From the NCBI GenBank assembly GCA_947627235.1, contig CANQVG010000005.1, positions 1 to 64,000 on the forward strand: a stretch of 64,000 nt of DNA. Reading direction: 5' to 3'. Shown here in pieces: positions 1 to 64,000 of this stretch. The notes under the pieces were generated by a model. That model made no database searches. It was given only the letters and a program-made list of their open reading frames with translations, and was not told the DNA's origin. Numbering within the stretch: the stretch's first letter is position 1; the number at the start of each line of letters is the position of its first letter. The position numbers were made by a program, and so were the translations under genes. The DNA comes from an uncultured Clostridia bacterium (lineage in GTDB: Bacteria > Bacillota > Clostridia > Oscillospirales > Ruminococcaceae).

Positions 1-2
1 CT

Positions 3-569
3 AACCTCGTAAAAGACGGGCTTGCCAAGGATATGATAATCGTATTCCCGAATATGTATGCCTCGTCCGACCCGAATATGGCTCCTTCATTTGACGATAT
101 ATCAAGCGTAATACCTTACGACAATTTCATAAACGACCTTGTAAACGACCTGATGCCGTTTATAAAAGAGAATTATCCGGTGCTGACCGACAGGGACAAC
201 ACCGCCATCGCCGGCTTCTCAATGGGAGGCAGAGAAGCATTGTTCATAGGATTTGAGCGCCCCGACCTGTTTGCCTACTGCGGAGCTATCGCCCCTGCGC
301 CGGGTCTTACACCTATGCGCGACTGGGCTTTTGACCACCCCGGGCAGTACAAGGAGAGCGAACTTACCTTTGAGGGCAAGGAATACAGTCCTAAGCTGCT
401 TATAATATGCGGCGGAACCAAAGACGGCACCGTCGGCGATACATACAAAAAGTATGACGAGATTATGACCCGCAACGGCGTAAAGCACATCTGCTACGAC
501 ATCCCCGATGCCGGACACGAAGGTTCCGTAAAAACCGGTTTCTACAACTTTATCAGGTATATATTCTGA
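3..569 (+). CDS. Dockerin-type carbohydrate esterase, C-terminal part (cut by window edge)
   Basis: Alpha/beta-hydrolase of the esterase D / feruloyl esterase-like type, expected to deacylate plant polysaccharides outside the cell. The open frame runs from the left edge without a start; an internal ATG at 33 is not the true start, because codons 3-32 match the second, complete copy at 17630-18760. Visible are the nucleophile elbow GFSMGG and the closing catalytic histidine in DAGHEG, just before a conserved YNFIRYIF end. By comparison with the full copy, about 190 N-terminal residues (signal peptide, dockerin, start of the hydrolase domain) lie outside the window. The two genes share long identical DNA stretches in opposite orientation. 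The substrate (acetyl or feruloyl) cannot be told from sequence alone. Confidence 0.85.
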   Translation, partial: NLVKDGLAKDMIIVFPNMYASSDPNMAPSFDDISSVIPYDNFINDLVNDLMPFIKENYPVLTDRDNTAIAGFSMGGREALFIGFERPDLFAYCGAIAPAPGLTPMRDWAFDHPGQYKESELTFEGKEYSPKLLIICGGTKDGTVGDTYKKYDEIMTRNGVKHICYDIPDAGHEGSVKTGFYNFIRYIF

Positions 570-636
570 GCCGACAACGGTCTATATCGAAATTCCGCCT
601 CCCCGATGTTCCCGAAACCGGTCATAATTAAAACTA

Positions 637-671
637 AAACCCGCAGAGCGCAAATTGCACCCTGCGGGTTT
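637..671. terminator. Bidirectional hairpin terminator between esterase and GH31 gene
   Basis: AAACCCGCAG (637-646) pairs with CTGCGGGTTT (662-671). The minus-strand reading is followed by a T-rich tract, so it ends the GH31 transcript and can also stop the plus-strand esterase transcript. Confidence 0.7.
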
Positions 672-782
672 ATGACATCACCGCATAATTACTGCCGCGT
701 AAATACTCAGGCATACTTTTATCTTGAGCATTTAAAAACGAAAATAATCTTCCGACACAGCCGTTAGTATTTCACGGATTAT

Positions 783-3155
783 TTATTTTCCGATAATATC
801 CGTTTTGGTTATAATATATCTTTTCTGAGCCTCGCTCTCGGTCATCTGCCAATCGGTGTGCCTTTTTACAGAAATCTCACGCTTTTCGTCATCCCATTTC
901 AGCTCGGTAAGGATATAATTGCCGTTCTCATAACCGTAGCCGTCAAACTCGTCCTCGTAAAGCAAATACTCTGCGTCGCGTCCGGCATAGACCCTCAGAG
1001 CGATTTCTCTGCTTTGCTCCTCGGTTGAAAGCGCCGGCTCAGCGGTAGGTATCACAGAGCCTTCACGCACATAAAGCGGAATCCTGTCAATGGGCGCCGC
1101 GGCGTCTATCCATTGACCGCCCTTATAAAACTCGTTCGTATAAAAATCATACCACCCGCAGTCCTTAGGCAGATAAACCTTTCGGGTCTTAGCGGCGTCA
1201 ATTTTGCGGGACTCAGGCAGATAATACATCGGCTCGGTCACGGGGCAGACCATTATCGAACCGCCGAATATATACTGGTCGGCGATGTCCTTTACCGTTT
1301 CGTCGGAAAACGCAAAGGCGAGATTCTCTATCATCGAGCCGTCGCTGAGCCAACAGTGTCCCGCCGCCGAATAGATGTACGGCATAAGCAGATATCTGAG
1401 TTTATTAGCCTTTATGAGCGCGTCGTAAAACAGAACGTCCGCATTTTCACAGTTCCACAGCTCTCTGCGGCAGTCGGTGCCGTGGCCTCTGAATACAGGC
1501 AGAAACGCTCCCCACTGATACCACCTTGTGAAAAGCTCACGATAGCCAAGATCGTTAAAGCAGCCGTCAAAATCTCCACGCCAATACCAGAACGCGCTCT
1601 TTTTAACGAAAAACGCACCTATATCAGTTGTCCAATACGGCTGGCCGCTTGCGGAAAAATTGAGTCCGGCAGCCACTTGACGCCTTAAAGTATCCCACGT
1701 GGCGGCAACGTCGCCCGACCAGAGAATCGCTCCGAAGCGCTGCTGACCTGTATATGAGCTTCTCGTGAGATTGCAGACGCGCTTACCGCTCATCTCTGCA
1801 CGCTGACCGTCATATATGCCCATAGCGTGATATAGCGGAAAAGCGTTTGTATACTCTGCCGGAAGATGGTCTGCGGTTTCAAAACAGTAGTCAGTATAAA
1901 GTCTTGCGGGTTCTATACGCACGGCATGATTCCACTCAGGAGTGAACGGCTCGCTGTTATCGCACCACCAAGCGTCTGCCCCGAAGCTGAAAAGTCCGCG
2001 CTTGAGCTGATTCCAGTACATCTCCCTGCCCTCTTTGCTGAGAGCGTTGTATATAGTGCAAGCGGGCAGAATATGCCCCGCGGCGCATAATTCGGCGTAA
2101 TCAGCGGTGTTCTGCGAGGGATTCGGCCAGATTGACACCATAAGATGAGTGTGCTTTTTATGGAGATTTTCGGTCAGCGCACAGGGATCGGGGAAGCGTT
2201 TCGGATCAAGGGTTTTCTGCCCCCACTCCCCGTCCGGCCAGGAGTTCCAGTCAAGAACAATGCAGTCAAAACCGATTCCGCGGGAACGGTATTCGTCTGT
2301 AACCTCAAGAAGTTCTTCCTGCGTTTCATACCTCTCCTGCGACTGAATATAACCGAAAGCCCAGCGCGGAAGCATAGCCGCCTTACCTGTTATAAAGCGG
2401 TACTGCGAGACAACGCTGCGCATATCCCCGCCGTACATAAAGTAATAGTCCAGTTCCGGCGCCGCTTCTGAATATATGTAGCTGCCGAGCTCAGAGTCGC
2501 TGAAGATAAGCGGACTGTAAGTGTCGACCAGAATCCCGTAGCCGAGTGACGATACGAGAACAGGCAGCGCTATTTTGCGGTTTGCCTGATGCACAAATAC
2601 GGTTTTCCCTCTCAGAGAGCCGAATCCTTCCTCGTGCTGACCAAGCCCGTATAGCGCTTCGCCGTCCTGAAAATCAAGGTTAAGACGCACGTGAAAACTG
2701 TGACCGTCCTCAACCCGCCTTGCCTCTTTGACGACCTCTTTTACGCCGTCTGCGGTATATACTTTCTCGGTTTCGGCATCTGTCATTCTGTATACGGTAA
2801 AACGTTCAAATTCAACCGAATCCCTGCCGGAATCACGCATTAAAAGCCTGCCCTCGGCGTCGTAATAGCTGTAAGACGCGGTTTTGCGACTGATTTTCAG
2901 CGTCAGCTCCGATGTCCTGACTATAACCTCGGAATCGGTAACATCAAATTCCCATTCCGAGAAGCTCCCGCGCCCGACTGTTCCGGGCTTTAAGGCATCG
3001 GAAAAATCTTTTTCCTGCGTCACCGTGACCCGAACGGTCCTTGGGTTTTTAGGACTGACTCTGTGAACGGCAAAATCAGAAAACAGGAAAAGCTCGTCTT
3101 CTCTGCGCTCGGCGCTTTTTATTTCCGCACTCTGCGGTTTTACGGCATACAGCAT
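783..3155 (-). CDS. Glycoside hydrolase family 31 alpha-glycosidase (alpha-xylosidase or alpha-glucosidase)
   Basis: A 790-residue retaining alpha-glycosidase. An N-terminal beta-sandwich (about 1-250) precedes the barrel beginning near PRWAFGYIQSQ (about 264). The catalytic nucleophile is D399 in WWCDNSEPF, a GH31 variant of the usual WxDMNE, and the likely acid/base is D482 in LWSGDVAATWD. C-terminal beta domains follow from about 590. There is no signal peptide, so the enzyme is probably cytoplasmic and acts on imported oligosaccharides. The start at 3155 has AAAGGAG about 9 bases upstream. The gene stands alone between terminators, with a hairpin-rich region before it. GH31 membership is firm; alpha-xylosidase versus alpha-glucosidase cannot be decided here. 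Confidence 0.9.
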   Translation of the reverse strand: MLYAVKPQSAEIKSAERREDELFLFSDFAVHRVSPKNPRTVRVTVTQEKDFSDALKPGTVGRGSFSEWEFDVTDSEVIVRTSELTLKISRKTASYSYYDAEGRLLMRDSGRDSVEFERFTVYRMTDAETEKVYTADGVKEVVKEARRVEDGHSFHVRLNLDFQDGEALYGLGQHEEGFGSLRGKTVFVHQANRKIALPVLVSSLGYGILVDTYSPLIFSDSELGSYIYSEAAPELDYYFMYGGDMRSVVSQYRFITGKAAMLPRWAFGYIQSQERYETQEELLEVTDEYRSRGIGFDCIVLDWNSWPDGEWGQKTLDPKRFPDPCALTENLHKKHTHLMVSIWPNPSQNTADYAELCAAGHILPACTIYNALSKEGREMYWNQLKRGLFSFGADAWWCDNSEPFTPEWNHAVRIEPARLYTDYCFETADHLPAEYTNAFPLYHAMGIYDGQRAEMSGKRVCNLTRSSYTGQQRFGAILWSGDVAATWDTLRRQVAAGLNFSASGQPYWTTDIGAFFVKKSAFWYWRGDFDGCFNDLGYRELFTRWYQWGAFLPVFRGHGTDCRRELWNCENADVLFYDALIKANKLRYLLMPYIYSAAGHCWLSDGSMIENLAFAFSDETVKDIADQYIFGGSIMVCPVTEPMYYLPESRKIDAAKTRKVYLPKDCGWYDFYTNEFYKGGQWIDAAAPIDRIPLYVREGSVIPTAEPALSTEEQSREIALRVYAGRDAEYLLYEDEFDGYGYENGNYILTELKWDDEKREISVKRHTDWQMTESEAQKRYIITKTDIIGK

Positions 3156-3213
3156 ATATATGATTACTCCTTTTTATTCTTATTAGTTTAGTCCGACGGC
3201 GTTTATCAGATTG

Positions 3214-3334
3214 ATTATAGCATAAAGCCGAAGGCTTTGTGCTATAATTAGCCATCTTTTGCGGTTCCCGACGAAGTCGGGGAGCAAAAGGGCGATTAAA
3301 ATAAACTATAATAATCGCAACGCGATTATTATAG
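3214..3334. repeat. Cluster of three strong hairpins upstream of the GH31 gene
   Basis: The 301-base gap 3156-3456 holds no gene. It carries three consecutive stem-loops: 3214-3229 with 3233-3248 (16 bp, one G-T pair, loop GAA); CTTTTGC at 3256-3262 with GCAAAAG at 3284-3290 around an inner CCCGAC/GTCGGG stem; and a perfect 13-bp stem CTATAATAATCGC (3306-3318) with 3322-3334. The first and third both contain TATAGCATA. None has a terminator-like layout on its own; the function is unknown. Confidence 0.55.
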
Positions 3335-3376
3335 CATATCCGTTCGGCGCTGTAAACCACTGTAAAATAAAAATTT

Positions 3377-3408
3377 GCGGGAAGATTCCGTTTTTAAAAT
3401 CTTCCCGC
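3377..3408 (-). terminator. Terminator of the sigma-serpin operon
   Basis: GCGGGAAGATT (3377-3387) pairs with AATCTTCCCGC (3398-3408). On the minus strand the stem is followed by AAATTTTTATTTT, directly after the serpin stop. Confidence 0.75.
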
Positions 3409-3456
3409 TCAAAGCAAATATTTTTTATTAAAATTCTTAGGCGCAAAAATCAAGAA

Positions 3457-5271
3457 CTACGGTCTGTTCACAACTCCCGCGAAGAGCAGAGCGCCGCCTT
3501 CGCCCGTTATTGCGAAGATAAAGGGGCGGTTGAAGATGATATCGACCGTCTCCTCCGGTGCCGCGCTCGTGGGATTCGCCAGCATAACGGTATATGCCGC
3601 CGCTTCGACGCCGTCTTCGTTTACCGTTACGCGGGCGGCGTGCTTCGCTTCGTCGAGGTAGGCGTTCCCCTCGGTAAACATCGGCGAGAAATCGGCTTTT
3701 TCTTTGTCTAAAACGTCGGTGACGCCGAGCGCCTTGAGGCTGTCGGCGAGGTCGATGTCGCTCGCAACGTCAAATTTCGGCACCGAAAGGTTGAGCTGTA
3801 CGGATTCGATTCTTTCCCAATCAGCGGCTTCCCGATTGTCGAGCGTGAATGCTGCTATATGCCCCGTTGCCTGACCGCTCGCAAGCAGCTCGTCGACGCT
3901 CACACCCTCGTCGGGGAGTATAAGATACATAGTGTTTCTGCCGCATCTGAGACTTACCGAGGTAAATCCGTCGCCGTTATAAATAAAGTCTTGCGTCGAG
4001 CTTCTGTTCATAAAGTCAACGGTGATGTCTCCGCTATCGGCGTGGAATACGTCGGGAGCGGTGTTTTCCTCTTTGAAGGGTTCGCCCCAGTTGCCCTTGA
4101 AATATACCGTTGAAGCGAGCCCGAGGACCGTATCCCGAGTGAATTTGAGCCCGTTCGCCTGCTCTTCGAGCCTGCCGCCGGTGTTGTCGTTTATCCATTT
4201 GCGGAGCATTTCGTTGTAGTCCTCGTCGCCCATAGTCCCGCAGAACGAATCCGCGTAATAAACTTCGGCAAGGGTGTTGACGGTGTCGGCGTTGTAGCTG
4301 CCGAGATAGTCGCTGCTAAGCCAGAGTGAGTTGGCAAGCAGGGTTTTGTCAATGCCGTCATCAATATAGTTCGATTCCCAGACCGCCTCGGCTCGGGTCC
4401 TCACTTCGTCTATGCTTTCGCATCCCAAAAGGTCGAGTATCTGCCCGCGGCTCGTCCCGCCGGTGGTCTCGGCAAGCATCGAGAGCGCGAGATAAAGGCT
4501 TGTCGGCGAGCAGACGCGGTTTTCATTTCCGGAGCCGGAAAGAAGCTGCTCCGCCACTGCGCCGTTGAAGCCGTCGAGCATGCCTTTGTATTCCGAGGAG
4601 AGCTCTTGGCGGCTGCGGAATTGCTCGTACCAGATATTGGACAGCTCGGTGTATTCTTTCTCCGCCGCCTGATAAGCCTGATACTCCTCCTCGGTGTAAT
4701 CGCCCTGTGGGTATTCCGGATATGTCGGGCGCTGCGCCTGCTCCGGCTTCACAACTGCCGCAAGCTGCCGAGCCGCTATATGCTCTATCGGCAGGGGCGA
4801 TTTCGGCAAAGAGCATAGCGTGGTGGTCTGAGATGTAGTGGTTTCGGGGGCTTTCGTCGCAGCGGGCAACTCAGTCTCGGGAACCCGAGTTGTCGGGAGG
4901 TTGGTGGTCGTCTGCTCGGGAGCGGTCGCGGGGGTCTCGGTTGTCGGAGCTTCGGTCGTTGCGGGCGTAGCTTCGGTGTCGAACATACCGTATGCGGTTT
5001 CGTCGCCGTGCGCCGAGGTTATAACGGGCAGCGTGGGCGTTTCGCTCTCCTCCTCCGCAGTCGTTCCGACGGGCTCCGTCTCGGTTTTGACGGGCAGATT
5101 GCCGTCGGGTCTGAAAAGTGCCGCGGCGGTTATTACGACTGCAAACATCGCAGCCGCCGCTACGAACCACCCCGCAAGCCTCGGCTTTCTGCCCTTGGGG
5201 GACTTCTCCGCTCCGTTTATCTGGTCGTCGCGGATATCGGTAATTCCGTTGTAGATGTCTTCGCTGTTCAT
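3457..5271 (-). CDS. Membrane-anchored serpin with anti-sigma-like N-terminus
   Basis: A 604-residue protein in three parts. Residues 1-33 are a short hydrophilic cytoplasmic head, 34-53 a single membrane helix, 55-150 a Thr/Pro/Glu-rich linker, and about 230-604 a serpin (serine protease suicide inhibitor) domain. It ends with the serpin signature NRPFIFAITGEGGALLFAG. The hinge of the reactive loop reads NEDGVEAAAYT (551-561); counting 17 residues from E552 puts the scissile P1-P1' at T568-S569, a tentative assignment. The start ATG overlaps the stop of the ECF sigma gene by 4 bases, so the two are translationally coupled. The position next to sigma and the type II topology suggest that it replaces the usual anti-sigma factor, or simply that it protects surface enzymes from proteases under sigma control. 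The serpin call is firm; the signalling role is inference. Confidence 0.88.
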   Translation of the reverse strand: MNSEDIYNGITDIRDDQINGAEKSPKGRKPRLAGWFVAAAAMFAVVITAAALFRPDGNLPVKTETEPVGTTAEEESETPTLPVITSAHGDETAYGMFDTEATPATTEAPTTETPATAPEQTTTNLPTTRVPETELPAATKAPETTTSQTTTLCSLPKSPLPIEHIAARQLAAVVKPEQAQRPTYPEYPQGDYTEEEYQAYQAAEKEYTELSNIWYEQFRSRQELSSEYKGMLDGFNGAVAEQLLSGSGNENRVCSPTSLYLALSMLAETTGGTSRGQILDLLGCESIDEVRTRAEAVWESNYIDDGIDKTLLANSLWLSSDYLGSYNADTVNTLAEVYYADSFCGTMGDEDYNEMLRKWINDNTGGRLEEQANGLKFTRDTVLGLASTVYFKGNWGEPFKEENTAPDVFHADSGDITVDFMNRSSTQDFIYNGDGFTSVSLRCGRNTMYLILPDEGVSVDELLASGQATGHIAAFTLDNREAADWERIESVQLNLSVPKFDVASDIDLADSLKALGVTDVLDKEKADFSPMFTEGNAYLDEAKHAARVTVNEDGVEAAAYTVMLANPTSAAPEETVDIIFNRPFIFAITGEGGALLFAGVVNRP

Positions 5272-5822
5272 GCTTCAAACCCTTCTTTCTCCAAAGCTTC
5301 TCTGAGGCTCCGTCTGAGCCTCTGCATTCTCTTTGCCGTCTGATTCGGAGTTTCTCCGAAGTCTTCGGCAAGCTCCTTTACCGCGTCTCCGTACCAGTAT
5401 CTGCGGACGAACATCGCGCGGTCGTCCTCTGAAAGCCCGTCGAGCCAGTCCGATATGGTCTTCGCAAGAAGCCTGCGCTCTATCTCGGCGTCGCCCGAAC
5501 TCCCCGGGACGCACTCCTCAAGCTCGCTCAGTATGACTTCGATTCCTGCATAGCGCTTCGCGGCGCGGTTTTTCCTGAACCTGCTTATCGAGATGTTTCG
5601 GGTGATTCTTCCCAGAAACGCCCTCAGTGACGCGGGTCGGTCGGGAGGCATACTGTTCCAAGCGGCAAGATATGTGTCGCTCACGCACTCCTCGGCGTCC
5701 TCGCGGCTTGAAAGAATATTCATCGCCAACCGCCGACAGAACGTTCCGTGCTTCCTGTCCGTCTCCGAGATGGCGTTTTCACTTCTTGAATGATATAGCC
5801 TGATTATTTCGTCGTCTGTCAC
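5268..5822 (-). CDS. ECF-type RNA polymerase sigma factor
   Basis: About 184 residues with the two ECF regions: sigma-2 with the conserved DAEECVSDTYLAAWN helix and sigma-4 with a C-terminal helix-turn-helix (KELAEDFGETPNQTAKRMQRL). I choose the GTG at 5822, which has GGGAGGG 6-8 bases upstream. The longer ATG reading from 5876 has no ribosome site and would cover a good -35/-10 pair. The gene is first in a two-gene unit with the membrane serpin. In this family the downstream gene usually encodes the membrane anti-sigma protein, here apparently carried on the serpin N-terminus. Target promoters are unknown. Confidence 0.85.
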   Translation of the reverse strand: MTDDEIIRLYHSRSENAISETDRKHGTFCRRLAMNILSSREDAEECVSDTYLAAWNSMPPDRPASLRAFLGRITRNISISRFRKNRAAKRYAGIEVILSELEECVPGSSGDAEIERRLLAKTISDWLDGLSEDDRAMFVRRYWYGDAVKELAEDFGETPNQTAKRMQRLRRSLREALEKEGFEA

Positions 5823-5840
5823 GGCTGTCCCTCCCGTTCT

Positions 5841-5868
5841 ATAATATAAGTCGCAATCCATATGACAA
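5841..5868 (-). promoter_or_regulatory. Predicted promoter of the sigma-serpin operon
   Basis: On the minus strand TTGTCA (5863-5868), 16-base spacer, TATTAT (5841-5846). It lies just upstream of the GTG start at 5822, leaves only a very short leader, and argues against the 5876 start. Confidence 0.4.
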
Positions 5869-5933
5869 ATATGCAAAAATTTTCTTTATTTATTATAGCA
5901 AATAATTTTTCAGATGTAAAGCCGCTAACGCCC

Positions 5934-5962
5934 TTGACATCTTTCGGCAAAAGCACTAAAAT
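5934..5962 (+). promoter_or_regulatory. Promoter of the flavodoxin gene
   Basis: TTGACA (5934-5939), 17-base spacer, TAAAAT (5957-5962), 56 bases before the ATG at 6019. Confidence 0.65.
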
Positions 5963-6018
5963 AGTAATAAGATGCGCCGACGCTTTGAGGCGCAGAATAA
6001 ATTCAAGGAGGACATTTA

Positions 6019-6522
6019 ATGAAAACTTTGGTTGTGTTTTATTCTTATTCAGAAAACGGAGATACCGCTCAGCTTGCACGCAGACTCGCGGATGCCGCAG
6101 GCGCAGATATAGAGCGTCTTGAACTTATAACCCCTTATCCCGAAGATTACGATGAAGTTTTAAAAATCAGCAAGACCGAGGTCGAGTCCGGCGCCACTCC
6201 CGCCATAAAGCCTCTTAAGCACAATCCCGCCGACTATGACCTTATCGCCATAGGTACTCCCACTTGGTGGTGTTCAATGGCTCCCGCCGTTCTCACCTTT
6301 ATGAAGAGCAACGACCTCAGCGGAAAAACCGTTCTTCCCTTCACGACTCACGGCGGGCAGACTGGCAACACCGTTGACGACATAAGAAAGAATGCAGTCG
6401 GCGCAAAAGTCCTATCGGGACATAAATTCCGTCTCGACGCTTACGGCGTAGAGTCCCACGCCACTCCCGATGAGGAGATACAGAAATGGCTCGACGCTGT
6501 CAAAGCGTTTGTCGGCAAATAA
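6019..6522 (+). CDS. Flavodoxin family protein
   Basis: A 167-residue single-domain FMN-binding electron carrier of the flavodoxin type. The N-terminal strand leads into the phosphate-binding loop YSYSENGDTAQLA (FMN phosphate); GTPTWWCSMAP carries the aromatic residues expected to stack on the isoalloxazine, and FTTHGGQTGNT forms the other FMN loop. A start at 6019 is set by AAGGAGG 8 bases upstream. It is a monocistronic gene with its own promoter and a following hairpin. Close homologues in Clostridia are annotated only as flavodoxins; the redox partner is not evident here. Confidence 0.88.
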   Translation: MKTLVVFYSYSENGDTAQLARRLADAAGADIERLELITPYPEDYDEVLKISKTEVESGATPAIKPLKHNPADYDLIAIGTPTWWCSMAPAVLTFMKSNDLSGKTVLPFTTHGGQTGNTVDDIRKNAVGAKVLSGHKFRLDAYGVESHATPDEEIQKWLDAVKAFVGK

Positions 6523-6536
6523 TATCGGCTTTCACT

Positions 6537-6571
6537 AAGCGGCGGGAGACTTAACGGTCGGCCCGCCGCTT
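6537..6571 (+). terminator. Hairpin after flavodoxin gene
   Basis: AAGCGGCGGG (6537-6546) pairs perfectly with CCCGCCGCTT (6562-6571). It lacks a clear T-run, so termination efficiency is uncertain. Confidence 0.5.
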
Positions 6572-6613
6572 ATTCAATTACATAAGCCAGTTTCCGGCTT
6601 GTATATATTTGTA

Positions 6614-6642
6614 TTGCTTTTTTGCAAAATATGTGGTATAAT
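6614..6642 (+). promoter_or_regulatory. Promoter of the AraC-type regulator
   Basis: TTGCTT (6614-6619), 17-base spacer, perfect TATAAT (6637-6642), 48 bases upstream of the ATG at 6691. Confidence 0.6.
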
Positions 6643-6690
6643 CTCAAAAAAGACAGTATTATTTTTTTTGCGGCAAAGGAGAGCGCCTAT

Positions 6691-7497
6691 ATGATAAAAA
6701 TCGGCTCCATAGGATATAATCACTCCCACGGCGATGATTTTGTGCTTGACTGCCCTAACGGTCCGGGCGCATGGCTTTTTCTTATTATGAAGTCTCGCGC
6801 GTTTATGAATATCAAAGGCGTGAATTACAGCGTAAAGGCAGGAACCGTGTTTGTACTCGAACCGGACGTTCCCTGCCGCTACGGCTCCGACGGCGAAAAT
6901 TACACCGACGATTGGTGCTATTTCAATATGACTCAGGGAGACGTCGAAATGCTCGGAAAAATGGGCATAGGCATAAACACGCCGTTATACCTCGGCAGCA
7001 TAGACGAGCTTTCACTGCTCGTTTACGAAATCACCGTTGAGTTTTACAGCTCTGATATATATCACGACGAGATTGTCAAGGACTATACCGACATCTTCTT
7101 TAGGCGCATTTCAAGAGGAATCCTGAAAAAATCCGCAGTTGAGGCAAGTCCGACCTCCGAGCAGCGCTCGAGCCTTGCAAATCTTCGTTCGCGCATATAC
7201 CGCGAACCGGGCAGTCTGCCCTCGGTAGCAACCCTCGCCGAAGAATACGGGGTGAGCATTTCGGGTCTTGAACACCTGTATAAAAAGGCTTTCGGAACAA
7301 GCGTCATCAGCGACATTATTGACTCTCGGGTGATATACGCAAAAAGACTTCTTCTGTCGTCGAACATTCTTATATCCGAGGTCGCGGAAAAGTGCGGATA
7401 TAACTGCTGCTACAGCTTTATGCGTCAGTTTAAGCTCAAAACCGGACTTACCCCAACGGAATTCCGAAAAATGGCTGCAACCGGCGAAGGCACCTAA
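6691..7497 (+). CDS. AraC family transcriptional regulator
   Basis: 268 residues: an N-terminal cupin-like sensor (about 1-150), in which a small ligand would bind, and a C-terminal double helix-turn-helix (about 165-265), including LAEEYGVSISGLEHLYKKAF and the AraC signature CGYNCCYSFMRQFKLKTG. The ATG at 6691 has AAAGGAG 9 bases upstream; the in-frame ATG at 6622 lies inside the promoter. A terminator separates it from the following lactaldehyde reductase gene in the same direction, which makes sugar-responsive control of that gene plausible but unproven. Confidence 0.88.
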   Translation: MIKIGSIGYNHSHGDDFVLDCPNGPGAWLFLIMKSRAFMNIKGVNYSVKAGTVFVLEPDVPCRYGSDGENYTDDWCYFNMTQGDVEMLGKMGIGINTPLYLGSIDELSLLVYEITVEFYSSDIYHDEIVKDYTDIFFRRISRGILKKSAVEASPTSEQRSSLANLRSRIYREPGSLPSVATLAEEYGVSISGLEHLYKKAFGTSVISDIIDSRVIYAKRLLLSSNILISEVAEKCGYNCCYSFMRQFKLKTGLTPTEFRKMAATGEGT

Positions 7498-7626
7498 AAG
7501 ACAGTTTTGCAGATTTTGTTACATAATACCGTGAAATAAATTATTGACCGGCAAGCTGAAGTGAATTATCATAACAATATAATTACCGACTATTTCTTCA
7601 AACACTTCTTTACCAAACAGCAAAAG

Positions 7627-7648
7627 GCTCCTTTGTAAGGAGCTTTTT
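7627..7648 (+). terminator. Terminator after AraC regulator
   Basis: GCTCCT (7627-7632) pairs with AGGAGC (7638-7643), then TTTTT at 7644-7648. Confidence 0.75.
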
Positions 7649-7698
7649 GCATTATATGAAAATCTGATACATTTTGCAGAAATACTGTCAAAAAATAC

Positions 7699-7726
7699 TT
7701 GAATTTTTAGGAAAAAATGATAAAAT
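7699..7726 (+). promoter_or_regulatory. Predicted promoter of fucO
   Basis: TTGAAT (7699-7704), 16-base spacer, TAAAAT (7721-7726), about 50 bases before the start codon, within an AT-rich stretch. Confidence 0.45.
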
Positions 7727-7777
7727 AATAATATAAGCATATATGCTTACAAAACTTTTGCAAAGGAGCTATTATCT

Positions 7778-8926
7778 ATGGCAAACCGTATTGTTCTCAA
7801 CCCTATTTCATATCACGGAAAGGGCGCAATAGAAAACGTCCTTCCGGAGCTTACGTCGCGGGGCTTCAAAAAAGCATTTGTCTGCACGGACCCGGACCTT
7901 ATCAAATTCGGAGTGACCGCCAAGGTGACGGATCTTCTCGACAAAGGAAACTTTGCCTATGAGGTTTACAGCGACATAAAGGCTAACCCGACTATAGAAA
8001 ACGTTCAGCACGGAGTAGAAGCATTTCGCCTCAGCGGGGCAGACTGCATTGTAGCCATAGGCGGCGGCTCGGCTATGGATACCGCAAAGGCAATCGGCAT
8101 TATAGCCGAAAACCCGGAATTTGCCGACGTGCGCTCGCTCGAAGGCGTAGCCCCCACCAAAAAGCACGCAACCTTTACAATAGCTGTCCCGACCACCGCC
8201 GGCACCGCCGCGGAGGTAACTATAAACTATGTCATAACCGATGTCGAGAAAAAGCGCAAATTTGTCTGCGTAGACGTAAACGATATCCCGGAAATCGCGG
8301 TCGTTGACCCGGATATGATGTCTACAATGCCTAAGAGCCTCACCGCCGCCACGGGTATGGACGCCCTCACTCACGCAATCGAAGGATACATCACCGCAGG
8401 TCACTGCGCCATTTCGGATATGTTCCACCTCGAAGCAATACGCCTAATATCGGCAAACCTCAGAGGCGCAGTTGCAAATACCCCCGAGGGCAGAGAAGGA
8501 ATGGCTCTCGGACAGTATATCGCGGGAATGGGCTTCTCAAACGTCGGTCTCGGCATCGTCCACTCAATGGCGCACGGACTCAGCGCTCTTTACGATACCC
8601 CTCACGGCGTTGCCTGTGCGATAATCCTGCCTACCGGTCTTGAATACAACGCTCCCGTTGCGGGAACACGCTATCGCGCTATAGGTCAGGCGATGGGAGT
8701 AAGCGGTCTCGACAGAATGAGCGACGAAGAAGCGGCTACGGCGACTATAGCCGCCGTCAAGAAGCTATCCGCCGACGTGGGCATCCCCGCCGACCTCAAG
8801 GGCATACTCAAAGAGGAAGATATTGCGTTCCTTGCGGAGTCGGCGTATGCCGATGCCTGCCGTCCCGGCAATCCGAGGGATACGAGCGTGGAGGAAATCA
8901 AAGCCCTCTACCGCAGCTTAATGTAA
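7778..8926 (+). CDS. fucO: Lactaldehyde reductase, iron-containing alcohol dehydrogenase
   Basis: A 382-residue group III alcohol dehydrogenase that reduces lactaldehyde, formed from fucose or rhamnose, to 1,2-propanediol with NADH. The NAD-binding GGGSAMDTAKA loop and the phrase AVPTTAGTAAEVTINYVIT match the FucO subgroup closely over the whole length. Metal ligands expected from the family are the Asp and His of GMDALTHAIEGY and the two His of HSMAHGLSALYDTPHG. An AAAGGAG site precedes the ATG. No fucose or rhamnose isomerase/kinase genes occur nearby, so the pathway genes must be elsewhere. The AraC regulator directly upstream is a candidate controller. Confidence 0.88.
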   Translation: MANRIVLNPISYHGKGAIENVLPELTSRGFKKAFVCTDPDLIKFGVTAKVTDLLDKGNFAYEVYSDIKANPTIENVQHGVEAFRLSGADCIVAIGGGSAMDTAKAIGIIAENPEFADVRSLEGVAPTKKHATFTIAVPTTAGTAAEVTINYVITDVEKKRKFVCVDVNDIPEIAVVDPDMMSTMPKSLTAATGMDALTHAIEGYITAGHCAISDMFHLEAIRLISANLRGAVANTPEGREGMALGQYIAGMGFSNVGLGIVHSMAHGLSALYDTPHGVACAIILPTGLEYNAPVAGTRYRAIGQAMGVSGLDRMSDEEAATATIAAVKKLSADVGIPADLKGILKEEDIAFLAESAYADACRPGNPRDTSVEEIKALYRSLM

Positions 8927-9016
8927 CCGCAAGTTAAGCAAACGACGCCCAAAGTCCCTTTGAAATAAGAAAACAAAGGTGTCCTGAGGACATAGCGAAG
9001 CGCTGCATAGTCGCAA

Positions 9017-9060
9017 AGAGCCGCCAACTTCACCGTTGGCGGCTCTGCGTCAGATTATGC
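9017..9060. repeat. Intergenic hairpin repeat, copy 1 (also terminator for fucO)
   Basis: AGAGCCGCCAAC (9017-9028) pairs perfectly with GTTGGCGGCTCT (9035-9046). It is followed by CGTCAGATTATGCGGA, which recurs (one change) after a similar hairpin at 15237-15282. The gap 8927-9117 holds no gene. It lies between convergent fucO and the YegP-like gene, so it can terminate both. Confidence 0.6.
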
Positions 9061-9117
9061 GGATTTTCTCTTGCGTCGTAGAGGTTAAACGGACGCCGTT
9101 TTTGATTTAAGTATGGA

Positions 9118-9483
9118 TTATTCCTCAACAACCTCAGCTTCGGGGGCGTTTTTCTTAACGCTCTCGATGCCGTTAAGGCAGCTTGCCTTGGTCTTGTAGC
9201 CCTCGCTGGTGGCTACTATTTCTCCGTTGCGCGCTTTAAGCCTGAACCTAAACTCGCCGGCCTTGTCGTTATAGACCTCAAACTTGGGATGCTTCAAGAC
9301 CTCGTATCCCTCGACGGTCTGATCCTCAACTCCGCCCACACAGCTCGTGCGTACGCTCTCGATACCGTTACGGCAGGCAGACTCTGTGGTATATACCTCG
9401 CTGGTCGCGATAACCTCGCCGTTGCCCGCCTTAAGGTCGAACTTAAAGCCCGTAGCGGTCTTTATTACAACAAATTTGCCCAT
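9118..9483 (-). CDS. YegP/DUF1508 family protein with two tandem repeats
   Basis: 121 residues made of two copies of the roughly 50-residue DUF1508 unit (FxLKAxNGEVIATSExYxxxxxCxNGIESV), at about 4-50 and 67-115, joined by a short linker. The family (YegP in Escherichia coli) is small, soluble and widespread, with no proven biochemical role. A perfect AGGAGG lies 8 bases before the ATG, and a strong promoter sits at 9537-9565, so high expression is likely. Monocistronic. Confidence 0.85.
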   Translation of the reverse strand: MGKFVVIKTATGFKFDLKAGNGEVIATSEVYTTESACRNGIESVRTSCVGGVEDQTVEGYEVLKHPKFEVYNDKAGEFRFRLKARNGEIVATSEGYKTKASCLNGIESVKKNAPEAEVVEE

Positions 9484-9536
9484 AGTGATTCCTCCTGTGA
9501 TAAATTATTGCATTTTATCTAAATGCCGTCGTATAA

Positions 9537-9565
9537 ATTATATCACACTTTTTTTAGAATTACAA
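9537..9565 (-). promoter_or_regulatory. Promoter of the YegP-like gene
   Basis: On the minus strand TTGTAA (9560-9565), 17-base spacer, TATAAT (9537-9542). Confidence 0.6.
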
Positions 9566-9631
9566 GAGAATATATGATTATTTTGTCAACTGTCGGCTCT
9601 TTTCGCAGAATATTGTTGTTATTATTATATA

Positions 9632-9660
9632 TTGCATATTCTGTCAAACGGTGTTATAAT
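9632..9660 (+). promoter_or_regulatory. Promoter of the ZIP transporter gene
   Basis: TTGCAT (9632-9637), 17-base spacer, TATAAT (9655-9660). It places the transcription start near 9667 and so favours the ATG at 9699. Confidence 0.6.
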
Positions 9661-9698
9661 ATGCTGAAATGCTGATTTTTCATATCTGGAGATGTATT

Positions 9699-10550
9699 AT
9701 GCCGGTAGTTGTTTGGATAATTATAGTTACTTTTATATCGGGAGTTTTGGGAACGGGTCTAGGCGGTATTATAGGCGGCTTCGCCCGCAGAGACTCCTCT
9801 AAAACGGTCAGCCTGTTTCTCAGTTTCGCTGGCGGAGTGATGCTCTCGATAGTCTGCTTCGACCTTATAGCCGACGCGCTCAATCCCTCCTCGGAGAACA
9901 GCCTATACTTCCTGTTTCTCACGATATTCGGGCTTTTCGTGGGATATATCACGGTATTTTTGCTCAACCGCCTCATCGACAAGAACACCAACCGTGAGGT
10001 GGTTCACATCGACGAAAACCACCCCGAGACCGCCGACGACCTCGGCGAGCTGATTCACAGCGACCACTACAGCCATCACCGCGAGACCGGCAACTGGCGC
10101 GAAATGTTTGTCGCGGGAATAATAATGGCCTGCGCCATAGCTCTCCATAACCTTCCGGAGGGTATGGTAATCGGCGTTTCTTACACCGGCGCTACGGGAG
10201 TTATGGACAGAGCCGGACTCGTAATGGCGATAGTCATAGGGCTTCACAACATACCCGAGGGTATGGCGGTTGCCGTACCGCTGATTTCGGGCGGAATGTC
10301 ACGCACGCGTGCGATACTCGTTACCGCGCTGAGCGGCGCGCCGACCATTATCGGTGCGCTTTTGGGCTACGCCGTCGGTGGACTCGGTCCGTCATCGCTC
10401 TGCCTGTCGCTTTCTTTTGCCGCAGGCGCGATGATTTATGTCGTTTTCGGAGAACTTGTTCCCGAAGCGTTTCTGATGTGGCGCTCCAAAAAGCCTGCAT
10501 TCGCGATACTTATAGGTATGGTGGTCGGGCTGATAGTGATTTATGTCTGA
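9699..10550 (+). CDS. ZIP family divalent metal transporter
   Basis: 283 residues, about eight membrane helices. The two signature helices carry the metal-site motifs HNLPEGMVIG and HNIPEGMAVAVP. Between helices 3 and 4 is a cytoplasmic His-rich loop (HSDHYSHHRE) typical of zinc and iron importers. The closest functional type is ZupT-like zinc uptake. The ATG at 9699 has TGGAGA 7 bases upstream; an upstream ATG at 9669 would sit at the transcription start. Metal specificity cannot be read from sequence. Confidence 0.88.
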   Translation: MPVVVWIIIVTFISGVLGTGLGGIIGGFARRDSSKTVSLFLSFAGGVMLSIVCFDLIADALNPSSENSLYFLFLTIFGLFVGYITVFLLNRLIDKNTNREVVHIDENHPETADDLGELIHSDHYSHHRETGNWREMFVAGIIMACAIALHNLPEGMVIGVSYTGATGVMDRAGLVMAIVIGLHNIPEGMAVAVPLISGGMSRTRAILVTALSGAPTIIGALLGYAVGGLGPSSLCLSLSFAAGAMIYVVFGELVPEAFLMWRSKKPAFAILIGMVVGLIVIYV

Positions 10551-10566
10551 CGGCTGAATATGATGC

Positions 10567-10594
10567 AAAAGGCTCCCTTTTTGGGGAGCCTTTT
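10567..10594. terminator. Bidirectional terminator between ZIP and XRE genes
   Basis: AAAAGGCTCCC (10567-10577) pairs with GGGAGCCTTTT (10584-10594). The A- and T-tracts allow use in both directions for the convergent genes. Confidence 0.8.
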
Positions 10595-10631
10595 GCGGTA
10601 AAAACCTTATGAAAAGAATGTTTGAAGACGT

Positions 10632-11519
10632 CTACGCTTTCCTGTTCTCCAAAAGCCTTGTTTCGCGGGTCTGGCAATAGACGTGGTAGCTCGGCCGTAA
10701 ATTTGAATTTATCAACAGCCATGCCGTCATCAGGAGCGGGCGGAATTCGTTGTTTTGCTGGATAAAATAGATCTTGACCTCGCTTTCGTCAACAACTAAC
10801 TGCTCCTCGGCAAGAAAACGGAACCTGACAAGCAGCGGCAGCAACTCGCTGAATTTTTCAGGCTGAATTTCCATCTTCTCGGCGAGCTTGTCGGCGGTAT
10901 ATTTTGCTCCTCCCTCCAAATATGCAGTCTGCGTAAATATAGCAGCTTTAAGCCCGTCCGGATCGGAAAGAAGTCCGAACAGTTCGCAATAGTTCTTTTC
11001 GCCCAAAAGCTTGCCGATAAGCCCCGGCTCGTCCTTTGTTATGCAGATATAAGGCATATCCTTCACAAGCGAGATATAGGTCGTGCCATCCTCAAGAACA
11101 AGCTGTGAAGTCTGGAAAACGCACTCCTGCCTGTCGATGATATTCCACACGCTCTCGCAATCTTTGCAATTAAAAGCGCTGAAATTTATCCTGTAAATCA
11201 TCTCAAAAGTCAGCTTAAGCACCGCTTTCGCGTCGTTTGCCTGTAAGCGGTCGAAGCCGTAGCTGCCGACAAGCTCCAAAAGCTCGCCCTCGGTGGGGAT
11301 ATGCTTTTTGTGCTCAAGCTCAAAGAGCCTGTCGATGCTAACGCCGAGCGTTTTTGCAAGCTCGGGAAGAAGATATGCGTCCGGCATACCGCCGTTTTCC
11401 CATTTCGAGACCGCCTGCCCCGTAACACCGACCGCCTCGCCAAGTTGCTCCTGAGTGAGCGCCTTGCCTTTGCGGAACTCCGCTATGTTTTTTCCGATTA
11501 TCTGCGAATAGTCGTTCAT
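10632..11519 (-). CDS. XRE family transcriptional regulator
   Basis: 295 residues. The helix-turn-helix occupies about 6-62 (LTQEQLGEAVGVTGQAVSKWENG), followed by a 230-residue C-terminal domain without a recognised family, probably a helical sensor. It contains CKDCESV in the middle, a possible thiol or metal feature. AAAGGAG precedes the ATG. It diverges from ybaK, with separate promoters in the 224-base gap; autoregulation is likely for this class but no operator palindrome was identified. Confidence 0.82.
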   Translation of the reverse strand: MNDYSQIIGKNIAEFRKGKALTQEQLGEAVGVTGQAVSKWENGGMPDAYLLPELAKTLGVSIDRLFELEHKKHIPTEGELLELVGSYGFDRLQANDAKAVLKLTFEMIYRINFSAFNCKDCESVWNIIDRQECVFQTSQLVLEDGTTYISLVKDMPYICITKDEPGLIGKLLGEKNYCELFGLLSDPDGLKAAIFTQTAYLEGGAKYTADKLAEKMEIQPEKFSELLPLLVRFRFLAEEQLVVDESEVKIYFIQQNNEFRPLLMTAWLLINSNLRPSYHVYCQTRETRLLENRKA

Positions 11520-11584
11520 AGTTATTCTCCTTTCGGTATTTCAGCTTTAACTCAACCGCGATTTTGTTTTTTTGCTGTGACTAA

Positions 11585-11613
11585 ATTATATCCCAAATCA
11601 CGGTTTGAAGCAA
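11585..11613 (-). promoter_or_regulatory. Promoter of the XRE regulator
   Basis: On the minus strand TTGCTT (11608-11613), 17-base spacer, TATAAT (11585-11590). Confidence 0.55.
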
Positions 11614-11685
11614 TAGAGGCGTCGCTTAGCTTTTCAAACGGGAGTTGGAAAGCAAAACAGAATCAAACCGCAAGAGTCTTCCCTC

Positions 11686-11714
11686 TTGCAATTTGCACAC
11701 GTCGATGATATAAT
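11686..11714 (+). promoter_or_regulatory. Promoter of ybaK
   Basis: TTGCAA (11686-11691), 17-base spacer, TATAAT (11709-11714), 30 bases before the start codon. Confidence 0.6.
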
Positions 11715-11743
11715 GCTTATCAGTCGATATTTGGGAGGCATAT

Positions 11744-12220
11744 ATGAAACAGCCTGAAAAAACCAACGCCATGCGCATCCTCGACCGCCTCGGCGTGCAG
11801 TACAACACCAGATTCTACACCGACACCGACGCCGTCGGAGGCGTTGACGTCGCCAAGGCGCTCGGCGAAAACCCCGAGCAGGTATTCAAAACACTCGTTA
11901 CGAGGTCGGGCGGAAATGTCAACTATGTTTTTATGCTGCCGGTAAACCGGGAACTTGACCTTAAAAAGGCGGCAAAAGCCGTAGGCGAAAAGAGCATAGC
12001 GATGATAAAATCAAAGGAACTTCTCCCTCTGACGGGATATGTCCACGGCGGCTGCTCGCCGATAGGTATGAAAAAGCAGTTTCGCACTGTAGTCGACGAG
12101 ACCGCTCAGCTCTTCGACACGATTATGTTCAGCGCCGGAAAGATAGGCTGTCAGATAGAAGCCTCTCCCGAAGACCTGCGCAAGGCGGCGCCGTTTGACT
12201 ACGCCGATATCTGCGTTTAA
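11744..12220 (+). CDS. ybaK: Cys-tRNA(Pro)/Cys-tRNA(Cys) deacylase YbaK
   Basis: 158 residues, the full length of the YbaK/EbsC trans-editing family, which hydrolyses cysteine wrongly attached to tRNA(Pro). The substrate-pocket segment LPVNRELDLKKAAKA and the GYVHGGCSPIGMKKQF loop with its GxxSPxG motif are present. GGGAGG lies 8 bases before the ATG. A monocistronic housekeeping gene; a close match to the bacterial subgroup with the lysine-rich YbaK core. Confidence 0.9.
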   Translation: MKQPEKTNAMRILDRLGVQYNTRFYTDTDAVGGVDVAKALGENPEQVFKTLVTRSGGNVNYVFMLPVNRELDLKKAAKAVGEKSIAMIKSKELLPLTGYVHGGCSPIGMKKQFRTVVDETAQLFDTIMFSAGKIGCQIEASPEDLRKAAPFDYADICV

Positions 12221-12300
12221 AGGCTGCCCGTCCCCAAGCGCCAGAAAATGAATAATTTACGTAACTCAAGTCTGTATATACAGCTTTCAAGGAGGCAAAT

Positions 12301-13686
12301 ATGTTCGCATCGGTGTTATTTATGCTTATATATGCTGCGGCGCTCGCGCTCTGCGTTTACTTCGCCGTAAAAAGGCACTGGCTCAAATCCTGCCTTTCGG
12401 CGGCAGCGGCTGTTCTGCCTATTCCCGCGGCATATTATCTCGCAAAAAAATTTGTGGCGGCGTTCGGAGCCTCCCTGTCCGACGCTCTCAAAGAGGGCTT
12501 TCTTGAACTTCTAAATCTGCGAAGCGACGTTATGCTCCGTGAGAAAGCGATGCTCAATGTTTCGGCATATGCGGTAAACGCCCTGCTCGGAATCGCCGCT
12601 TTCTTGCTCTGTTTCTTCCTGCTCTGGGCGCTCTGCTCGTTTGTCAAAAGACTGCTTTTCGTACTCGTGGCAAAGCGCAGCTACTCGGAATATGACACTC
12701 CGAAAAAGCTGCCCGTACTGAGCGCGGCTTTTTCGCTCGTTTCCTTTGCGGCGGTTTCATTTGCCGTTCTCTTTCCGCTGGGAGCCGCTTCGGATATAGC
12801 CGCTTCGGCGGCAAAAACCTGCGGATACCGTCTGCCGGCGTCGATAATAAGTAACCCTATAGGCAGGCTCTACGGCATAGCCGGACGAGGATTCTTCGAC
12901 AACCTGACCGAGATAGAAGGCGTAACCGAATTTGTGAACAGCGACGAAGCCGAACGCGGCACCGAAATCTATATATCGCTGAGAAAAGTCGCAGAGGGAG
13001 CCGACGCCGACGGCGAAAGCATAGGCAGGATATCGGAATCGCTCAAATCCTCGTATCTTATGACCGATCTTATGAGCGAACTCGTCGCCAACGCCGCCAA
13101 CAGCTGGAAAAACGGCAGGCGTTATATGAATGTCACCCCGAAAATCCCCGACGGAAGAAGCGGTGAGCTTGTAAAGGATACCCTCGAGATACTCAGCGGC
13201 TGGGAGCGTGAAAATCTCGTTAGTGACATTGATACCGCTATAAACGTTTATAAGCTGCTGCGCGGGCGCGGTATAACGCGCCTTGACGACGGCGCCGCGC
13301 TTTTTGAAGCGCTCTCTAAGGAGGACTTTGACAAAGAGCTGTTCACTGAGCTTTCGCAGAACGGCGACTTTATCGCCGTGATACCGAAAGTGCTGCACTT
13401 TGGGATAGGCACAGCAGTCGACGCTATGGAGATGGAGATGAACGACGATTACATAGTCGAACTCGACGCCTCGTCCCTGAGCAGGGAGGACTGGCTGAAA
13501 GAGGCTTCGGCGTTTTCGGTGCTTATAGCACGTATGCGGACAATGAGCGAAAACAGAGATAACCCCGACACCTTGGGACTTCTGAAGGATTTGTACTCTT
13601 TAAGAGGAAGCAAGCTGATAGGCAACGTTCTAATAAACCTGCTGATACAGATTCTCTATAACCTACAACTCGCGGCAGCGGGATAA
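12301..13686 (+). CDS. Unknown multi-pass membrane protein
   Basis: 461 residues with no family I can name. Predicted membrane helices lie near 4-22, 31-50, 92-118 and 138-165. The remaining roughly 290 residues are hydrophilic, contain no catalytic motif I recognise, and end in a hydrophobic, possibly amphipathic tail (LIGNVLINLLIQILYNLQLA). A strong AAGGAGG sits 6 bases before the ATG and a terminator follows, so it is a real gene with its own transcript. The N-terminal part vaguely resembles CvpA-like membrane proteins, but this is not a firm assignment. Confidence 0.75.
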   Translation: MFASVLFMLIYAAALALCVYFAVKRHWLKSCLSAAAAVLPIPAAYYLAKKFVAAFGASLSDALKEGFLELLNLRSDVMLREKAMLNVSAYAVNALLGIAAFLLCFFLLWALCSFVKRLLFVLVAKRSYSEYDTPKKLPVLSAAFSLVSFAAVSFAVLFPLGAASDIAASAAKTCGYRLPASIISNPIGRLYGIAGRGFFDNLTEIEGVTEFVNSDEAERGTEIYISLRKVAEGADADGESIGRISESLKSSYLMTDLMSELVANAANSWKNGRRYMNVTPKIPDGRSGELVKDTLEILSGWERENLVSDIDTAINVYKLLRGRGITRLDDGAALFEALSKEDFDKELFTELSQNGDFIAVIPKVLHFGIGTAVDAMEMEMNDDYIVELDASSLSREDWLKEASAFSVLIARMRTMSENRDNPDTLGLLKDLYSLRGSKLIGNVLINLLIQILYNLQLAAAG

Positions 13687-13698
13687 CAAAATGAAAAC

Positions 13699-13726
13699 AG
13701 CCGGTGCGATAACGTACCGGCTTTTT
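13699..13726 (+). terminator. Terminator after the unknown membrane protein gene
   Basis: AGCCGGT (13699-13705) pairs with ACCGGCT (13716-13722), followed by TTTTT. Confidence 0.75.
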
Positions 13727-13844
13727 GTTTTGGATTAAGCTGTGTTTATTCGATCGAACTGCATCATCTCAGTAGTTTCACTGACCATTTGTCAGATATC
13801 GGAAGTACAAAGCCCCGATATAACCGCAGCACGTCGCTCACGGC

Positions 13845-13873
13845 TTGACTTTTCCCTCCCGAAATGGTATATT
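13845..13873 (+). promoter_or_regulatory. Promoter of the GH13 gene
   Basis: TTGACT (13845-13850), 17-base spacer, TATATT (13868-13873), 28 bases before the start codon. Confidence 0.6.
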
Positions 13874-13901
13874 CTATAAGCATTTGTAAAGGAGAATCGC
13901 T

Positions 13902-15215
13902 ATGTGGGCTTTTGAAAGCGTGTTTTATCAAATATATCCTCTCGGATTCTGCGGGGCGCCGTTTGAAAATGACGGCGTTCTTTCGCACCATATTCTTAAA
14001 GTTAAGGAATGGATTCCGCATCTCTTAAAACTTGGCGTAAACGCCGTATACTTTTCACCTGTCTTTGAGTCGGACACTCACGGTTACAACACCCGTGACT
14101 ACAGAAAAATAGACGTCCGTCTCGGCACAAATTCCGACTTTGCCGAGGTCTGCCGCGCGCTTCACCAAAGCGGCATCAGAGTTATCTTAGACGGAGTCTT
14201 CAACCACGCAGGCAGAGGCTTCGGACCTTTTATTGACGTTATTCGCAACCGCGAACGCTCGCCATACATAAACTGGTTCCACCGAATTGATTTAGGCGGA
14301 AATTCGCCCTATAACGACGGATTATGGTATGAGGGCTGGGAGGGAAATTATGATCTCGTCAAGCTGAATCTGCAAAACGAAGACGTCGTAAATTATCTCT
14401 TTGAGAGCATAAGACAGTGGGTGAATGAATTTGATATCGACGGGCTTCGGCTCGACGTTGCCTACAGCCTTGACGTAAATTTTCTCAGAAGGCTCCGTGC
14501 CTTTACCGACAGTCTGAAGCCCGACTTTTTCCTTGTCGGAGAAATGCTCCACGGCGACTACAACCGCATCGTCAACGACAGTATGCTTCACTCCGTTACT
14601 AATTACGAGTGCTACAAAGGTCTTTTCAGCAGCTTTAACAGTATGAATATGTTTGAGATAAACCACTCGCTGATGAGGCAGTTTGGCCCAGAATACTGGA
14701 CTCTTTACAAGGGAAAACACCTTATGAGCTTTGCAGACAATCATGACGTGACTCGGGTAGCGAGCATCCTGCAAAACCCCGCCCACCTCCCGCTAATCTA
14801 CGCGCTCGTCTTCGGTATGCCGGGAATCCCCTGCGTATACTATGGCAGCGAATGGGGAGAGCGTGCCGAAAAGCGAGACGGCGACCCCGCCCTGCGTCCC
14901 TGTTTTAAAGAGCCTCAGTGGAATTTCCTCTGCGATTGGATAGTACGCCTCACTGATATTAAAAAGCACTCCGAAGCGCTCAACTACGGAGGCTTCCGCT
15001 CTGTTCTGCTCACAAACAGACAGTGCATTTTTGAAAGAAAGTCCGAACACGGGCGGGTATTGGTTGCGATAAACGCGGATAGCTGCGACTTTACCGCCCA
15101 TTTCGACGCCGGCTGCAAAACGGCTGTCGACCTCATAACCGGCGAAAAGCACGATTTCGACGGCGGGAGCCTGCTCAAAGCCTACAGCGCTCACTTCTGG
15201 AAAACCGAACAATGA
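13902..15215 (+). CDS. Cytoplasmic GH13 alpha-amylase family glucosidase (neopullulanase/maltodextrinase-like)
   Basis: 437 residues without a signal peptide. All four GH13 conserved regions are present: DGVFNH (region I), GLRLDVAYS with the nucleophile Asp (II), FLVGEMLHGDY with the acid/base Glu (III) and FADNHD (IV). The opening WAFESVFYQIYPLGF and SPVFESDTHGYNTRDY match the small cyclomaltodextrinase/neopullulanase branch, but the N-terminal beta domain of that branch is absent, so it is a compact form. Expected role: cleavage of imported maltodextrins. AAAGGAG lies 8 bases before the ATG. Exact bond specificity is unknown. Confidence 0.9.
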   Translation: MWAFESVFYQIYPLGFCGAPFENDGVLSHHILKVKEWIPHLLKLGVNAVYFSPVFESDTHGYNTRDYRKIDVRLGTNSDFAEVCRALHQSGIRVILDGVFNHAGRGFGPFIDVIRNRERSPYINWFHRIDLGGNSPYNDGLWYEGWEGNYDLVKLNLQNEDVVNYLFESIRQWVNEFDIDGLRLDVAYSLDVNFLRRLRAFTDSLKPDFFLVGEMLHGDYNRIVNDSMLHSVTNYECYKGLFSSFNSMNMFEINHSLMRQFGPEYWTLYKGKHLMSFADNHDVTRVASILQNPAHLPLIYALVFGMPGIPCVYYGSEWGERAEKRDGDPALRPCFKEPQWNFLCDWIVRLTDIKKHSEALNYGGFRSVLLTNRQCIFERKSEHGRVLVAINADSCDFTAHFDAGCKTAVDLITGEKHDFDGGSLLKAYSAHFWKTEQ

Positions 15216-15236
15216 CCCAAGCAACTATATAATACA

Positions 15237-15290
15237 AGAGCCGCCAGCGATGAAACCGGCGGCTTTACGTTAGATTATGCGGAATTGTTT
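15237..15290. repeat. Intergenic hairpin repeat, copy 2 (terminator between GH13 and the regulator operon)
   Basis: AGCCGCC (15239-15245) pairs with GGCGGCT around 15258-15264, then CGTTAGATTATGCGGA (15268 onward), the same arrangement as at 9017-9060. On the minus strand the stop codon of the Hpt fragment lies inside the element. Confidence 0.55.
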
Positions 15291-15387
15291 TTATAAATCT
15301 CACATCAGTTAGTTTCGGCGGCATAAAGACGCTTTGAACACACATACAGTCGGCCCCCATAGCCTCATAGCATTTTTCAAGTGTCAT
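15265..15387 (-). pseudogene. Truncated Hpt (phosphotransfer) protein, N-terminal remnant
   Basis: A 40-codon reading frame with an excellent AAAGGAG site 9 bases before its ATG, only 20 bases after the stop of the REC/HD-GYP/GGDEF gene. The first 13 residues, MTLEKCYEAMGAD, resemble the start of Hpt-domain proteins of Clostridia that commonly sit beside such regulators. After that the frame turns into unrelated residues and ends in the intergenic repeat at 15237-15290. I read it as an Hpt gene cut off by the repeat or by a deletion. It is too short to carry the phospho-accepting histidine. The alternative is a genuine 40-residue peptide. Confidence 0.45.
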
Positions 15388-15407
15388 AATCGCTTTCTCC
15401 TTTATCA

Positions 15408-17450
15408 TCAAAATTCATCACTTGCAAGCAAATCTTTCATAGAGTCGTCGTAAAAGTTGAACTGCGCCTTTCCGTTGCGTTTTCCGTAATACAAGGCGGC
15501 GTCCGCAGCGTGCAGAAGCTTCTCATAATTGCAGCCTACCTTGTTGCTGAGCGCGACTCCTATCGTGACGGAAACCTTGTAATTATCGTAGGTTCCGCAG
15601 ATGCTGCGGCGTATTCTGTCCACGGTCTTTTCAATGTCGGTCTTGTATTCCAGAAACATAAGGAACTCCTCACCGCCGTAGCGACCCGAAACGTCAGTCT
15701 GACGGATGCTGTCCCGCAGATTTTTGGCGACAAATTTCAGAACCTCGTCGCCGAACATGTGTCCGTATACGTCGTTAGCTTTCTTAAAATCGTCGATATC
15801 TATTATCGCAAGGGCAAATGTGCCGTCGCGGTGATCGAGCATCTTAAGCTCTATCTGCTGCCTTGCGCTTGTCCGGTTCAATAGACCGGTAAGCTGATCT
15901 CTGGCAGCCTTTTTTTCAAGCTCCTGCATCTTAAGATGGGTGTCGTGAATGTCCTGAACTATTCCCATAACACCCTCAAACCTCGGCTCCGCATCGACCG
16001 ACCAGAGCGAACGGGTAACCAGTCTGCACCAACGAACCTCTCCCTCTATTCTGAGCGGAAAGTCGAGCCGCATCTCGGGGTGGTCGTAAGAGGTGGAAAG
16101 CGCGCCCTGAGCGAGTCTGTCCCACGAGCCTTCTCCTAAAATCTTCTGAAGCCTCGGGTCTTTATCCGGATTCATTATTATTTCGTCTACGCCGAGCTTT
16201 TTGGCTCCCCACACCGAAAACGTTATCATCGGCGGATTGATACCGTATTCAAACTGTATAGACTCGGTCATAGAAGCATAGAAATTGTTTCTTACGCGTT
16301 CTCTGTCCAACAGACGAAGCGTGCGCTTTGAAACTCCTCCGCCCTCATTTCTGAGCGCCTCCTCAGAAATATTGCGAATCTTTTTTCGCTTTGCCTCTTC
16401 GAGAGGGTCATCGGCGAGGGCGTCGCGGAACCTGTCGACGTTTTCAGTGAGACATTCCAAAAGAAGCGGATTGAAAACGCCGCATTTGCCGGCGACTATC
16501 ATATCAATGGCTTCCTCGTGAGAAAACGGCGGCTTGTAAACCCTTTCGCTGGTGAGAGCGTCATACACGTCCGCCAAAGAAACCACCTGCGCCGAAATCG
16601 GTATATCGTCGCCCTTGAGTCCGTCGGGATATCCCCTGCCGTCGTAACGCTCGTGGTGCCAGCGGCATATCTCATAGGCGGTTTTTACAAGCTGTTCCTG
16701 CTGATGTACCGGCAGATCGCTTATCATATTCGCGCCTATCGCCGAATGGGTTTTCATTATCTCAAACTCTTCGTCCGTAAGTTTGCCGGGCTTGTTGAGT
16801 ATCTTCTCGTCTATCGCCATTTTGCCGATATCGTGAAGCGCCGAGGCGGTGCTTATCATCGATATGTCCGCCATAGTGAGATTATAGCGGTCGGTCTTGC
16901 GCGCAAGACAGCTCAGAAGCAGATCCGTAAGATTTCTGACATGAAGGATATGTAACCCGCTTTCGCCGTTCCGAAATTCCATTACGTGGCTCAGAATGTC
17001 TATCATAAGGTCGCCCTGACGCTCTTTTTCGTAAACCTGATCCTCCACAAGGCTTATAAGACGCTTTTGTTTCGCATACAAAAGTATCGTGTTGACCACT
17101 CTGCGCTGTACTATAATTGCGTCGAACGGACGGGCTATAAAGTCGGTTGCGCCAAGCTCATACGCCCTCTCAACGTGAGAGGAGCTCGTCTCGGCAGAAA
17201 TGATAATAACCGGCACATCCCCTATCCATCCATTCCGGTTCATAGCTTCGAGAACCTCAAATCCGTCCATTTTCGGCATAACTATGTCTAAAAGCATAAG
17301 TGACAGCTCAGACACACTCGTCCTGAGTATTGAAACCGCCTGAGCTCCGTCCTCCGCCTCAATTATATCATAACTGTCGCTGAGCATATCCTCGAGTATT
17401 GAGCGGTTCATTTCCGAGTCGTCGGCTATCAGAATTTTTTCTTTCTTCAT
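15408..17450 (-). CDS. Response regulator with HD-GYP, PAS-like and GGDEF domains (cyclic-di-GMP turnover)
   Basis: 680 residues. A receiver domain (about 1-120, phospho-Asp in LLDIVMPKMDGFE) is followed by an HD-GYP phosphodiesterase (about 145-335; HDIGK and HHERYDGRGYPDGLKGDDIP), a PAS-like sensor (about 380-500) and a GGDEF diguanylate cyclase (about 515-675; active loop GRYGGEEF). Both opposing c-di-GMP activities therefore look intact in one protein. The start at 17450 has GGAGG 6 bases upstream; the longer frame to 17480 lacks a ribosome site. The gene leads a unit whose second member is the broken Hpt remnant at 15265-15387. Confidence 0.9.
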   Translation of the reverse strand: MKKEKILIADDSEMNRSILEDMLSDSYDIIEAEDGAQAVSILRTSVSELSLMLLDIVMPKMDGFEVLEAMNRNGWIGDVPVIIISAETSSSHVERAYELGATDFIARPFDAIIVQRRVVNTILLYAKQKRLISLVEDQVYEKERQGDLMIDILSHVMEFRNGESGLHILHVRNLTDLLLSCLARKTDRYNLTMADISMISTASALHDIGKMAIDEKILNKPGKLTDEEFEIMKTHSAIGANMISDLPVHQQEQLVKTAYEICRWHHERYDGRGYPDGLKGDDIPISAQVVSLADVYDALTSERVYKPPFSHEEAIDMIVAGKCGVFNPLLLECLTENVDRFRDALADDPLEEAKRKKIRNISEEALRNEGGGVSKRTLRLLDRERVRNNFYASMTESIQFEYGINPPMITFSVWGAKKLGVDEIIMNPDKDPRLQKILGEGSWDRLAQGALSTSYDHPEMRLDFPLRIEGEVRWCRLVTRSLWSVDAEPRFEGVMGIVQDIHDTHLKMQELEKKAARDQLTGLLNRTSARQQIELKMLDHRDGTFALAIIDIDDFKKANDVYGHMFGDEVLKFVAKNLRDSIRQTDVSGRYGGEEFLMFLEYKTDIEKTVDRIRRSICGTYDNYKVSVTIGVALSNKVGCNYEKLLHAADAALYYGKRNGKAQFNFYDDSMKDLLASDEF

Positions 17451-17576
17451 ATTTTCCTCCGTAAACGATATATTATCCAACTCACTTCTGAATCGTACAT
17501 TATCTCATATTACAGTTATTATAATTATTACACATATTTGCGGAGAAATCAATATAAAGTTTTGAGTCAGAAAGCT

Positions 17577-17606
17577 AAAAAATGCCGCACCTTTTCGGTG
17601 CGGCAT
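17577..17606 (-). terminator. Terminator of the dockerin esterase gene
   Basis: ATGCCGCACC (17582-17591) pairs with GGTGCGGCAT (17597-17606); the minus strand continues into TTTTTT. Confidence 0.8.
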
Positions 17607-17629
17607 CTGTAATCAAAAGAAACTGTCGG

Positions 17630-18760
17630 TCAGAAAATATAACGTATAAAGTTGTAGAAACCGGTTTTTACGGAACCTCCGTGATTGGCTCCGGGGATGT
17701 CGTAGCAGATGTGCTTTACGCCGTTGCGGGTCATAATCGCGTCATACTTTTTGTATGTATCGCCGACCACTTCATCGACAGTGCCGCCGCATATCATAAG
17801 CAGACTCGGGCTGTATCCCTTGCCCTCAAAGGTCAGTTCGTCTTCGGAAAGCTGCCCGACGTGTTCCATTGCCCAGTCCCTCATAGGAGTAAGTCCGGGC
17901 GCGGGAGCGAAAGCCCCGCAGTAGGCAAACAGGTCGGGGCGCTTAAATCCTATGAACAGCGCTTCTCTGCCTCCCATCGAGAAACCGGCGATAGCGGTGT
18001 TGTCCCTGTCGGTCAGCACCGGATAATTCTCTTTTATAAACGGCATCAGGTCGTTTACAAGGTCGTTGATGAAGTTATCATACGGCAAAACAGCCTGAGG
18101 ATCGAAAGCGGGCTGCTGATTCGGGTCGGACGAGGCATACATATTCGGGAATACGATTATCATATCCTTGGCAAGCCCGTCTTTTACGAGGTTAGTATAG
18201 ATACACGCGATATTCATATCGCTGTCTCCCAGCAGCGTTCCTTCGTTGCCGAATATTCCGTGAAGCATATAAAGAACAGGGTACTTTTTGGAACTGTCGT
18301 AATTCGCGGGAAGAAGAACGTTTACTCCTCTGTCGAGACCCGTGGTATTAGAATGATAGAATCTGTGTTCGGCGGTCGGATAGGTCACGCCGCTGCGGCG
18401 GTCATATGCTGAGGACGGAACAGATGTCTCTATTTTGACATTGTCCATAAGGTCGCCCTTCGGAGCATCAAGCTTTGCGAGAACCCTCAGTATCGCGACG
18501 GCATCCGAGAGGTCGACTTTACCGTTTTGGTCATAGTCTGCCGCAGGCGAGATGTAATCGTTCGGAGTAATATGAGAAAGATATCTCAGAATATCAACCG
18601 CGTCGGAAAGATTCAACGTTCCGTCGCCGTCAACATCGCCGAGAATCATAGAGCGGGTTGACGCAAACGAGACGGGTATATTTTCATATGCTGCCGAAGG
18701 AATGGTGAAACATCCGATAAACACAAGCGCCGACAGCAGTACCAAAACAAATCTCTTCAT
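17630..18760 (-). CDS. Secreted dockerin-containing carbohydrate esterase
   Basis: 376 residues: signal peptide (1-24, MKRFVLVLLSALVFIGCFT...AAYE), a type I dockerin (about 38-100) with two calcium loops (DVDGDGTLNLSDA and DYDQNGKVDLSDA), then an alpha/beta-hydrolase (about 115-376) with the oxyanion-side LHGIFGN, the nucleophile in GFSMGG and the catalytic His near GANHGG. The dockerin implies docking to a cohesin scaffold, hence a cellulosome-like complex; no cohesin is in this window. I use the ATG at 18760, which begins the signal peptide, rather than 18820, which overlaps the -35 box. An inverted near-copy lies at 3-569. Substrate: acetyl or feruloyl groups on hemicellulose, undecided. 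Confidence 0.9.
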   Translation of the reverse strand: MKRFVLVLLSALVFIGCFTIPSAAYENIPVSFASTRSMILGDVDGDGTLNLSDAVDILRYLSHITPNDYISPAADYDQNGKVDLSDAVAILRVLAKLDAPKGDLMDNVKIETSVPSSAYDRRSGVTYPTAEHRFYHSNTTGLDRGVNVLLPANYDSSKKYPVLYMLHGIFGNEGTLLGDSDMNIACIYTNLVKDGLAKDMIIVFPNMYASSDPNQQPAFDPQAVLPYDNFINDLVNDLMPFIKENYPVLTDRDNTAIAGFSMGGREALFIGFKRPDLFAYCGAFAPAPGLTPMRDWAMEHVGQLSEDELTFEGKGYSPSLLMICGGTVDEVVGDTYKKYDAIMTRNGVKHICYDIPGANHGGSVKTGFYNFIRYIF

Positions 18761-18791
18761 ATGTATCAGTTCCTTTCCAAATAATAAAACA

Positions 18792-18820
18792 ATTATAGCA
18801 GTTATTGCGGCAAAAATCAA
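18792..18820 (-). promoter_or_regulatory. Promoter of the dockerin esterase
   Basis: On the minus strand TTGATT (18815-18820), 17-base spacer, TATAAT (18792-18797). The rest of the gap to 19035 holds nothing I can identify. Confidence 0.6.
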
Positions 18821-19035
18821 CTGTTTTCTTATACAAATTCAAAATCACAAATATGCCGAGATAAAACACGTCAAACGCTTTGTCTGCGGGGGCTACCGCA
18901 TAAAGGACGCATTATCGTCGAGACAGAAAGAGCGGGTCGGCATCGGTGTCCAAAAATGTAAGAAGACGGTTATAAGCGCGGTTATATACAGTCGAAGCCT
19001 TGGCTTTTGACGGCGTATGTTGCTATATTTGGCAC

Positions 19036-19063
19036 AAAAAATCCCCCGAAAACGGGGGATTTT
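19036..19063 (-). terminator. Terminator of rplM-rpsI
   Basis: ATCCCCC (19041-19047) pairs with GGGGGAT (19054-19060), flanked by A6 on the plus strand (T6 in the transcript). Confidence 0.85.
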
Positions 19064-19078
19064 AAAGTGATGCAAAAA

Positions 19079-19480
19079 TTATCGCTTCGAGAACTGAGGA
19101 GCGCGGCGGGCTGCCTTGAGTCCGTATTTCTTTCTTTCCTTCATTCTCGGGTCGCGGGTCAGGAAGCCCGCTGCCTTGAGCTGAGGTCTGAGCTCGGCGT
19201 TGTACTGCAAAAGCGCTCTCGAAAGACCATGGCGGATTGCTCCCGCCTGACCTGAGACGCCGCCGCCTGCAACGGTGCAGACGATGTCAAACTGCTCGGC
19301 AAGACCAACGAGGTTGAGAGGCTGACGGACAATCAGCTTGAGGGTGTCAAGACCAAAGTAATCGTCGATATCACGGCCGTTCACGGTGATTCTGCCGGTA
19401 CCCTGATAAAGACGTACTCTCGCTACAGAGTGCTTTTTACGGCCGGTGCCGTAAAAGTAAGGATTCTTGGATTCGTACAT
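19079..19480 (-). CDS. rpsI: 30S ribosomal protein S9
   Basis: 133 residues, normal length. The conserved YGTGRRK-type start ([15 protein letters not shown]), the [14 protein letters not shown] loop and the invariant C-terminal tail PQFSKR, whose last Arg contacts P-site tRNA, are all present. It follows rplM by 17 bases in the universal L13-S9 operon. Confidence 0.98.
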
Positions 19481-19497
19481 GATTTTCCCTCCTCTGA

Positions 19498-19932
19498 TTA
19501 AAGCTCAATTTCAATCGCCTCGGGCTTCTGAGCGGTATGAGGATGCTCGCTGCCCTTATAGGCTCTGAGTCTGGTAAGCGAATTAGCACCGATGGTGTTC
19601 TTGGGAAGCATGCCCTGAACGGCAAGCTTCATAGCCTTCTCGGGCTCCTTTGCCATCATATCGGAATACTTGTATTCCCTGAGATGTCCGATCCAGCCGG
19701 TGTGCCACTTACGGGTTTTCTTCATAAGCTTCGAGCCGGTGAGAACCGCCTTATCGCAGTTGATGATGATAACGTGATCTCCGCAGTCGACGTGGGGAGT
19801 GTAGGTGGGCTTGTTCTTTCCGTTGAGGATAGAAGCGGCTGCCGCAGCAACACGTCCGAGCGGCTTGCCCGCGGCGTCTATAAGATACCACTTGCGCTCA
19901 ACATTCTGCGGATTTGCCATGAAAGTTGACAT
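19498..19932 (-). CDS. rplM: 50S ribosomal protein L13
   Basis: 144 residues. Recognised by [19 protein letters not shown], the [12 protein letters not shown] segment and the [18 protein letters not shown] signature. AAGGAGG lies 8 bases before the ATG. First gene of rplM-rpsI, with its own promoter and a structured leader that may bind L13 for feedback control. Confidence 0.98.
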
Positions 19933-20012
19933 TATAGTTTCCTCCTTATAGAAGTTAGAGAATCAGAAGACAGAAGCATAAATCGCTGTTTCTTGCCGCT
20001 GCCAACGTAACA
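19933..20012 (-). ncRNA. Probable ribosomal protein leader upstream of rplM
   Basis: About 80 transcribed bases separate the promoter and the start codon. They contain G-C rich pairable stretches around GTTGGCAGCGGCAAG and the GCTTCTGTC region. Firmicutes rplM mRNAs commonly carry an L13 leader; a covariance-model search would be needed to confirm this one. Confidence 0.35.
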
Positions 20013-20018
20013 GGTTGT

Positions 20019-20047
20019 ATTATATTCTTCCGTTTTCCATTTGTCAA
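20019..20047 (-). promoter_or_regulatory. Promoter of rplM-rpsI
   Basis: On the minus strand TTGACA (20042-20047), 17-base spacer, TATAAT (20019-20024): a full consensus promoter. Confidence 0.75.
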
Positions 20048-20153
20048 GTGATTTTTTCAACTTTTTCAAAATATATTTCATAAACTCTTGATTTCGCGCG
20101 ATTTCTCTTGATTTATCTTTGATTCTCGAAAATCATTTCAATTTTTTGAAATG

Positions 20154-21575
20154 TTATCTGTCAAAAGTGAAGTAGTCAAACTGCGCATCTCCGTCGCCGC
20201 TGAACTCGAAGTAAACGGCGTGTTTGCCTACGATTCCCGCCGTGAGCGGAGCGCAGTAAGCGGTATTTCCCTCTTTCATCTCAAACTCCGCGACAATTCT
20301 TCCACAGTAGCTGTCAAGGCGTACCTTAACGGTCATAGGCTTGGTGAGCGCCGCCGCTACGGTCACGCTCTTAGGGGCGTTCGCGCCGAACTGAATGTAG
20401 CGGAAGCCGACCGTTGTGCCGTCCTTGATGTTCACTACGGGCGACGAAACGCCGTCGACCTGCTCGTACACCGGCTTGACATAAGCCTGATGAAGCGGAC
20501 TGATGTGGCAGGCGTAACCGGCGGAAATTATCTTGTAGGCGTCGATGCCGTTGATATGTCCGCCCTGAGAGGTCATCTCGACAGGCTTCGAGGATACGGG
20601 TTCGCCGCCGACATATGTAATATCGCCGATGTAGATTTTGCCGTCCTTGCCCATAGCGACGTCGACGGGTTCAAGCATACCCTGACGCGAAAATTCGTTG
20701 ACGCCGGTCTGGCGGTGGTAAAAGACGTACCACTTTCCGTTTATCTCGATTATCGAACCGTGATTGTTGCCCCACTTATAGGTCTGCCTGCCGGTTCCGT
20801 CGGGGAGCCTGATTATTTCGCCTCCGTTAAACGAGATATCTCCGCCTTCCTTGAAATCTCCGAGAGGAGAATCGCTGTATTTGTAAGAAAGGAAGCCGTT
20901 GCAGTGTTCGTAAACTCCCAGCTCCGGCACGGGAGTGGTGTAGCGCTTTGAATATATGTAAACATATTTTCCGTTGACCTTTCGTGGACTCGAAGCCTCA
21001 AAGAAAGCGTCGCGCGTGTCAACTCCCTGCTCGTTGTTCTTGGGATTCCAAGGGTCTATAGTGTGACCCATAGGGTCGGCGCGGAAAGTGCCTTCCTTTA
21101 TAGTAGCCATATCGTCGTTAAGCTCCGCGCAGAACGAGCGGCAGAAGCCCCAGTAGGCGTAAACTCTGCCGTCGTCGTCGACCAAAATTCCGGGGTCGAA
21201 GCCGAGCTGTGTCTTTATCGGGTTTTCAAAAGGTCCCGCCGGATTTTTGGAAGAAGCGACCATAATCTGTCCGCCTCCGCGTTCGGCGGCGTAGAGATAG
21301 AAAGTGTCGCCCTTTTGCACGACGTCGGGTGCGTAAAGGACGGAGCCGTCCGTTGCGGTGTAGCATACTCCGTGGCAGGTCCAGTTTGTAAGGTCGTCGA
21401 CCGGCGCGCTCCATACCACCTGATCGGGACCGCAATAGGCGGTTTTGAGGGTGTCGTGAGAGCCGTAGACGTAAACGCGCTTCTCACCGTTGTATTCAAA
21501 GACGCGCGGCTCGCCGTCGGGAACGTGCTCCCAAAGCGGCAGATAGGGGTTAGCGGATTTTAAACGTTCTTTCAT
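20154..21575 (-). CDS. Glycoside hydrolase family 43 enzyme with C-terminal CBM6-like domain
   Basis: 473 residues, no signal peptide. The N-terminal five-bladed propeller (about 1-310) has the HDT turn near the first blade, DPGILVDDDGRVYAYWG and the general-acid Glu in FFEASSPRKVNGKYVYIYS. The C-terminal 120 residues (from about 340) form a beta-sandwich like CBM6. This resembles arabinofuranosidase/xylosidase members of GH43. The ATG at 21575 has AAGGAGG 8 bases upstream. It is the last gene of the four-gene minus-strand operon with the GH8 exo-oligoxylanase, suggesting removal of arabinose or xylose from imported xylo-oligosaccharides. Confidence 0.88.
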   Translation of the reverse strand: MKERLKSANPYLPLWEHVPDGEPRVFEYNGEKRVYVYGSHDTLKTAYCGPDQVVWSAPVDDLTNWTCHGVCYTATDGSVLYAPDVVQKGDTFYLYAAERGGGQIMVASSKNPAGPFENPIKTQLGFDPGILVDDDGRVYAYWGFCRSFCAELNDDMATIKEGTFRADPMGHTIDPWNPKNNEQGVDTRDAFFEASSPRKVNGKYVYIYSKRYTTPVPELGVYEHCNGFLSYKYSDSPLGDFKEGGDISFNGGEIIRLPDGTGRQTYKWGNNHGSIIEINGKWYVFYHRQTGVNEFSRQGMLEPVDVAMGKDGKIYIGDITYVGGEPVSSKPVEMTSQGGHINGIDAYKIISAGYACHISPLHQAYVKPVYEQVDGVSSPVVNIKDGTTVGFRYIQFGANAPKSVTVAAALTKPMTVKVRLDSYCGRIVAEFEMKEGNTAYCAPLTAGIVGKHAVYFEFSGDGDAQFDYFTFDR

Positions 21576-21672
21576 AATGTCCTCCTTATCAGAATAATTC
21601 ACTGTGGTATTTCAGTCTGTCGTTTTCGGTGATTTTTCTTATGACCCTGCAGGGGCTACATCCTTTGTATGT

Positions 21673-22476
21673 TTATACTCTGTTTTGAACATACACGCCT
21701 ACTAAAATCAGCATTGCAAACAAGATGCCTATAACCTTAAAAACCGTCACGGCGATTCTTGCGGGAAGGCTTTTCTTTTTACCGTAATCTATATCAGTGT
21801 AAAGCGCCGGAGAGGACGCTTTCCCGCTTTCGTCGCAGGTTATTCCGTACTTTTTGCACCAGTAGTATTTAAGAAAATTGGCAGTGCCAACGGACAATAT
21901 AAGAACAATAAAGAACAATACGCTTTTATAAATTATCTCCGATGTTCTTTCGCTGACATTATGAGACACCAACCTTGCTATACACATTCCGATACTTCCC
22001 GTCACACCTCCTCCAAAAGCCATAATTACGCCATAGCTATGCTTTTTATTGAGGTATCTTCCGCTTTTAACGAGCAAAACCGTTATGCCGATATAACTCA
22101 TATTAAAAACAATAATAATCGCAGTTAATATTAGCTTTACAGCGATACTCTCGGAGACATTCGGCAGCGGCATATATAACCACAGCAAAAAGTATAAATC
22201 CATAAACATTGCCTCTATTCCGTTTACCAAAAACCTCAGCGGGAAAGAATCGTATCTTCTGATGTTTTTTGCAAAGACAGGTATCGCCGCGATGTAAAAC
22301 ACTGTAAGCAGAAGAAAAATAATGCTGTACGGCAGAATGACATCTGACAGTATCCCGTAAATTATGAATATGTAGGTTAAAAATCCATAAACAATTCTCA
22401 GTCCTTTAATAGCGGAAAGGGAAATGTAGTTTTCGCAGTAATAATAAACATAGCTTTTTGCTTTTTCGGCGTCCAT
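21673..22476 (-). CDS. Unknown membrane protein in the GH8/GH43 operon
   Basis: 267 residues with about seven hydrophobic helices (near 25-40, 48-68, 85-103, 112-136, 148-170, 183-203, 243-262) and a soluble insertion YYWCKKYGITCDESGK with a CxxxxxxxC pair. I do not recognise the family. GGAGAATAAAT precedes the ATG, and only 17 bases separate it from the GH8 gene upstream, so it is co-transcribed. Context suggests a role in sugar uptake or envelope function, but nothing in the sequence shows transport motifs. Confidence 0.75.
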   Translation of the reverse strand: MDAEKAKSYVYYYCENYISLSAIKGLRIVYGFLTYIFIIYGILSDVILPYSIIFLLLTVFYIAAIPVFAKNIRRYDSFPLRFLVNGIEAMFMDLYFLLWLYMPLPNVSESIAVKLILTAIIIVFNMSYIGITVLLVKSGRYLNKKHSYGVIMAFGGGVTGSIGMCIARLVSHNVSERTSEIIYKSVLFFIVLILSVGTANFLKYYWCKKYGITCDESGKASSPALYTDIDYGKKKSLPARIAVTVFKVIGILFAMLILVGVYVQNRV

Positions 22477-22493
22477 ATTTATTCTCCCAATAT

Positions 22494-23633
22494 TCAGTAT
22501 ATTTGGTACTCCCCCGCAAGCATCAGCAGCGAAAACAGATATAGGCAGTTGTCATAGTAGCGGCGGTTGCCCTCTCTGAGTGGGGTGTTCCAGAACTGCA
22601 TAACGCATTTTTTCGCGAGTTCAAGCTCATCGGCATTGGCACCGTCCGCTGCGGCAAGGCTCGCCGCAGCCTTCGTCGCGATTATCGCAACCGGGTGCAT
22701 AGCCTCCTCGCCGGTAAAGGTGCCGTCGGGGTGAGGGACAAGGTGCCATTTTTCGCCGGCGTTCTCAAAGAAGCGCTGATGCCTGCGGCAGTTTTCGGTC
22801 TGCCATTCGTCCGCCCTATTCCAAACCCAGTCGAGCGCAATATTATATATGGTGCGGTAGGAATCGGAATAGTGCAGAGACGCATGTCGGTTGAAGCTGT
22901 GCGCCAACAGACTGCCGTCGTAGTTGCCGTAGTCGGCGCAAAGACCCGTTACGGGGTGGCAGGCGGTATGCAGATATTTCCGGCTCGCCTCCGAAGCCCT
23001 GAGCCAGAAATCGCGGTCGCGTTCGTCGCAGTTGTCGGCAAAAAGCCTGTAAAAATGCGGAAGATGATAGGAAGCGTCGGTAAACGGGCAGCCCGGGACG
23101 AATTTTATAAGGTAATTGTCGTCGCTCCACATAACGTCGCCCTGCTTATCGCCATCACCGTTACGGTGAATACAGTCGCGAAGAATGGTCTTCGCCCACT
23201 CGGAATAGTTGTATATCCCCTCGCCGTCTCCCCAGCGGTGAGAGGCGAAAATAAGCGCCATAGCGTAGTATTCCTCGCCGTCCGGCGCGGGACCGCGGGA
23301 ATTTTTCTCTCCCGAAGGCTTGCAGCTCCACGCGAAATAGCCCGCGTTATGACCCTCGGTCATATACATATAGGTCATCGACCACTTCCAGATGCGGTCA
23401 AACTCCTCCTTTTTGTCGAGCTGAACGCACATCATCATACCGTAGGACATTCCTTCGGTGCGGGCGTCGATATTTCCGGTGTCCTCTATATAGCCCATAT
23501 CCGGCTCCACGGGGTGGTAGATTCTCTCGTCCTCAGTGCCGTAGAACATCGTATTGAAACAGTCGTTTATTCTTTTGTCTATATCGGACTGAGCAATTCC
23601 CAGCTCCGCAAGAAGATTCCTGTAGGTTTTCAT
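22494..23633 (-). CDS. GH8 reducing-end xylose-releasing exo-oligoxylanase
   Basis: 379 residues, no signal peptide, the size of Rex enzymes (EC 3.2.1.156), which remove xylose from the reducing end of short xylo-oligosaccharides. The general acid is E60 in DARTEGMSYGMMM, and the expected base is D257 in LHYSDSYRT. The (alpha/alpha)6 barrel motifs YFAWSCKPSG, DGEEYYAMALIFASHRWG and FVPGCPFTDASYHLPHFY are intact. It overlaps the DUF1292 gene upstream by 4 bases. With the GH43 in the same operon it makes a cytoplasmic xylo-oligosaccharide module. Confidence 0.9.
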   Translation of the reverse strand: MKTYRNLLAELGIAQSDIDKRINDCFNTMFYGTEDERIYHPVEPDMGYIEDTGNIDARTEGMSYGMMMCVQLDKKEEFDRIWKWSMTYMYMTEGHNAGYFAWSCKPSGEKNSRGPAPDGEEYYAMALIFASHRWGDGEGIYNYSEWAKTILRDCIHRNGDGDKQGDVMWSDDNYLIKFVPGCPFTDASYHLPHFYRLFADNCDERDRDFWLRASEASRKYLHTACHPVTGLCADYGNYDGSLLAHSFNRHASLHYSDSYRTIYNIALDWVWNRADEWQTENCRRHQRFFENAGEKWHLVPHPDGTFTGEEAMHPVAIIATKAAASLAAADGANADELELAKKCVMQFWNTPLREGNRRYYDNCLYLFSLLMLAGEYQIY

Positions 23634-23914
23634 GATAAAAGACCCTCCTCGCCGTGCGCGCGCTCGTAGTCGCGAAGCTTGGATTCAAGCATCGCCCACT
23701 CTTCCTCCGTCTCTATCGGACTGAGAGTAAGTGTCTTGTCGTCGGGGTCAAAAATCGAGGCGAAAACCTCAGTGTCGCCGTTTTCGTCGGTAGTGTTCTC
23801 GGTGTAAACAATGTAGCACCTTCCGGTCGCGGTGTTCTTAAACGTAAATAGTACGTCAACGTCCATAATCTCGTTGTTTTCGTTGACTACCGTCATTATT
23901 GCCTTATCTGCCAA
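23630..23914 (-). CDS. DUF1292 family protein
   Basis: About 94 residues of the DUF1292 (YrzB-like) family: a small beta-rich acidic domain with the typical FTFKNTATGRCYIVYTENT strand pair and the SPIETEEEWAMLESKL end. I use the TTG at 23914 because AAAGGAG lies 7-9 bases before it; the GTG at 23935 lies upstream of that ribosome site. Function of the family is unknown. It usually sits in housekeeping loci, so being first gene of a xylan operon and overlapping the GH8 start is unusual. Confidence 0.8.
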   Translation of the reverse strand: MADKAIMTVVNENNEIMDVDVLFTFKNTATGRCYIVYTENTTDENGDTEVFASIFDPDDKTLTLSPIETEEEWAMLESKLRDYERAHGEEGLLS

Positions 23915-23944
23915 TCTTAACTCTCCTTTTTTCACGGATAACTG

Positions 23945-23973
23945 ATTCTATCACAGTTTGAACCTGTATGCAA
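23945..23973 (-). promoter_or_regulatory. Promoter of the DUF1292-GH8-GH43 operon
   Basis: On the minus strand TTGCAT (23968-23973), 17-base spacer, TAGAAT (23945-23950). Confidence 0.55.
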
Positions 23974-24009
23974 TATCATAAACGTATATTTTTGTTGTAT
24001 TTTTCGCGA

Positions 24010-24041
24010 AAAATAACCGCGGGCTTATTTGTCCGCGGTTA
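24010..24041 (-). terminator. Terminator of the beta-helix protein gene
   Basis: TAACCGCGG (24014-24022) pairs with CCGCGGTTA (24033-24041); the minus strand continues TATTTTTCG. Confidence 0.75.
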
Positions 24042-24047
24042 CCTATA

Positions 24048-26060
24048 TTATTGCAAACCCGGCGCTCCGCCCTGAGGAGGGATTCCTCCTTCGGGTGGCT
24101 CGGGCATACCGTCCGGCCGCCCTCCGCCGTTACCGCCTCTGCCGCCGAACGGATTATGGTGACCTTCGCCGCCCATTCCTCCGAACTGCCCGGGCTGACC
24201 GAAGCCTCCGCCGCCCATCGAGCCGCCGATGCCCACTCTGCCGTAGGAATTAAGTCCGTCAACAAGAGTCACCTTTGCAAGCTCGGTGCCGCCGGAATAT
24301 CTGCCGTCTGAACCGACACAGTAATTTACGTCGCCGGAATACTTTCCGCCGTAGGAAACGGTATATTCCGTTCCCGTCTGAAGCTCGGGCGAGCTGAATA
24401 CGATGTTTCCGGTGTTCTTTTCAACTCTGAAGACAAATTCCCTGTCACCGCCAGAAACACACACATAGCTTCCCGCCTCAAGCTCGCGGTCGAATGTTAC
24501 GCTGAGCGCGTTTACCGTGAGATTGTCGGGCGCCTGCGCCATTCCGGAAGCGCCCGCCGCAAACAGCGTTCCGCCGTCGATATAGAAGTCGCCGTTATAA
24601 TCTATGGCGCCGTCCGCAGATGAGGTCGGTCCGGAAACAATAAGAGTGCCGCCCGTCATATATATATCGCCGTTTGAGTCTATGCCGTCGCCCTGAGAAT
24701 CAATATAAACAAATCCGCCGCTGATTCTGAGATATGAGCCGTCGGACATAAACATTCCGCGCATATCCTGTGAGGAGGAATCGTTGCCGCCGGCGGCGTT
24801 AATGCCGTCGTCGTCAGCGACAATATAGACTTCGCCGCCCGATATCTCCACAAGCGCGCCTTCGAGTCCCTCGTGGCAGTCGGGAATTTCAATTTTTCCG
24901 CCCGAAACATATATATTTGAATCGGCGTGAAGGGCGTCGTCGCCGGTGGCTACGGAAAGAGCGCCGCCGTTGATTGAAATGTCGCCCGCAGAATGGAAAG
25001 CGTCGTCGGTGGTGTTTATTACCAGCGTGCCGCTGTTGACGGTTATGCCGCCCTGATTGCACTTAAGTCCCTTTTGGCTCGTATCCGAGGGAGTACCCTC
25101 TGCGCCGTTTACTCCGGCGGTCACGCTCATCGAGCAGTTGTCGACGGTTATCGCCGTCTCAACCTGTATGCCGTCCTCCCCCGCGACGAGATAAATGTTT
25201 GAATCTCTGAAAGCCGCCCAGCCGAGCGAGGGGTCTTTTTCCTGAGTGGAGCGCAGTGCGTCGCCGCCCGCGTTGACGCTGAGGGTCGAATTTTGTACGG
25301 TAAGACTGTCCTTGCCGTTGATGCCGTTATTTACGGCGCTCACGCTGACGGTTGTATTGATTATTTGCAGCGTGTCCTTGCCGATGATTCCGCTGTTGCA
25401 GTGGGCGTTGACGGTGAGCGAGCCGGTACCCCTGATTATAAGGTCGGCTTTCGAGAAGACGCAGGCGTTAGGCTCCTCCTCCACGGCGTCGCCGTATTCT
25501 AAGCTGTAATCGTAGGAGGTGCCGTCGGTGAAGACGTTTTCGGTCGTGCCGTTGAGAAGAAGCGTAACCGACGAAGCCTTATTCACATAAAGCGGTGCGG
25601 AATTAGAACATGTGACATTTACTCCGTTGAGAATAAGCACGACGTCCTCACCCTGAGCACGGACGGCTATCCTGCCGTCTGAAAGGGTGCCGGAAATCGT
25701 ATATGTCCCCCCGCGGACTATTTTGAGATAACTCCCCTCCGCTACGGCTCCCTGACCGTCTATAGTTATACCCGAATCGCTTAGAGTGATGACGGTCGAA
25801 CCGGTTTCGTCAGTCTCCCTGACGGGCGAAGTGGCGTCGGGAAGCGAAGACGAGTCTATCAGACCGAGCTGCGTACCGTTGTGCGCGCCATTCACGCCTC
25901 CGCCGACGATATCGTCCTTTATATGCCCTAAAACTCCCTCGCCGTCGCCTCCGAAAGCGACAATGAATATAACCGCGAGAATTATAACAAGCAGCGCCGC
26001 GACCGTTACAACCGCCGCCTGCCGTTGATTTTTCTTTCTGCTGTGTGAATACTGTGCCAT
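24048..26060 (-). CDS. Cell-surface beta-helix carbohydrate-binding protein (Cthe_2159 type)
   Basis: 670 residues. A Lys/Arg-rich head and one membrane helix (about 16-37) are followed by a long right-handed beta-helix (about 85-590) built of repeated strand units such as DISINGGALSVATGDDALHAD, NIYVSGGKIEI and GDIYMTGGTLIVSGP, with many Asp residues suited to calcium. The pattern matches the Cthe_2159 family, known to bind cellulose and acidic sugars. The C-terminal 60 residues are Gly/Pro-rich (GGMGGEGHHNPFGGRGGNGG). Single gene with its own promoter and terminator, downstream of xylan genes. No catalytic site is evident; a polysaccharide lyase-like activity cannot be excluded. Confidence 0.82.
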   Translation of the reverse strand: MAQYSHSRKKNQRQAAVVTVAALLVIILAVIFIVAFGGDGEGVLGHIKDDIVGGGVNGAHNGTQLGLIDSSSLPDATSPVRETDETGSTVITLSDSGITIDGQGAVAEGSYLKIVRGGTYTISGTLSDGRIAVRAQGEDVVLILNGVNVTCSNSAPLYVNKASSVTLLLNGTTENVFTDGTSYDYSLEYGDAVEEEPNACVFSKADLIIRGTGSLTVNAHCNSGIIGKDTLQIINTTVSVSAVNNGINGKDSLTVQNSTLSVNAGGDALRSTQEKDPSLGWAAFRDSNIYLVAGEDGIQVETAITVDNCSMSVTAGVNGAEGTPSDTSQKGLKCNQGGITVNSGTLVINTTDDAFHSAGDISINGGALSVATGDDALHADSNIYVSGGKIEIPDCHEGLEGALVEISGGEVYIVADDDGINAAGGNDSSSQDMRGMFMSDGSYLRISGGFVYIDSQGDGIDSNGDIYMTGGTLIVSGPTSSADGAIDYNGDFYIDGGTLFAAGASGMAQAPDNLTVNALSVTFDRELEAGSYVCVSGGDREFVFRVEKNTGNIVFSSPELQTGTEYTVSYGGKYSGDVNYCVGSDGRYSGGTELAKVTLVDGLNSYGRVGIGGSMGGGGFGQPGQFGGMGGEGHHNPFGGRGGNGGGRPDGMPEPPEGGIPPQGGAPGLQ

Positions 26061-26108
26061 ATTCTGCTCCTTTACGGGTAATTATTGCTATGCCTTAAAC
26101 CACTTATT

Positions 26109-26136
26109 ATTATAATACCTTTTCGCGGGAAGTCAA
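26109..26136 (-). promoter_or_regulatory. Promoter of the beta-helix protein gene
   Basis: On the minus strand TTGACT (26131-26136), 16-base spacer, TATAAT (26109-26114). Confidence 0.55.
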
Positions 26137-26182
26137 TCGGCGTCGGCAAAAATTCATAAAATGTTCATCTGAGCATCAAAAA

Positions 26183-26201
26183 CGCCGGAACACGTCCGGC
26201 G
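26183..26201 (-). terminator. Terminator-like hairpin upstream of the beta-helix promoter
   Basis: CGCCGGA (26183-26189) pairs with TCCGGCG (26195-26201) and is followed on the minus strand by TTTTTG. No minus-strand gene ends here, so it may block readthrough or be a relic. The gap 26061-26377 otherwise holds the two promoters and the operators listed below. Confidence 0.4.
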
Positions 26202-26285
26202 GTTGGGTTTGTTTTCGAAAGCGCCTTTTAAAATTTGCCCCGCTCGCGGTGTAAAGCTTTTTTTCGGCAAGTATATCGCATAAAG

Positions 26286-26300
26286 TTAAGCGCCGCTTAA
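26286..26300. promoter_or_regulatory. Upstream operator of the small XRE repressor
   Basis: Perfect 15-base palindrome TTAAGCGCCGCTTAA. Its centre lies 42 bases (four helical turns) from the centre of the second copy. Confidence 0.6.
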
Positions 26301-26321
26301 TATTTCTCAAGCACGCGCCCG

Positions 26322-26350
26322 TTGAAATTAAGCGACGCTTGCCGTATAAT
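26322..26350 (+). promoter_or_regulatory. Promoter of the small XRE repressor
   Basis: TTGAAA (26322-26327), 17-base spacer, TATAAT (26345-26350). The spacer is occupied by the second operator palindrome. Confidence 0.65.
26328..26342. promoter_or_regulatory. Promoter-spacer operator of the small XRE repressor
   Basis: TTAAGCGACGCTTGC, matching the upstream palindrome in both half-site cores (AAGCG/CGCTT). It lies exactly between -35 and -10, so a bound repressor would exclude RNA polymerase. Confidence 0.6.
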
Positions 26351-26377
26351 ATAATCATCACTTAACGGAGGTGCGCT

Positions 26378-26692
26378 ATGAATTATTTGATCATCGGAGA
26401 ACAGATACAGAAATTCCGAAAGGAAACAGGCATTACGCAAAAAGAGCTCGGGGAGGCGATAGGCGTCAGCAGCTCGGCGGTTTCACAGTGGGAGACAGGC
26501 GGGACTCCGGATATATCCCTGCTGCCGGCAATCGCCGACCGGCTCGGAGTCACGGTTGACGCCCTTTTCGGACGTGAAAAGATTACGGAGGAAAATATGC
26601 GGGAGGTATTGCCGCGATATATCGCGTCGCTGCCGAAAGCGAAGCGCATCGACGAAATCTTCCGTAAGATTCCGATTCTTAAAGACAAATAG
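26378..26692 (+). CDS. Small XRE-type repressor
   Basis: 104 residues: an N-terminal helix-turn-helix (about 7-62; ITQKELGEAIGVSSSAVSQWETGG) and a short basic tail (about 70-104). CGGAGG lies 8 bases before the ATG. Its promoter carries two matched 15-base palindromes, one between -35 and -10, the classical layout of autorepression. No toxin, phage or transporter gene lies downstream; the next plus-strand frame is only a 13-codon peptide at 26704-26745 overlapping a terminator. Whether it controls genes beyond itself is unknown. Confidence 0.82.
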   Translation: MNYLIIGEQIQKFRKETGITQKELGEAIGVSSSAVSQWETGGTPDISLLPAIADRLGVTVDALFGREKITEENMREVLPRYIASLPKAKRIDEIFRKIPILKDK

Positions 26693-26720
26693 AGGAGAGC
26701 TCTATGTTAAGATACTTAAA

Positions 26721-26735
26721 AGCCCGTTTCGGGCT
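26721..26735. terminator. Bidirectional terminator between the XRE repressor and the serine hydrolase
   Basis: AGCCCG (26721-26726) pairs with CGGGCT (26730-26735); the minus strand continues TTTTAAG. It lies between convergent genes. Confidence 0.6.
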
Positions 26736-26773
26736 GCCCTACTGATATGTTTTTCCCATCTTAAGCTTATGCT

Positions 26774-27946
26774 TCACCCCAACACGTCCCTGCGCACGGC
26801 GTTTACAAGCTTGCGCGAAAGCGCCGAGGTGCCGCAGTCGGTGCGCTGGGTGCCTATAAGTATTGTCATCCTGCTTTGAGGATAATTCGCGAAGAAACAG
26901 CCGAGCCAGCCATCCCAGCCGTATTCGCCCCGCTCGCTCATAAGAACCGCCTGACCCGGGTCTACGAGGTTGCGCATCAGATTGCCGTAGCTGTACCCGC
27001 CGAGTCCTTGCCAGTCGAAGCCCCTGCGCTGACGCTCGGAAAGGCTCGGAGATGTCATATATCTCACCGCAGTCTCTGAGAGAATACGCACACCGTTAAG
27101 CTCGCCGCCGTTCATAAGCATCATTGCGAATTTGGCGTAGTCGTCAAGAGTCGAAACAAGTCCCGCTCCGCCGGATTCAAATGCAGGTTCCCTGTCGAGG
27201 CCATAGTCGATGCCGAGGTTATTCGTCGGGCAGTGTTCGACCCGACACTCGGCGTAATTCGTGCGGTAAACCTTTGCGAGCCGCTTCCTCTTTTCTGCCG
27301 GCACCCAAAAGCCGGTGTCGTCCATTCCGAGAGGGTCGAATATATTCTCTTTCAGAAATTCCCCAAAGCGCATACCCGTAACGTTTTCAATCACTCCGCC
27401 GAGAACGTCCGCCGAAGTGCCGTACATAAACCTGTCCCCGGGATTAAAGCAAAGGTCCACGCTTCCGAGCTTCTCGCAAAATTCCCGCGTAGTCATAGGG
27501 TTATCGGAACGGAGCCGCCCGTCAAGCTCGACGTATATGTCCGCGACCTGCGCCGAAGAGCCTTCGCCTCCCGGATACGGCAGACCCGAGGTCATATTCA
27601 TCAAATCCTTTATCATTATCTCGTTCTGCGACTTCACCCGCTCGCCCTTTTCGTTTATCCAATGAGAAGGCTTCCAACACGGCATCGTCCAGCACAGACA
27701 GTCGGCGAGGTCCAAAAGCCCTCTGTCGACAAGTATCATCACCGCAGCCGAGGTTATGGGCTTTGACATCGAATAAAGCCGCATTATCGTATTGCGGGAA
27801 AATGGCGCTTTATTCTCAAGGTCACGATATCCGTATTCCTCATATATGATTTCTTTTCCGTCCTTTAAGACGAGCATATTCGCACCTGCGGCAAATTTGC
27901 GGTCGTCTATCTCGTACTTTATTATGTCACGGTAATTCTGCGGCAT
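26774..27946 (-). CDS. Beta-lactamase-fold serine hydrolase (class C / EstB type)
   Basis: 390 residues of the Beta-lactamase family (PF00144). The SxxK motif is S-M-S-K in LYSMSKPITSAAV, the second motif is YGTSADVLGGVIE, and the third, usually HTG, is replaced by YGWDGWLG near the end, as in EstB-like esterases. No signal peptide, so cytoplasmic. Such proteins are esterases or D-amino peptidases rather than antibiotic-resistance enzymes. AAAGGAGG precedes the ATG. A single gene between two terminators. Confidence 0.85.
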   Translation of the reverse strand: MPQNYRDIIKYEIDDRKFAAGANMLVLKDGKEIIYEEYGYRDLENKAPFSRNTIMRLYSMSKPITSAAVMILVDRGLLDLADCLCWTMPCWKPSHWINEKGERVKSQNEIMIKDLMNMTSGLPYPGGEGSSAQVADIYVELDGRLRSDNPMTTREFCEKLGSVDLCFNPGDRFMYGTSADVLGGVIENVTGMRFGEFLKENIFDPLGMDDTGFWVPAEKRKRLAKVYRTNYAECRVEHCPTNNLGIDYGLDREPAFESGGAGLVSTLDDYAKFAMMLMNGGELNGVRILSETAVRYMTSPSLSERQRRGFDWQGLGGYSYGNLMRNLVDPGQAVLMSERGEYGWDGWLGCFFANYPQSRMTILIGTQRTDCGTSALSRKLVNAVRRDVLG

Positions 27947-27972
27947 AAGAACGCCTCCTTTGAAATATCAGC

Positions 27973-27999
27973 AAAAAAGCCCCGATTAAGGGGCTTTTT
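27973..27999 (-). terminator. Terminator of the surface protein gene
   Basis: GCCCC (27979-27983) pairs with GGGGC (27990-27994), with A6 before and T5 after, directly downstream of the stop at 28016. Confidence 0.75.
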
Positions 28000-28015
28000 A
28001 TAAGTATAGAACGGA

Positions 28016-28637
28016 TTATCTTCTCTTGGAGACAACAGCGGCAGCAAGCGCGACAACAGCGGGAATTACCGCAAGAGCAAGACCTGTCTCGGGAGACTCG
28101 GCAGTGTCGGCCTCGGTCGGCTCGGCGGGAGCCGCATCGTCAGCGGGAGCCTCGGCAGCAGCGGCGGCGTCGACGACTTCAACAACAACCTCTACATCAG
28201 TAATGGCTCCGTCAGGAAGTTCAATGAAATTCTTCCACCAAACGTTGTACCAACCGATATCAAGAACGCCTTCGTCGGTAAGACCGGTGCCATAGCCCTC
28301 GGTAAGAGCTACTTCTTCGCCGTTGATCTTTATGGACTTGGTGAGAACGGTCAGATCGGAAAGATTGGAAGTTCCGGTAAAGGAATCACCCTCTGCAACA
28401 GCAGTAGCGTCCTTTATGTAAATGGTGGCAACTTTTGAACTGTCGATGTTCATACCGGAAAGCTTAAAGGTGTACTCGCCGGGAGCATTGATAGTAACAG
28501 GGTCACTGACGATATTCGACCAAGTTGCCTGCTCATAAACAACAAGAACAACATCCTGCGAGCCTTCAAAGGCGAAAGCCGGAACCGCAAGCGCCATTAC
28601 CATAGCCAAAGCAACAACGACCGCAATAATCTTTCAT
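28016..28637 (-). pseudogene. Surface-anchored secreted protein with a one-base frameshift in the signal peptide
   Basis: The main frame (28016-28609) begins in the middle of a signal peptide (MAMVMALAVPAFA). The upstream AAGGAGG and its ATG at 28635-28637 are in another frame. Removing one A from the AAA at 28632-28634 gives MKIIAVVVALAMVMALAVP, an ideal signal sequence in frame with the rest. The mature part (about 120 residues) is a beta-rich domain of unknown family, followed by an Ala/Asp/Pro linker and a C-terminal SPETG motif, hydrophobic stretch and SKRR tail, like a sortase anchor. Either the sequence has an indel error, or the gene is silenced by a homopolymer shift. Apart from the shift the gene looks functional. 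Confidence 0.7.
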
Positions 28638-28821
28638 AAAACAATTCCTCCTTAACATATTCGGATAATTCATACAGTCCCGTAAACAGGCAAATCTCCG
28701 CTGAGGATTATTTGTATGTATTTATGTTAGGAATTGTACTATATCCACTATTAGTTTAATCCGGCGTTTAGTTTTTGTCAATATACTTTTTCAACATTAT
28801 AGGCAACATTTTTTGCACTTT

Positions 28822-29961
28822 TTATATAATTCCGCCGTTTCCGTAATAATCCATCAGCAGCTCCACCACACGGTTATAAGCATTGATTCCGTCGCTCACG
28901 CCGTTAAGAGTGAGATTTGCGTCGGTGAGCTTTTCCGATATCGCCGCGACGGTTTCCGTCGGGATTATCTCCTTGTGACTGTTCTTTTCCCAGTAGTCTA
29001 CGGTATAAGAGCCGAAATCGTTATCCCACGCCTGAGCCGGAACCGCTGCAACCGACTGCCAGAGCCTGTCCTCATAATCTGTTCCCCTGAGTTCGAGAGC
29101 GTTGAGATAAAGGTAATAAAAGGCGTCAAGGCAGGCGGAATACTTCAGCTCGTCGGTGCCGTATTTAAGACATGCCATAATAGCCACAAAGCTCGCCTCG
29201 TCCTCCTGAATTATGCCCTTTAAGTGAGCAAGCTCATGGCATACCGTCGCGGGAACCGCTATCGGCTGAATGTCGCGGTTATAGGTCGCCTCAAAGGCAA
29301 ACGGTATGTAAAGCCCGATTATTCCCTCCTGCGACATAAAAAAGGAGTTCATAATTTTTTTTGGGCGCGGAAAATACCCCTTGAGCTGAGAATACTCCGC
29401 GCTCAGACCCTTCATCGCTTCACGGCAGTCGTCCGACGGGTCCGCGCTGAGGACTATATACCCCTCGGCGTCGCGTTCAAAATTGCCGGAAAGCTCTGCT
29501 ATGCGTGCGCTTACAGCCGAGAGCGTGTCCAAAAGAAGCTCTTCATTGTGTTCAACCGGTTCAAAATAACGGTCGGAAAACTTGGTGCAGTGATACATTA
29601 CAAAGCACCCGAGAGTTTCGGTCGCAAAGACATATACGAATATTACGCATAAGAGTCTGATTATAAAACCGAAAATCTTTTTGGTAAGAGCGGTGTTTTT
29701 GCGCTTTGCTATCGCGAAAACTATCATCGCGGGAATCCCGACCGCCGCCGAGGCAACAAGCAGAATTATCATTATCTCACCGAGAGAAAACGGCAGCAGT
29801 CCGGACAGAAAAACAGGCAGCGAACTGTAAAGAGGATAAATCTTTTGCACATAAAAGTCGGAAAAAGGCGTGGACATCCACGACAGCGCATAAATAACAG
29901 CAATAACGGCAAATACCGCCGCGATAATAATATAAAACTTTTTAATCCTTGTCTTTTTCAT
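28822..29961 (-). CDS. DUF3810 membrane protein with a metalloprotease-like HExxH motif
   Basis: 379 residues. Three N-terminal membrane helices (about 8-30, 52-83, 98-122) are followed by a soluble domain with CHELAHLKG, the HExxH zinc-peptidase motif, and a downstream glutamate in EDEASFVAIMACL as a possible third ligand. This is the DUF3810 family, unproven as a protease. Its start overlaps the end of the CDF transporter gene by 20 bases, so the two are co-translated. The combination with a metal transporter may only reflect operon packing. Confidence 0.85.
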   Translation of the reverse strand: MKKTRIKKFYIIIAAVFAVIAVIYALSWMSTPFSDFYVQKIYPLYSSLPVFLSGLLPFSLGEIMIILLVASAAVGIPAMIVFAIAKRKNTALTKKIFGFIIRLLCVIFVYVFATETLGCFVMYHCTKFSDRYFEPVEHNEELLLDTLSAVSARIAELSGNFERDAEGYIVLSADPSDDCREAMKGLSAEYSQLKGYFPRPKKIMNSFFMSQEGIIGLYIPFAFEATYNRDIQPIAVPATVCHELAHLKGIIQEDEASFVAIMACLKYGTDELKYSACLDAFYYLYLNALELRGTDYEDRLWQSVAAVPAQAWDNDFGSYTVDYWEKNSHKEIIPTETVAAISEKLTDANLTLNGVSDGINAYNRVVELLMDYYGNGGII

Positions 29962-30862
29962 CTTCGTCCTCTCCGCCCGCCCCGACAGGATCCATATGTA
30001 TGGTCAGCAAAACGCCGAGCTTTGTTTTGACCTCCTGCTCTATGCCGTCTATTACCTTGTGTATCGCGACAATGTCGCTTTTCGGGTCTACCTCGGCGTG
30101 AAGTGAGGCAAAGTTTGCGCCGAATCCGTAGTTGTGTATCTGCAAATCGTGAAATCCCCTTACCTCGGGGCGGCTTTTCACGATGTCCGAAATCGCGTTC
30201 ACGAGGCTCTCGGGCGGCTTCATACCGAGCATCGGGCTGACCGCCTTTTTTATCATCACGGCGGAGGACCATATTATAAACAGCGAAACGGCGAGTCCCG
30301 CCCAACCGTCGATGTTGATTCCGCTGACGCCCATAACTATCACACTCAGAAGAACTGAAGATGTTATCAGCACGTCGTTTCTTGAATCGAGAGCCGCCGC
30401 CGCAAGGGTCTGGGAATCAATCTTTTTTGAAAAATAAAAGTTGACTGCCGCCTGCACGGCTTTTAAAAATATAGCTGCGGCGAGCGCGGAATATGTAAAT
30501 ATGTCTATTGAAAGCTCCTCGGGAGTGATTATCTTTTCAACCGAGCTTTTCGCAAAAAGCACTCCCACCGCAAACATAACCAGCGATATTATCAGCGCGG
30601 TTATCTGCTCGTAGCGCGCGTGACCGAAGGGGTGGTCGCTGTCCGCCGGCTTGGCAGCCAGCCTGAAGCCTATCATCGTGAGAATCGACGAGCCTGCGTC
30701 GGTAAGACTGTTTACGGCGTCCGCCGCGACGGTCACGCTGCCCGAAATCAGCCCGACCGTTATCTTTATCAGAAACGCGGCGAAGTTGGTCAGTATTCCG
30801 AAAAGACCGGCGGCAAAGCCTATGCGGGTGCGTGCTGCACCGTTTTCAGAATTGTTCGGCAA
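29942..30862 (-). CDS. Cation diffusion facilitator (CDF) family metal efflux protein
   Basis: About 306 residues, six membrane helices and a C-terminal cytoplasmic domain (about 210-300). Helix 2 has DAVNSLTDAGSS, with Asn where zinc-type CDF proteins have His, a pattern seen in manganese/iron exporters of Firmicutes; helix 5 keeps D-S-R-N-D. DHPFGHARYEQ lies in the first loop. The C-terminal tail is acidic (GGEDEDEKDKD). I choose the TTG at 30862, with GGGGA 6 bases before it; the longer TTG reading at 30913 has no ribosome site and almost no leader after the promoter. Manganese is the likely substrate by motif; not proven. Confidence 0.85.
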   Translation of the reverse strand: MPNNSENGAARTRIGFAAGLFGILTNFAAFLIKITVGLISGSVTVAADAVNSLTDAGSSILTMIGFRLAAKPADSDHPFGHARYEQITALIISLVMFAVGVLFAKSSVEKIITPEELSIDIFTYSALAAAIFLKAVQAAVNFYFSKKIDSQTLAAAALDSRNDVLITSSVLLSVIVMGVSGINIDGWAGLAVSLFIIWSSAVMIKKAVSPMLGMKPPESLVNAISDIVKSRPEVRGFHDLQIHNYGFGANFASLHAEVDPKSDIVAIHKVIDGIEQEVKTKLGVLLTIHMDPVGAGGEDEDEKDKD

Positions 30863-30927
30863 AACTATTCCCCATTTCGGCGAGGCGGCAACGTAAAAAC
30901 CGTTGCGCTGCAAGTTTATTATGTTAT

Positions 30928-30956
30928 ATTATATCAGCTAATTCGGTATAATGCAA
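30928..30956 (-). promoter_or_regulatory. Promoter of the CDF-DUF3810 operon
   Basis: On the minus strand TTGCAT (30951-30956), 17-base spacer, TATAAT (30928-30933). Confidence 0.6.
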
Positions 30957-31190
30957 TAGCCCGATGAGCTTTAAATAAACGGTAAAATCGTTAAATTTAC
31001 CCTTTTGACGTATCGGCTTGCAGTACCGGTGCTTAATTTTATGCGGATTCGATATGCCGTCATACATATACCGCTTGTACCGTTTCGGATAACGGTACAT
31101 TTAAAAAACCGTCGGTCAGCCGACGCCGTAATTAACCGCTGACAACTGTCTTCCTAAAGCTAATATGCGCCCGCTTTGAGAGCATACAAA
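30957..31190. other. Gene-free stretch with two short hairpins
   Basis: Part of the 361-base gap 30863-31223. GTACCGTT (31077-31084) pairs with AACGGTAC (31091-31098), and CGTCGG (31110-31115) with CCGACG (31120-31125). No reading frame with a ribosome site, no tRNA-like fold and no known RNA was recognised. Confidence 0.4.
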
Positions 31191-31193
31191 ACT

Positions 31194-31213
31194 GCCCCGC
31201 TAAAATGCGGGGC
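31194..31213 (-). terminator. Terminator of pcrA-DUF4364-yfbR
   Basis: GCCCCGC (31194-31200) pairs with GCGGGGC (31207-31213); the minus strand continues AGTTTTG. Confidence 0.7.
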
Positions 31214-31223
31214 TTTGATCACT

Positions 31224-31805
31224 TTATCTCGTCTGCTCGTCGAGCGTCAGATTATAGCTCGGCAGGAACTCCTCAATAAATGCGTCCGCCTCGGGCAAGC
31301 GCATTTTTTTGATTGCCTCAAGAGTCTGGCGTTCTGCCTCGGCAAAATCGGTGTTGCCGCTGCGGCGCTCTTCGATACATTTTATCAGCGCCGAAAGCTT
31401 GTCCGCAGCCTTAACAAGACGCGCAGTCTCGGGGTCGGACTCCGAGTCGAAGACCTCGGCGTAGTCCTCGCGCAAATCATCAGGCACCGTAGAAAGAAGC
31501 TTTTCAACAGCAGCCTCCTCCACCCGCTTGTAGGCTGACTTTATCCCGGGGTCGTAATACTTGACCGGAGTGGGCAGGTCGCCGGTGATGATTTCGGGAA
31601 CGTCGTGATAAACAGCCGCGAGCACCGCCCTTGACACGTCGATATTTCCTCCGAACCGACGGTTTCTCAGCTCGCACAGAAGGTGCGTTATTATCGCAAC
31701 TTCGAGCGAATGTTCGGCGATGTTTTCGGTGCGGGAATTGCGCATAAGCCCCCAGCGGGAAATATATTTCATTCTCGAAACAAGCGCAAAAAAGCTTTTG
31801 TTCAC
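31224..31805 (-). CDS. yfbR: YfbR-like 5'-deoxynucleotidase (HD domain)
   Basis: 193 residues, the length of YfbR, a metal-dependent dNMP 5'-nucleotidase (EC 3.1.3.89). MKYISRWGLMRNSRTENIAEHS, with the first metal His in EHS, the HD pair in AAVYHDVPEIITGDLPTPVKY and the later Asp in VKAADKLSALI match the family. It overlaps DUF4364 by 4 bases and is the last gene after pcrA, giving a nucleotide-hygiene role beside a DNA repair helicase. Confidence 0.9.
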   Translation of the reverse strand: MNKSFFALVSRMKYISRWGLMRNSRTENIAEHSLEVAIITHLLCELRNRRFGGNIDVSRAVLAAVYHDVPEIITGDLPTPVKYYDPGIKSAYKRVEEAAVEKLLSTVPDDLREDYAEVFDSESDPETARLVKAADKLSALIKCIEERRSGNTDFAEAERQTLEAIKKMRLPEADAFIEEFLPSYNLTLDEQTR

Positions 31806-32395
31806 AGGTCGTTCACCTCTTTTGCTTCGGGCTCGTATTCCTCGTTTTCAAGCGCGTAATCGAGAACCTTCCCGTAAAAATCGGAGGGATTTTTCATTAT
31901 CTTATCCGCCAAAAGCTGCGCCTGCTCGCGGTCGGGCGCGTAGAGTTTCAGCTCCATCAGCGTTAGACCTCCTTCGGTACAAAGCGTGTTTACGCTGTAT
32001 CCCTTTTCCTTCTCGGTTATCGAGATTTTAACGTCGTTCTGGTTCTTGAGCCTTGCAAAAAACTTCAGCCCCGATGAAAGTATCTTGTTCCGAAAGCTTA
32101 TCGGAACCATCCGCTTGAAGTCGTCGGCGCCCATCTTGGCTATCTCGGAAAGCACGTAATACTGCTCGCCGTCCTGCTCCTCAAGGGTGAGCGTCTTGGC
32201 GTCCAGAAGCTCGTTCACCGCTTCCGTGAAGACAAAATAGTTGACAATTCCGTCGTCGGTGGCTATTTCGGTTAGCTGCATAGGAGTTATCGGACGGTTT
32301 ATCTGCCGCAGAAAATAGCATATGAGAATCTTCACCGCATAGGTGTCGGTAAGGTTCATCATATTCGGCGTGATGTATTTTTCATATCCTGCCAT
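31802..32395 (-). CDS. DUF4364 family protein
   Basis: 197 residues. The N-terminal half looks like a winged helix (about 20-85, ICYFLRQINRPITPMQLTEIATDDG) and the C-terminal half is alpha/beta. DUF4364 proteins are restricted to Firmicutes, uncharacterised, and presumed DNA-binding. It starts 12 bases after pcrA and overlaps yfbR, so the three are one unit. Confidence 0.87.
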   Translation of the reverse strand: MAGYEKYITPNMMNLTDTYAVKILICYFLRQINRPITPMQLTEIATDDGIVNYFVFTEAVNELLDAKTLTLEEQDGEQYYVLSEIAKMGADDFKRMVPISFRNKILSSGLKFFARLKNQNDVKISITEKEKGYSVNTLCTEGGLTLMELKLYAPDREQAQLLADKIMKNPSDFYGKVLDYALENEEYEPEAKEVNDL

Positions 32396-32407
32396 TTTGC
32401 ACCTCCG

Positions 32408-34762
32408 TCAAAGCTTTTTTATGTTGGCGAAATTCGCCATTATCTTTTTGGTGCCTACCTTTTCAAAGGCTATCTCCAAAAGCGTGTCGTTCGACATTCT
32501 CGTCGCCTTGAGTACTGTCCCCTCGCCGAAAATGTTGTGGCTCACCCTGTCGCCAACCGCAAACAGCTTCGCGGCGCCCGGCGTCTGAGGCTTCGGAGCG
32601 CCGAAGCCGCTGCCGAATCCGCCCTTAAACGAGGACGACTTTTTTTCGGCGCGAGGCGAGTCATCGACCGCTGAGCGCTCCGTCTGCTCGTTCACAAATT
32701 CCATCGGAAGCTCGCCTACAAACCTCGACGGCTTATTGTAGTTGGTCGAGCCGAACAACATTCTCTGTCTTGCACAGCAGAGGTAAAGCCGCTTTTTTGC
32801 CCTCGTTATCGCGACGTAGGCAAGCCTTCGTTCTTCCTCGATATCTTCCTCAAGGTCCATACTGCGGGAGCTTGGAAAAATATTTTCCTCAAGCCCTACC
32901 ACAAAAACATTGTTAAATTCCAGACCCTTTGCCGAGTGAACCGTCATAAGGGTTACGCTGTCGGAATCGGAGTCCATACCGTCGATGTCGGTGTAAAGCG
33001 CGATTTCCTCCAAAAAGCCTGATAGCGTGGGTTCGTCGGCGCTCTGGGAATAGCTCGCCATAGTCGATTTCAGCTCGTTTATGTTTTCAAGCCTGCCTGC
33101 GCCCTCGTCGCCCTGAAGCTGGAGCATACCGAGATAGCCGGTCTTAATCATCAGTTCGTCAAGAAGCTCGTCGAGCGGAGAAGACGACGCCGTCTGAATG
33201 AGTTCGTCAAACACCTCTGCGAGCGCCGTAAGCTTCTGCGCGGAACGCGAAAGCAGAGGATATTCAGCCGCCCTGCGCATCACCTCGAGAGGCGTCTCCC
33301 CGAGACCGGAAGCCACCTGCTCCAAAAGGTCTACCGTCGCGTCGCCGATGCCGCGCTTCGGCTCATTTATTATTCTGCGAAGCCTCAAAATATCGGTTTC
33401 GTTGTTTATCACCGAAAGATATGCGATGATGTCCTTGATTTCCTTGCGCTCGTAGAATTTAACGCCGCCGATTACCCTGTATGGTATACCCGACGCCACG
33501 AGCGCCCGCTCTATGGCGTTGGACTGCGCGTTCATTCTGTAAAGCACGGCGTTATCCGCCCACCTGCCGCCTTTTTTCACCGACTGATATACCGTCTGCG
33601 CGACAAATCTCGCTTCACCCTGCTCAGAAGCCGCTTTATAGAGGACTACCTTATCGCCCTCGCCGCCCGAAGTCCAGAGGTTTTTGCCCTTTCTGCCGCG
33701 GTTGTTCTTTATAACCTCGTTAGCGCAGTTGAGTATCGCCTGAGTCGAGCGGTAGTTCTGCTCAAGCCTTATGACCTTGGCGTTCTCAAACTGATTCTCA
33801 AACGAAAGTATATTCTCTATGGTCGCGCCCCGAAATTTATATATCGACTGGTCGTCGTCGCCGACAACGCAGAGGTTTCTGCGCTTCTCGCTCAGAAGCG
33901 ATACAAGGCGGTACTGCACCATATTTGTGTCCTGATACTCGTCGACGAGAATATATTTATAGAGATTCTGATAGTGCGAAAGAACGTCGGGATACTCCTC
34001 GAAGAGCCGCACCGTGAGCAGAATGATGTCGTCGAAATCGACGGCATTGGAAGCGCGCAGACGCTGCTGGTAAGCCTTGTAGACTTCGCCTATCTTTTTC
34101 TTGCGGTAGTCCCCTGCGGAATGGAGTATGTACTCGTCCTCGGATATCCTCGACTCCTTAGCGTGGGATATCTCCGTAAGAATTGATTTCGGCTGAAACA
34201 GCTTGTCCGAAAGATTGACATCTGCAAGACACTGCTTTATCACCCTCACAGAGTCGTCGGTATCGTAAATAGTGAATTTCGGGTCGTAGCCGAGATTCTG
34301 AATCTCACGCCTGAGTATCCTCACGCAGGCGGAATGGAAAGTCGCGGCGGTGATGCCGTCCGCCCTTCCGCCGAGCATAAGCCCGAGACGGGTCTTAAGC
34401 TCACCCGCAGCCTTATTTGTAAAGGTTATCGCGAGAATGTTCCACGGATTCACGCAGTCTACGGCTACTATGCTTTTTAGACGCTCGCTGTCCGAAGATC
34501 TTCCCTCGGCGTAGTCAAGAAGAAACTGCTCGTCTGCGGGGCTGACGCCCGCAAACCGCGTCTCGTCGAAATAGGCGTTTCCGAAGTATATCATATTCGC
34601 CACGCGGTTTACTAAAACAGTGGTCTTGCCGCTGCCCGCGCCTGCAAGTATCAGAAGCGGACCGTTGACGGTAAAAACCGCCTCCCGCTGCATATCGTTG
34701 AGATTGGAAAAATACTTCTCCATCGCGCGGCGCTTAGCCGCAATAAATTCTCTGTCGGTCAT
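32408..34762 (-). CDS. pcrA: UvrD/PcrA-type superfamily 1 DNA helicase
   Basis: 784 residues. Helicase motifs in order: Walker A LAGAGSGKTTVLVNR, Ia and Ib around AITFTNKAAGELKTR, Walker B VDEYQDTN, motif III VGDDDQSIYKFRGA, IV LEQNYRSTQ, V TVHSAKGLEF and VI RRLAYVAITRAKKRLYL. A C-terminal Tudor-like segment (KLFAVGDRVSHNIFGEGTV) is typical of PcrA and contacts RNA polymerase. A 3'-5' translocase for repair, rolling-circle replication and removal of RecA. GGAGG lies 7 bases before the ATG. The essential gene leads the operon with DUF4364 and yfbR. Confidence 0.95.
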   Translation of the reverse strand: MTDREFIAAKRRAMEKYFSNLNDMQREAVFTVNGPLLILAGAGSGKTTVLVNRVANMIYFGNAYFDETRFAGVSPADEQFLLDYAEGRSSDSERLKSIVAVDCVNPWNILAITFTNKAAGELKTRLGLMLGGRADGITAATFHSACVRILRREIQNLGYDPKFTIYDTDDSVRVIKQCLADVNLSDKLFQPKSILTEISHAKESRISEDEYILHSAGDYRKKKIGEVYKAYQQRLRASNAVDFDDIILLTVRLFEEYPDVLSHYQNLYKYILVDEYQDTNMVQYRLVSLLSEKRRNLCVVGDDDQSIYKFRGATIENILSFENQFENAKVIRLEQNYRSTQAILNCANEVIKNNRGRKGKNLWTSGGEGDKVVLYKAASEQGEARFVAQTVYQSVKKGGRWADNAVLYRMNAQSNAIERALVASGIPYRVIGGVKFYERKEIKDIIAYLSVINNETDILRLRRIINEPKRGIGDATVDLLEQVASGLGETPLEVMRRAAEYPLLSRSAQKLTALAEVFDELIQTASSSPLDELLDELMIKTGYLGMLQLQGDEGAGRLENINELKSTMASYSQSADEPTLSGFLEEIALYTDIDGMDSDSDSVTLMTVHSAKGLEFNNVFVVGLEENIFPSSRSMDLEEDIEEERRLAYVAITRAKKRLYLCCARQRMLFGSTNYNKPSRFVGELPMEFVNEQTERSAVDDSPRAEKKSSSFKGGFGSGFGAPKPQTPGAAKLFAVGDRVSHNIFGEGTVLKATRMSNDTLLEIAFEKVGTKKIMANFANIKKL

Positions 34763-34942
34763 TTGTACCTCCGTAACGGTATATTCTCTGAATACATCAT
34801 ATCACAAAACAAGTCCAAAAGAAACACCTTAAAGCGTGTTTTTTAAAAAAGATTAAAATTTTTTCGGAATTTACAAATAACTATAGCTTTTTTTCGGGAA
34901 ATATTATATAATGGTTTCAGTATACAGGAAGGACGTGGTAAC

Positions 34943-36199
34943 TTGAAGCTTTTTTCAAACAGAAAATATAACGTAATACTCAGATATTCCATAATCGCCA
35001 TCATAATAACCCTGCTCCTTGTGACGGCGCTTTTCAAGTGGGACACCATTAAGAATATCTTTTCGGTGATTGTAAAAATCTTTGAGCCTATAATCTGGGG
35101 CGCGGTGATAGCCTTTATTATGAACCCCATAATGATGAGCACCGAAAAGTTCCTGAAAAGATTCATTTTCCGCAAAAAACCCCGTCCGAAGCTGACCCGC
35201 GCCATAGGCGTAACGGTCGCGGCTCTTGTGTTTATCGCCGTGATACTCGCGATAATCCTCTCGGTGATACCTGAAATCATGTCAAGTATCCCCGGAATTT
35301 ACTCGGGCATCACAAACGACCTCATTCCGAATGTCAAGACTTGGGCAAAAACCATACTCAACGACAATCCGAGCGTTCAGGAAGCGGTTATGAACGGACT
35401 TTCCGACCTCGGTCTGAGTCTGCAAAGGCTGCTCTCCACTTTAGGCCCGCAGCTCACCGGTCTGCTCAACAGCCTGCTTGACTTTGCAAATTCCGTCAAG
35501 AATTTTATCTTCGGGTTTATAGTCGCAATATACTTCCTCGCCAGTAAAAAAACGCTTCAGGCGCAGGCAAAAAAGCTAATCGTGGCGTGCTTCCGCGAAG
35601 ATACCTACCGTTGGATATTCAACTTTACCACCGATACCAACAGCGCTCTTTTGAACTTCATCTACGGAAAGGTTATCGACTCGATAATAATAGGCGTGAT
35701 CTGCTGCATAGGCATGCTCATCTTCAATATGCCGTATGTGATGCTGATATCCATTATAATAGGAATTACCAACATTATCCCGATATTCGGTCCGTTCATA
35801 GGAGCAATACCCTCGGCGCTGCTCGTTCTAATAGCCGAGCCTCGCAAGGTGATATGGTTCCTGCTGTTCATTCTGGCGCTCCAGCAGCTCGACGGCAACA
35901 TCATAGGTCCGAAAATACTCGGTTCGAGAATCGGTCTCTCCTCATTCTGGATGCTATTCTCTATCATCGTGTTCGGCTCGATGTTCGGAATCGTAGGTAT
36001 GATAGTCGGCGTGCCGCTCTTTGCGGTGGCATACGACCTGCTGACGGGCTATGTCAATTCCAAGCTTGAACGAAAGAATATGCCGACCGACGACGACTAT
36101 TACGATATTCCCTGTGTGGAGATAGGGCTTGTCAGGGACGATAACGAGCCTATTGAGATAGAACAGCGTGATTATCCCGCTGAGGACAAGACGCAATAA
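34943..36199 (+). CDS. AI-2E family transporter (PerM/DUF20 permease)
   Basis: 418 residues, about eight membrane helices with the long central soluble stretch typical of the family (about 110-195). The C-terminal conserved block is IIGITNIIPIFGPFIGAIPSALL and LQQLDGNIIGPKILG. It starts with TTG at 34943, preceded by AGGAAGG 9 bases upstream. Members export autoinducer-2 or act as Na+/H+ antiporters; which applies here is unknown. A 39-base gap separates it from the GH43 lipoprotein gene, so co-transcription is possible. Confidence 0.87.
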   Translation: MKLFSNRKYNVILRYSIIAIIITLLLVTALFKWDTIKNIFSVIVKIFEPIIWGAVIAFIMNPIMMSTEKFLKRFIFRKKPRPKLTRAIGVTVAALVFIAVILAIILSVIPEIMSSIPGIYSGITNDLIPNVKTWAKTILNDNPSVQEAVMNGLSDLGLSLQRLLSTLGPQLTGLLNSLLDFANSVKNFIFGFIVAIYFLASKKTLQAQAKKLIVACFREDTYRWIFNFTTDTNSALLNFIYGKVIDSIIIGVICCIGMLIFNMPYVMLISIIIGITNIIPIFGPFIGAIPSALLVLIAEPRKVIWFLLFILALQQLDGNIIGPKILGSRIGLSSFWMLFSIIVFGSMFGIVGMIVGVPLFAVAYDLLTGYVNSKLERKNMPTDDDYYDIPCVEIGLVRDDNEPIEIEQRDYPAEDKTQ

Positions 36200-36238
36200 C
36201 AGCCCCCTCAAAGCATTTACTCGGAAAGGACAAAGACT

Positions 36239-37882
36239 ATGAAATTCAGAATCACTGCTGCGCTTTTAGCGGTGCTTATGCTGTTCTCCGCCTGCGGAAA
36301 TAAGCCGGCAACTATCATAACCGAGAGCGGCGAAACGAAATATCTGATAACGGCAAAAAACCCGCTCATCTGGGACGATATCCCCGACCCGGACATCATA
36401 AGGGTCGGCGACGCCTACTATATGGTATCAACTACAATGTACTTTATGCCGGGCTGCCCCGTTATGCGCTCCTATGACCTCGTTCACTGGGAGCTTGTCT
36501 GCTATGTATACGACTCGCTCGCCGACGATCCGAAATACAATCTTATGGGCGAAGAAAACGCCTACGCAAAAGGTCAGTGGGCAACAAGCATACGCTATCA
36601 CGACGGAAAGTTTTATGTTTTGTTCTGCGCGCTCGATCAGGGAAAGACCTACATCTTCACCACCTCCGATATCGACAGCGGCGAATGGGAACGTACCGAG
36701 CTTAACCGCGTCTTCTACGACGCCTCGCTCTTCTTTGACGACGACGGCAGGGTATACGTCATTCAGGGGGTCGGCGACGTAACGGTGACAGAGCTTCTGC
36801 CGGACTGTTCCGGCATTAAACCGGGTGGCGTAGACCAGAAGATTCTCAACTCCGGAATTGTCGACGGCTTAAGCGGCGCCGAAGGCTCGCACTTCTATAA
36901 AATCGGAGACTACTACTATCTCTTTATGATAAGCTACGCAACCGCCACTCCCGGAATTTCACGCTGCGAGCTTTGCTACAGAAGCAAAACGCTGCTCGGA
37001 GAATATAAAGGCAAAACCGTTCTCTGCGACTCTATGGGCTATTACGGCAACGGCGTCGCGCAGGGCGGAATCGTGGACACCCCGGAGGGCGACTGGTACG
37101 CTCTGCTGTTTCAGGACCACGGCAGCGTGGGACGCGTCCCCTGCCTACAGCCTGTAAAATGGACCGACGGTTGGCCGATGATAGGCAAAAACGGCGAGGC
37201 GGTGAGCGAAATTTCGGTCTACTCCGCCGAACAGGAATGGAACGAGAGTTCGTTTATGAGCAATGACGAATTTGACTACAGCGAGGATAAGCTTTCGCTT
37301 TACTGGCAATGGAACCACAATCCTGACAATGAAAACTGGAGCGTCACCGAACGCCCGGGCTATTTCAGAATAACAACTGCGAAAACCGCAAGGGATATCT
37401 TCCATGCGCGCAATACCCTTACTCACCGCACGGAGGGACCCGTCTGCACAGCCGAAGTCAAGCTCGATTACAGCGGGCTCAAAGCCGGCGACCACGCGGG
37501 CATAGCGGCGTTTCAGAGCTACAGCGGCGAGGTAGGCGTTTATATCGACGACAGCGGTGCCGCTCACGTCTACTTCGGAAGCATAAAACGAGGTCAGGAT
37601 AAATTTATATCGAAAGAAGAAGAAATTTCGGGCGGTGAAATCTATCTGAAGATCGAATACAGATTTTCCGACGTCGCCGAGGACGGAAGCATCACGACGA
37701 GCGATCAGGCAAGGTTCTACTACTCGCTTGACGGAGAAAACTGGGACAAAATAGGCAAAAGCTTCACGATGTCTTACGACCTCGACCTGTTCACCGGCTA
37801 CCGCACAGCGCTCTACTGCTACTCTACAAAGCTGGCAGGCGGTCACGCCGATTTCGATTGGTTCCACGTTACAAAGGGGTAA
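36239..37882 (+). CDS. Secreted GH43 lipoprotein (beta-xylosidase/arabinofuranosidase type)
   Basis: 547 residues. A lipoprotein signal peptide (1-19, lipobox LFSAC with Cys20) tethers the enzyme to the outer face of the membrane. The GH43 propeller (about 40-330) has the catalytic base in WDDIPDPDIIRVGDAYYMV, the middle Asp in FYDASLFFDDDGRVYVIQG and the acid Glu in GAEGSHFYKIGDYYYLF. A C-terminal beta-sandwich (about 350-547) like those of GH43 subfamily 12-type xylosidases packs on it. Likely trims xylan or arabinan fragments at the cell surface before uptake, complementing the intracellular GH43 at 20154-21575. Confidence 0.88.
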   Translation: MKFRITAALLAVLMLFSACGNKPATIITESGETKYLITAKNPLIWDDIPDPDIIRVGDAYYMVSTTMYFMPGCPVMRSYDLVHWELVCYVYDSLADDPKYNLMGEENAYAKGQWATSIRYHDGKFYVLFCALDQGKTYIFTTSDIDSGEWERTELNRVFYDASLFFDDDGRVYVIQGVGDVTVTELLPDCSGIKPGGVDQKILNSGIVDGLSGAEGSHFYKIGDYYYLFMISYATATPGISRCELCYRSKTLLGEYKGKTVLCDSMGYYGNGVAQGGIVDTPEGDWYALLFQDHGSVGRVPCLQPVKWTDGWPMIGKNGEAVSEISVYSAEQEWNESSFMSNDEFDYSEDKLSLYWQWNHNPDNENWSVTERPGYFRITTAKTARDIFHARNTLTHRTEGPVCTAEVKLDYSGLKAGDHAGIAAFQSYSGEVGVYIDDSGAAHVYFGSIKRGQDKFISKEEEISGGEIYLKIEYRFSDVAEDGSITTSDQARFYYSLDGENWDKIGKSFTMSYDLDLFTGYRTALYCYSTKLAGGHADFDWFHVTKG

Positions 37883-37967
37883 TTAAAAGCAAAACACCCG
37901 CCTAAATCAGCACACCGATATAACTAACAGCGAGATAAATCGGAATTTGCAAAGGGGTAAGATTATA

Positions 37968-38324
37968 ATGAAAAAGACGTTATTATCTTTCATTGCTATT
38001 TTTACGCTCATTTTTTCCTTGTGCGCTTGTTCTCAACAAGATTTAGAGGACATGACCTATGGAGAAGGCGATGGGTATGCAACCATAGTATGGGGTGACA
38101 AGACCTATGTACCATACGGCGCATTATCCGAATATGGTGAGCGTGGAAAGCAAATCGGAATCGTTGATGGAAATAAGGATGACAGAGTTTATGAATTAAA
38201 AGGATATTCGGTTGACGAATGGATTGTAAATTCGTTTCCTCACGATGCGGCTATGCTGCTAAGAGAAGTAAATGTCACCGACATACCCGACGGTTGGCAG
38301 TCAGAATACGAATGGAATAAATAA
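37968..38324 (+). CDS. Small lipoprotein of unknown function
   Basis: 118 residues with a signal peptide and lipobox (LCAC, Cys20), then about 95 residues rich in Tyr, Asp and Gly (YATIVWGDKTYVPYGALSEYG) without a recognised family. AAAGGGG lies 9 bases before the ATG. Its DNA is visibly more A/T-rich than neighbouring genes, suggesting a recent arrival. The GH43 gene ends 86 bases upstream with a similar AAAGGGGTAA string. Confidence 0.75.
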   Translation: MKKTLLSFIAIFTLIFSLCACSQQDLEDMTYGEGDGYATIVWGDKTYVPYGALSEYGERGKQIGIVDGNKDDRVYELKGYSVDEWIVNSFPHDAAMLLREVNVTDIPDGWQSEYEWNK

Positions 38325-38379
38325 ATTCCGATTTACCTGTCAGATAAATTCTGAAGTGCACACCTCTATAACGCAAAAA

Positions 38380-38400
38380 AGCAGACGTTTTTCGTCTGCT
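38380..38400. terminator. Bidirectional terminator between the lipoprotein and gpmI
   Basis: AGCAGACG (38380-38387) pairs with CGTCTGCT (38393-38400), with A6 before and T4 after. It serves both convergent genes. Confidence 0.8.
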
Positions 38401-38497
38401 TTTGCTGTTTTATGCGGGGCTGCCTAATGCAAGCCGGTTTTGTTACCGTTCAACTTCATGTCAATCTCGGATTAAACTCAAGTATTTACGGACAAAA

Positions 38498-40063
<1,566 letters not shown>

Positions 40064-40137
40064 GTAAAAAATCTTCCTTTCAAATTTAAATCGGCGCCAA
40101 AAGCATAAAATTTATATAACGTTATATCTTTACAGCA

Positions 40138-40905
40138 TCACACGCTTGCAGCCTTGATGATCTCTCCGAAATCGGGGGCCTTGAGAGAAGCTCCGCCGAT
40201 AAGTCCGCCGTCGACGTCGACCTTCGAGAGAAGCTCGGCGGCGTTCTTCGGGTTCATCGAGCCGCCGTACTGAACGGTCACGGACTCGGCGACATCCGCG
40301 CCGAAGATTGAGGCAATTACATCGCGAATGTATTTGCAGGCTTCCTGCGCCTGCTCGGCGGTGGCGGTTCTGCCTGTTCCGATTGCCCAGACGGGTTCGT
40401 AGGCGATGACCGTTTTGCGCATATCGTCGGCTGAGATGCCGAAGAAATCGAGCTTGCACTGCTTGCCGAGAACCTCCTCGGTGATGCCGCACTCGCGCTC
40501 CCATAGAAGCTCGCCTACGCATACTATCGGCTTAAGACCTGCGGCAAGGGCGGCTTTGAGACGCTTATTGACTGTTTCGTCGGTCTCGCCGAAATACTGC
40601 CTGCGCTCACTGTGGCCCAAAATGACGTATTCGACGCCGAGTTCAACGAGCATATCTGCGGAAATCTCGCCGGTAAACGCGCCCGACTTTTCAAAGTGGC
40701 AGTTCTGAGCGCCGACGTGAATATTCGTACCTTTTACGGCGTTCACGGCGGTTTCGAGGTCGGTAAACGGCACGCACACCACTACCTCGCAGCCTGCGTC
40801 TTTCGCAAGCGGCTTGATTGCATCTATAAGCTCCGCCGCCTCGGGGCGGGTCTTGTTCATTTTCCAGTTGCCGGCTATAACGGCTTTTCTAAGATTCTTG
40901 TTCAT
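40138..40905 (-). CDS. tpiA: Triosephosphate isomerase
   Basis: 255 residues. GNWKMNKT with the catalytic Lys, GHSERRQYFGE with the electrophile His, AYEPVWAIGTGRTA with the base Glu and the mobile loop 6, and YGGSMNPKN for phosphate binding are all intact. Within the glycolytic unit, 14 bases after the small membrane protein gene. Confidence 0.97.
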   Translation of the reverse strand: MNKNLRKAVIAGNWKMNKTRPEAAELIDAIKPLAKDAGCEVVVCVPFTDLETAVNAVKGTNIHVGAQNCHFEKSGAFTGEISADMLVELGVEYVILGHSERRQYFGETDETVNKRLKAALAAGLKPIVCVGELLWERECGITEEVLGKQCKLDFFGISADDMRKTVIAYEPVWAIGTGRTATAEQAQEACKYIRDVIASIFGADVAESVTVQYGGSMNPKNAAELLSKVDVDGGLIGGASLKAPDFGEIIKAASV

Positions 40906-40919
40906 ATAAATCTCCTATA

Positions 40920-41084
40920 TCAGTTATTGTCACCGGATACGGTATTGCCGCATCCGTTAAAGCATCCCATATACTTAGGCGAAAACAGAAGCCCCACGGT
41001 CATTCCGACAATCGCCCCCAAAAGTAAATAAAACAGGATTTTGCCGTCGGCGCTCCGTCTGACCGCTTCAAGCTTTTTCAACAT
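40920..41084 (-). CDS. 54-residue membrane protein inside the glycolytic operon
   Basis: A small gene between pgk and tpiA. A basic head (MLKKLEAVRRSADGK) is followed by one membrane helix (about 16-36, ILFYLLLGAIVGMTVGLLFS) and a short Cys-containing tail (CFNGCG). AGAGG lies 9 bases before the ATG, the stop is 14 bases before tpiA, and spacing on the pgk side is 64 bases, so it is translated within the operon. It resembles YtxH-like one-helix proteins in outline only. Function unknown. Confidence 0.65.
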   Translation of the reverse strand: MLKKLEAVRRSADGKILFYLLLGAIVGMTVGLLFSPKYMGCFNGCGNTVSGDNN

Positions 41085-41148
41085 AATATCAGACCTCTTT
41101 CAAATTAAGAGCAGACAGAGCTTGCCGCCCTGCCTGCTCTGTAATAAA

Positions 41149-42369
41149 TTACCTGTCCGCAATGGCGTCAACGCCGGGAAGACCCTTGCCCTCGAGGTAT
41201 TCGAGAGAAGCGCCGCCGCCGGTAGAGATGTGGGTCATCTTATCGGCAAAGCCGAGGTTGATGACAGCAGCAGCGGAATCGCCGCCGCCGATAACGGTGG
41301 TAGCGTCGGTATCTGCCATAGCCTTGGCAACGGCAAGAGTTCCCTTTGCGAGAACGGGGTTCTCAAAGACGCCCATAGGACCGTTCCAGACAACAGTCTT
41401 TGCCTCCGAAACGGCGCCGCAGAAAAGCTTAGCGGTGGCTTCGCCGATGTCGAGTCCCATCTTGTCGGCAGGAATAGCGTTTACAGAAACGGTGTTGACG
41501 GCTATAGGAGCGTCAATCGGGTCGGGGAAAGTCTCCGCGACAACGGTGTCGACGGGCAGCAGAAGCTTCTTGCCGAGGTCTTCGGCTTTCTTGAGCATCT
41601 CGCGGCAGTAGTCAAGCTTTTCGTCGTCCACAAGAGATTTGCCTATCTCGCAGCCCTTGGCCTTGAGGAAAGTATATGCCATTCCGCCGCCGATGATAAG
41701 CGTGTCGCACTTTTCGAGAAGATTCGAGATTACGTTGAGCTTATCCGCGACCTTCGCACCGCCCAGAACGGCTACAAAAGGTCTTACGGGATCCTCAACG
41801 GCGTTGCCGAGATAGGTGATTTCCTTCTGCATAAGATAGCCGACGGCGGTCTCCTTTACAAATGCGGTAACACCGACGGTGGAAGCGTGGGCGCGGTGGG
41901 CGGAGCCGAAAGCGTCCATAACGAACACCTGATTGTCGACAAGATCGGCAAGCTCCTTCGAGAAGCCCTCGCCGTTCTTGGTCTCGTCGTTTCCGCGGAA
42001 GCGGGTGTTCTCAAGAACCACAATTTCGCCGTCCTTCATCTCGGCGACAGCTTTCTTTGCGTTTTCGCCAACAACGGTGTCGTCCTTGGCAAATATAACG
42101 TTGGTATTAACGAGCTCGGCGAGTCTCTCAGCGGCGGGAGCGAGGGAGAATTTATCCTCGGGACCGTTCTTGGGCTTGCCCAGATGCGAGCAAAGAACCA
42201 CCTTTGCGCCGTCGGCTACAAGCTTGTTGATAGTCGGAAGAGCGGCGGTGATTCGGTTGTCGTTGGTGATCTTGCCGTCCTTGAGAGGTACGTTGAAGTC
42301 AACCCTCACGAGAACCTTTTTACCCTTGACCGAAAGATCGTCGATAGAAACTTTGTTTAAACCTGCCAT
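41149..42369 (-). CDS. pgk: Phosphoglycerate kinase
   Basis: 406 residues. Recognised by [36 protein letters not shown] and the nucleotide-site loops [11 protein letters not shown] and [10 protein letters not shown], with GGGDSAAAV at the C-terminal hinge. AAAAGGAG precedes the ATG. First gene of the operon, with a good promoter at 42419-42447. Confidence 0.97.
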
Positions 42370-42418
42370 AATTGTATCTCCTTTTCAATAAAATACGTCG
42401 GTAAAACGTGTCGGGTAT

Positions 42419-42447
42419 ATTATACTAAACTTTCCTTGAAATAGCAA
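42419..42447 (-). promoter_or_regulatory. Promoter of the pgk-tpiA-gpmI operon
   Basis: On the minus strand TTGCTA (42442-42447), 17-base spacer, TATAAT (42419-42424). Confidence 0.6.
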
Positions 42448-42596
42448 GTGTTTGCGCAAAATTTTTGAAATATCCCCCGACTCGGCGGCATATTTCTCTT
42501 ACAGCGTTGCCGACTCTTGATAAAGCTTTGCGGTCTGAGCCTTTGAAACGCCTCTAAAAGCGTGCTTTTTCCGACCCCGCAGATACGTTTACCCAT
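42420..42596 (-). pseudogene. Fragment with a P-loop, probable relic of an ATPase/kinase gene
   Basis: A 58-codon frame seven bases after the kinase gene at 42604-43089. It opens MGKRICGVGKSTLLEAFQRL, which includes a GxGKST phosphate loop, then becomes low-quality and stops within the -10 box of the pgk promoter. No ribosome site is visible. It reads like the start of a nucleotide-binding protein that lost its remainder; it could also be chance coding. Confidence 0.3.
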
Positions 42597-42603
42597 AAAA
42601 TCA

Positions 42604-43089
42604 TTATGTATTTCCGTCGATTATCAAATCGACCTCATCGGGCAAAGGCTCCTCAAACCAGCTTTCAAACTTTTTCAGCAGGTTTTCGTCGACCGGGTAT
42701 GCCTGCACAAGACCCAACGCGACGTCTCGATTGCGCTTTTCAATTCTGCGGCGCCACTCATCATCCGGTATCTTAATATAGTGAAGCTCGCACTCCGCTC
42801 CCCTGCTGCGGTAAAACTCCCTGACGCTTTCGCGTTCAGCTTTTGTCCAGAGCCCGATGTCGATAACCGAGCTTATGCCGCTTGCGGCAAATTCGAGTGA
42901 TTTTTCAAAAAAGTAGATTTCTAATTTTTCAACATATTCGTCCAGTATATCTCCGGGGTACGGTCCGAGAAGCAGCAGAGTTATCTCGTCGACCGAAAGG
43001 TGAACGGCACTTATCTCCTTCGCAAGACGTATTGCGTAGGCAGTCTTTCCCGAGCAGAGCTTCCCGCAGGTGATTATTATTCTTGCCAT
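42604..43089 (-). CDS. Small P-loop kinase (AAA_33 / zeta-toxin-like)
   Basis: 161 residues. Walker A is GKLCSGKTAYA near the N-terminus, LSVDEI provides the Walker B-like Asp, and RRRIEKRNRD the lid arginines seen in small-molecule kinases of the AAA_33 group (chloramphenicol phosphotransferase-, zeta toxin-like). The substrate is unknown and no antitoxin-like partner adjoins it. I use the ATG at 43089 (GGGAGTGA upstream) rather than 43167, which would overlap trmL. Four bases after the trmL stop, so same transcript. Confidence 0.78.
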   Translation of the reverse strand: MARIIITCGKLCSGKTAYAIRLAKEISAVHLSVDEITLLLLGPYPGDILDEYVEKLEIYFFEKSLEFAASGISSVIDIGLWTKAERESVREFYRSRGAECELHYIKIPDDEWRRRIEKRNRDVALGLVQAYPVDENLLKKFESWFEEPLPDEVDLIIDGNT

Positions 43090-43093
43090 TGGC

Positions 43094-43591
43094 TCACTCC
43101 CATTCAAATTTAGTGAGCTTTCCCTCGCGTTCGAGGTCGGGAAAATCCCACTGGCGCAGAATCTCATAAGCCGCTATCGCAACGCTGTTGGAAAGATTGA
43201 GACTCCGAAGCGTCGGACGCATCGGCAGACGGACGCAGTCGGAGGGGTTTTCGTGCAAAAGCTCCTCGGGAAGTCCCGCGTCCTCCCGTCCGAACAGAAT
43301 ATAACAGCCGTCGGGGTAACTGATGTCTGTGTAAACATTCCTGCCCTTGGTGGTAAAATAGTAGTACCTGCCGCCTGCGGTCTTCTCAAAGAAGTCGCCG
43401 AGAGAATCGTAATAAGTGATGTCGAGCTTGTCCCAGTAGTCGAGACCGGCGCGCTTGAGGTTTTTGTCGGTCACCTCAAAGCCGAGCGGTCTCACAAGGT
43501 GGAGCCTTGCGCCGGTAACCGCGCATGTTCTGGAAATATTGCCGGTATTCTGCGGAATCTGCGGCTCGACCAAAACTATATTCAGCGTCAT
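43094..43591 (-). CDS. trmL: tRNA (cytidine/uridine-2'-O-)-methyltransferase TrmL
   Basis: 165 residues of the SPOUT knot family that methylates the wobble base of tRNA-Leu. Conserved IVLVEPQIPQNTGNISRTCA at the start, the cofactor loop LFGREDAGLPEELL and the C-terminal knot RSLNLSNSVAIAAYE are all present. The ATG at 43591 has GAGAGG 9 bases upstream. It lies between pdxY and a small kinase in one unit. Confidence 0.92.
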   Translation of the reverse strand: MTLNIVLVEPQIPQNTGNISRTCAVTGARLHLVRPLGFEVTDKNLKRAGLDYWDKLDITYYDSLGDFFEKTAGGRYYYFTTKGRNVYTDISYPDGCYILFGREDAGLPEELLHENPSDCVRLPMRPTLRSLNLSNSVAIAAYEILRQWDFPDLEREGKLTKFEWE

Positions 43592-43604
43592 TTTAAAACA
43601 CCTC

Positions 43605-44465
43605 TCAAAGCTGACGGTACTGCGTGTAGCTGCGCTGCTCAACGAGCATCGGCAGGCACTTTTCGAGCATTACACCCTCGCGGACGGGCGCACCGTAGCC
43701 GAATGTTGTTTTTATCGCGTACTCGCAGAAAGCGGTCGCACGGCACATAGCTATCGGCAGACTGTCGCCCAAAAGAAGCCCGCCCGTCAGGATACTCGCG
43801 AAAAGATCGCCGGTGCCGGGATAACTCTTCGGAATCATCTCATAGGGTACTCGCCAGAAAGCGCTGTGTTCGCCGTCGTAGCCGACGTTGCAGGTCTCGC
43901 CGTCGGCGGTCATAACGCTTGTGATGACTACCGTCTTCGGTCCCTTTGCCGCGAGCTTCACGAGCATCTGTTTCAGCTCGCTCACGGTAAGAGGAGCGTT
44001 GGGGTAAGGAATGCCGAGAAGTATCGCCGCCTCGGTGAGGTTAGGCGTAATGATGTCCGCAGCCGCGACAAGCTCGCCCATACGCCCGCAAAGGGCGTCA
44101 TCATAGGTGCGGTAGCGCCTGCCGCCGTCTCCCATAACAGGGTCGACCACGCGCAGCGCCGACTTATAGCTGTCCATAAACTCAAGACAGTGGCTGACCT
44201 GCGCCCGGGAAGCGAGAAAGCCGCAATATATGCAGTCGAAGTCTATTCCTGCGGAGACGTAGTGACTAAGCGCCTCGGGGATATATTCGGTCATATCCTT
44301 GAGAACTACCTCGCCGAAGCCGTTGGTATGGGTAGATAAAAGCGCCGTGGGGACTGCACAGACCTGTATCCCCATAACCGACATCGAGGGAAGAATCACC
44401 GAAAGCGAACAGCGTCCGACTCCCGAAATATCATGAATCGCGGCAACCCTCTTAAGTTCCGCCAT
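43605..44465 (-). CDS. pdxY: Pyridoxamine/pyridoxal kinase
   Basis: 286 residues of the ribokinase-like vitamin B6 kinase family (PdxK/PdxY) in the salvage of pyridoxal phosphate. IHDISGVGRCSLSVILP is the N-terminal substrate segment, DPVMGDGGRRY binds phosphate, and the catalytic GTGDLFASILTGGL motif with its Asp is intact. The ATG at 44465 has GAAGGTGA upstream. First gene of pdxY-trmL-kinase. PdxK and PdxY cannot be separated with certainty here. Confidence 0.88.
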   Translation of the reverse strand: MAELKRVAAIHDISGVGRCSLSVILPSMSVMGIQVCAVPTALLSTHTNGFGEVVLKDMTEYIPEALSHYVSAGIDFDCIYCGFLASRAQVSHCLEFMDSYKSALRVVDPVMGDGGRRYRTYDDALCGRMGELVAAADIITPNLTEAAILLGIPYPNAPLTVSELKQMLVKLAAKGPKTVVITSVMTADGETCNVGYDGEHSAFWRVPYEMIPKSYPGTGDLFASILTGGLLLGDSLPIAMCRATAFCEYAIKTTFGYGAPVREGVMLEKCLPMLVEQRSYTQYRQL

Positions 44466-44621
44466 AATATCACCTTCTGTGGAAAATTTAGGAAGTATTC
44501 CTGCCTTTGCTTTCATATTATTCTACCATTTCTTGACGTCAAAAACAATCGTTTTTTAATGTTTATTTTTGAAAATTCTGCAAAGAATATTTTCACATTA
44601 ATTTGAAAGGCAGGATTTGCT

Positions 44622-44798
44622 ATGGTAAACATATCTTCAATCTGCAAGGGAATGGCTGTCGGAATGGCTGCGGGAGTGGTGACCTATGCGCTGACCAACG
44701 CCACTAAAAACGAAAAGCGCCGATTCAAGTCCAACACAATGAAAGCGATGCACTCGGTCGGCAATATGATGGACATTCTCGGAGCAATGTTCATGTGA
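44622..44798 (+). CDS. 58-residue small protein
   Basis: MVNISSICKGMAVGMAAGVV opens a weakly hydrophobic Gly/Ala stretch (about 9-25), followed by a basic middle (NEKRRFKSN) and a Met-rich end (GNMMDILGAMFM). AGGA lies 8 bases before the ATG. It stands alone, divergent from pdxY, with a perfect 16-bp terminator after it. No known family; the clean signals support a real gene. Confidence 0.62.
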   Translation: MVNISSICKGMAVGMAAGVVTYALTNATKNEKRRFKSNTMKAMHSVGNMMDILGAMFM

Positions 44799-44847
44799 GC
44801 TTTCGGCTCTTACGGAAAACCCCGGCGGATTCTACGCTTATAAGCGA

Positions 44848-44885
44848 GCAAAAAACACGTCTGCGCGAACAGACGTGTTTTTTGC
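44848..44885. terminator. Perfect 16-bp bidirectional terminator
   Basis: GCAAAAAACACGTCTG (44848-44863) pairs base for base with 44870-44885 around a six-base loop. It ends both the 58-residue gene and the convergent DUF624 gene, whose stop codon overlaps its edge. Confidence 0.85.
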
Positions 44886-45772
44886 TATCTTATCCTTTTG
44901 TTTTTCTTCTTTTTCGGAGGCTCCTGAGGTATCTCGGTCTCGGGAGTGTCGACAAACACAGCCTCGCCCTCGGCGGGCTGAGTATAGCTCAGCTCGGGCA
45001 TTTGTTCACCGCGTTCCTCGTAATAGGGCTGAATGACGTGCTTGCGAATCGCGGGGAAACAGTTGAAAGCATAGAGAAGTCCCAGAAACGACGGCAGTAT
45101 GACTATTGCAAAAGACGACCACGGGAACAGAACTATAACCGCAAGTATCACTATCACCGTAGTTATAAGGTTCACTATGCTCGACTTTATCTCGATAGCC
45201 GTGAGATAAAGTGAGTTTTTAAGTATCTGCCAGAGATTCAGCGTAGTAGAAACTATGAGCAGATATATATAAAAATGCATCATAAGGAACAGAAACGACG
45301 TTACGAGGCAGATTATAAACGGAATGTTGAAAGCCGTATTCCGCTGAGCAAGGTTGAAATACATCGGAAAGGCAAACGACATCGCCACTATAAAGAGCAT
45401 ATCTATCACACCGATAACGGCACCCTGTCTGAAATTGCTCCCGAAGGCGCGCCAGAAATCTGACCATATAAATACGGGACGGCGGCAGGAAATATTTCTG
45501 AGGACTTTCATAAACCCGCATACGGACGGTCCCACAAATATCCCGCAGACCACAAATGCGATATAAAACCATACATTTCCGAGTCCGAGATATCCTATCA
45601 GCATAAGCCCCGCAAAAGGAAGCAGGGCTGTAACGATAAAAATGAAATTCAGAATTATAAGCTTTGAAAAATGAGAGGTATAAATGTCGATAAACCTGAA
45701 AAGAGGAATCTTCTTGTCAGGGTCCTTGGAAACACCTTTTCCGACTCTTTCGTAATTTGAAAACAGTCCCAT
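44885..45772 (-). CDS. DUF624 (YesL-like) membrane protein
   Basis: 295 residues, five to six membrane helices and a charged, Pro/Glu-rich C-terminal tail ending in KKKKNKRIR. The DUF624/YesL family often lies beside sugar-uptake genes and is uncharacterised. The ATG at 45772 has AAAGGATG upstream. It follows the SpoIIM-like gene by 26 bases, forming a two-gene membrane unit. Confidence 0.8.
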   Translation of the reverse strand: MGLFSNYERVGKGVSKDPDKKIPLFRFIDIYTSHFSKLIILNFIFIVTALLPFAGLMLIGYLGLGNVWFYIAFVVCGIFVGPSVCGFMKVLRNISCRRPVFIWSDFWRAFGSNFRQGAVIGVIDMLFIVAMSFAFPMYFNLAQRNTAFNIPFIICLVTSFLFLMMHFYIYLLIVSTTLNLWQILKNSLYLTAIEIKSSIVNLITTVIVILAVIVLFPWSSFAIVILPSFLGLLYAFNCFPAIRKHVIQPYYEERGEQMPELSYTQPAEGEAVFVDTPETEIPQEPPKKKKNKRIR

Positions 45773-45798
45773 ATTAGACATCCTTTCATATTTTATGC

Positions 45799-46383
45799 TC
45801 ACGTTCCCACGATAAGACCGGCAAGAAAAGCGTCGCCCATAGCAAGCACTGCAAGCAAAACCGCGAGAATAAGAAATTTCACGGAGTACTCTATTATTTC
45901 GTTTTTTATGCCGAGTCGGTTTTCACTGGTAACAGACAGCGAAAGATACCGCATCGAAAGCCTGAACGCCTCTCTGATTCCGATAATCAGAACCCATGTA
46001 GACAAAACGGCATACGGCAGAAAAGCAGCCATAGACTTAAGAACATCGCTGCCGAGATATACTCCGCGTACACAAACTCCGAGTCCCAAACCGCGAAACG
46101 CCGTCAAAAGGAGTTCCGCAGGCTGCGAAACCGCACTGAAGCCGCACAGAAACGCCGCAATAAGAAGCATCGCGACTCCGGAAAACGAGCTTAAAAATAT
46201 CCTCAGCCACTTTCCGTCTGAAGCAAGCGCGAGCTTTTCCGCTGCGCCGCTTAGAGATATAAGCGCAGCTTCGTCCATATTTATGCTGAGTATGACGCCC
46301 GCGGTCACTCCGACTGCCGCCGAAACCGCCAGCGCTATATCAAGATTTACCGCCCTTGGGCGCAAAGTTTCTTCATTCATCAT
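45799..46383 (-). CDS. SpoIIM-like (DUF95) membrane protein
   Basis: About 194 residues with five hydrophobic helices. The segment FRGLGLGVCVRGVYLGSDV resembles the central motif of stage II sporulation protein M, which recruits peptidoglycan hydrolases during engulfment, but the match is limited. Start at 46383 or the adjacent ATG at 46380; GGAGG fits both. Upstream of the DUF624 gene in the same unit. No other sporulation gene lies in the window. Confidence 0.55.
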   Translation of the reverse strand: MMNEETLRPRAVNLDIALAVSAAVGVTAGVILSINMDEAALISLSGAAEKLALASDGKWLRIFLSSFSGVAMLLIAAFLCGFSAVSQPAELLLTAFRGLGLGVCVRGVYLGSDVLKSMAAFLPYAVLSTWVLIIGIREAFRLSMRYLSLSVTSENRLGIKNEIIEYSVKFLILAVLLAVLAMGDAFLAGLIVGT

Positions 46384-46457
46384 ATCATCCTCCGATAAAA
46401 TATATTCTCCCCGGACAGGCGATATGACGGACAAAGGTCAGATTTCAACAAACGCGC

Positions 46458-46485
46458 AAAAGACGGAGAAATCTCTCCGTCTTTT
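46458..46485 (-). terminator. Terminator of folT
   Basis: AAGACGGAGA pairs with TCTCCGTCTT around AATC; it lies between the folT stop and the next minus-strand gene, with a T-rich tail. Confidence 0.7.
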
Positions 46486-46577
46486 ATTATACTACTGTTT
46501 TTAAAATGTTGCAAGTCCCTGACGAAATTTAATGTGACCGTCTCACTGTGAACACAAAACACGATTCCCGCGCAGAA

Positions 46578-47393
46578 TTATTCCTCCGGCTCATCCGCCT
46601 GAACGGGACGCTCTATCCCGAGTCTTGCATAAAGCTCTGAAATTTCGCCGTCGAGCCGCTCAATCTCCTCGCCCTGCTGCTGAACGGTCTTTTTCAGCTC
46701 TTTTTGCTGGTCGCTGAGATTCTGCGCGCCGTAGCCGAGACTGAATACGACTATCATTATCAGCACGGTAAGAGCTATCATCGCCTTGCCGACGCTCTGG
46801 TCGCAGAACAGAAGTTTTTCGTCTATAACCCGCTTATTTCCCGGTATTATTTGCCATATCTTTAAAACTATCGGCAAAATCAGCGCGAGAAGTATAATGT
46901 CAATGGGAAGCTGAACGATGTTCTTTATTGCCCTTGCGGGAAACATCGCCAGAAAACCCTTGCCCGCAAGCGAGGCAACCGCCCATGTGGTCAGCCATAG
47001 GTTGCAGACTATCACGACGGTGGTCTTGGCGGCAATTATCCTCGGCACCATCCAGCGGTCGTTCTGGGCGTTATACAGGAAAATTCCGTAGATGAGAGCG
47101 CCGAGACCCTCAATCAGAGTGAAGCGTATATCAAAGGCTCCCGACGGCTTGATAAGAAAGCCGAGGAGGTCGGTTATGATACCGGCAGCAAACCCGACGG
47201 TCGGTCCGTAAAGCATCGAAACCGACGCGAGCGCTACAAAAGCGAATGAAATGTGAAGCGTGTCGCTTGTGCTGACCGTTGTGGTGAGCTTGATTGCGAG
47301 ATCAAGCGCTATTAACATAGCGGTAAAGGTCAGACAGCGAATGTTTTTAAGCTCAAGCGCCGAGCGCTTGAAGAGATTGAAAAAGCCTTTCAT
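46578..47393 (-). CDS. folT: ECF transporter S component, probably folate-specific (FolT)
   Basis: 271 residues. Six helices (about 15-220) typical of ECF substrate-binding components, opening with the NIRCLTFTAMLIALDLAIKL block and VGFAAGIITDLLGFLIKPSGAFDIRFTLIEG, as in folate-type S subunits. An additional C-terminal coiled coil (about 230-265, QQKELKKTVQQQGEEIERLD) is unusual. The ATG at 47393 has AGGGGG 9 bases upstream; the frame to 47555 would run into the riboswitch. The candidate THF riboswitch upstream strongly supports folate as substrate. Confidence 0.82.
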   Translation of the reverse strand: MKGFFNLFKRSALELKNIRCLTFTAMLIALDLAIKLTTTVSTSDTLHISFAFVALASVSMLYGPTVGFAAGIITDLLGFLIKPSGAFDIRFTLIEGLGALIYGIFLYNAQNDRWMVPRIIAAKTTVVIVCNLWLTTWAVASLAGKGFLAMFPARAIKNIVQLPIDIILLALILPIVLKIWQIIPGNKRVIDEKLLFCDQSVGKAMIALTVLIMIVVFSLGYGAQNLSDQQKELKKTVQQQGEEIERLDGEISELYARLGIERPVQADEPEE

Positions 47394-47478
47394 CGGCAAT
47401 TCCCCCTTTTGAATTAAACATGGCTGTACCTGCTTAATATGCGCGGAAATGGCCGAAAAAGGCTTATTTATGCACGTT

Positions 47479-47582
47479 AAGCGGGATGCGGGATACGAAC
47501 CGCAGCCGCTTTGACGGCATTTTGTTCGGGCAGCAACTCCCCGTCTGCCCGACACTATTTCACGCTCGTATCTCTACTCTTA
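47479..47582 (-). ncRNA. Tetrahydrofolate (THF) riboswitch candidate upstream of folT
   Basis: On the minus strand the leader opens AAGAGTAG, then a helix strand GATACGA (47566-47572 on the plus strand) that pairs with TCGTATC (47492-47498). The closing strand is GCATCCCGCTT, like the GCATCCGCTC end of THF-I riboswitches. Between them are GCGTGAAATAGTG, the hairpin CGGGCAG/CTGCCCG with GGGAGTTG in its loop, and a downstream CCGTC able to pair with GACGG, matching the pseudoknotted layout. A TATATT -10 box at 47593-47598 would start transcription at about its 5' end. It probably represses folT when folate is plentiful. Confidence 0.7.
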
Positions 47583-47609
47583 AATGTTTGTGAATATATT
47601 CAGGCGGCT

Positions 47610-48584
47610 TTAAATCGAAAGCACACGCAGAACCGAATGAAGCTTTTCGTCGTAGCCCTTCTGCATATTGAGGGCATCCTCAATATTGTAGTCTACGATT
47701 TTGTTGTTCTTGACGGCGACGATGCGGTTTATCTGACCGTTTGCCAGAAGCTCGACGGCATAGTAACCCATCTTGAGCGCCATTACGCGGTCAAAGCACG
47801 TAGGAGCGCCGCCGCGCTGAACGTGACCGAGCACTGTGGCGCGGGATGTAACCCCGGTTTTCTGCTCTATATACTTCGCGATATGGTCTGAGGTAAAGTC
47901 GTCGTGGACAACGCCCTCGCAGACTATAAGCTCAAAGTGGGTCTTTCCGGCGTTCTTCTGCTCGATTATCTTGCGGCATATATCGTCGAGGTCAAACGGC
48001 ACCTCAACGGTCAGACAGTCTATAGCGCCGGTTGCCGCCGCTACATTTACGCCGATGTGACCGGCGTTACGACCCATTACCTCAACTACCGAGCAGCGGT
48101 TATGAGACATTTCTGTATCCTTGAGTTTATCAAGCATCTCAAGGGCGGTGTTCTGAGCGGTGTCAAAACCTATGGTATATTCGGTGCAGACTATGTCGTT
48201 GTCAATGGTTCCGGGGATTCCTACACAAGGCATTCCGATTCGGGAAAAGTCGAGAGCGCCGCGGTAGGTTCCGTCGCCGCCGATGACTATAAGGGCGTCG
48301 ATGCCTGCATTTTTGCAATTCTGCATCGCCTTTTCAAGCCCTGCCTGTGTGGTGAAATCTTTGCTGCGCGCGGTGCAGAGTATAGTTCCTCCGCGGTGCA
48401 GAATATCCGAAACGTCGCGGGCGCTGAGCTCATACATATCGCCCTCGATAAGGCCCTGATATCCTCTGCGGATACCTATCACTTTATGACCTTTGGCTAT
48501 TGCAGCTCTGGTTGCAGCGCGTATTGCCGCGTTCATACCCGGAGCGTCGCCGCCGCTGGTAAGAATACCTATTGTCATTGCCAT
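47610..48584 (-). CDS. pfkA: ATP-dependent 6-phosphofructokinase
   Basis: 324 residues. ATP site ILTSGGDAPGMNAAIR and GGDGTYRGAL, catalytic loop GTIDNDIVCTEYTIGFDTA and substrate MGRNAGHIG all match bacterial PfkA; the Gly after GGD supports ATP rather than pyrophosphate. GGAGG lies 10 bases before the ATG. A single gene; the following folT promoter overlaps its 3' end. Confidence 0.96.
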   Translation of the reverse strand: MAMTIGILTSGGDAPGMNAAIRAATRAAIAKGHKVIGIRRGYQGLIEGDMYELSARDVSDILHRGGTILCTARSKDFTTQAGLEKAMQNCKNAGIDALIVIGGDGTYRGALDFSRIGMPCVGIPGTIDNDIVCTEYTIGFDTAQNTALEMLDKLKDTEMSHNRCSVVEVMGRNAGHIGVNVAAATGAIDCLTVEVPFDLDDICRKIIEQKNAGKTHFELIVCEGVVHDDFTSDHIAKYIEQKTGVTSRATVLGHVQRGGAPTCFDRVMALKMGYYAVELLANGQINRIVAVKNNKIVDYNIEDALNMQKGYDEKLHSVLRVLSI

Positions 48585-48662
48585 AAAAGTAGTGCCTCCA
48601 AAACAAAATTATTGCAGACAGGATTACCGTATTGCGCAGGATAACCCCTCGCGGATACAATT

Positions 48663-48691
48663 AGGATATCACAGTAAATTTACAAAGTCAA
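48663..48691 (-). promoter_or_regulatory. Promoter of pfkA
   Basis: On the minus strand TTGACT (48686-48691), 17-base spacer, TATCCT (48663-48668). Confidence 0.45.
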
Positions 48692-48707
48692 GAATAAACT
48701 GCAATAA

Positions 48708-48737
48708 AGACGTGCCGAAAATCGACACGTCTTTTTT
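48708..48737. terminator. Terminator of the PASTA pseudokinase gene
   Basis: AGACGTG (48708-48714) pairs with CACGTCT (48726-48732). The plus-strand side has T6; the minus-strand side, where the gene ends, has TTTATT. Confidence 0.65.
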
Positions 48738-48780
48738 GAAATATCTGTGTATAATTACGTATTTCGCCGAATATCTGGGA

Positions 48781-50553
48781 TTAGCCAACCGGTCCTATGC
48801 TTGCCATAAATTCGGAAACGTCAACATAAAGGGTGTTTCCCTCAGAAACGTTTATTCTTCCGCCGACCTCTCCGCCGGTTTCGGGACAGAATACTCCCAT
48901 CACATATCCCGACGCCTCATACGGAGTCTCAACCTTGCGGTACTCATATTTTATATTCAGACTGTCGAGTATGGCTGCATACTGCTCTGCCGTCATTCTC
49001 TGACCGTATTCATCAAAGAAATCGGGTATCTCAACCGTTGTAAGGCCCTTGCTGACGCTTATTCTGACGTTCTGCACTGGATAAAGCGTAGTTCCTTCCT
49101 CTATGTCCTGCTCAAATATGATTCCGGCATCGTACTCATCAGAATAATCGTATGTCACTTCAAAAGTCAGACGCTCTTTCCAGGTATCGCTGGAACTGAC
49201 CGAGTCATATCTCTGACCTACAAAGTTAGGCATAACAAACATATTTCCCTGCTGAACCGTAGTTGTCTGGGAGACCGAAACCGATGCATCTGTTATAGGA
49301 GGCTCGGTAACGGTATCAGTCACGGTCGTCTGAGCGGGCTGGACGAAGTTATTTGTCTGCTGCGTGGTACCCGTGGTGTAGGGCAAAGAACTGTCGGGCA
49401 GAAGCATCCTCGCAAGCATAGCGAATCCTGCAACAACAGCCGCCACAAGAGCGATTCCGAGAATAACCATAAAAACGTTAGCTATTATTGCGGTACGCTT
49501 CTTTCTCTTTCGACGGACAGCCCTGTCCTGATGCTTCGGAACCTGAATCGGTATCGTCTGGGTGGCGCCGTTAGGCAGCTTCTGCATATAGCTCGGCTGC
49601 TCGAAGAGCTTCGTTACAAACTCGGTGACGGTCTGGATTCTAAGGTCGCATTTGAGACGCATAGCCTGCATAATGACATTTGAAACATTGGCGGGAACAT
49701 TCGGGTTAATCTTAGCGGGTTCCAAAAGGTCGTCGCTTCCGACGCGAGCCATAGGCTCTGTAGGCATACAGCCGGTAAGAAGGCGGTACATAACAGCAGC
49801 GACAGCATATACGTCGGTCCATGTGCCTATCCATTCGCTTGAAGCATACTGCTCGGGTGCGGAATATCCGGTATAAAGCTCCGGCGCGAGATCGGTATTG
49901 ACCGTCCTTATCTCGGGTATCGAGAAGCCGGTCAGCAAAAGCTCTCCCCGCTCGGTGACGAGGATATTGTCGAGACTGATTCCCCTGTGAAGAATACCTG
50001 CATTATGTATGCAGCTAAGAGTGGTGAGAAGCGGGGGAAACAGCTTTCTTACCTGATCCCAGGTAAGCTCGCCGGCGTTGTCGGCAAGGTACTGCCTAAG
50101 GGTTATGGCGTCGGCATACTGCATTATTACATAAGCTGTGTTATTCTGAGAAAACATATCAAGCGGGGCGACAATATGAGAAGTCGCGCTGCGGAGTCTC
50201 ATCAGATTCCTGTTAAGCTCGACAAATTCAGACATATAATTCTTATACTGCACCACGGCGCCCTGATTCACTTTTATGTCCGGAGCTTCGCGGGTGCGCG
50301 AGCAGAGCGCGTCGGGCATATATTCCCTGACCGTTACCTTCTGGTCGGTCGTTTTGTCGTATCCTATATACAGCGCCGATTCTCCGTTGGCAGATAAAAG
50401 CCTGCCGACGATATACCTGCCGTCGAGCACAGTCTTGGGCATAAGGTAGCTCGGCTGGGAGGGAGAATTGTCGTCATATCCGCAGTACGGGCATACTCCC
50501 GCTTCCTCAAGCGGCTCCATACATCCCATACAAAGCGTGTTGTGTTCGCTCAT
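48781..50553 (-). CDS. PASTA-domain membrane pseudokinase with N-terminal zinc ribbon
   Basis: 590 residues: a zinc ribbon (C8-C11...C21-C24, CMGC/CPYCG), a kinase-like domain (about 46-310), a basic linker, a membrane helix (about 365-395), a Thr/Pro linker and two extracellular PASTA-like domains (about 445-590), which bind muropeptides in PknB relatives. The fold is recognisable (GYSAPEQY), but the beta-3 lysine is arginine (VTVREYMP, R76), HRD is HRG (G191) and DFG is GFS (209-211), so catalysis is not expected. Likely a cell-wall sensor or scaffold. The ATG at 50553 has GGAAG upstream; its promoter lies next to a triple direct repeat. A residual activity by unusual chemistry cannot be excluded. 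Confidence 0.85.
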   Translation of the reverse strand: MSEHNTLCMGCMEPLEEAGVCPYCGYDDNSPSQPSYLMPKTVLDGRYIVGRLLSANGESALYIGYDKTTDQKVTVREYMPDALCSRTREAPDIKVNQGAVVQYKNYMSEFVELNRNLMRLRSATSHIVAPLDMFSQNNTAYVIMQYADAITLRQYLADNAGELTWDQVRKLFPPLLTTLSCIHNAGILHRGISLDNILVTERGELLLTGFSIPEIRTVNTDLAPELYTGYSAPEQYASSEWIGTWTDVYAVAAVMYRLLTGCMPTEPMARVGSDDLLEPAKINPNVPANVSNVIMQAMRLKCDLRIQTVTEFVTKLFEQPSYMQKLPNGATQTIPIQVPKHQDRAVRRKRKKRTAIIANVFMVILGIALVAAVVAGFAMLARMLLPDSSLPYTTGTTQQTNNFVQPAQTTVTDTVTEPPITDASVSVSQTTTVQQGNMFVMPNFVGQRYDSVSSSDTWKERLTFEVTYDYSDEYDAGIIFEQDIEEGTTLYPVQNVRISVSKGLTTVEIPDFFDEYGQRMTAEQYAAILDSLNIKYEYRKVETPYEASGYVMGVFCPETGGEVGGRINVSEGNTLYVDVSEFMASIGPVG

Positions 50554-50613
50554 TAAAACAGTCTTCCTTTCAAATAAATGCGCAAGCACTTCGTTTCAAA
50601 AGATTCTCAATAT

Positions 50614-50642
50614 ATTTTATCCCCGAAACCGCGGATTGTCAA
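50614..50642 (-). promoter_or_regulatory. Promoter of the pseudokinase gene
   Basis: On the minus strand TTGACA (50637-50642), 17-base spacer, TAAAAT (50614-50619). Confidence 0.6.
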
Positions 50643-50658
50643 CATAAAAACCCAAATC

Positions 50659-50685
50659 GTAACTTAGTTGTAACCAACTTGTAAC
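50659..50685. promoter_or_regulatory. Triple 11-bp direct repeat (Pho-box-like) between the pseudokinase and cls
   Basis: GTAAC occurs at 50659, 50670 and 50681, exactly 11 bases apart. On the other strand this reads GTTACA-N5-GTTACA-N5-GTTACG, the spacing and sequence type of PhoP boxes (TTAACA-like hexamers every 11 bases). It ends 25 bases before a TATAAT at 50711-50716 that has no good -35 box, the usual position for an activator site on cls. Confidence 0.5.
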
Positions 50686-50752
50686 TTTTTCGCGGGCTTG
50701 ACAGGCGCGGTATAATATAATTGAGAGAGAAAATACGGAGGGAGTCGTAAAA

Positions 50753-52279
50753 ATGAAAAAACTGCTGAAAATCATACAGAGCAGAATGTTTATCACCGTT
50801 CTTCTGATGCTAATTCAGGTTATTATACTGTTTGTATCCATCGGAACGCTGGCGGTGAAGTTTTCCGTGTATTACTTCATAACCCTCGCCGTATCGGTCC
50901 TTATAGTTTTGGATATTTCAAATCAGAATATGAATCCGTCGTTTAAACTGCCTTGGGTCATACTTGTTATGGCGGTTCCGGTAATCGGAGCGCCGCTTTA
51001 CATCTTATTTGCGAAGTCTAAGCAGAGCAGACGAATCTCGAAGCGCTTCAAGAATTACCGTACTCTTATGCGCAATACCCTTCCGAATCCCGAAGACCCG
51101 CTTTCCGAGATAGAAGACGAGGCTCCGGAGGTAGCAAAACAGCTGAGATACGTCGAAAAGACCGCATATGCACCCGTCTACCGCAACACCGAGGCGGTAT
51201 ATTTCTCCTCTGGCGAAGAGTATTTCGAGGCTGTCAAAAAAGAAATTTCTGCTGCAAAAAAATATATCTTCATCGAATACTTCATCCTCGAAGAAGGAAA
51301 AATGCTCGGCGAAATCCTCGCGCTTTTAAGGCAGAAAGTAGCCGAAGGCGTCGAGGTAAGAATCATGTATGACGACATCGGCACAATAAACAAGCTCCCG
51401 CGCAAATTCAGCCGAACACTCGAAGACTTAGGCTTCAGAGTCTCGGTGTTCAACCGAATGAAGCCCTCGCTCGACGCTTTTCTCAATTACCGAGACCACC
51501 GCAAAATTCTCGTGGTCGACGGAAACGTCGGCTTCACAGGAGGCATAAACCTCGCCGACGAATATATAAACGAGGTGGAACGCTTCGGGCACTGGAAAGA
51601 TACCGGAATTATGCTTAGGGGACAGGCGGTCACAAAGCTGACGGAAATATTTCTTCAACTGTGGCACTTCTCCCGCGGCGAGACAAAAATAGACTACAAG
51701 GAGTATGCGAGTACGCTTTCCTGCGAAAGCGACGGCTATATACAGCCGTTTGCCGACGGTCCCTCCACCGACGACCAGACCTGCGAGCTATGCTATATGG
51801 GTCTTATAAACACAGCTACCGACCATTTTTATGTGACTACTCCATATCTTATTCTCGACCACGAGCTGACAACCTCTCTCTGCCATGCAGCCCGCAGCGG
51901 AGTCGACGTGAGGATAATCACCCCTCACATTCCGGATAAAAAGACCGTTATGGCGGTCACCCGCTCCAACTACAGAACGCTTCTGATGAGCGGCGTTCGG
52001 ATATTCGAGTACACCCCCGGATTTATCCACGCAAAGAGCGTATGTATGGACGGAAAAGTTTGCATAGTCGGCACTGCAAACTTTGATTTCAGAAGCTTAT
52101 ATCTTCATTTTGAAAACTGCGTTCTATGCTATAAATCAAAGTGCGTCGCCGACGTAGAGCGCGACTTTCTGGAGACACAGGAAAAATCTCAGGAGATAAC
52201 GCTTCAGGAAATAAAGAAAAAAGGCGCGCTCTACGCGCTGCTTCAGGCGGTGCTGAAGCTGTTTTCACCGCTGATGTAA
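50753..52279 (+). CDS. cls: Cardiolipin synthase (phospholipase D family)
   Basis: 508 residues. Two N-terminal membrane helices (about 10-32, 38-56) and a third hydrophobic segment near 65-85 precede two HKD half-sites: HRKILVVDGNVGFTGG and HAKSVCMDGKVCIVGTANFD. It joins two phosphatidylglycerol molecules into cardiolipin. GGAGGG lies 11 bases before the ATG. A TATAAT at 50711-50716 without a matching -35, preceded by the triple repeat, suggests activator-dependent expression. Confidence 0.92.
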   Translation: MKKLLKIIQSRMFITVLLMLIQVIILFVSIGTLAVKFSVYYFITLAVSVLIVLDISNQNMNPSFKLPWVILVMAVPVIGAPLYILFAKSKQSRRISKRFKNYRTLMRNTLPNPEDPLSEIEDEAPEVAKQLRYVEKTAYAPVYRNTEAVYFSSGEEYFEAVKKEISAAKKYIFIEYFILEEGKMLGEILALLRQKVAEGVEVRIMYDDIGTINKLPRKFSRTLEDLGFRVSVFNRMKPSLDAFLNYRDHRKILVVDGNVGFTGGINLADEYINEVERFGHWKDTGIMLRGQAVTKLTEIFLQLWHFSRGETKIDYKEYASTLSCESDGYIQPFADGPSTDDQTCELCYMGLINTATDHFYVTTPYLILDHELTTSLCHAARSGVDVRIITPHIPDKKTVMAVTRSNYRTLLMSGVRIFEYTPGFIHAKSVCMDGKVCIVGTANFDFRSLYLHFENCVLCYKSKCVADVERDFLETQEKSQEITLQEIKKKGALYALLQAVLKLFSPLM

Positions 52280-52286
52280 AATAAAC

Positions 52287-52316
52287 AACCGCCGGATTTA
52301 AATACGTCCGGCGGTT
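52287..52316. terminator. Bidirectional terminator between cls and prmA
   Basis: AACCGCCGGA (52287-52296) pairs with TCCGGCGGTT (52307-52316), then TTTTC on the plus strand. Confidence 0.75.
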
Positions 52317-52319
52317 TTC

Positions 52320-53276
52320 TTATATTTTTCTGAACACTGCGGCGTTCCAGATGTCGCGGTGCTTTTGCTCAATAAGCTCAAAGCCTTGGCGCTTTATTTC
52401 CCCGACAACCTCGTCTACTCTGCCGTCGATTATTCCGGAGAGTATCAGCGTGCCGCCCTGTCTCGCCGTCTCTGCGAAAAGCTCTTTCATATTCAGAAGC
52501 ACGTCGGCGACGATATTAGCGGCGACTATGTCGTATTTCCGGCAGACCGTCTTGTGAAGCTCAGGGTCGGCGACGGCGTCTCCGCAGTAAACCTCTGCTC
52601 TTGAGTCGTCAATGCCGTTATTTCCGGCGTTTTTGCGGGAAATCTTGGCGGCGTCAGGCGAAATGTCCACCCCGACGGCTCTGCCAGCGCCCAGAAGCAG
52701 CGCCGATATGAAAATAATCCCGCTGCCGCACCCGAGGTCGATTATGCTGTCCCCATCGCGGACGTATTTCTCAATCATTTCAAGGCAGAGCTGCGTGGTG
52801 TGGTGCCGTCCTGTGCCAAAGCTGTTTTCCGGGTCAAGCTCTACTATTACGCGTCCTTTCGGGTCGGGTACCTCCTCCCACGACGGCTTTATAATAAGCC
52901 TTTCGCCTATCGGCTGCGGCTTGAAAAACTTCTTCCACTCGTTCGCCCAGTCCTCCTCGCGGATGCTCCCGCTCTCAGTTCTGTAGGCTATTCCGAGCGA
53001 TGTCAGACGGTCGAGAGCATACTGAATCGACTCTTTCATCTGAGCGCCGTTAGCGTCGCCCGAAAGATAAACGGTCACATAAGCGTCGCCTGATGTCGCC
53101 GACTTTAAAAGCTCGTCGTCTATGTAATCCCAGCTCGTATTTTTCTCAGCGGCAAACTCCCTCACGTCCTCGGGGTCGTTGATGACAAGCCCAGTTATCC
53201 CCGCAGAAATCAGCGCCGCGGTGAGATTCTCAATATTTTCGTGGTCGGTATGTATTCTGAGTTCAAGCCAATCCAT
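52320..53276 (-). CDS. prmA: Ribosomal protein L11 methyltransferase
   Basis: 318 residues. An N-terminal L11-recognition domain (about 1-90, starting MDWLELRIHTDHE) and a C-terminal SAM-dependent methyltransferase with ENSFGTGRHHTTQL, IDLGCGSGI and ANIVADVLLNM, all diagnostic of PrmA. The ATG at 53276 has GAGAGG upstream; the longer frame to 53369 would run into the terminator-repeat region. Downstream of repeat copy A, which now separates it from cadA. Confidence 0.92.
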   Translation of the reverse strand: MDWLELRIHTDHENIENLTAALISAGITGLVINDPEDVREFAAEKNTSWDYIDDELLKSATSGDAYVTVYLSGDANGAQMKESIQYALDRLTSLGIAYRTESGSIREEDWANEWKKFFKPQPIGERLIIKPSWEEVPDPKGRVIVELDPENSFGTGRHHTTQLCLEMIEKYVRDGDSIIDLGCGSGIIFISALLLGAGRAVGVDISPDAAKISRKNAGNNGIDDSRAEVYCGDAVADPELHKTVCRKYDIVAANIVADVLLNMKELFAETARQGGTLILSGIIDGRVDEVVGEIKRQGFELIEQKHRDIWNAAVFRKI

Positions 53277-53367
53277 AAACTGCCTCTCTTTCACATTTTT
53301 AAACAGTGTAGCACAAATGTCAGGCACAGTCAAGCGCAGGGGGCTGCCAAAACGTGTACATAAAAAC

Positions 53368-53391
53368 AAGTTCCCTCTTTTGAGGGAACCT
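53368..53391 (-). terminator. Distal duplicate of the cadA terminator hairpin
   Basis: Identical for 24 bases to 53608-53631. This copy keeps the T-rich tail (TTGTTTTTATG on the minus strand), as expected if an element was inserted into the original terminator. Confidence 0.65.
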
Positions 53392-53607
53392 TATCCTTTT
53401 GATAACCGCTGTTTACGCACTGATATTTCAAAAATTATAAAAATCGGGGCTTTGCCGCGATTTTTATACCTCAATCGCCGCAGCTCATAACCCGCGCGTT
53501 TGCGCGGGTTATGAGCGTGAGCGTATGCGCAGGCGATGCAGGAGGGGATTACGGGGAACCCTTTCGGGGGTCCCCGTCAGAGGCTGTCGAAAAAATTCGA
53601 CAGCCTC
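53392..53607 (-). repeat. Modular hairpin repeat element, copy A
   Basis: About 216 bases, non-coding. Read on the minus strand: hairpin GAGGCTGTCGAA.../...TTCGACAGCCTC (53580-53607), hairpin CGGGGACCC/GGGTTCCCCG, a constant tract ending GCCTGCGCATACGC, a variable middle with a 15-bp perfect stem (53483-53516), then a hairpin around ATAAAAATCGCGGC / GCCCCGATTTTTAT, and a 40-base tail opening TTTTTGAAA. Copy B at 57702-57965 shares these parts in the opposite orientation, except for the middle. The stretch 53277-53635 holds no gene. Confidence 0.75.
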
Positions 53608-53631
53608 AAGTTCCCTCTTTTGAGGGAACCT
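53608..53631 (-). terminator. Proximal terminator hairpin of cadA
   Basis: GGTTCCCTC pairs with GAGGGAACT (minus strand). It lies directly after the cadA stop, but its T-tail has been displaced by repeat copy A. Confidence 0.65.
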
Positions 53632-53635
53632 GTTA

Positions 53636-55513
53636 TTACTTTTTTACATTGTAATTCAGCGCACGAAGCGAATTGAGTATCGCGAGTACTGTAACTCCGA
53701 CGTCGGCAAAAACAGCCGCCCACATACCCGCGTATCCGCAAAGCTCCAGTCCTATTATCACAAGCTTGGTTAAGAACGCGAAAGCCACGCACTGATAAAC
53801 TATTTTCATCGTCCTGCGCGAAATTTTTACGGCAAGCGGAAGCCGCGAAAGCCTGTCGTCAAGTATGACCACGTCGGCGGTCTCTATCGCCGCGTCTGAG
53901 CCGAGTCCGCCCATCGCCGCGCCGATATCGGCAAGCGCGAGTACGGGAGCATCGTTGATGCCGTCGCCTACAAAGGCGGTTTTTCCGCGGCTCTGTGACA
54001 TTATCCTCTCAAGCTCGGCACATTTCTCTTCCGGAGTTAGATTTGCCCTCACGTCGCTTATTCCCGCCTGCTCGGCAATCTTCTCTGCCGCCGTCCTGCT
54101 GTCACCCGAAAGAATCGTGACACTGTTGATTCCGAGCTTTTCAAGTGCTTTTACAGCGTCGCGGCTATCGGGTTTAAGCTCGTCTGCAAGAGTTATACTC
54201 CCGATTTTTTCGCCGTTTTTCATAACCGATACGCTGCCGTCCTCGCCCTTTTCAACCGAAATTTCATCTTCGCCGACTTTAGCGGTTATACCCCTCCCCG
54301 CCTTTTCACTGCTCTCTAAAATCAGCGAATCGTCAATCTTTTCGCCGTATGCCTTAACTATCGCCTTAGCTATCGGGTGTGTTGAGCGGCTCTCGGCATA
54401 AGCCGCAAATCTCAGAACGTCTTCGCCGCCCTCTACGGATACAACGCTCAGGTCGCCCTTGGTGAGGGTACCGGTTTTGTCGAGTGCGACCGACTTCAGC
54501 TTTGAAAGTGTTTCAATCGAAGACGTGCCCTTTATGAGTATGCCGTTGCGGGAGGCGCAGCCTATACCGGCAAAGAAGCTCAGCGGCACCGAAATTACAA
54601 ACGCGCATGGGCATGACACCACCAGCAGCGTGAGTCCGCGGTAAAACCACGAGGTGAATGTCTCGGCGTAGCCTGTGAAAATAGGACAGATAAACGCAAT
54701 AACGAGCGCAAGGGCAACCACCGCGACCGTGTATTTTTTGGCAAAACGGGTTATGAAGCGCTCGGTTTTTGCCTTTTTTTCCTGCGCGTTTTCAACAAGT
54801 TCGAGTATTCTTGCCGCGCCCGACTCGCCATAGGGCTTTGTGACTTTTATCTCAATCGTACCCGAGGTGTTGATACCGCCGCCGTAAACCGTATCGCCGA
54901 CGCCGCATAACACCGGCAGCGATTCACCGGTCAGCGCGGAGTTGTCGATGGCGGTCTCGCCGCTCAGTATAACACCGTCCGCAGCGATTCGCTCTCCCGC
55001 GACAGCTACCGCTATGTCGCCCGGGACAACCTCCTCGACCGGCACGGTGACAAGCTCGCCGCCACGCCTAAGCGTTACGCTGTCTGGTCTTAGCGCCAGA
55101 AGCGCGGTCACAGAGCGGCGCGAACGCTCGCAGGCTACGTCCTCCAAAAGCTCGCCTATCGAGTAAAACAGCATTACCGCCGCCGCTTCGGTGTATTCGC
55201 CTATCGCGAAAGCGCCTACGGTCGCTATGGTCATAAGAAATTCCTCGTCTATTGAAAACTCAGTGAACAGCTCCTTAAGCGCGCCTAAAATAACCTCCGC
55301 GCCTACGATAAGGTAAGCGGCTATAAGCATAGCAAGCTTAACTGCGGGAACCGGCACAAAGAACGACGCCACGAAAAGCACTCCGGCGGCTATTATCTTA
55401 ATAAGCTGAACCTTTACCGAGCCCTCTTCGTGCTCACCGTCAGACTTTTCCTCGCGGACGACGCCGCTCTCGGAGCATACGTTTTCAAGCTCGCATACAT
55501 TTTCATTTGACAT
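53636..55513 (-). CDS. cadA: Heavy-metal P1B-type ATPase (zinc/cadmium/lead efflux)
   Basis: 625 residues with the standard order: N-terminal helices, actuator domain TGES (in NSALTGESLPV), CPC metal motif in VVSCPCAFVISVPL, phosphorylation DKTGTLTKG, nucleotide-binding STHPIAKAI and the hinge GDGINDAPVLALA. There is no HMA domain; the 35-residue head is acidic with a few Cys (NVCELENVCSE). The CPC motif together with the adjacent CadC/SmtB-type repressor points to Zn/Cd/Pb export. It follows arsR by 18 bases. Confidence 0.93.
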   Translation of the reverse strand: MSNENVCELENVCSESGVVREEKSDGEHEEGSVKVQLIKIIAAGVLFVASFFVPVPAVKLAMLIAAYLIVGAEVILGALKELFTEFSIDEEFLMTIATVGAFAIGEYTEAAAVMLFYSIGELLEDVACERSRRSVTALLALRPDSVTLRRGGELVTVPVEEVVPGDIAVAVAGERIAADGVILSGETAIDNSALTGESLPVLCGVGDTVYGGGINTSGTIEIKVTKPYGESGAARILELVENAQEKKAKTERFITRFAKKYTVAVVALALVIAFICPIFTGYAETFTSWFYRGLTLLVVSCPCAFVISVPLSFFAGIGCASRNGILIKGTSSIETLSKLKSVALDKTGTLTKGDLSVVSVEGGEDVLRFAAYAESRSTHPIAKAIVKAYGEKIDDSLILESSEKAGRGITAKVGEDEISVEKGEDGSVSVMKNGEKIGSITLADELKPDSRDAVKALEKLGINSVTILSGDSRTAAEKIAEQAGISDVRANLTPEEKCAELERIMSQSRGKTAFVGDGINDAPVLALADIGAAMGGLGSDAAIETADVVILDDRLSRLPLAVKISRRTMKIVYQCVAFAFLTKLVIIGLELCGYAGMWAAVFADVGVTVLAILNSLRALNYNVKK

Positions 55514-55531
55514 ATTTATCCCCCTCCGAAT

Positions 55532-55912
55532 TTATTCCGAAATATGTTCAAGACCAGTCGCGAGCATCGTCGAAACATGCCCGTCGGCTATCGAATAGTA
55601 GAGCGATTTACCCTCGCGGCGATATTTCACAAGTCCCGCCTGCTTGAGCGTCCGAAGCTGGTGAGAAACAGCAGACTGACTGACTCCGACAAGCTCCTGT
55701 ATATCGCAAACGCACATTTCACCGCCCAAAAGGCAGAAAAGTATCCTTACGCGGGTCATATCCGAAAGCGCCTTGAATAGCTCGCTGACAAAATAAGCTT
55801 CCTCCTCGGTTATCATCTTGTCGGCAAGACGCTTCACAAGCTCGATGTTTTTTCCTCCGCACTCGATGTGGTGCGGACATTCTGCGCATTGCAGCTCTTT
55901 TTCCTCGGACAT
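55532..55912 (-). CDS. ArsR/SmtB-family metal-sensing repressor (CadC-like)
   Basis: 126 residues. Helix-turn-helix around VCDIQELVGVSQSAVSHQLRTLKQAG. Both classical metal sites look present: the N-terminal/alpha-3 site with C9, C12 and C67, C69 (MCVCD), used by CadC for Cd/Pb, and the alpha-5 zinc site D110-x-H112-x10-H123-x2-E126. The ATG at 55912 has AAAGGAGG upstream. It is first in the operon with cadA, and a matching operator overlaps the transcription start. Confidence 0.92.
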   Translation of the reverse strand: MSEEKELQCAECPHHIECGGKNIELVKRLADKMITEEEAYFVSELFKALSDMTRVRILFCLLGGEMCVCDIQELVGVSQSAVSHQLRTLKQAGLVKYRREGKSLYYSIADGHVSTMLATGLEHISE

Positions 55913-55935
55913 ACTGTTTCCTCCTTTGAAACAAC

Positions 55936-55955
55936 ATATGAATAACTGTTCATAT
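55936..55955. promoter_or_regulatory. ArsR/SmtB operator
   Basis: ATATGAATAACTGTTCATAT; on the minus strand the core reads TGAACA-GT-TATTCA, the 12-2-12 inverted repeat known for SmtB/CadC-type repressors, placed over the predicted start of transcription. Confidence 0.75.
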
Positions 55956-55958
55956 ATT

Positions 55959-55986
55959 ATTATATTCATTTTCACCTTAATGTCAA
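55959..55986 (-). promoter_or_regulatory. Promoter of arsR-cadA
   Basis: On the minus strand TTGACA (55981-55986), 16-base spacer, TATAAT (55959-55964). Confidence 0.7.
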
Positions 55987-56060
55987 CAGGCAGATTATCA
56001 TCAATATATTGACGTATAATAATGTAGATTCAGACTTTCCAAAAAAATTTTAAAAAACCG

Positions 56061-56091
56061 TTGACTCTCCCCTTTACGGCAATGATATACT
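56061..56091 (+). promoter_or_regulatory. MerR-type promoter with 19-base spacer
   Basis: TTGACT (56061-56066), 19-base spacer, TATACT (56086-56091). The over-long spacer, carrying CTCCCC...ACGG, is the hallmark of promoters activated by MerR proteins, so the following regulator probably controls itself. Confidence 0.65.
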
Positions 56092-56142
56092 GATACTGCA
56101 AGGAAGGATCCGCCTTAGCAATTCACAAAAGGAAGTGTTCCG

Positions 56143-57651
56143 ATGTACAAGATAGGCGAGCTTTCAAAGCTCAGCAAACTCACTGTCAAAACCATTCGCT
56201 ACTACGACAGCGTCGGTATCCTCGCGCCGGACTATATTGACCGTTTCACCGGCTACCGCTACTACTCCGCCGCGAAGCTCGGGGTCTGCAACCGTATAGC
56301 TGCGCTCAAGGAACTCGGGTTTTCGCTCGAAGAAATCCGTCTGCATCTCGACGCCGACTCCGCTGAGGACATTGCCGCGCTCATTGACCGCAAGTCGGAA
56401 GAGCTGCGGATGACCGTCGGCGAGGCTGAAGAAAGGCTGAGACGTCTCGGGACATTCAGAAACATCATCGTGAAGGGAGAACTCAAAATGTTCGATATGG
56501 TCATCAAAAAAGCCGACTCGATAAACGTCGCCTATAAGCGGGAGGTTTTCGCTTCGAAAAAAGACGCCGTCGAAGCTTTGGCGGAGATGAAAAGCGCGCT
56601 TCCCGACAAAATAGACGGACAGCGCACGGTCATAATAAATTACGAGACAAACTATCGCGAAAACGATCTCGACCTCGGCATCTGCGCGGAAATCTACGGC
56701 AGGATTCCGAAAGACTGCGGATATACGGAGCGCACGCTCGCTTTTTTGGGCGACACCGCCTCGGTGATATGCCGCAGCGAAGAACTCGAAGATGCCTACA
56801 GCTCGCTCTTAAAGCAGCTCAACGACCTGCCCGCGCAGATTATCGGCGCTTTTTACGAAATCGGCTACGATGACGGGACTGTCGAGCTAAAGGTACCCGT
56901 CTACATCATTCCTAAGGAGGACGCACAAAAGAAACAGCCCGCGCTTATACCTTTTGAAAACGACCCCGAGGCACTCGGAAAGTGGAAGCTTTTGGACGTA
57001 GTGCCGAGCGAGGAGCAGTTTTTATACGGTCATAAAAAGTTTGGTCATGATGTCTTCCTAAATGAGCTTTACTTCTTTGAAAACGGCGAGCCATACTGGT
57101 CGATATCGGGTTGGACTAAGGGAACAATTCAATTCAAAAGTCGCAGCAACTGCAAATACACAATCAAGACTGTCGACAGTCATCGTCTGCTTTTCCTTGA
57201 AATGTGCTATCCAAGCGAAAACCTGCTGCCGCTGTTCTGGGTGTATGAAAAGGAGTCGGACAAGGTCTGGAAGAAGGAGGAAATCCGTCGCTGCGACAAC
57301 ATTGATTTGCCATTCGTTGACGACGAAAGCGTTCACGGCAGATGGGTAACCGTCGACTTCTGCCACCGCGCCGAAGACTTCGACCCGAAAAAACTAAGCC
57401 GGTCGAAAGAACAGCTTTTCCTGAAGTCGCTGACGTTCAATGAAAACGGCGTCCTGATATTCCGCACGGAACACGATAACACGCTGAAATGGACTAAGGG
57501 CTTTGTACTCAACAGGGGTAGCGGCACCGCATCGGCATATGAAATATGCTCGATTGGCGGCAGGGAGTATATGTTTTACGAGTGGAAGTCGGGCGACTAC
57601 GTCTACGGCAATCCGCCGCATATCTACTTCTACATACTTGCAAGAGAATGA
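56143..57651 (+). CDS. MerR-family regulator with large duplicated C-terminal sensor
   Basis: 502 residues, far longer than most MerR proteins. The winged helix (1-70, MYKIGELSKLSKLTVKTIRYYD) is followed by a coiled coil (about 75-110), a GyrI-like small-molecule domain (about 120-265) and two related units of roughly 115 residues each (about 270-385 and 387-502; compare ENDPEALGKWKLLDVV with VDDESVHGRWVTVDF). AAAGGAAG lies 9 bases before the ATG. It is divergent from arsR-cadA but has no Cys metal site, so drug or lipid-like ligands are likelier than metals. The next gene is convergent, so its target besides itself is unclear. Confidence 0.85.
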   Translation: MYKIGELSKLSKLTVKTIRYYDSVGILAPDYIDRFTGYRYYSAAKLGVCNRIAALKELGFSLEEIRLHLDADSAEDIAALIDRKSEELRMTVGEAEERLRRLGTFRNIIVKGELKMFDMVIKKADSINVAYKREVFASKKDAVEALAEMKSALPDKIDGQRTVIINYETNYRENDLDLGICAEIYGRIPKDCGYTERTLAFLGDTASVICRSEELEDAYSSLLKQLNDLPAQIIGAFYEIGYDDGTVELKVPVYIIPKEDAQKKQPALIPFENDPEALGKWKLLDVVPSEEQFLYGHKKFGHDVFLNELYFFENGEPYWSISGWTKGTIQFKSRSNCKYTIKTVDSHRLLFLEMCYPSENLLPLFWVYEKESDKVWKKEEIRRCDNIDLPFVDDESVHGRWVTVDFCHRAEDFDPKKLSRSKEQLFLKSLTFNENGVLIFRTEHDNTLKWTKGFVLNRGSGTASAYEICSIGGREYMFYEWKSGDYVYGNPPHIYFYILARE

Positions 57652-57678
57652 AAAGAACGGTGTCGTTTCCTACAAAAA

Positions 57679-57701
57679 GCGCCTCTCTGATGAGAGGCGC
57701 T
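57679..57701 (+). terminator. Proximal terminator hairpin of the MerR gene
   Basis: AGCGCCTCT pairs with AGAGGCGCT around CTGATG, preceded by an A-tract; it lacks a T-tail because repeat copy B follows immediately. Confidence 0.65.
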
Positions 57702-57965
57702 GAGGCTGTCGAAAATTCGACAGCCTCTGACGGGGAACCCCGAAAGGGTTCCCCGTAATCCCCTCCTGCATCGCCTGCGCATACGCCACGTACGAACGCG
57801 GGGTTTTGTCCGCAGGACAACTGAGACGCTTTGCGCCGAAGGCAGTACTGCGGCTACAAAACCAGCTTTCGTTTGCGGCAGATTAAGGTATAAAAATCGC
57901 GGCAAAGCCCCGATTTTTATGGTTTTTGAAAAAATATACGTGAACAGAGTTCATCGACAAACTGA
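57702..57965 (+). repeat. Modular hairpin repeat element, copy B
   Basis: About 264 bases, inverted relative to copy A. Hairpin GAGGCTGTCGAA/TTCGACAGCCTC (57702-57727), hairpin CGGGGAACCC/GGGTTCCCCG, then the constant tract to GCGCATACGC (59 bases with one difference from copy A). A variable middle of about 100 bases is unrelated to that of copy A. The AAAAATCGCGGC...GATTTTTAT hairpin and a tail starting TTTTTGAAA follow. The stretch 57652-58001 has no gene. Confidence 0.75.
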
Positions 57966-57988
57966 GCGTCTCTCTGATGAGAGGCGCT
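57966..57988. terminator. Distal duplicate of the terminator hairpin, shared with the ECF S component gene
   Basis: Matches 57679-57701 at 22 of 23 positions and carries the T-tail (CGCTTTTGC). It can stop MerR readthrough and, on the other strand, the convergent gene ending at 58002. Confidence 0.65.
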
Positions 57989-58001
57989 TTTGCTTTGAAA
58001 A

Positions 58002-58670
58002 TCATTCCTTATTTGCTATATAAACCCACACTGCGAGGGCGGATACCGCCAGAAACACGGCGGCTATCGCGAGGTTTACATACCACTTTCTCTCGCGGGA
58101 ATCCCGCTCGGAAATGATGTCGCGGAAATATGTCGACTTGAGCGGCTTTAAAAGCGCGAAATAGAGCGGTATAGACACCGCCACGGCTATCACGGCGTTT
58201 ACACTCGATGTCAGCAGGTTGGTAGCGGATGCAGTCAGAGCGGTCTGTACCGCGGAACCGTAGGCGAGACGCTGTATCGCATACGTTCTTAAGACGTAGA
58301 GCACGATATAAACAAGCTGTCCGACCACGGCGCTGACGGCGATGTGCGCGGTTTCTCCGCCTATTCTTTTCTCGCGCTTGGCAAGATATCCGCAGATGAA
58401 GCCCATCGCGAATTTTGAAAGAAACGTAAACGGCGCCGAGATTATATAAACCGGGTCCAGAAGGTCATACAGCCCCGCACCTATTCCCGAAGCAAGCCCG
58501 CCCGCAAGCGGTCCGAAAAGAAGCCCGGCCAAAAGACACATAGAATTTCCGAAGTGAATCCGAGTTATCAAGACGCCGTTAGGAATCTTTATCTGAAGAT
58601 AGTTTCCCACAAAGCAGAGCGCCGCCATAAGACCGACGGCGACAATAGTCGCAAGTTTTTTGTTTTTCAT
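58002..58670 (-). CDS. ECF transporter S component, vitamin unknown
   Basis: 222 residues, six membrane helices plus one C-terminal helix. The block IHFGNSMCLLAGLLFGPLAGGLASGIGAGLYD and FLSKFAMGFICGYLAKRE is typical of ECF-type substrate-binding subunits, which share a common energy module encoded elsewhere. GAGGTGAT precedes the ATG. No riboswitch was seen in the leader. The substrate cannot be deduced. Confidence 0.8.
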   Translation of the reverse strand: MKNKKLATIVAVGLMAALCFVGNYLQIKIPNGVLITRIHFGNSMCLLAGLLFGPLAGGLASGIGAGLYDLLDPVYIISAPFTFLSKFAMGFICGYLAKREKRIGGETAHIAVSAVVGQLVYIVLYVLRTYAIQRLAYGSAVQTALTASATNLLTSSVNAVIAVAVSIPLYFALLKPLKSTYFRDIISERDSRERKWYVNLAIAAVFLAVSALAVWVYIANKE

Positions 58671-58699
58671 CTGATCACCTCATAGGTTTTATTGTCGCT

Positions 58700-58728
58700 A
58701 TTATATCCCTCCGCTGCTGAAAATGCAA
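58700..58728 (-). promoter_or_regulatory. Promoter of the ECF S component gene
   Basis: On the minus strand TTGCAT (58723-58728), 17-base spacer, TATAAT (58700-58705). Confidence 0.6.
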
Positions 58729-58766
58729 ACACCCGAAAGTCTGCCGTAAAATTTATTATTTTATGC

Positions 58767-58814
58767 AAAATAACCGTCCTGAACTCCGTTATAATCGGAA
58801 AGGACGGTTATTTT
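58767..58814 (-). terminator. Terminator of yebC
   Basis: AAAATAACCGTCCT (58767-58780) pairs with AGGACGGTTATTTT (58801-58814); a shorter CCG/CGG pair closes the interior. Confidence 0.75.
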
Positions 58815-58914
58815 CACAACAAATTCAGTCACAAAAGTTTTTCCAAATGTATTCCGAAAAATCACGCACAAACAGTCACCGGTTTTACATCGAATTTTTG
58901 TGCAATAAGTAGAA

Positions 58915-59658
58915 TCAGTCTTCTTCCGGCTCCTCGGGCATATCCCAGTTGTGGAAGACCTCCTGAACGTCGTCATCGTCGTCGAGGGTGTCCAAAAGCA
59001 GGTTCATATAACGTATCTGGTCGGGGTCGGAAAGAGTGGTGTAGGTCGAGGGTACCATAGCATCCTCGGCGGATACCACGGAATAACCCATCGCTTTCAA
59101 GGCTTCGGCTACCTTGAAGACGTCGTTTGGCTCGGCAGTTACCTCAACTGAATCATCCTCGATATTGAAATCAGTCGCTCCGGCATCAAAGCAGTCCTCC
59201 ATAAGCTTATCTTCGTCGCAGCCGTTGTTTTCAAGGACGATAACGCCCTTGCGCGTGAACATAAACGACACGCAGCCGGTGGTTCCCATGTTGCCGCCGA
59301 ATTTGTCAAAATAGTGACGGACGTTTCCGGCGGTGCGGTTCTTATTGTCGGTCAGGCACTCGACGATTACTGCGACTCCGCCCGCGCCGTAGCCCTCGTA
59401 GACCATAGTCTCGTAGCTGTTTTTATCGGTATCTCCGGCCGCCTTTTTGATAACGCGCTCAATATTGTCGTTCGGGACGTTATTCGCCTTTGCCTTTGAG
59501 ATAAGGTCACGCAGCTTGGAGTTGGAGGCAGGGTCGGAACCGCCCTCCTTGACGCATACGGTTATTTCTCTTCCGATACGGGTGAAAATCTTCGCCTTTG
59601 CGCCGTCGGCGGCTTCCTTTTTGCGTTTGATATTGTTCCACTTTGAATGTCCGGACAT
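58915..59658 (-). CDS. yebC: YebC/PmpR family protein (TACO1-like translation factor)
   Basis: 247 residues. The signature MSGHSKWNNIKRKKEAADG at the start, GREITVCVKEGG and YEGYGAGGVAVIVECLTDN are diagnostic. Family members are DNA-binding regulators or, as shown for the YebC2 branch, helpers for translation of proline-rich stretches; the branch cannot be fixed here. The ATG at 59658 has AGGAG 9 bases upstream. Monocistronic with its own promoter. Confidence 0.93.
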   Translation of the reverse strand: MSGHSKWNNIKRKKEAADGAKAKIFTRIGREITVCVKEGGSDPASNSKLRDLISKAKANNVPNDNIERVIKKAAGDTDKNSYETMVYEGYGAGGVAVIVECLTDNKNRTAGNVRHYFDKFGGNMGTTGCVSFMFTRKGVIVLENNGCDEDKLMEDCFDAGATDFNIEDDSVEVTAEPNDVFKVAEALKAMGYSVVSAEDAMVPSTYTTLSDPDQIRYMNLLLDTLDDDDDVQEVFHNWDMPEEPEED

Positions 59659-59695
59659 AAAAATTGCTCCTATCAAAAATGATTTTATCTGTGTA

Positions 59696-59724
59696 ATTAT
59701 ACCACATATTTGCGCGCGGGTCAA
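59696..59724 (-). promoter_or_regulatory. Promoter of yebC
   Basis: On the minus strand TTGACC (59719-59724), 17-base spacer, TATAAT (59696-59701). Confidence 0.65.
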
Positions 59725-59891
59725 GTATGATTCAGAAAGTATACGCAACAAGACGGTTTTCTTCTATCTCTTTCAGCCACTTTTTTCGTAGAAACCGCTG
59801 GTGTAACCGTCATAGGGTCCGATGCTGAGAAGAAAACGGCTCTTTCCGACATTTCGTAACCGATTTCACGGTATTCAATGCTCACTTGTTT

Positions 59892-60272
59892 TTATCGCAT
59901 ATCGCATATCATTCCGAAAATTTCTCGCAGACGCTCGCTCTCGCCTACAAGGTAAAGATACCCGAAGAGACATTCAAGTCCCGTAGCGCGGCGGTAGTCC
60001 TGCGCCGAGGAATGTTTCGGAGGGGTTATGCTGTCGGCGTTTCTGCCGCGCTTATAAACCGCCTGCTCTTCCTCTGTCAGACGGTCAAATATGCGCTCTA
60101 CCGCCTCCGACTGATATTCGCAGCAGACATATTTCACCGCCTCGTTGTGAAGCTTTCCCGCGGGCATATTTGCCTGAGTGACTATCATTTCTCTGACGAA
60201 CTGCTCATATACCGCGTCGCCCAGAAAGGCAAGCGCGGCTGTACCGTATTGATTCGCATCACGCCTTGTCAT
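59892..60272 (-). CDS. mrnC: Mini-ribonuclease III
   Basis: 126 residues: a lone RNase III catalytic domain without a dsRNA-binding domain, which matures 23S rRNA in Firmicutes. ALAFLGDAVYEQFVRE carries the catalytic Asp of the signature, and ATGLECLFGYLYL has the closing Glu. It starts 4 bases after the obgE stop, so it is co-transcribed with it. Confidence 0.93.
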   Translation of the reverse strand: MTRRDANQYGTAALAFLGDAVYEQFVREMIVTQANMPAGKLHNEAVKYVCCEYQSEAVERIFDRLTEEEQAVYKRGRNADSITPPKHSSAQDYRRATGLECLFGYLYLVGESERLREIFGMICDMR

Positions 60273-60276
60273 CGGG

Positions 60277-61587
<1,311 letters not shown>

Positions 61588-61764
61588 CTAAATCAAAAAG
61601 ATTTCGGTCAAGCTTTTTATAAAGAGTAAAGTATTGTTCTGACGCATGGAGTCCTATTAAGAGGTTTTCTGCTTTTATAGACAAAAACCGGCAAACAGAA
61701 TAATGCGTTTGGCAAGAACACACTCTGCGGGAATAGTTTATTTGAGTTATCGCGCTATCTAACC

Positions 61765-61794
61765 AAAATCCCGAGCCGAAAGGACCCGGGATTT
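61765..61794 (-). terminator. Terminator of rplU-prp-rpmA
   Basis: AAAATCCCGAG (61765-61775) pairs with the CCCGGGATTT side (to 61794); the transcript ends in TTTTGG. Confidence 0.65.
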
Positions 61795-61806
61795 ATGTCT
61801 TAAAGA

Positions 61807-62088
61807 TTACTCAGCGGGGTAAACGCTGACCTTTTTGCGGTCGCGGCCAAGCTTTTCAAAACGGACAACGCCGTCGACCTTGGCGTAAAGAGTATCGTCG
61901 GAACCGATTCCGACGTTTACGCCGGGATGAATATGAGTACCGCGCTGACGGTAAAGAATGTTGCCAGCGAGAACCGACTGACCGTCCGCTCTTTTGGCGC
62001 CGAGACGCTTGGACTCGGAATCGCGGCCGTTTTTAGTGGAGCTGACGCCCTTCTTGTGGGCGAAGAACTGCATACTGATTCTTAACAT
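61807..62088 (-). CDS. rpmA: 50S ribosomal protein L27 (with cleaved N-terminal extension)
   Basis: 93 residues. It begins [10 protein letters not shown] followed by [14 protein letters not shown]; in Firmicutes the first residues up to FFA are removed by the protease Prp so that HKKG can reach the peptidyl-transferase centre. The rest ([21 protein letters not shown]) is canonical. Directly after prp. Confidence 0.97.
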
Positions 62089-62091
62089 GTA

Positions 62092-62403
62092 TCACACCTC
62101 CGAAATTTTTACTGTAACGTTCTCGGGATAATCCTCCGCAAGAAGCTCTAAATGAAGCCTCAGCGCTTCGAGGAGCTTTTGCGCGGCGTCTTCCTCCGGC
62201 ACTTTGCAGGTAATGAGATTCTCTTTCTGCTCAACCTTTGCTTTGACGCCGAATACCTCCGTCAACGCGTTGCATATAAGCATAACCGCCGACGAAACGC
62301 TCGCACAGACTATATCCGCGCCTTCGGAATCATACCCCGAATGTCCGCTGACCGAAAAGCCGCAAAGCTTTCCGCGGGACGCTGTGAATCGGGCTTCGAT
62401 CAT
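62092..62403 (-). CDS. prp: Ribosomal-processing cysteine protease Prp
   Basis: 103 residues. The catalytic pair is H21 in SVSGHSGYDSEG and C33 in ADIVCASVS, as in characterised Prp, which cleaves the L27 extension. It starts one base inside the rplU stop (TAATG) and is followed 3 bases later by rpmA, so enzyme and substrate are made together. Confidence 0.94.
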   Translation of the reverse strand: MIEARFTASRGKLCGFSVSGHSGYDSEGADIVCASVSSAVMLICNALTEVFGVKAKVEQKENLITCKVPEEDAAQKLLEALRLHLELLAEDYPENVTVKISEV

Positions 62404-62717
62404 TACGCCTTTATGGATTCGATTCTGACCTGAGTGTAGGGCTGCCTGTGACCCTGCTTGCGGTGGGCAGAACCTTTCTTGGGCTTGTAGGTGAAAACGG
62501 TTATCTTCTTGGCTTTGCCGTTCTTGAGAACCTTTGCCTCAACGACGGCACCGGTGACATAGGGAGCGCCTACATTGACGTTCTCGCCGTCGGAAACGGC
62601 TATTACCTTGTCAAAAGATACGGTTTCTTCAGCCTCAACGGGAAGCTTCTCAATGAAGACGATATCGCCCTCGCGAACCTGATACTGCTTTCCGCCGGTT
62701 TCAATTACTGCATACAT
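62403..62717 (-). CDS. rplU: 50S ribosomal protein L21
   Basis: 104 residues starting [18 protein letters not shown], with the conserved end [15 protein letters not shown] use the ATG at 62717 (AGGTG upstream), since the longer frame to 62891 would read through promoter and leader. First gene of rplU-prp-rpmA. Confidence 0.97.
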
Positions 62718-62800
62718 TATAGTGGCACCTGCCTTTTCTATAAAACTCGCTGATATGCGGCGGGGCATAATACGCCCTCTTTCAGCCGTTGACAAGCGGC
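62718..62800 (-). ncRNA. Probable L21 leader upstream of rplU
   Basis: The roughly 83-base leader contains two stems, GCCG/CGGC around CTTGTCAA and GGGC/GCCC around GTATTAT, in the position where Firmicutes carry the L21 autoregulatory leader. A covariance search is needed to confirm it. Confidence 0.4.
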
Positions 62801-62806
62801 TTAAAT

Positions 62807-62835
62807 AATATAGCACAACCCGCCCAAAAATGCAA
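62807..62835 (-). promoter_or_regulatory. Promoter of rplU-prp-rpmA
   Basis: On the minus strand TTGCAT (62830-62835), 17-base spacer, TATATT (62807-62812). Confidence 0.6.
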
Positions 62836-62874
62836 CCTTGGTATAAAAAATTAACAGAAAATTTACAATTCGGG

Positions 62875-64000
62875 TCAGTTAAGCCCCTCAACCTTTATCT
62901 TTCCGTCCTCGGCGGTGACGTTTATCGACCGAAGCTTGATAACTCCGCTGTCGACTATCATCGTGGCTATCTTATCCTCGACCTCTTTTTGCAGCACCCT
63001 GCGGATGTCGCGCGCGCCGTATTTTTCGTCGTACGCCATATCTGCGATGGCAAGCTCGGCGGCGCGGTCAAAGGTGAACATAATCAGCTTTTCTGCAAGC
63101 GGAGCTTCCATCTCGTGGAGCATTATGTGCGCGATGTCGGCGTAGTTTTCCTTTGTCAGCGGGTTGAAGACCACTATCTCGTCGACTCGGCTTATAAATT
63201 CAGGTCTCAGAAATTCGCGCAGACCCTTTATCGCACGGTCGCGCGAGACCTGCGCCGCAGTCTTTTCAAAGCCTATTCCGAAGGATTTATCGGTGGAGCC
63301 GGCGTTTGACGTCATAATTATAACCGTGTTCTCAAAGGAGACGTTTCGACCCTGAGCGTCGTTAATATGACCTTCGTCGAGAATCTGCAAGAGAATGTTC
63401 ATAACGTCGGGGTGCGCCTTTTCTATCTCGTCGAACAGCACCACCGAATAAGGCTTGCGGCGGATCTTCTCGGTTAGCTGACCCGCTTCGTCGTAGCCGA
63501 CGTATCCCGGAGGCGAGCCTATCAGACGCGAGACCGTGTGCTTTTCCATATACTCCGACATATCTATCCTTACGAGCGGCTCGGTAGCGTCGAAAAGCTC
63601 GGCGGCGAGGGTTTTCGCAAGCTCGGTTTTTCCGACGCCTGTAGGTCCGACAAAGATGAACGACGCCGGACGCTTGCGTTCGGTGAGCTGAACCCTCGAA
63701 CGCTTGATTGCCGCACATACGAGGTCTACCGCTTCAGGCTGACCAACGATTCGTTTTGAAAGGGCGTCGTGAAGCCCGCGAATTTTCTCATATTCCGACT
63801 CGACTATCTTGTTGGCGGGGATACCCGTCCAAAGCTCGATGACCTTTGAAAGGTCGTCCTCGCTGACCGTTACCGAATTTACGACGGGTTCAAGCTCCTC
63901 AACGCGCTTTTGCAGTCTCGAAATTTCGGCGCGCTCGTTGGCTATTGCCTCGTAGTCGGGGTTTTCGGCATTTTCACTCTCGGCTATTCCCTTTTCGCGC
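62875..64000 (-). CDS. ClpC-type ATP-dependent unfoldase, C-terminal part (cut by window edge)
   Basis: About 375 C-terminal residues of a class I Hsp100 protein. The frame stays open to the right edge, so the internal ATG at 63561 is not the start. It includes the end of the middle region (coiled, [14 protein letters not shown]), [11 protein letters not shown], the second AAA+ domain with Walker [13 protein letters not shown], Walker [12 protein letters not shown], sensor 1 TSNAG and sensor 2 GARDIRR. The linker length resembles ClpC more than ClpB. Partner of ClpP in protein turnover. No promoter or start is visible in the window. Confidence 0.9.

Follow-up and report, generated by a model that had tools for sequence, protein, structure and literature searches.

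A gene-less element, probably related to IS1182-family insertion sequences, that nests in transcription terminators and duplicates their hairpins

The systems closest to the element reported here, which is gene-less and lies between two copies of a terminator hairpin, are found among the insertion sequences (ISs) of the IS1182 family and the small intergenic elements known as MITEs. IS1272 and TnSha1 of staphylococci both belong to the IS1182 family and use inverted repeats as targets, several of which are confirmed terminators (PMC4923244, PMC5678879). Unlike the element, however, they are described in the accessible portions of these reports as partly deleting or replacing the target hairpin, with no target duplication: Furi et al. 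(PMC4923244) identified the targets as terminator hairpins that were partly deleted, and Wan et al. (PMC5678879) described a replacement of the target hairpin by IS1272 without duplication. In the accessible text of the latter, a duplication of the whole hairpin was drawn as pathway b, a hypothetical alternative only (PMC5678879). MITEPye1 of Paracoccus yeei resembles the element in being gene-less and intergenic, with IS1182-like ends and stem-loop folding, but its direct repeats are of 4 bp, and whole-hairpin duplication is not mentioned in the available part of its description (PMC11578231). The BrickBuilt MITE of Porphyromonas gingivalis is also intergenic, and 10 of its 19 copies were predicted near terminators or polyadenylation sites, but its duplications are of 2-4 bases and, as far as the available text extends, the terminators were not described as duplicated (PMC4596501). 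Within the accessible portions of the literature, no account of whole-hairpin duplication by IS1182 members as an observed event was found.

The window, i.e., the whole stretch of 64,000 nucleotides analyzed here, encodes a cadmium-family P-type ATPase on the minus strand (53636-55513; TIGR01512, 522 bits), which agrees with the name cadA given to the gene in an earlier sequence-only reading. Behind cadA, in the intergenic region between cadA and prmA (TIGR00406), a terminator hairpin of 24 bp was found twice in identical form on the minus strand, at 53608-53631 next to cadA and at 53368-53391 on the far side; the identity count is 25 if one chance flanking base is included. The spacing of 216 nt between the two hairpins is made up of element copy A (53393-53607, minus, 215 nt), which was delimited by alignment with seven other copies, and a single extra base at 53392. 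No recognizable gene was identified in the element, where the list of open reading frames included one TTG frame of 103 amino acids, located on the other strand and overlapping the edge (53179-53490). The region 53360-53645 had an RNA fold z-score of -15 relative to shuffles. Sequence identity, reading frames, and folding thus bore out the earlier description of a gene-less, hairpin-rich element of 216 nt between identical cadA hairpins.

The T-tail was likewise found where that reading had placed it. Read from cadA, the near hairpin leads straight into the element with no T-tract, while the far hairpin is followed by GTTTTT (T-tract at 53362-53366) and was the only copy-A hairpin identified on that strand by a terminator scan. 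As the T-tract was gone from the near hairpin and kept on the far one, termination is predicted to have been shifted by one element length instead of being lost, and cadA would retain a working terminator.

Copy A consists of a series of hairpins, all given here on the minus strand. The left end (53580-53607) forms hairpin 1 and starts with the terminal repeat GAGGCTGTCGAA, which matches the G-type left-end consensus of IS1182 elements in 10 of 12 bases. It is followed by hairpin 2, a variable module in which two pairs are altered on both sides (53551-53577), by hairpin 3 (53483-53516), which is enclosed by an outer stem (53532-53537 with 53474-53479) that is invariant, and by hairpin 4, with an A-rich left arm and a T-rich right arm (53436-53468). 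The right end (53393-53428) is worn in copy A, which only ties the best shuffle in a comparison with IS1182 right ends. A described RNA family was rejected as the identity of the element: the Rfam search of the window returned only a THF riboswitch, located elsewhere (47477-47583, minus, 72.5 bits).

The window also includes copy B (57702-57964, plus, 263 nt), in which the inner module is longer. Its upstream hairpin (57678-57701, plus) is identical at 23 of 24 positions to its downstream hairpin (57965-57988, plus), which is followed by TTTG, and the hairpin differs in sequence from that of copy A. A candidate folate-family ECF transporter component, with a match below its cut-off, adjoins copy B at 58002-58670.

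In the source genome, a draft assembly of 1.65 Mb in 37 contigs (97.6% complete), eight copies of the element were identified by the end pattern, while a 14-mer taken from the sequence-only reading recovered seven places. In seven of the eight copies, one hairpin, in exact or worn form, stands on both sides of the element, with a sequence of its own at each site and an aligned length of 21-29: the pairs are identical in L002 and L006, carry one difference in L003 and L004, and are more worn in L005, L007, and L014. Among all 40320 permutations of the upstream-downstream pairing of the eight copies, the observed score was reached by the true pairing alone. The fold score, the eight copies, and this result indicate that the arrangement did not come about by chance. 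The central proposal of the earlier reading, an insertion into the terminator that duplicated the entire hairpin, is upheld by these seven pairs. The eighth copy, L001, has two unlike hairpins on its sides and is of the kind that the reading itself had set against its proposal, as are 10 of the 61 IS loci described below. IS1272-type transposition, which replaces the hairpin, was rejected for the element, as the hairpin is present twice at those seven sites.

The length of the element ranged from 204 to 297 nt among the eight copies, with longer inner modules in L001 and L003. The remaining six fall in the ordinary size range of 204-216 nt; their alignment had a mean column identity of 91%, and their common fold comprised 59 pairs in five helices, where 96.9% of the cells pair. 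Changes on both sides of a pair occurred four times, compared to a mean of 1.1 in shuffles, and a count of four was reached in 3 of 500 shuffles. This may be taken as modest covariation evidence for the fold, coming from six related sequences in which a correction of one hairpin arm by the other could yield the same pattern. In addition, the loops of hairpins inside the element were inverted between some copies.

A transposase between ends resembling those of the element, a search target suggested in the sequence-only reading, was found in the IS1182 elements of relatives and not in the source draft genome, where neither the family model nor a profile of five transposases identified an IS1182 transposase. 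Matches to the family model (NF033551) occurred in 4 of the 31 genus genomes (three over the cut-off) and in 55 of the 197 family genomes (six over the cut-off). Among 17 IS1182 loci checked for exact repeats with a minimum length of 13 bases, four had one (L046, L056, L057, and L058), measuring 39, 29, 31, and 39 bp, respectively; all are palindromes that directly adjoin the IS ends. An exact repeat was absent from five of the nine over-cut-off loci of the genus and family (L045, L047, L059, L060, and L061), some of which are cut or broken, and in L047 the left IS end adjoins a hairpin by eye. L046, from the same genus as the source genome, lies between identical terminator hairpins of 39 bp with a T-tract on the far copy only. 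The IS1182-family ISs of Clostridia (e.g., L046 and L100; Candidatus Faeciplasma pullistercoris) resemble the element in their terminal repeats, in their location in terminator hairpins, in the duplication of the whole hairpin, and in the T-tract at the far copy alone, but they carry a transposase whereas the element is gene-less.

For a broader survey, contigs were scanned with the profile of five transposases, and the best 80 of 517 relatives were kept. A search blind to palindromes found direct repeats beside matching ends in 46 of these best 80 IS1182 loci; 45 of the repeats are hairpins of 16-60 bp, and the remaining one is a spurious repeat of 5 bp. With an IS end motif drawn from the loci of this direct-repeat search, hairpins were found to adjoin 130 of 141 IS ends (63 of 68 on the left and 67 of 73 on the right), compared to 22 of 1084 positions picked at random from these loci. 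Both ends were present in 61 loci, where the two hairpins were direct copies in 40, symmetric in two, loop-inverted in two, different in 10, and uncalled on one or both sides in seven. The hairpin caller was strict, as L103, L108, and L168 were scored hairpin-less, yet had duplications in the direct-repeat search.

The duplications at the 40 direct loci, again from the best 80 of 517 relatives, comprise whole hairpins of 20-41 bp, and 39 of them are distinct. At least 90% of the outer positions pair in 33 of the 39, and a flank that is A-rich on the left or T-rich on the right accompanied 30 of them under a loose rule applied without a control. The sets of 17 and 80 loci overlap, since the duplications of L100, L150, L157, and L163 are those of L046, L056, L058, and L057, respectively. 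In L101 and L113, the flanking hairpins are alike except for an inverted loop. In AP018533, the one genome checked in this respect, one and the same hairpin lies to the right of L124 and to the left of L159, which suggests a chromosome rearrangement between IS copies, and unlike hairpins at IS loci may stem from such recombination.

The behavior was also seen on mobile replicons. The 54 IS1182 matches listed comprised 40 out of 344 plasmid records and all 14 phage records; seven of these loci were read, and five had direct hairpin copies at both IS ends by eye: those of a Bacillus subtilis plasmid (L205), Sphingobium (L206), Vibrio penaeicida (L207), and two streptococcal phages (L209 and L210). 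No credible end pair was found in the other two plasmid or phage loci, L204 and L208. ISfinder gives 0-60 bp for the direct repeats of IS1182, so curators may know of long duplications in this family. The earlier reading had called the duplication behind cadA far longer than typical insertion-sequence target duplications; such long duplications are habitual in the IS1182 family and thus not foreign to insertion sequences.

The ends of the element provided a further connection to these ISs. The right end of L001, the best-preserved copy, matches the IS1182 right end of Pseudoflavonifractor phocaeensis (L135) at 24 of 28 bases, with a score of 20 compared to at most 13 in 200 shuffles. Among the eight copies, four right ends and three left ends scored above all 200 shuffles. 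The first base is G or A in the element and C in the IS ends. With many ends worn and the first base differing, the link between the element and the ISs is one of ends plus shared target behavior, with no one decisive match. As in a MITE, the element is short, lacks a transposase gene, is present in several copies per genome, has IS1182-like terminal inverted repeats, though many ends are worn, and shares the target duplication of the IS (seven of eight element copies; 40 of the 61 IS loci for which both ends were found). An IS1182 transposase in the same genome, a further mark of a MITE, was not found in the 37 contigs of the draft, but it is inessential, since the helper can be lost. The element is therefore very probably a non-autonomous relative of the IS1182 family, i.e., a MITE, which was moved in trans and which nests in terminators and duplicates them. 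Mobilization in trans is an inferred but well supported part of this reading, because the element ends resemble IS1182 ends and those ISs duplicate whole hairpins. As no IS1182 transposase was identified in the draft genome, the copies it carries may now be stranded.

The exact 5'-end pattern of the element was found only in the source genome among the 31 genomes of the genus and had no match in viral contigs, and no copies of the element were found in phages or plasmids. In a looser DNA search, 9 of 119 relatives matched, including the source genome, mostly by a core with no left end. A core without the left-end hairpin was observed, for example, in L016, L025, and L018 (genomes G015 and G020), and it may be either an older module or a truncated copy. 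Tandem arrays with a period of 122 nt, composed of the first hairpins of the element and a short form of the core, were present in G015 of the same genus (L033, L037, and L040). In another locus of this genome (L030), hairpin 4 is broken by another long palindromic insert. A related core in L020 (G026) lies by eye between direct repeats of approximately 95 bp, each spanning a hairpin as well as the end of the following gene.

Empty sites in relatives, also proposed as a check by the sequence-only reading, were observed for one copy of the element. At the L004 site, for which seven of eight matching relatives were read, G010 and G016 do not have the element and keep both neighboring genes by eye; the empty site has one bidirectional terminator in G016 and two unlike hairpins in G010. 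The element was absent from the approximately 330 nt behind cadA in the 12 relatives read, where the other neighbor of cadA appears different, and hence no strict empty sites were available for copy A. For copy B, the eight relatives read included no clear empty site.

In DDE transposases, the length of the duplication is usually a fixed property of the enzyme, while here it follows the target palindrome, with 20-41 bp in the direct loci. In the mechanism that we propose, the helper would be an IS1182-type DDE transposase with palindromic hairpins, mostly terminators, as targets. The target would be the extruded cruciform, whose stem-loops would hold their feet close to each other at the junction. 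There, the element ends would be joined to the 5' feet of the cruciform by ordinary strand transfer, and repair would copy the hairpin to give a direct whole-hairpin copy on each side. Strand transfer at the feet would make the duplication vary in length with the hairpin. We consider the cruciform step the simplest account, with a confidence slightly above even. The pairs with an inverted loop would agree with a folded intermediate, but they decide nothing, because loops invert between element copies too. What pathway b predicts, as drawn in the accessible text of Wan et al. (PMC5678879), is seen in the present loci, which resemble natural instances of it.

An alternative that we hold as tentative, at below-even confidence, retains the same transposase family without a cruciform, such that the inverted repeat is either read as duplex and cut at both borders or used as a single-stranded hairpin at the replication fork. 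The duplication borders track the palindrome, as both routes would also give, and 25 of the 39 duplications have A as their first base and T as their last, a possible sequence cue. However, the hairpins have no common sequence and span 20-41 bp, which would be hard for a fixed duplex-reading enzyme to accommodate; the data do not separate a cruciform from a single-stranded hairpin. It is very unlikely, on the other hand, that the paired hairpins arose not by insertion but by later exchange, through recombination or template switching beside repeat copies. Hairpins do get rearranged, as indicated by the inverted loops of L101 and L113 and of hairpins inside the element, and the hairpin shared by L124 and L159 indicates that recombination between copies occurs. 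Nevertheless, the direct copies in 40 of 61 IS loci are flush with the IS ends, the L004 site is without the element in two relatives, and later exchange would leave the hairpins at 130 of 141 IS ends unexplained. Finally, although group IIC introns insert behind terminator hairpins, and terminator targeting and a hairpin-rich, gene-less body would suit a remnant of such an intron or another retroelement, this origin is highly improbable, as no group II match was found in the window at Rfam gathering scores (the THF riboswitch being the only family identified), the element has no gene, its ends resemble IS1182 ends, and, to our knowledge, hairpin duplication is not expected of introns.

Insertion at a cruciform remains the reading we favor for the element and its IS relatives. 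In the accessible text on the IS1272 model (PMC5678879), whole-hairpin duplication was drawn only as an alternative, while the present loci look like cases of it in nature. As these apparent cases come from Clostridia and, judged by eye, also from Bacilli and Proteobacteria, the cruciform-target model is directly testable. What is added to the earlier reading is a name for the element, an IS1182-related MITE. For the family, we lean, by a small measure, towards a model in which the four-way junction of an extruded cruciform is the insertion point for IS1182-type transposases and the shape of the target, not the enzyme, sets the size of the duplication. The family would then include hairpin-duplicating and hairpin-removing members, depending on which foot is attacked, and gene-less passengers would use the first mode, nest in terminators, and hand a working terminator back. 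This suggests a safe-landing strategy, in which the element settles outside genes and returns the terminator.
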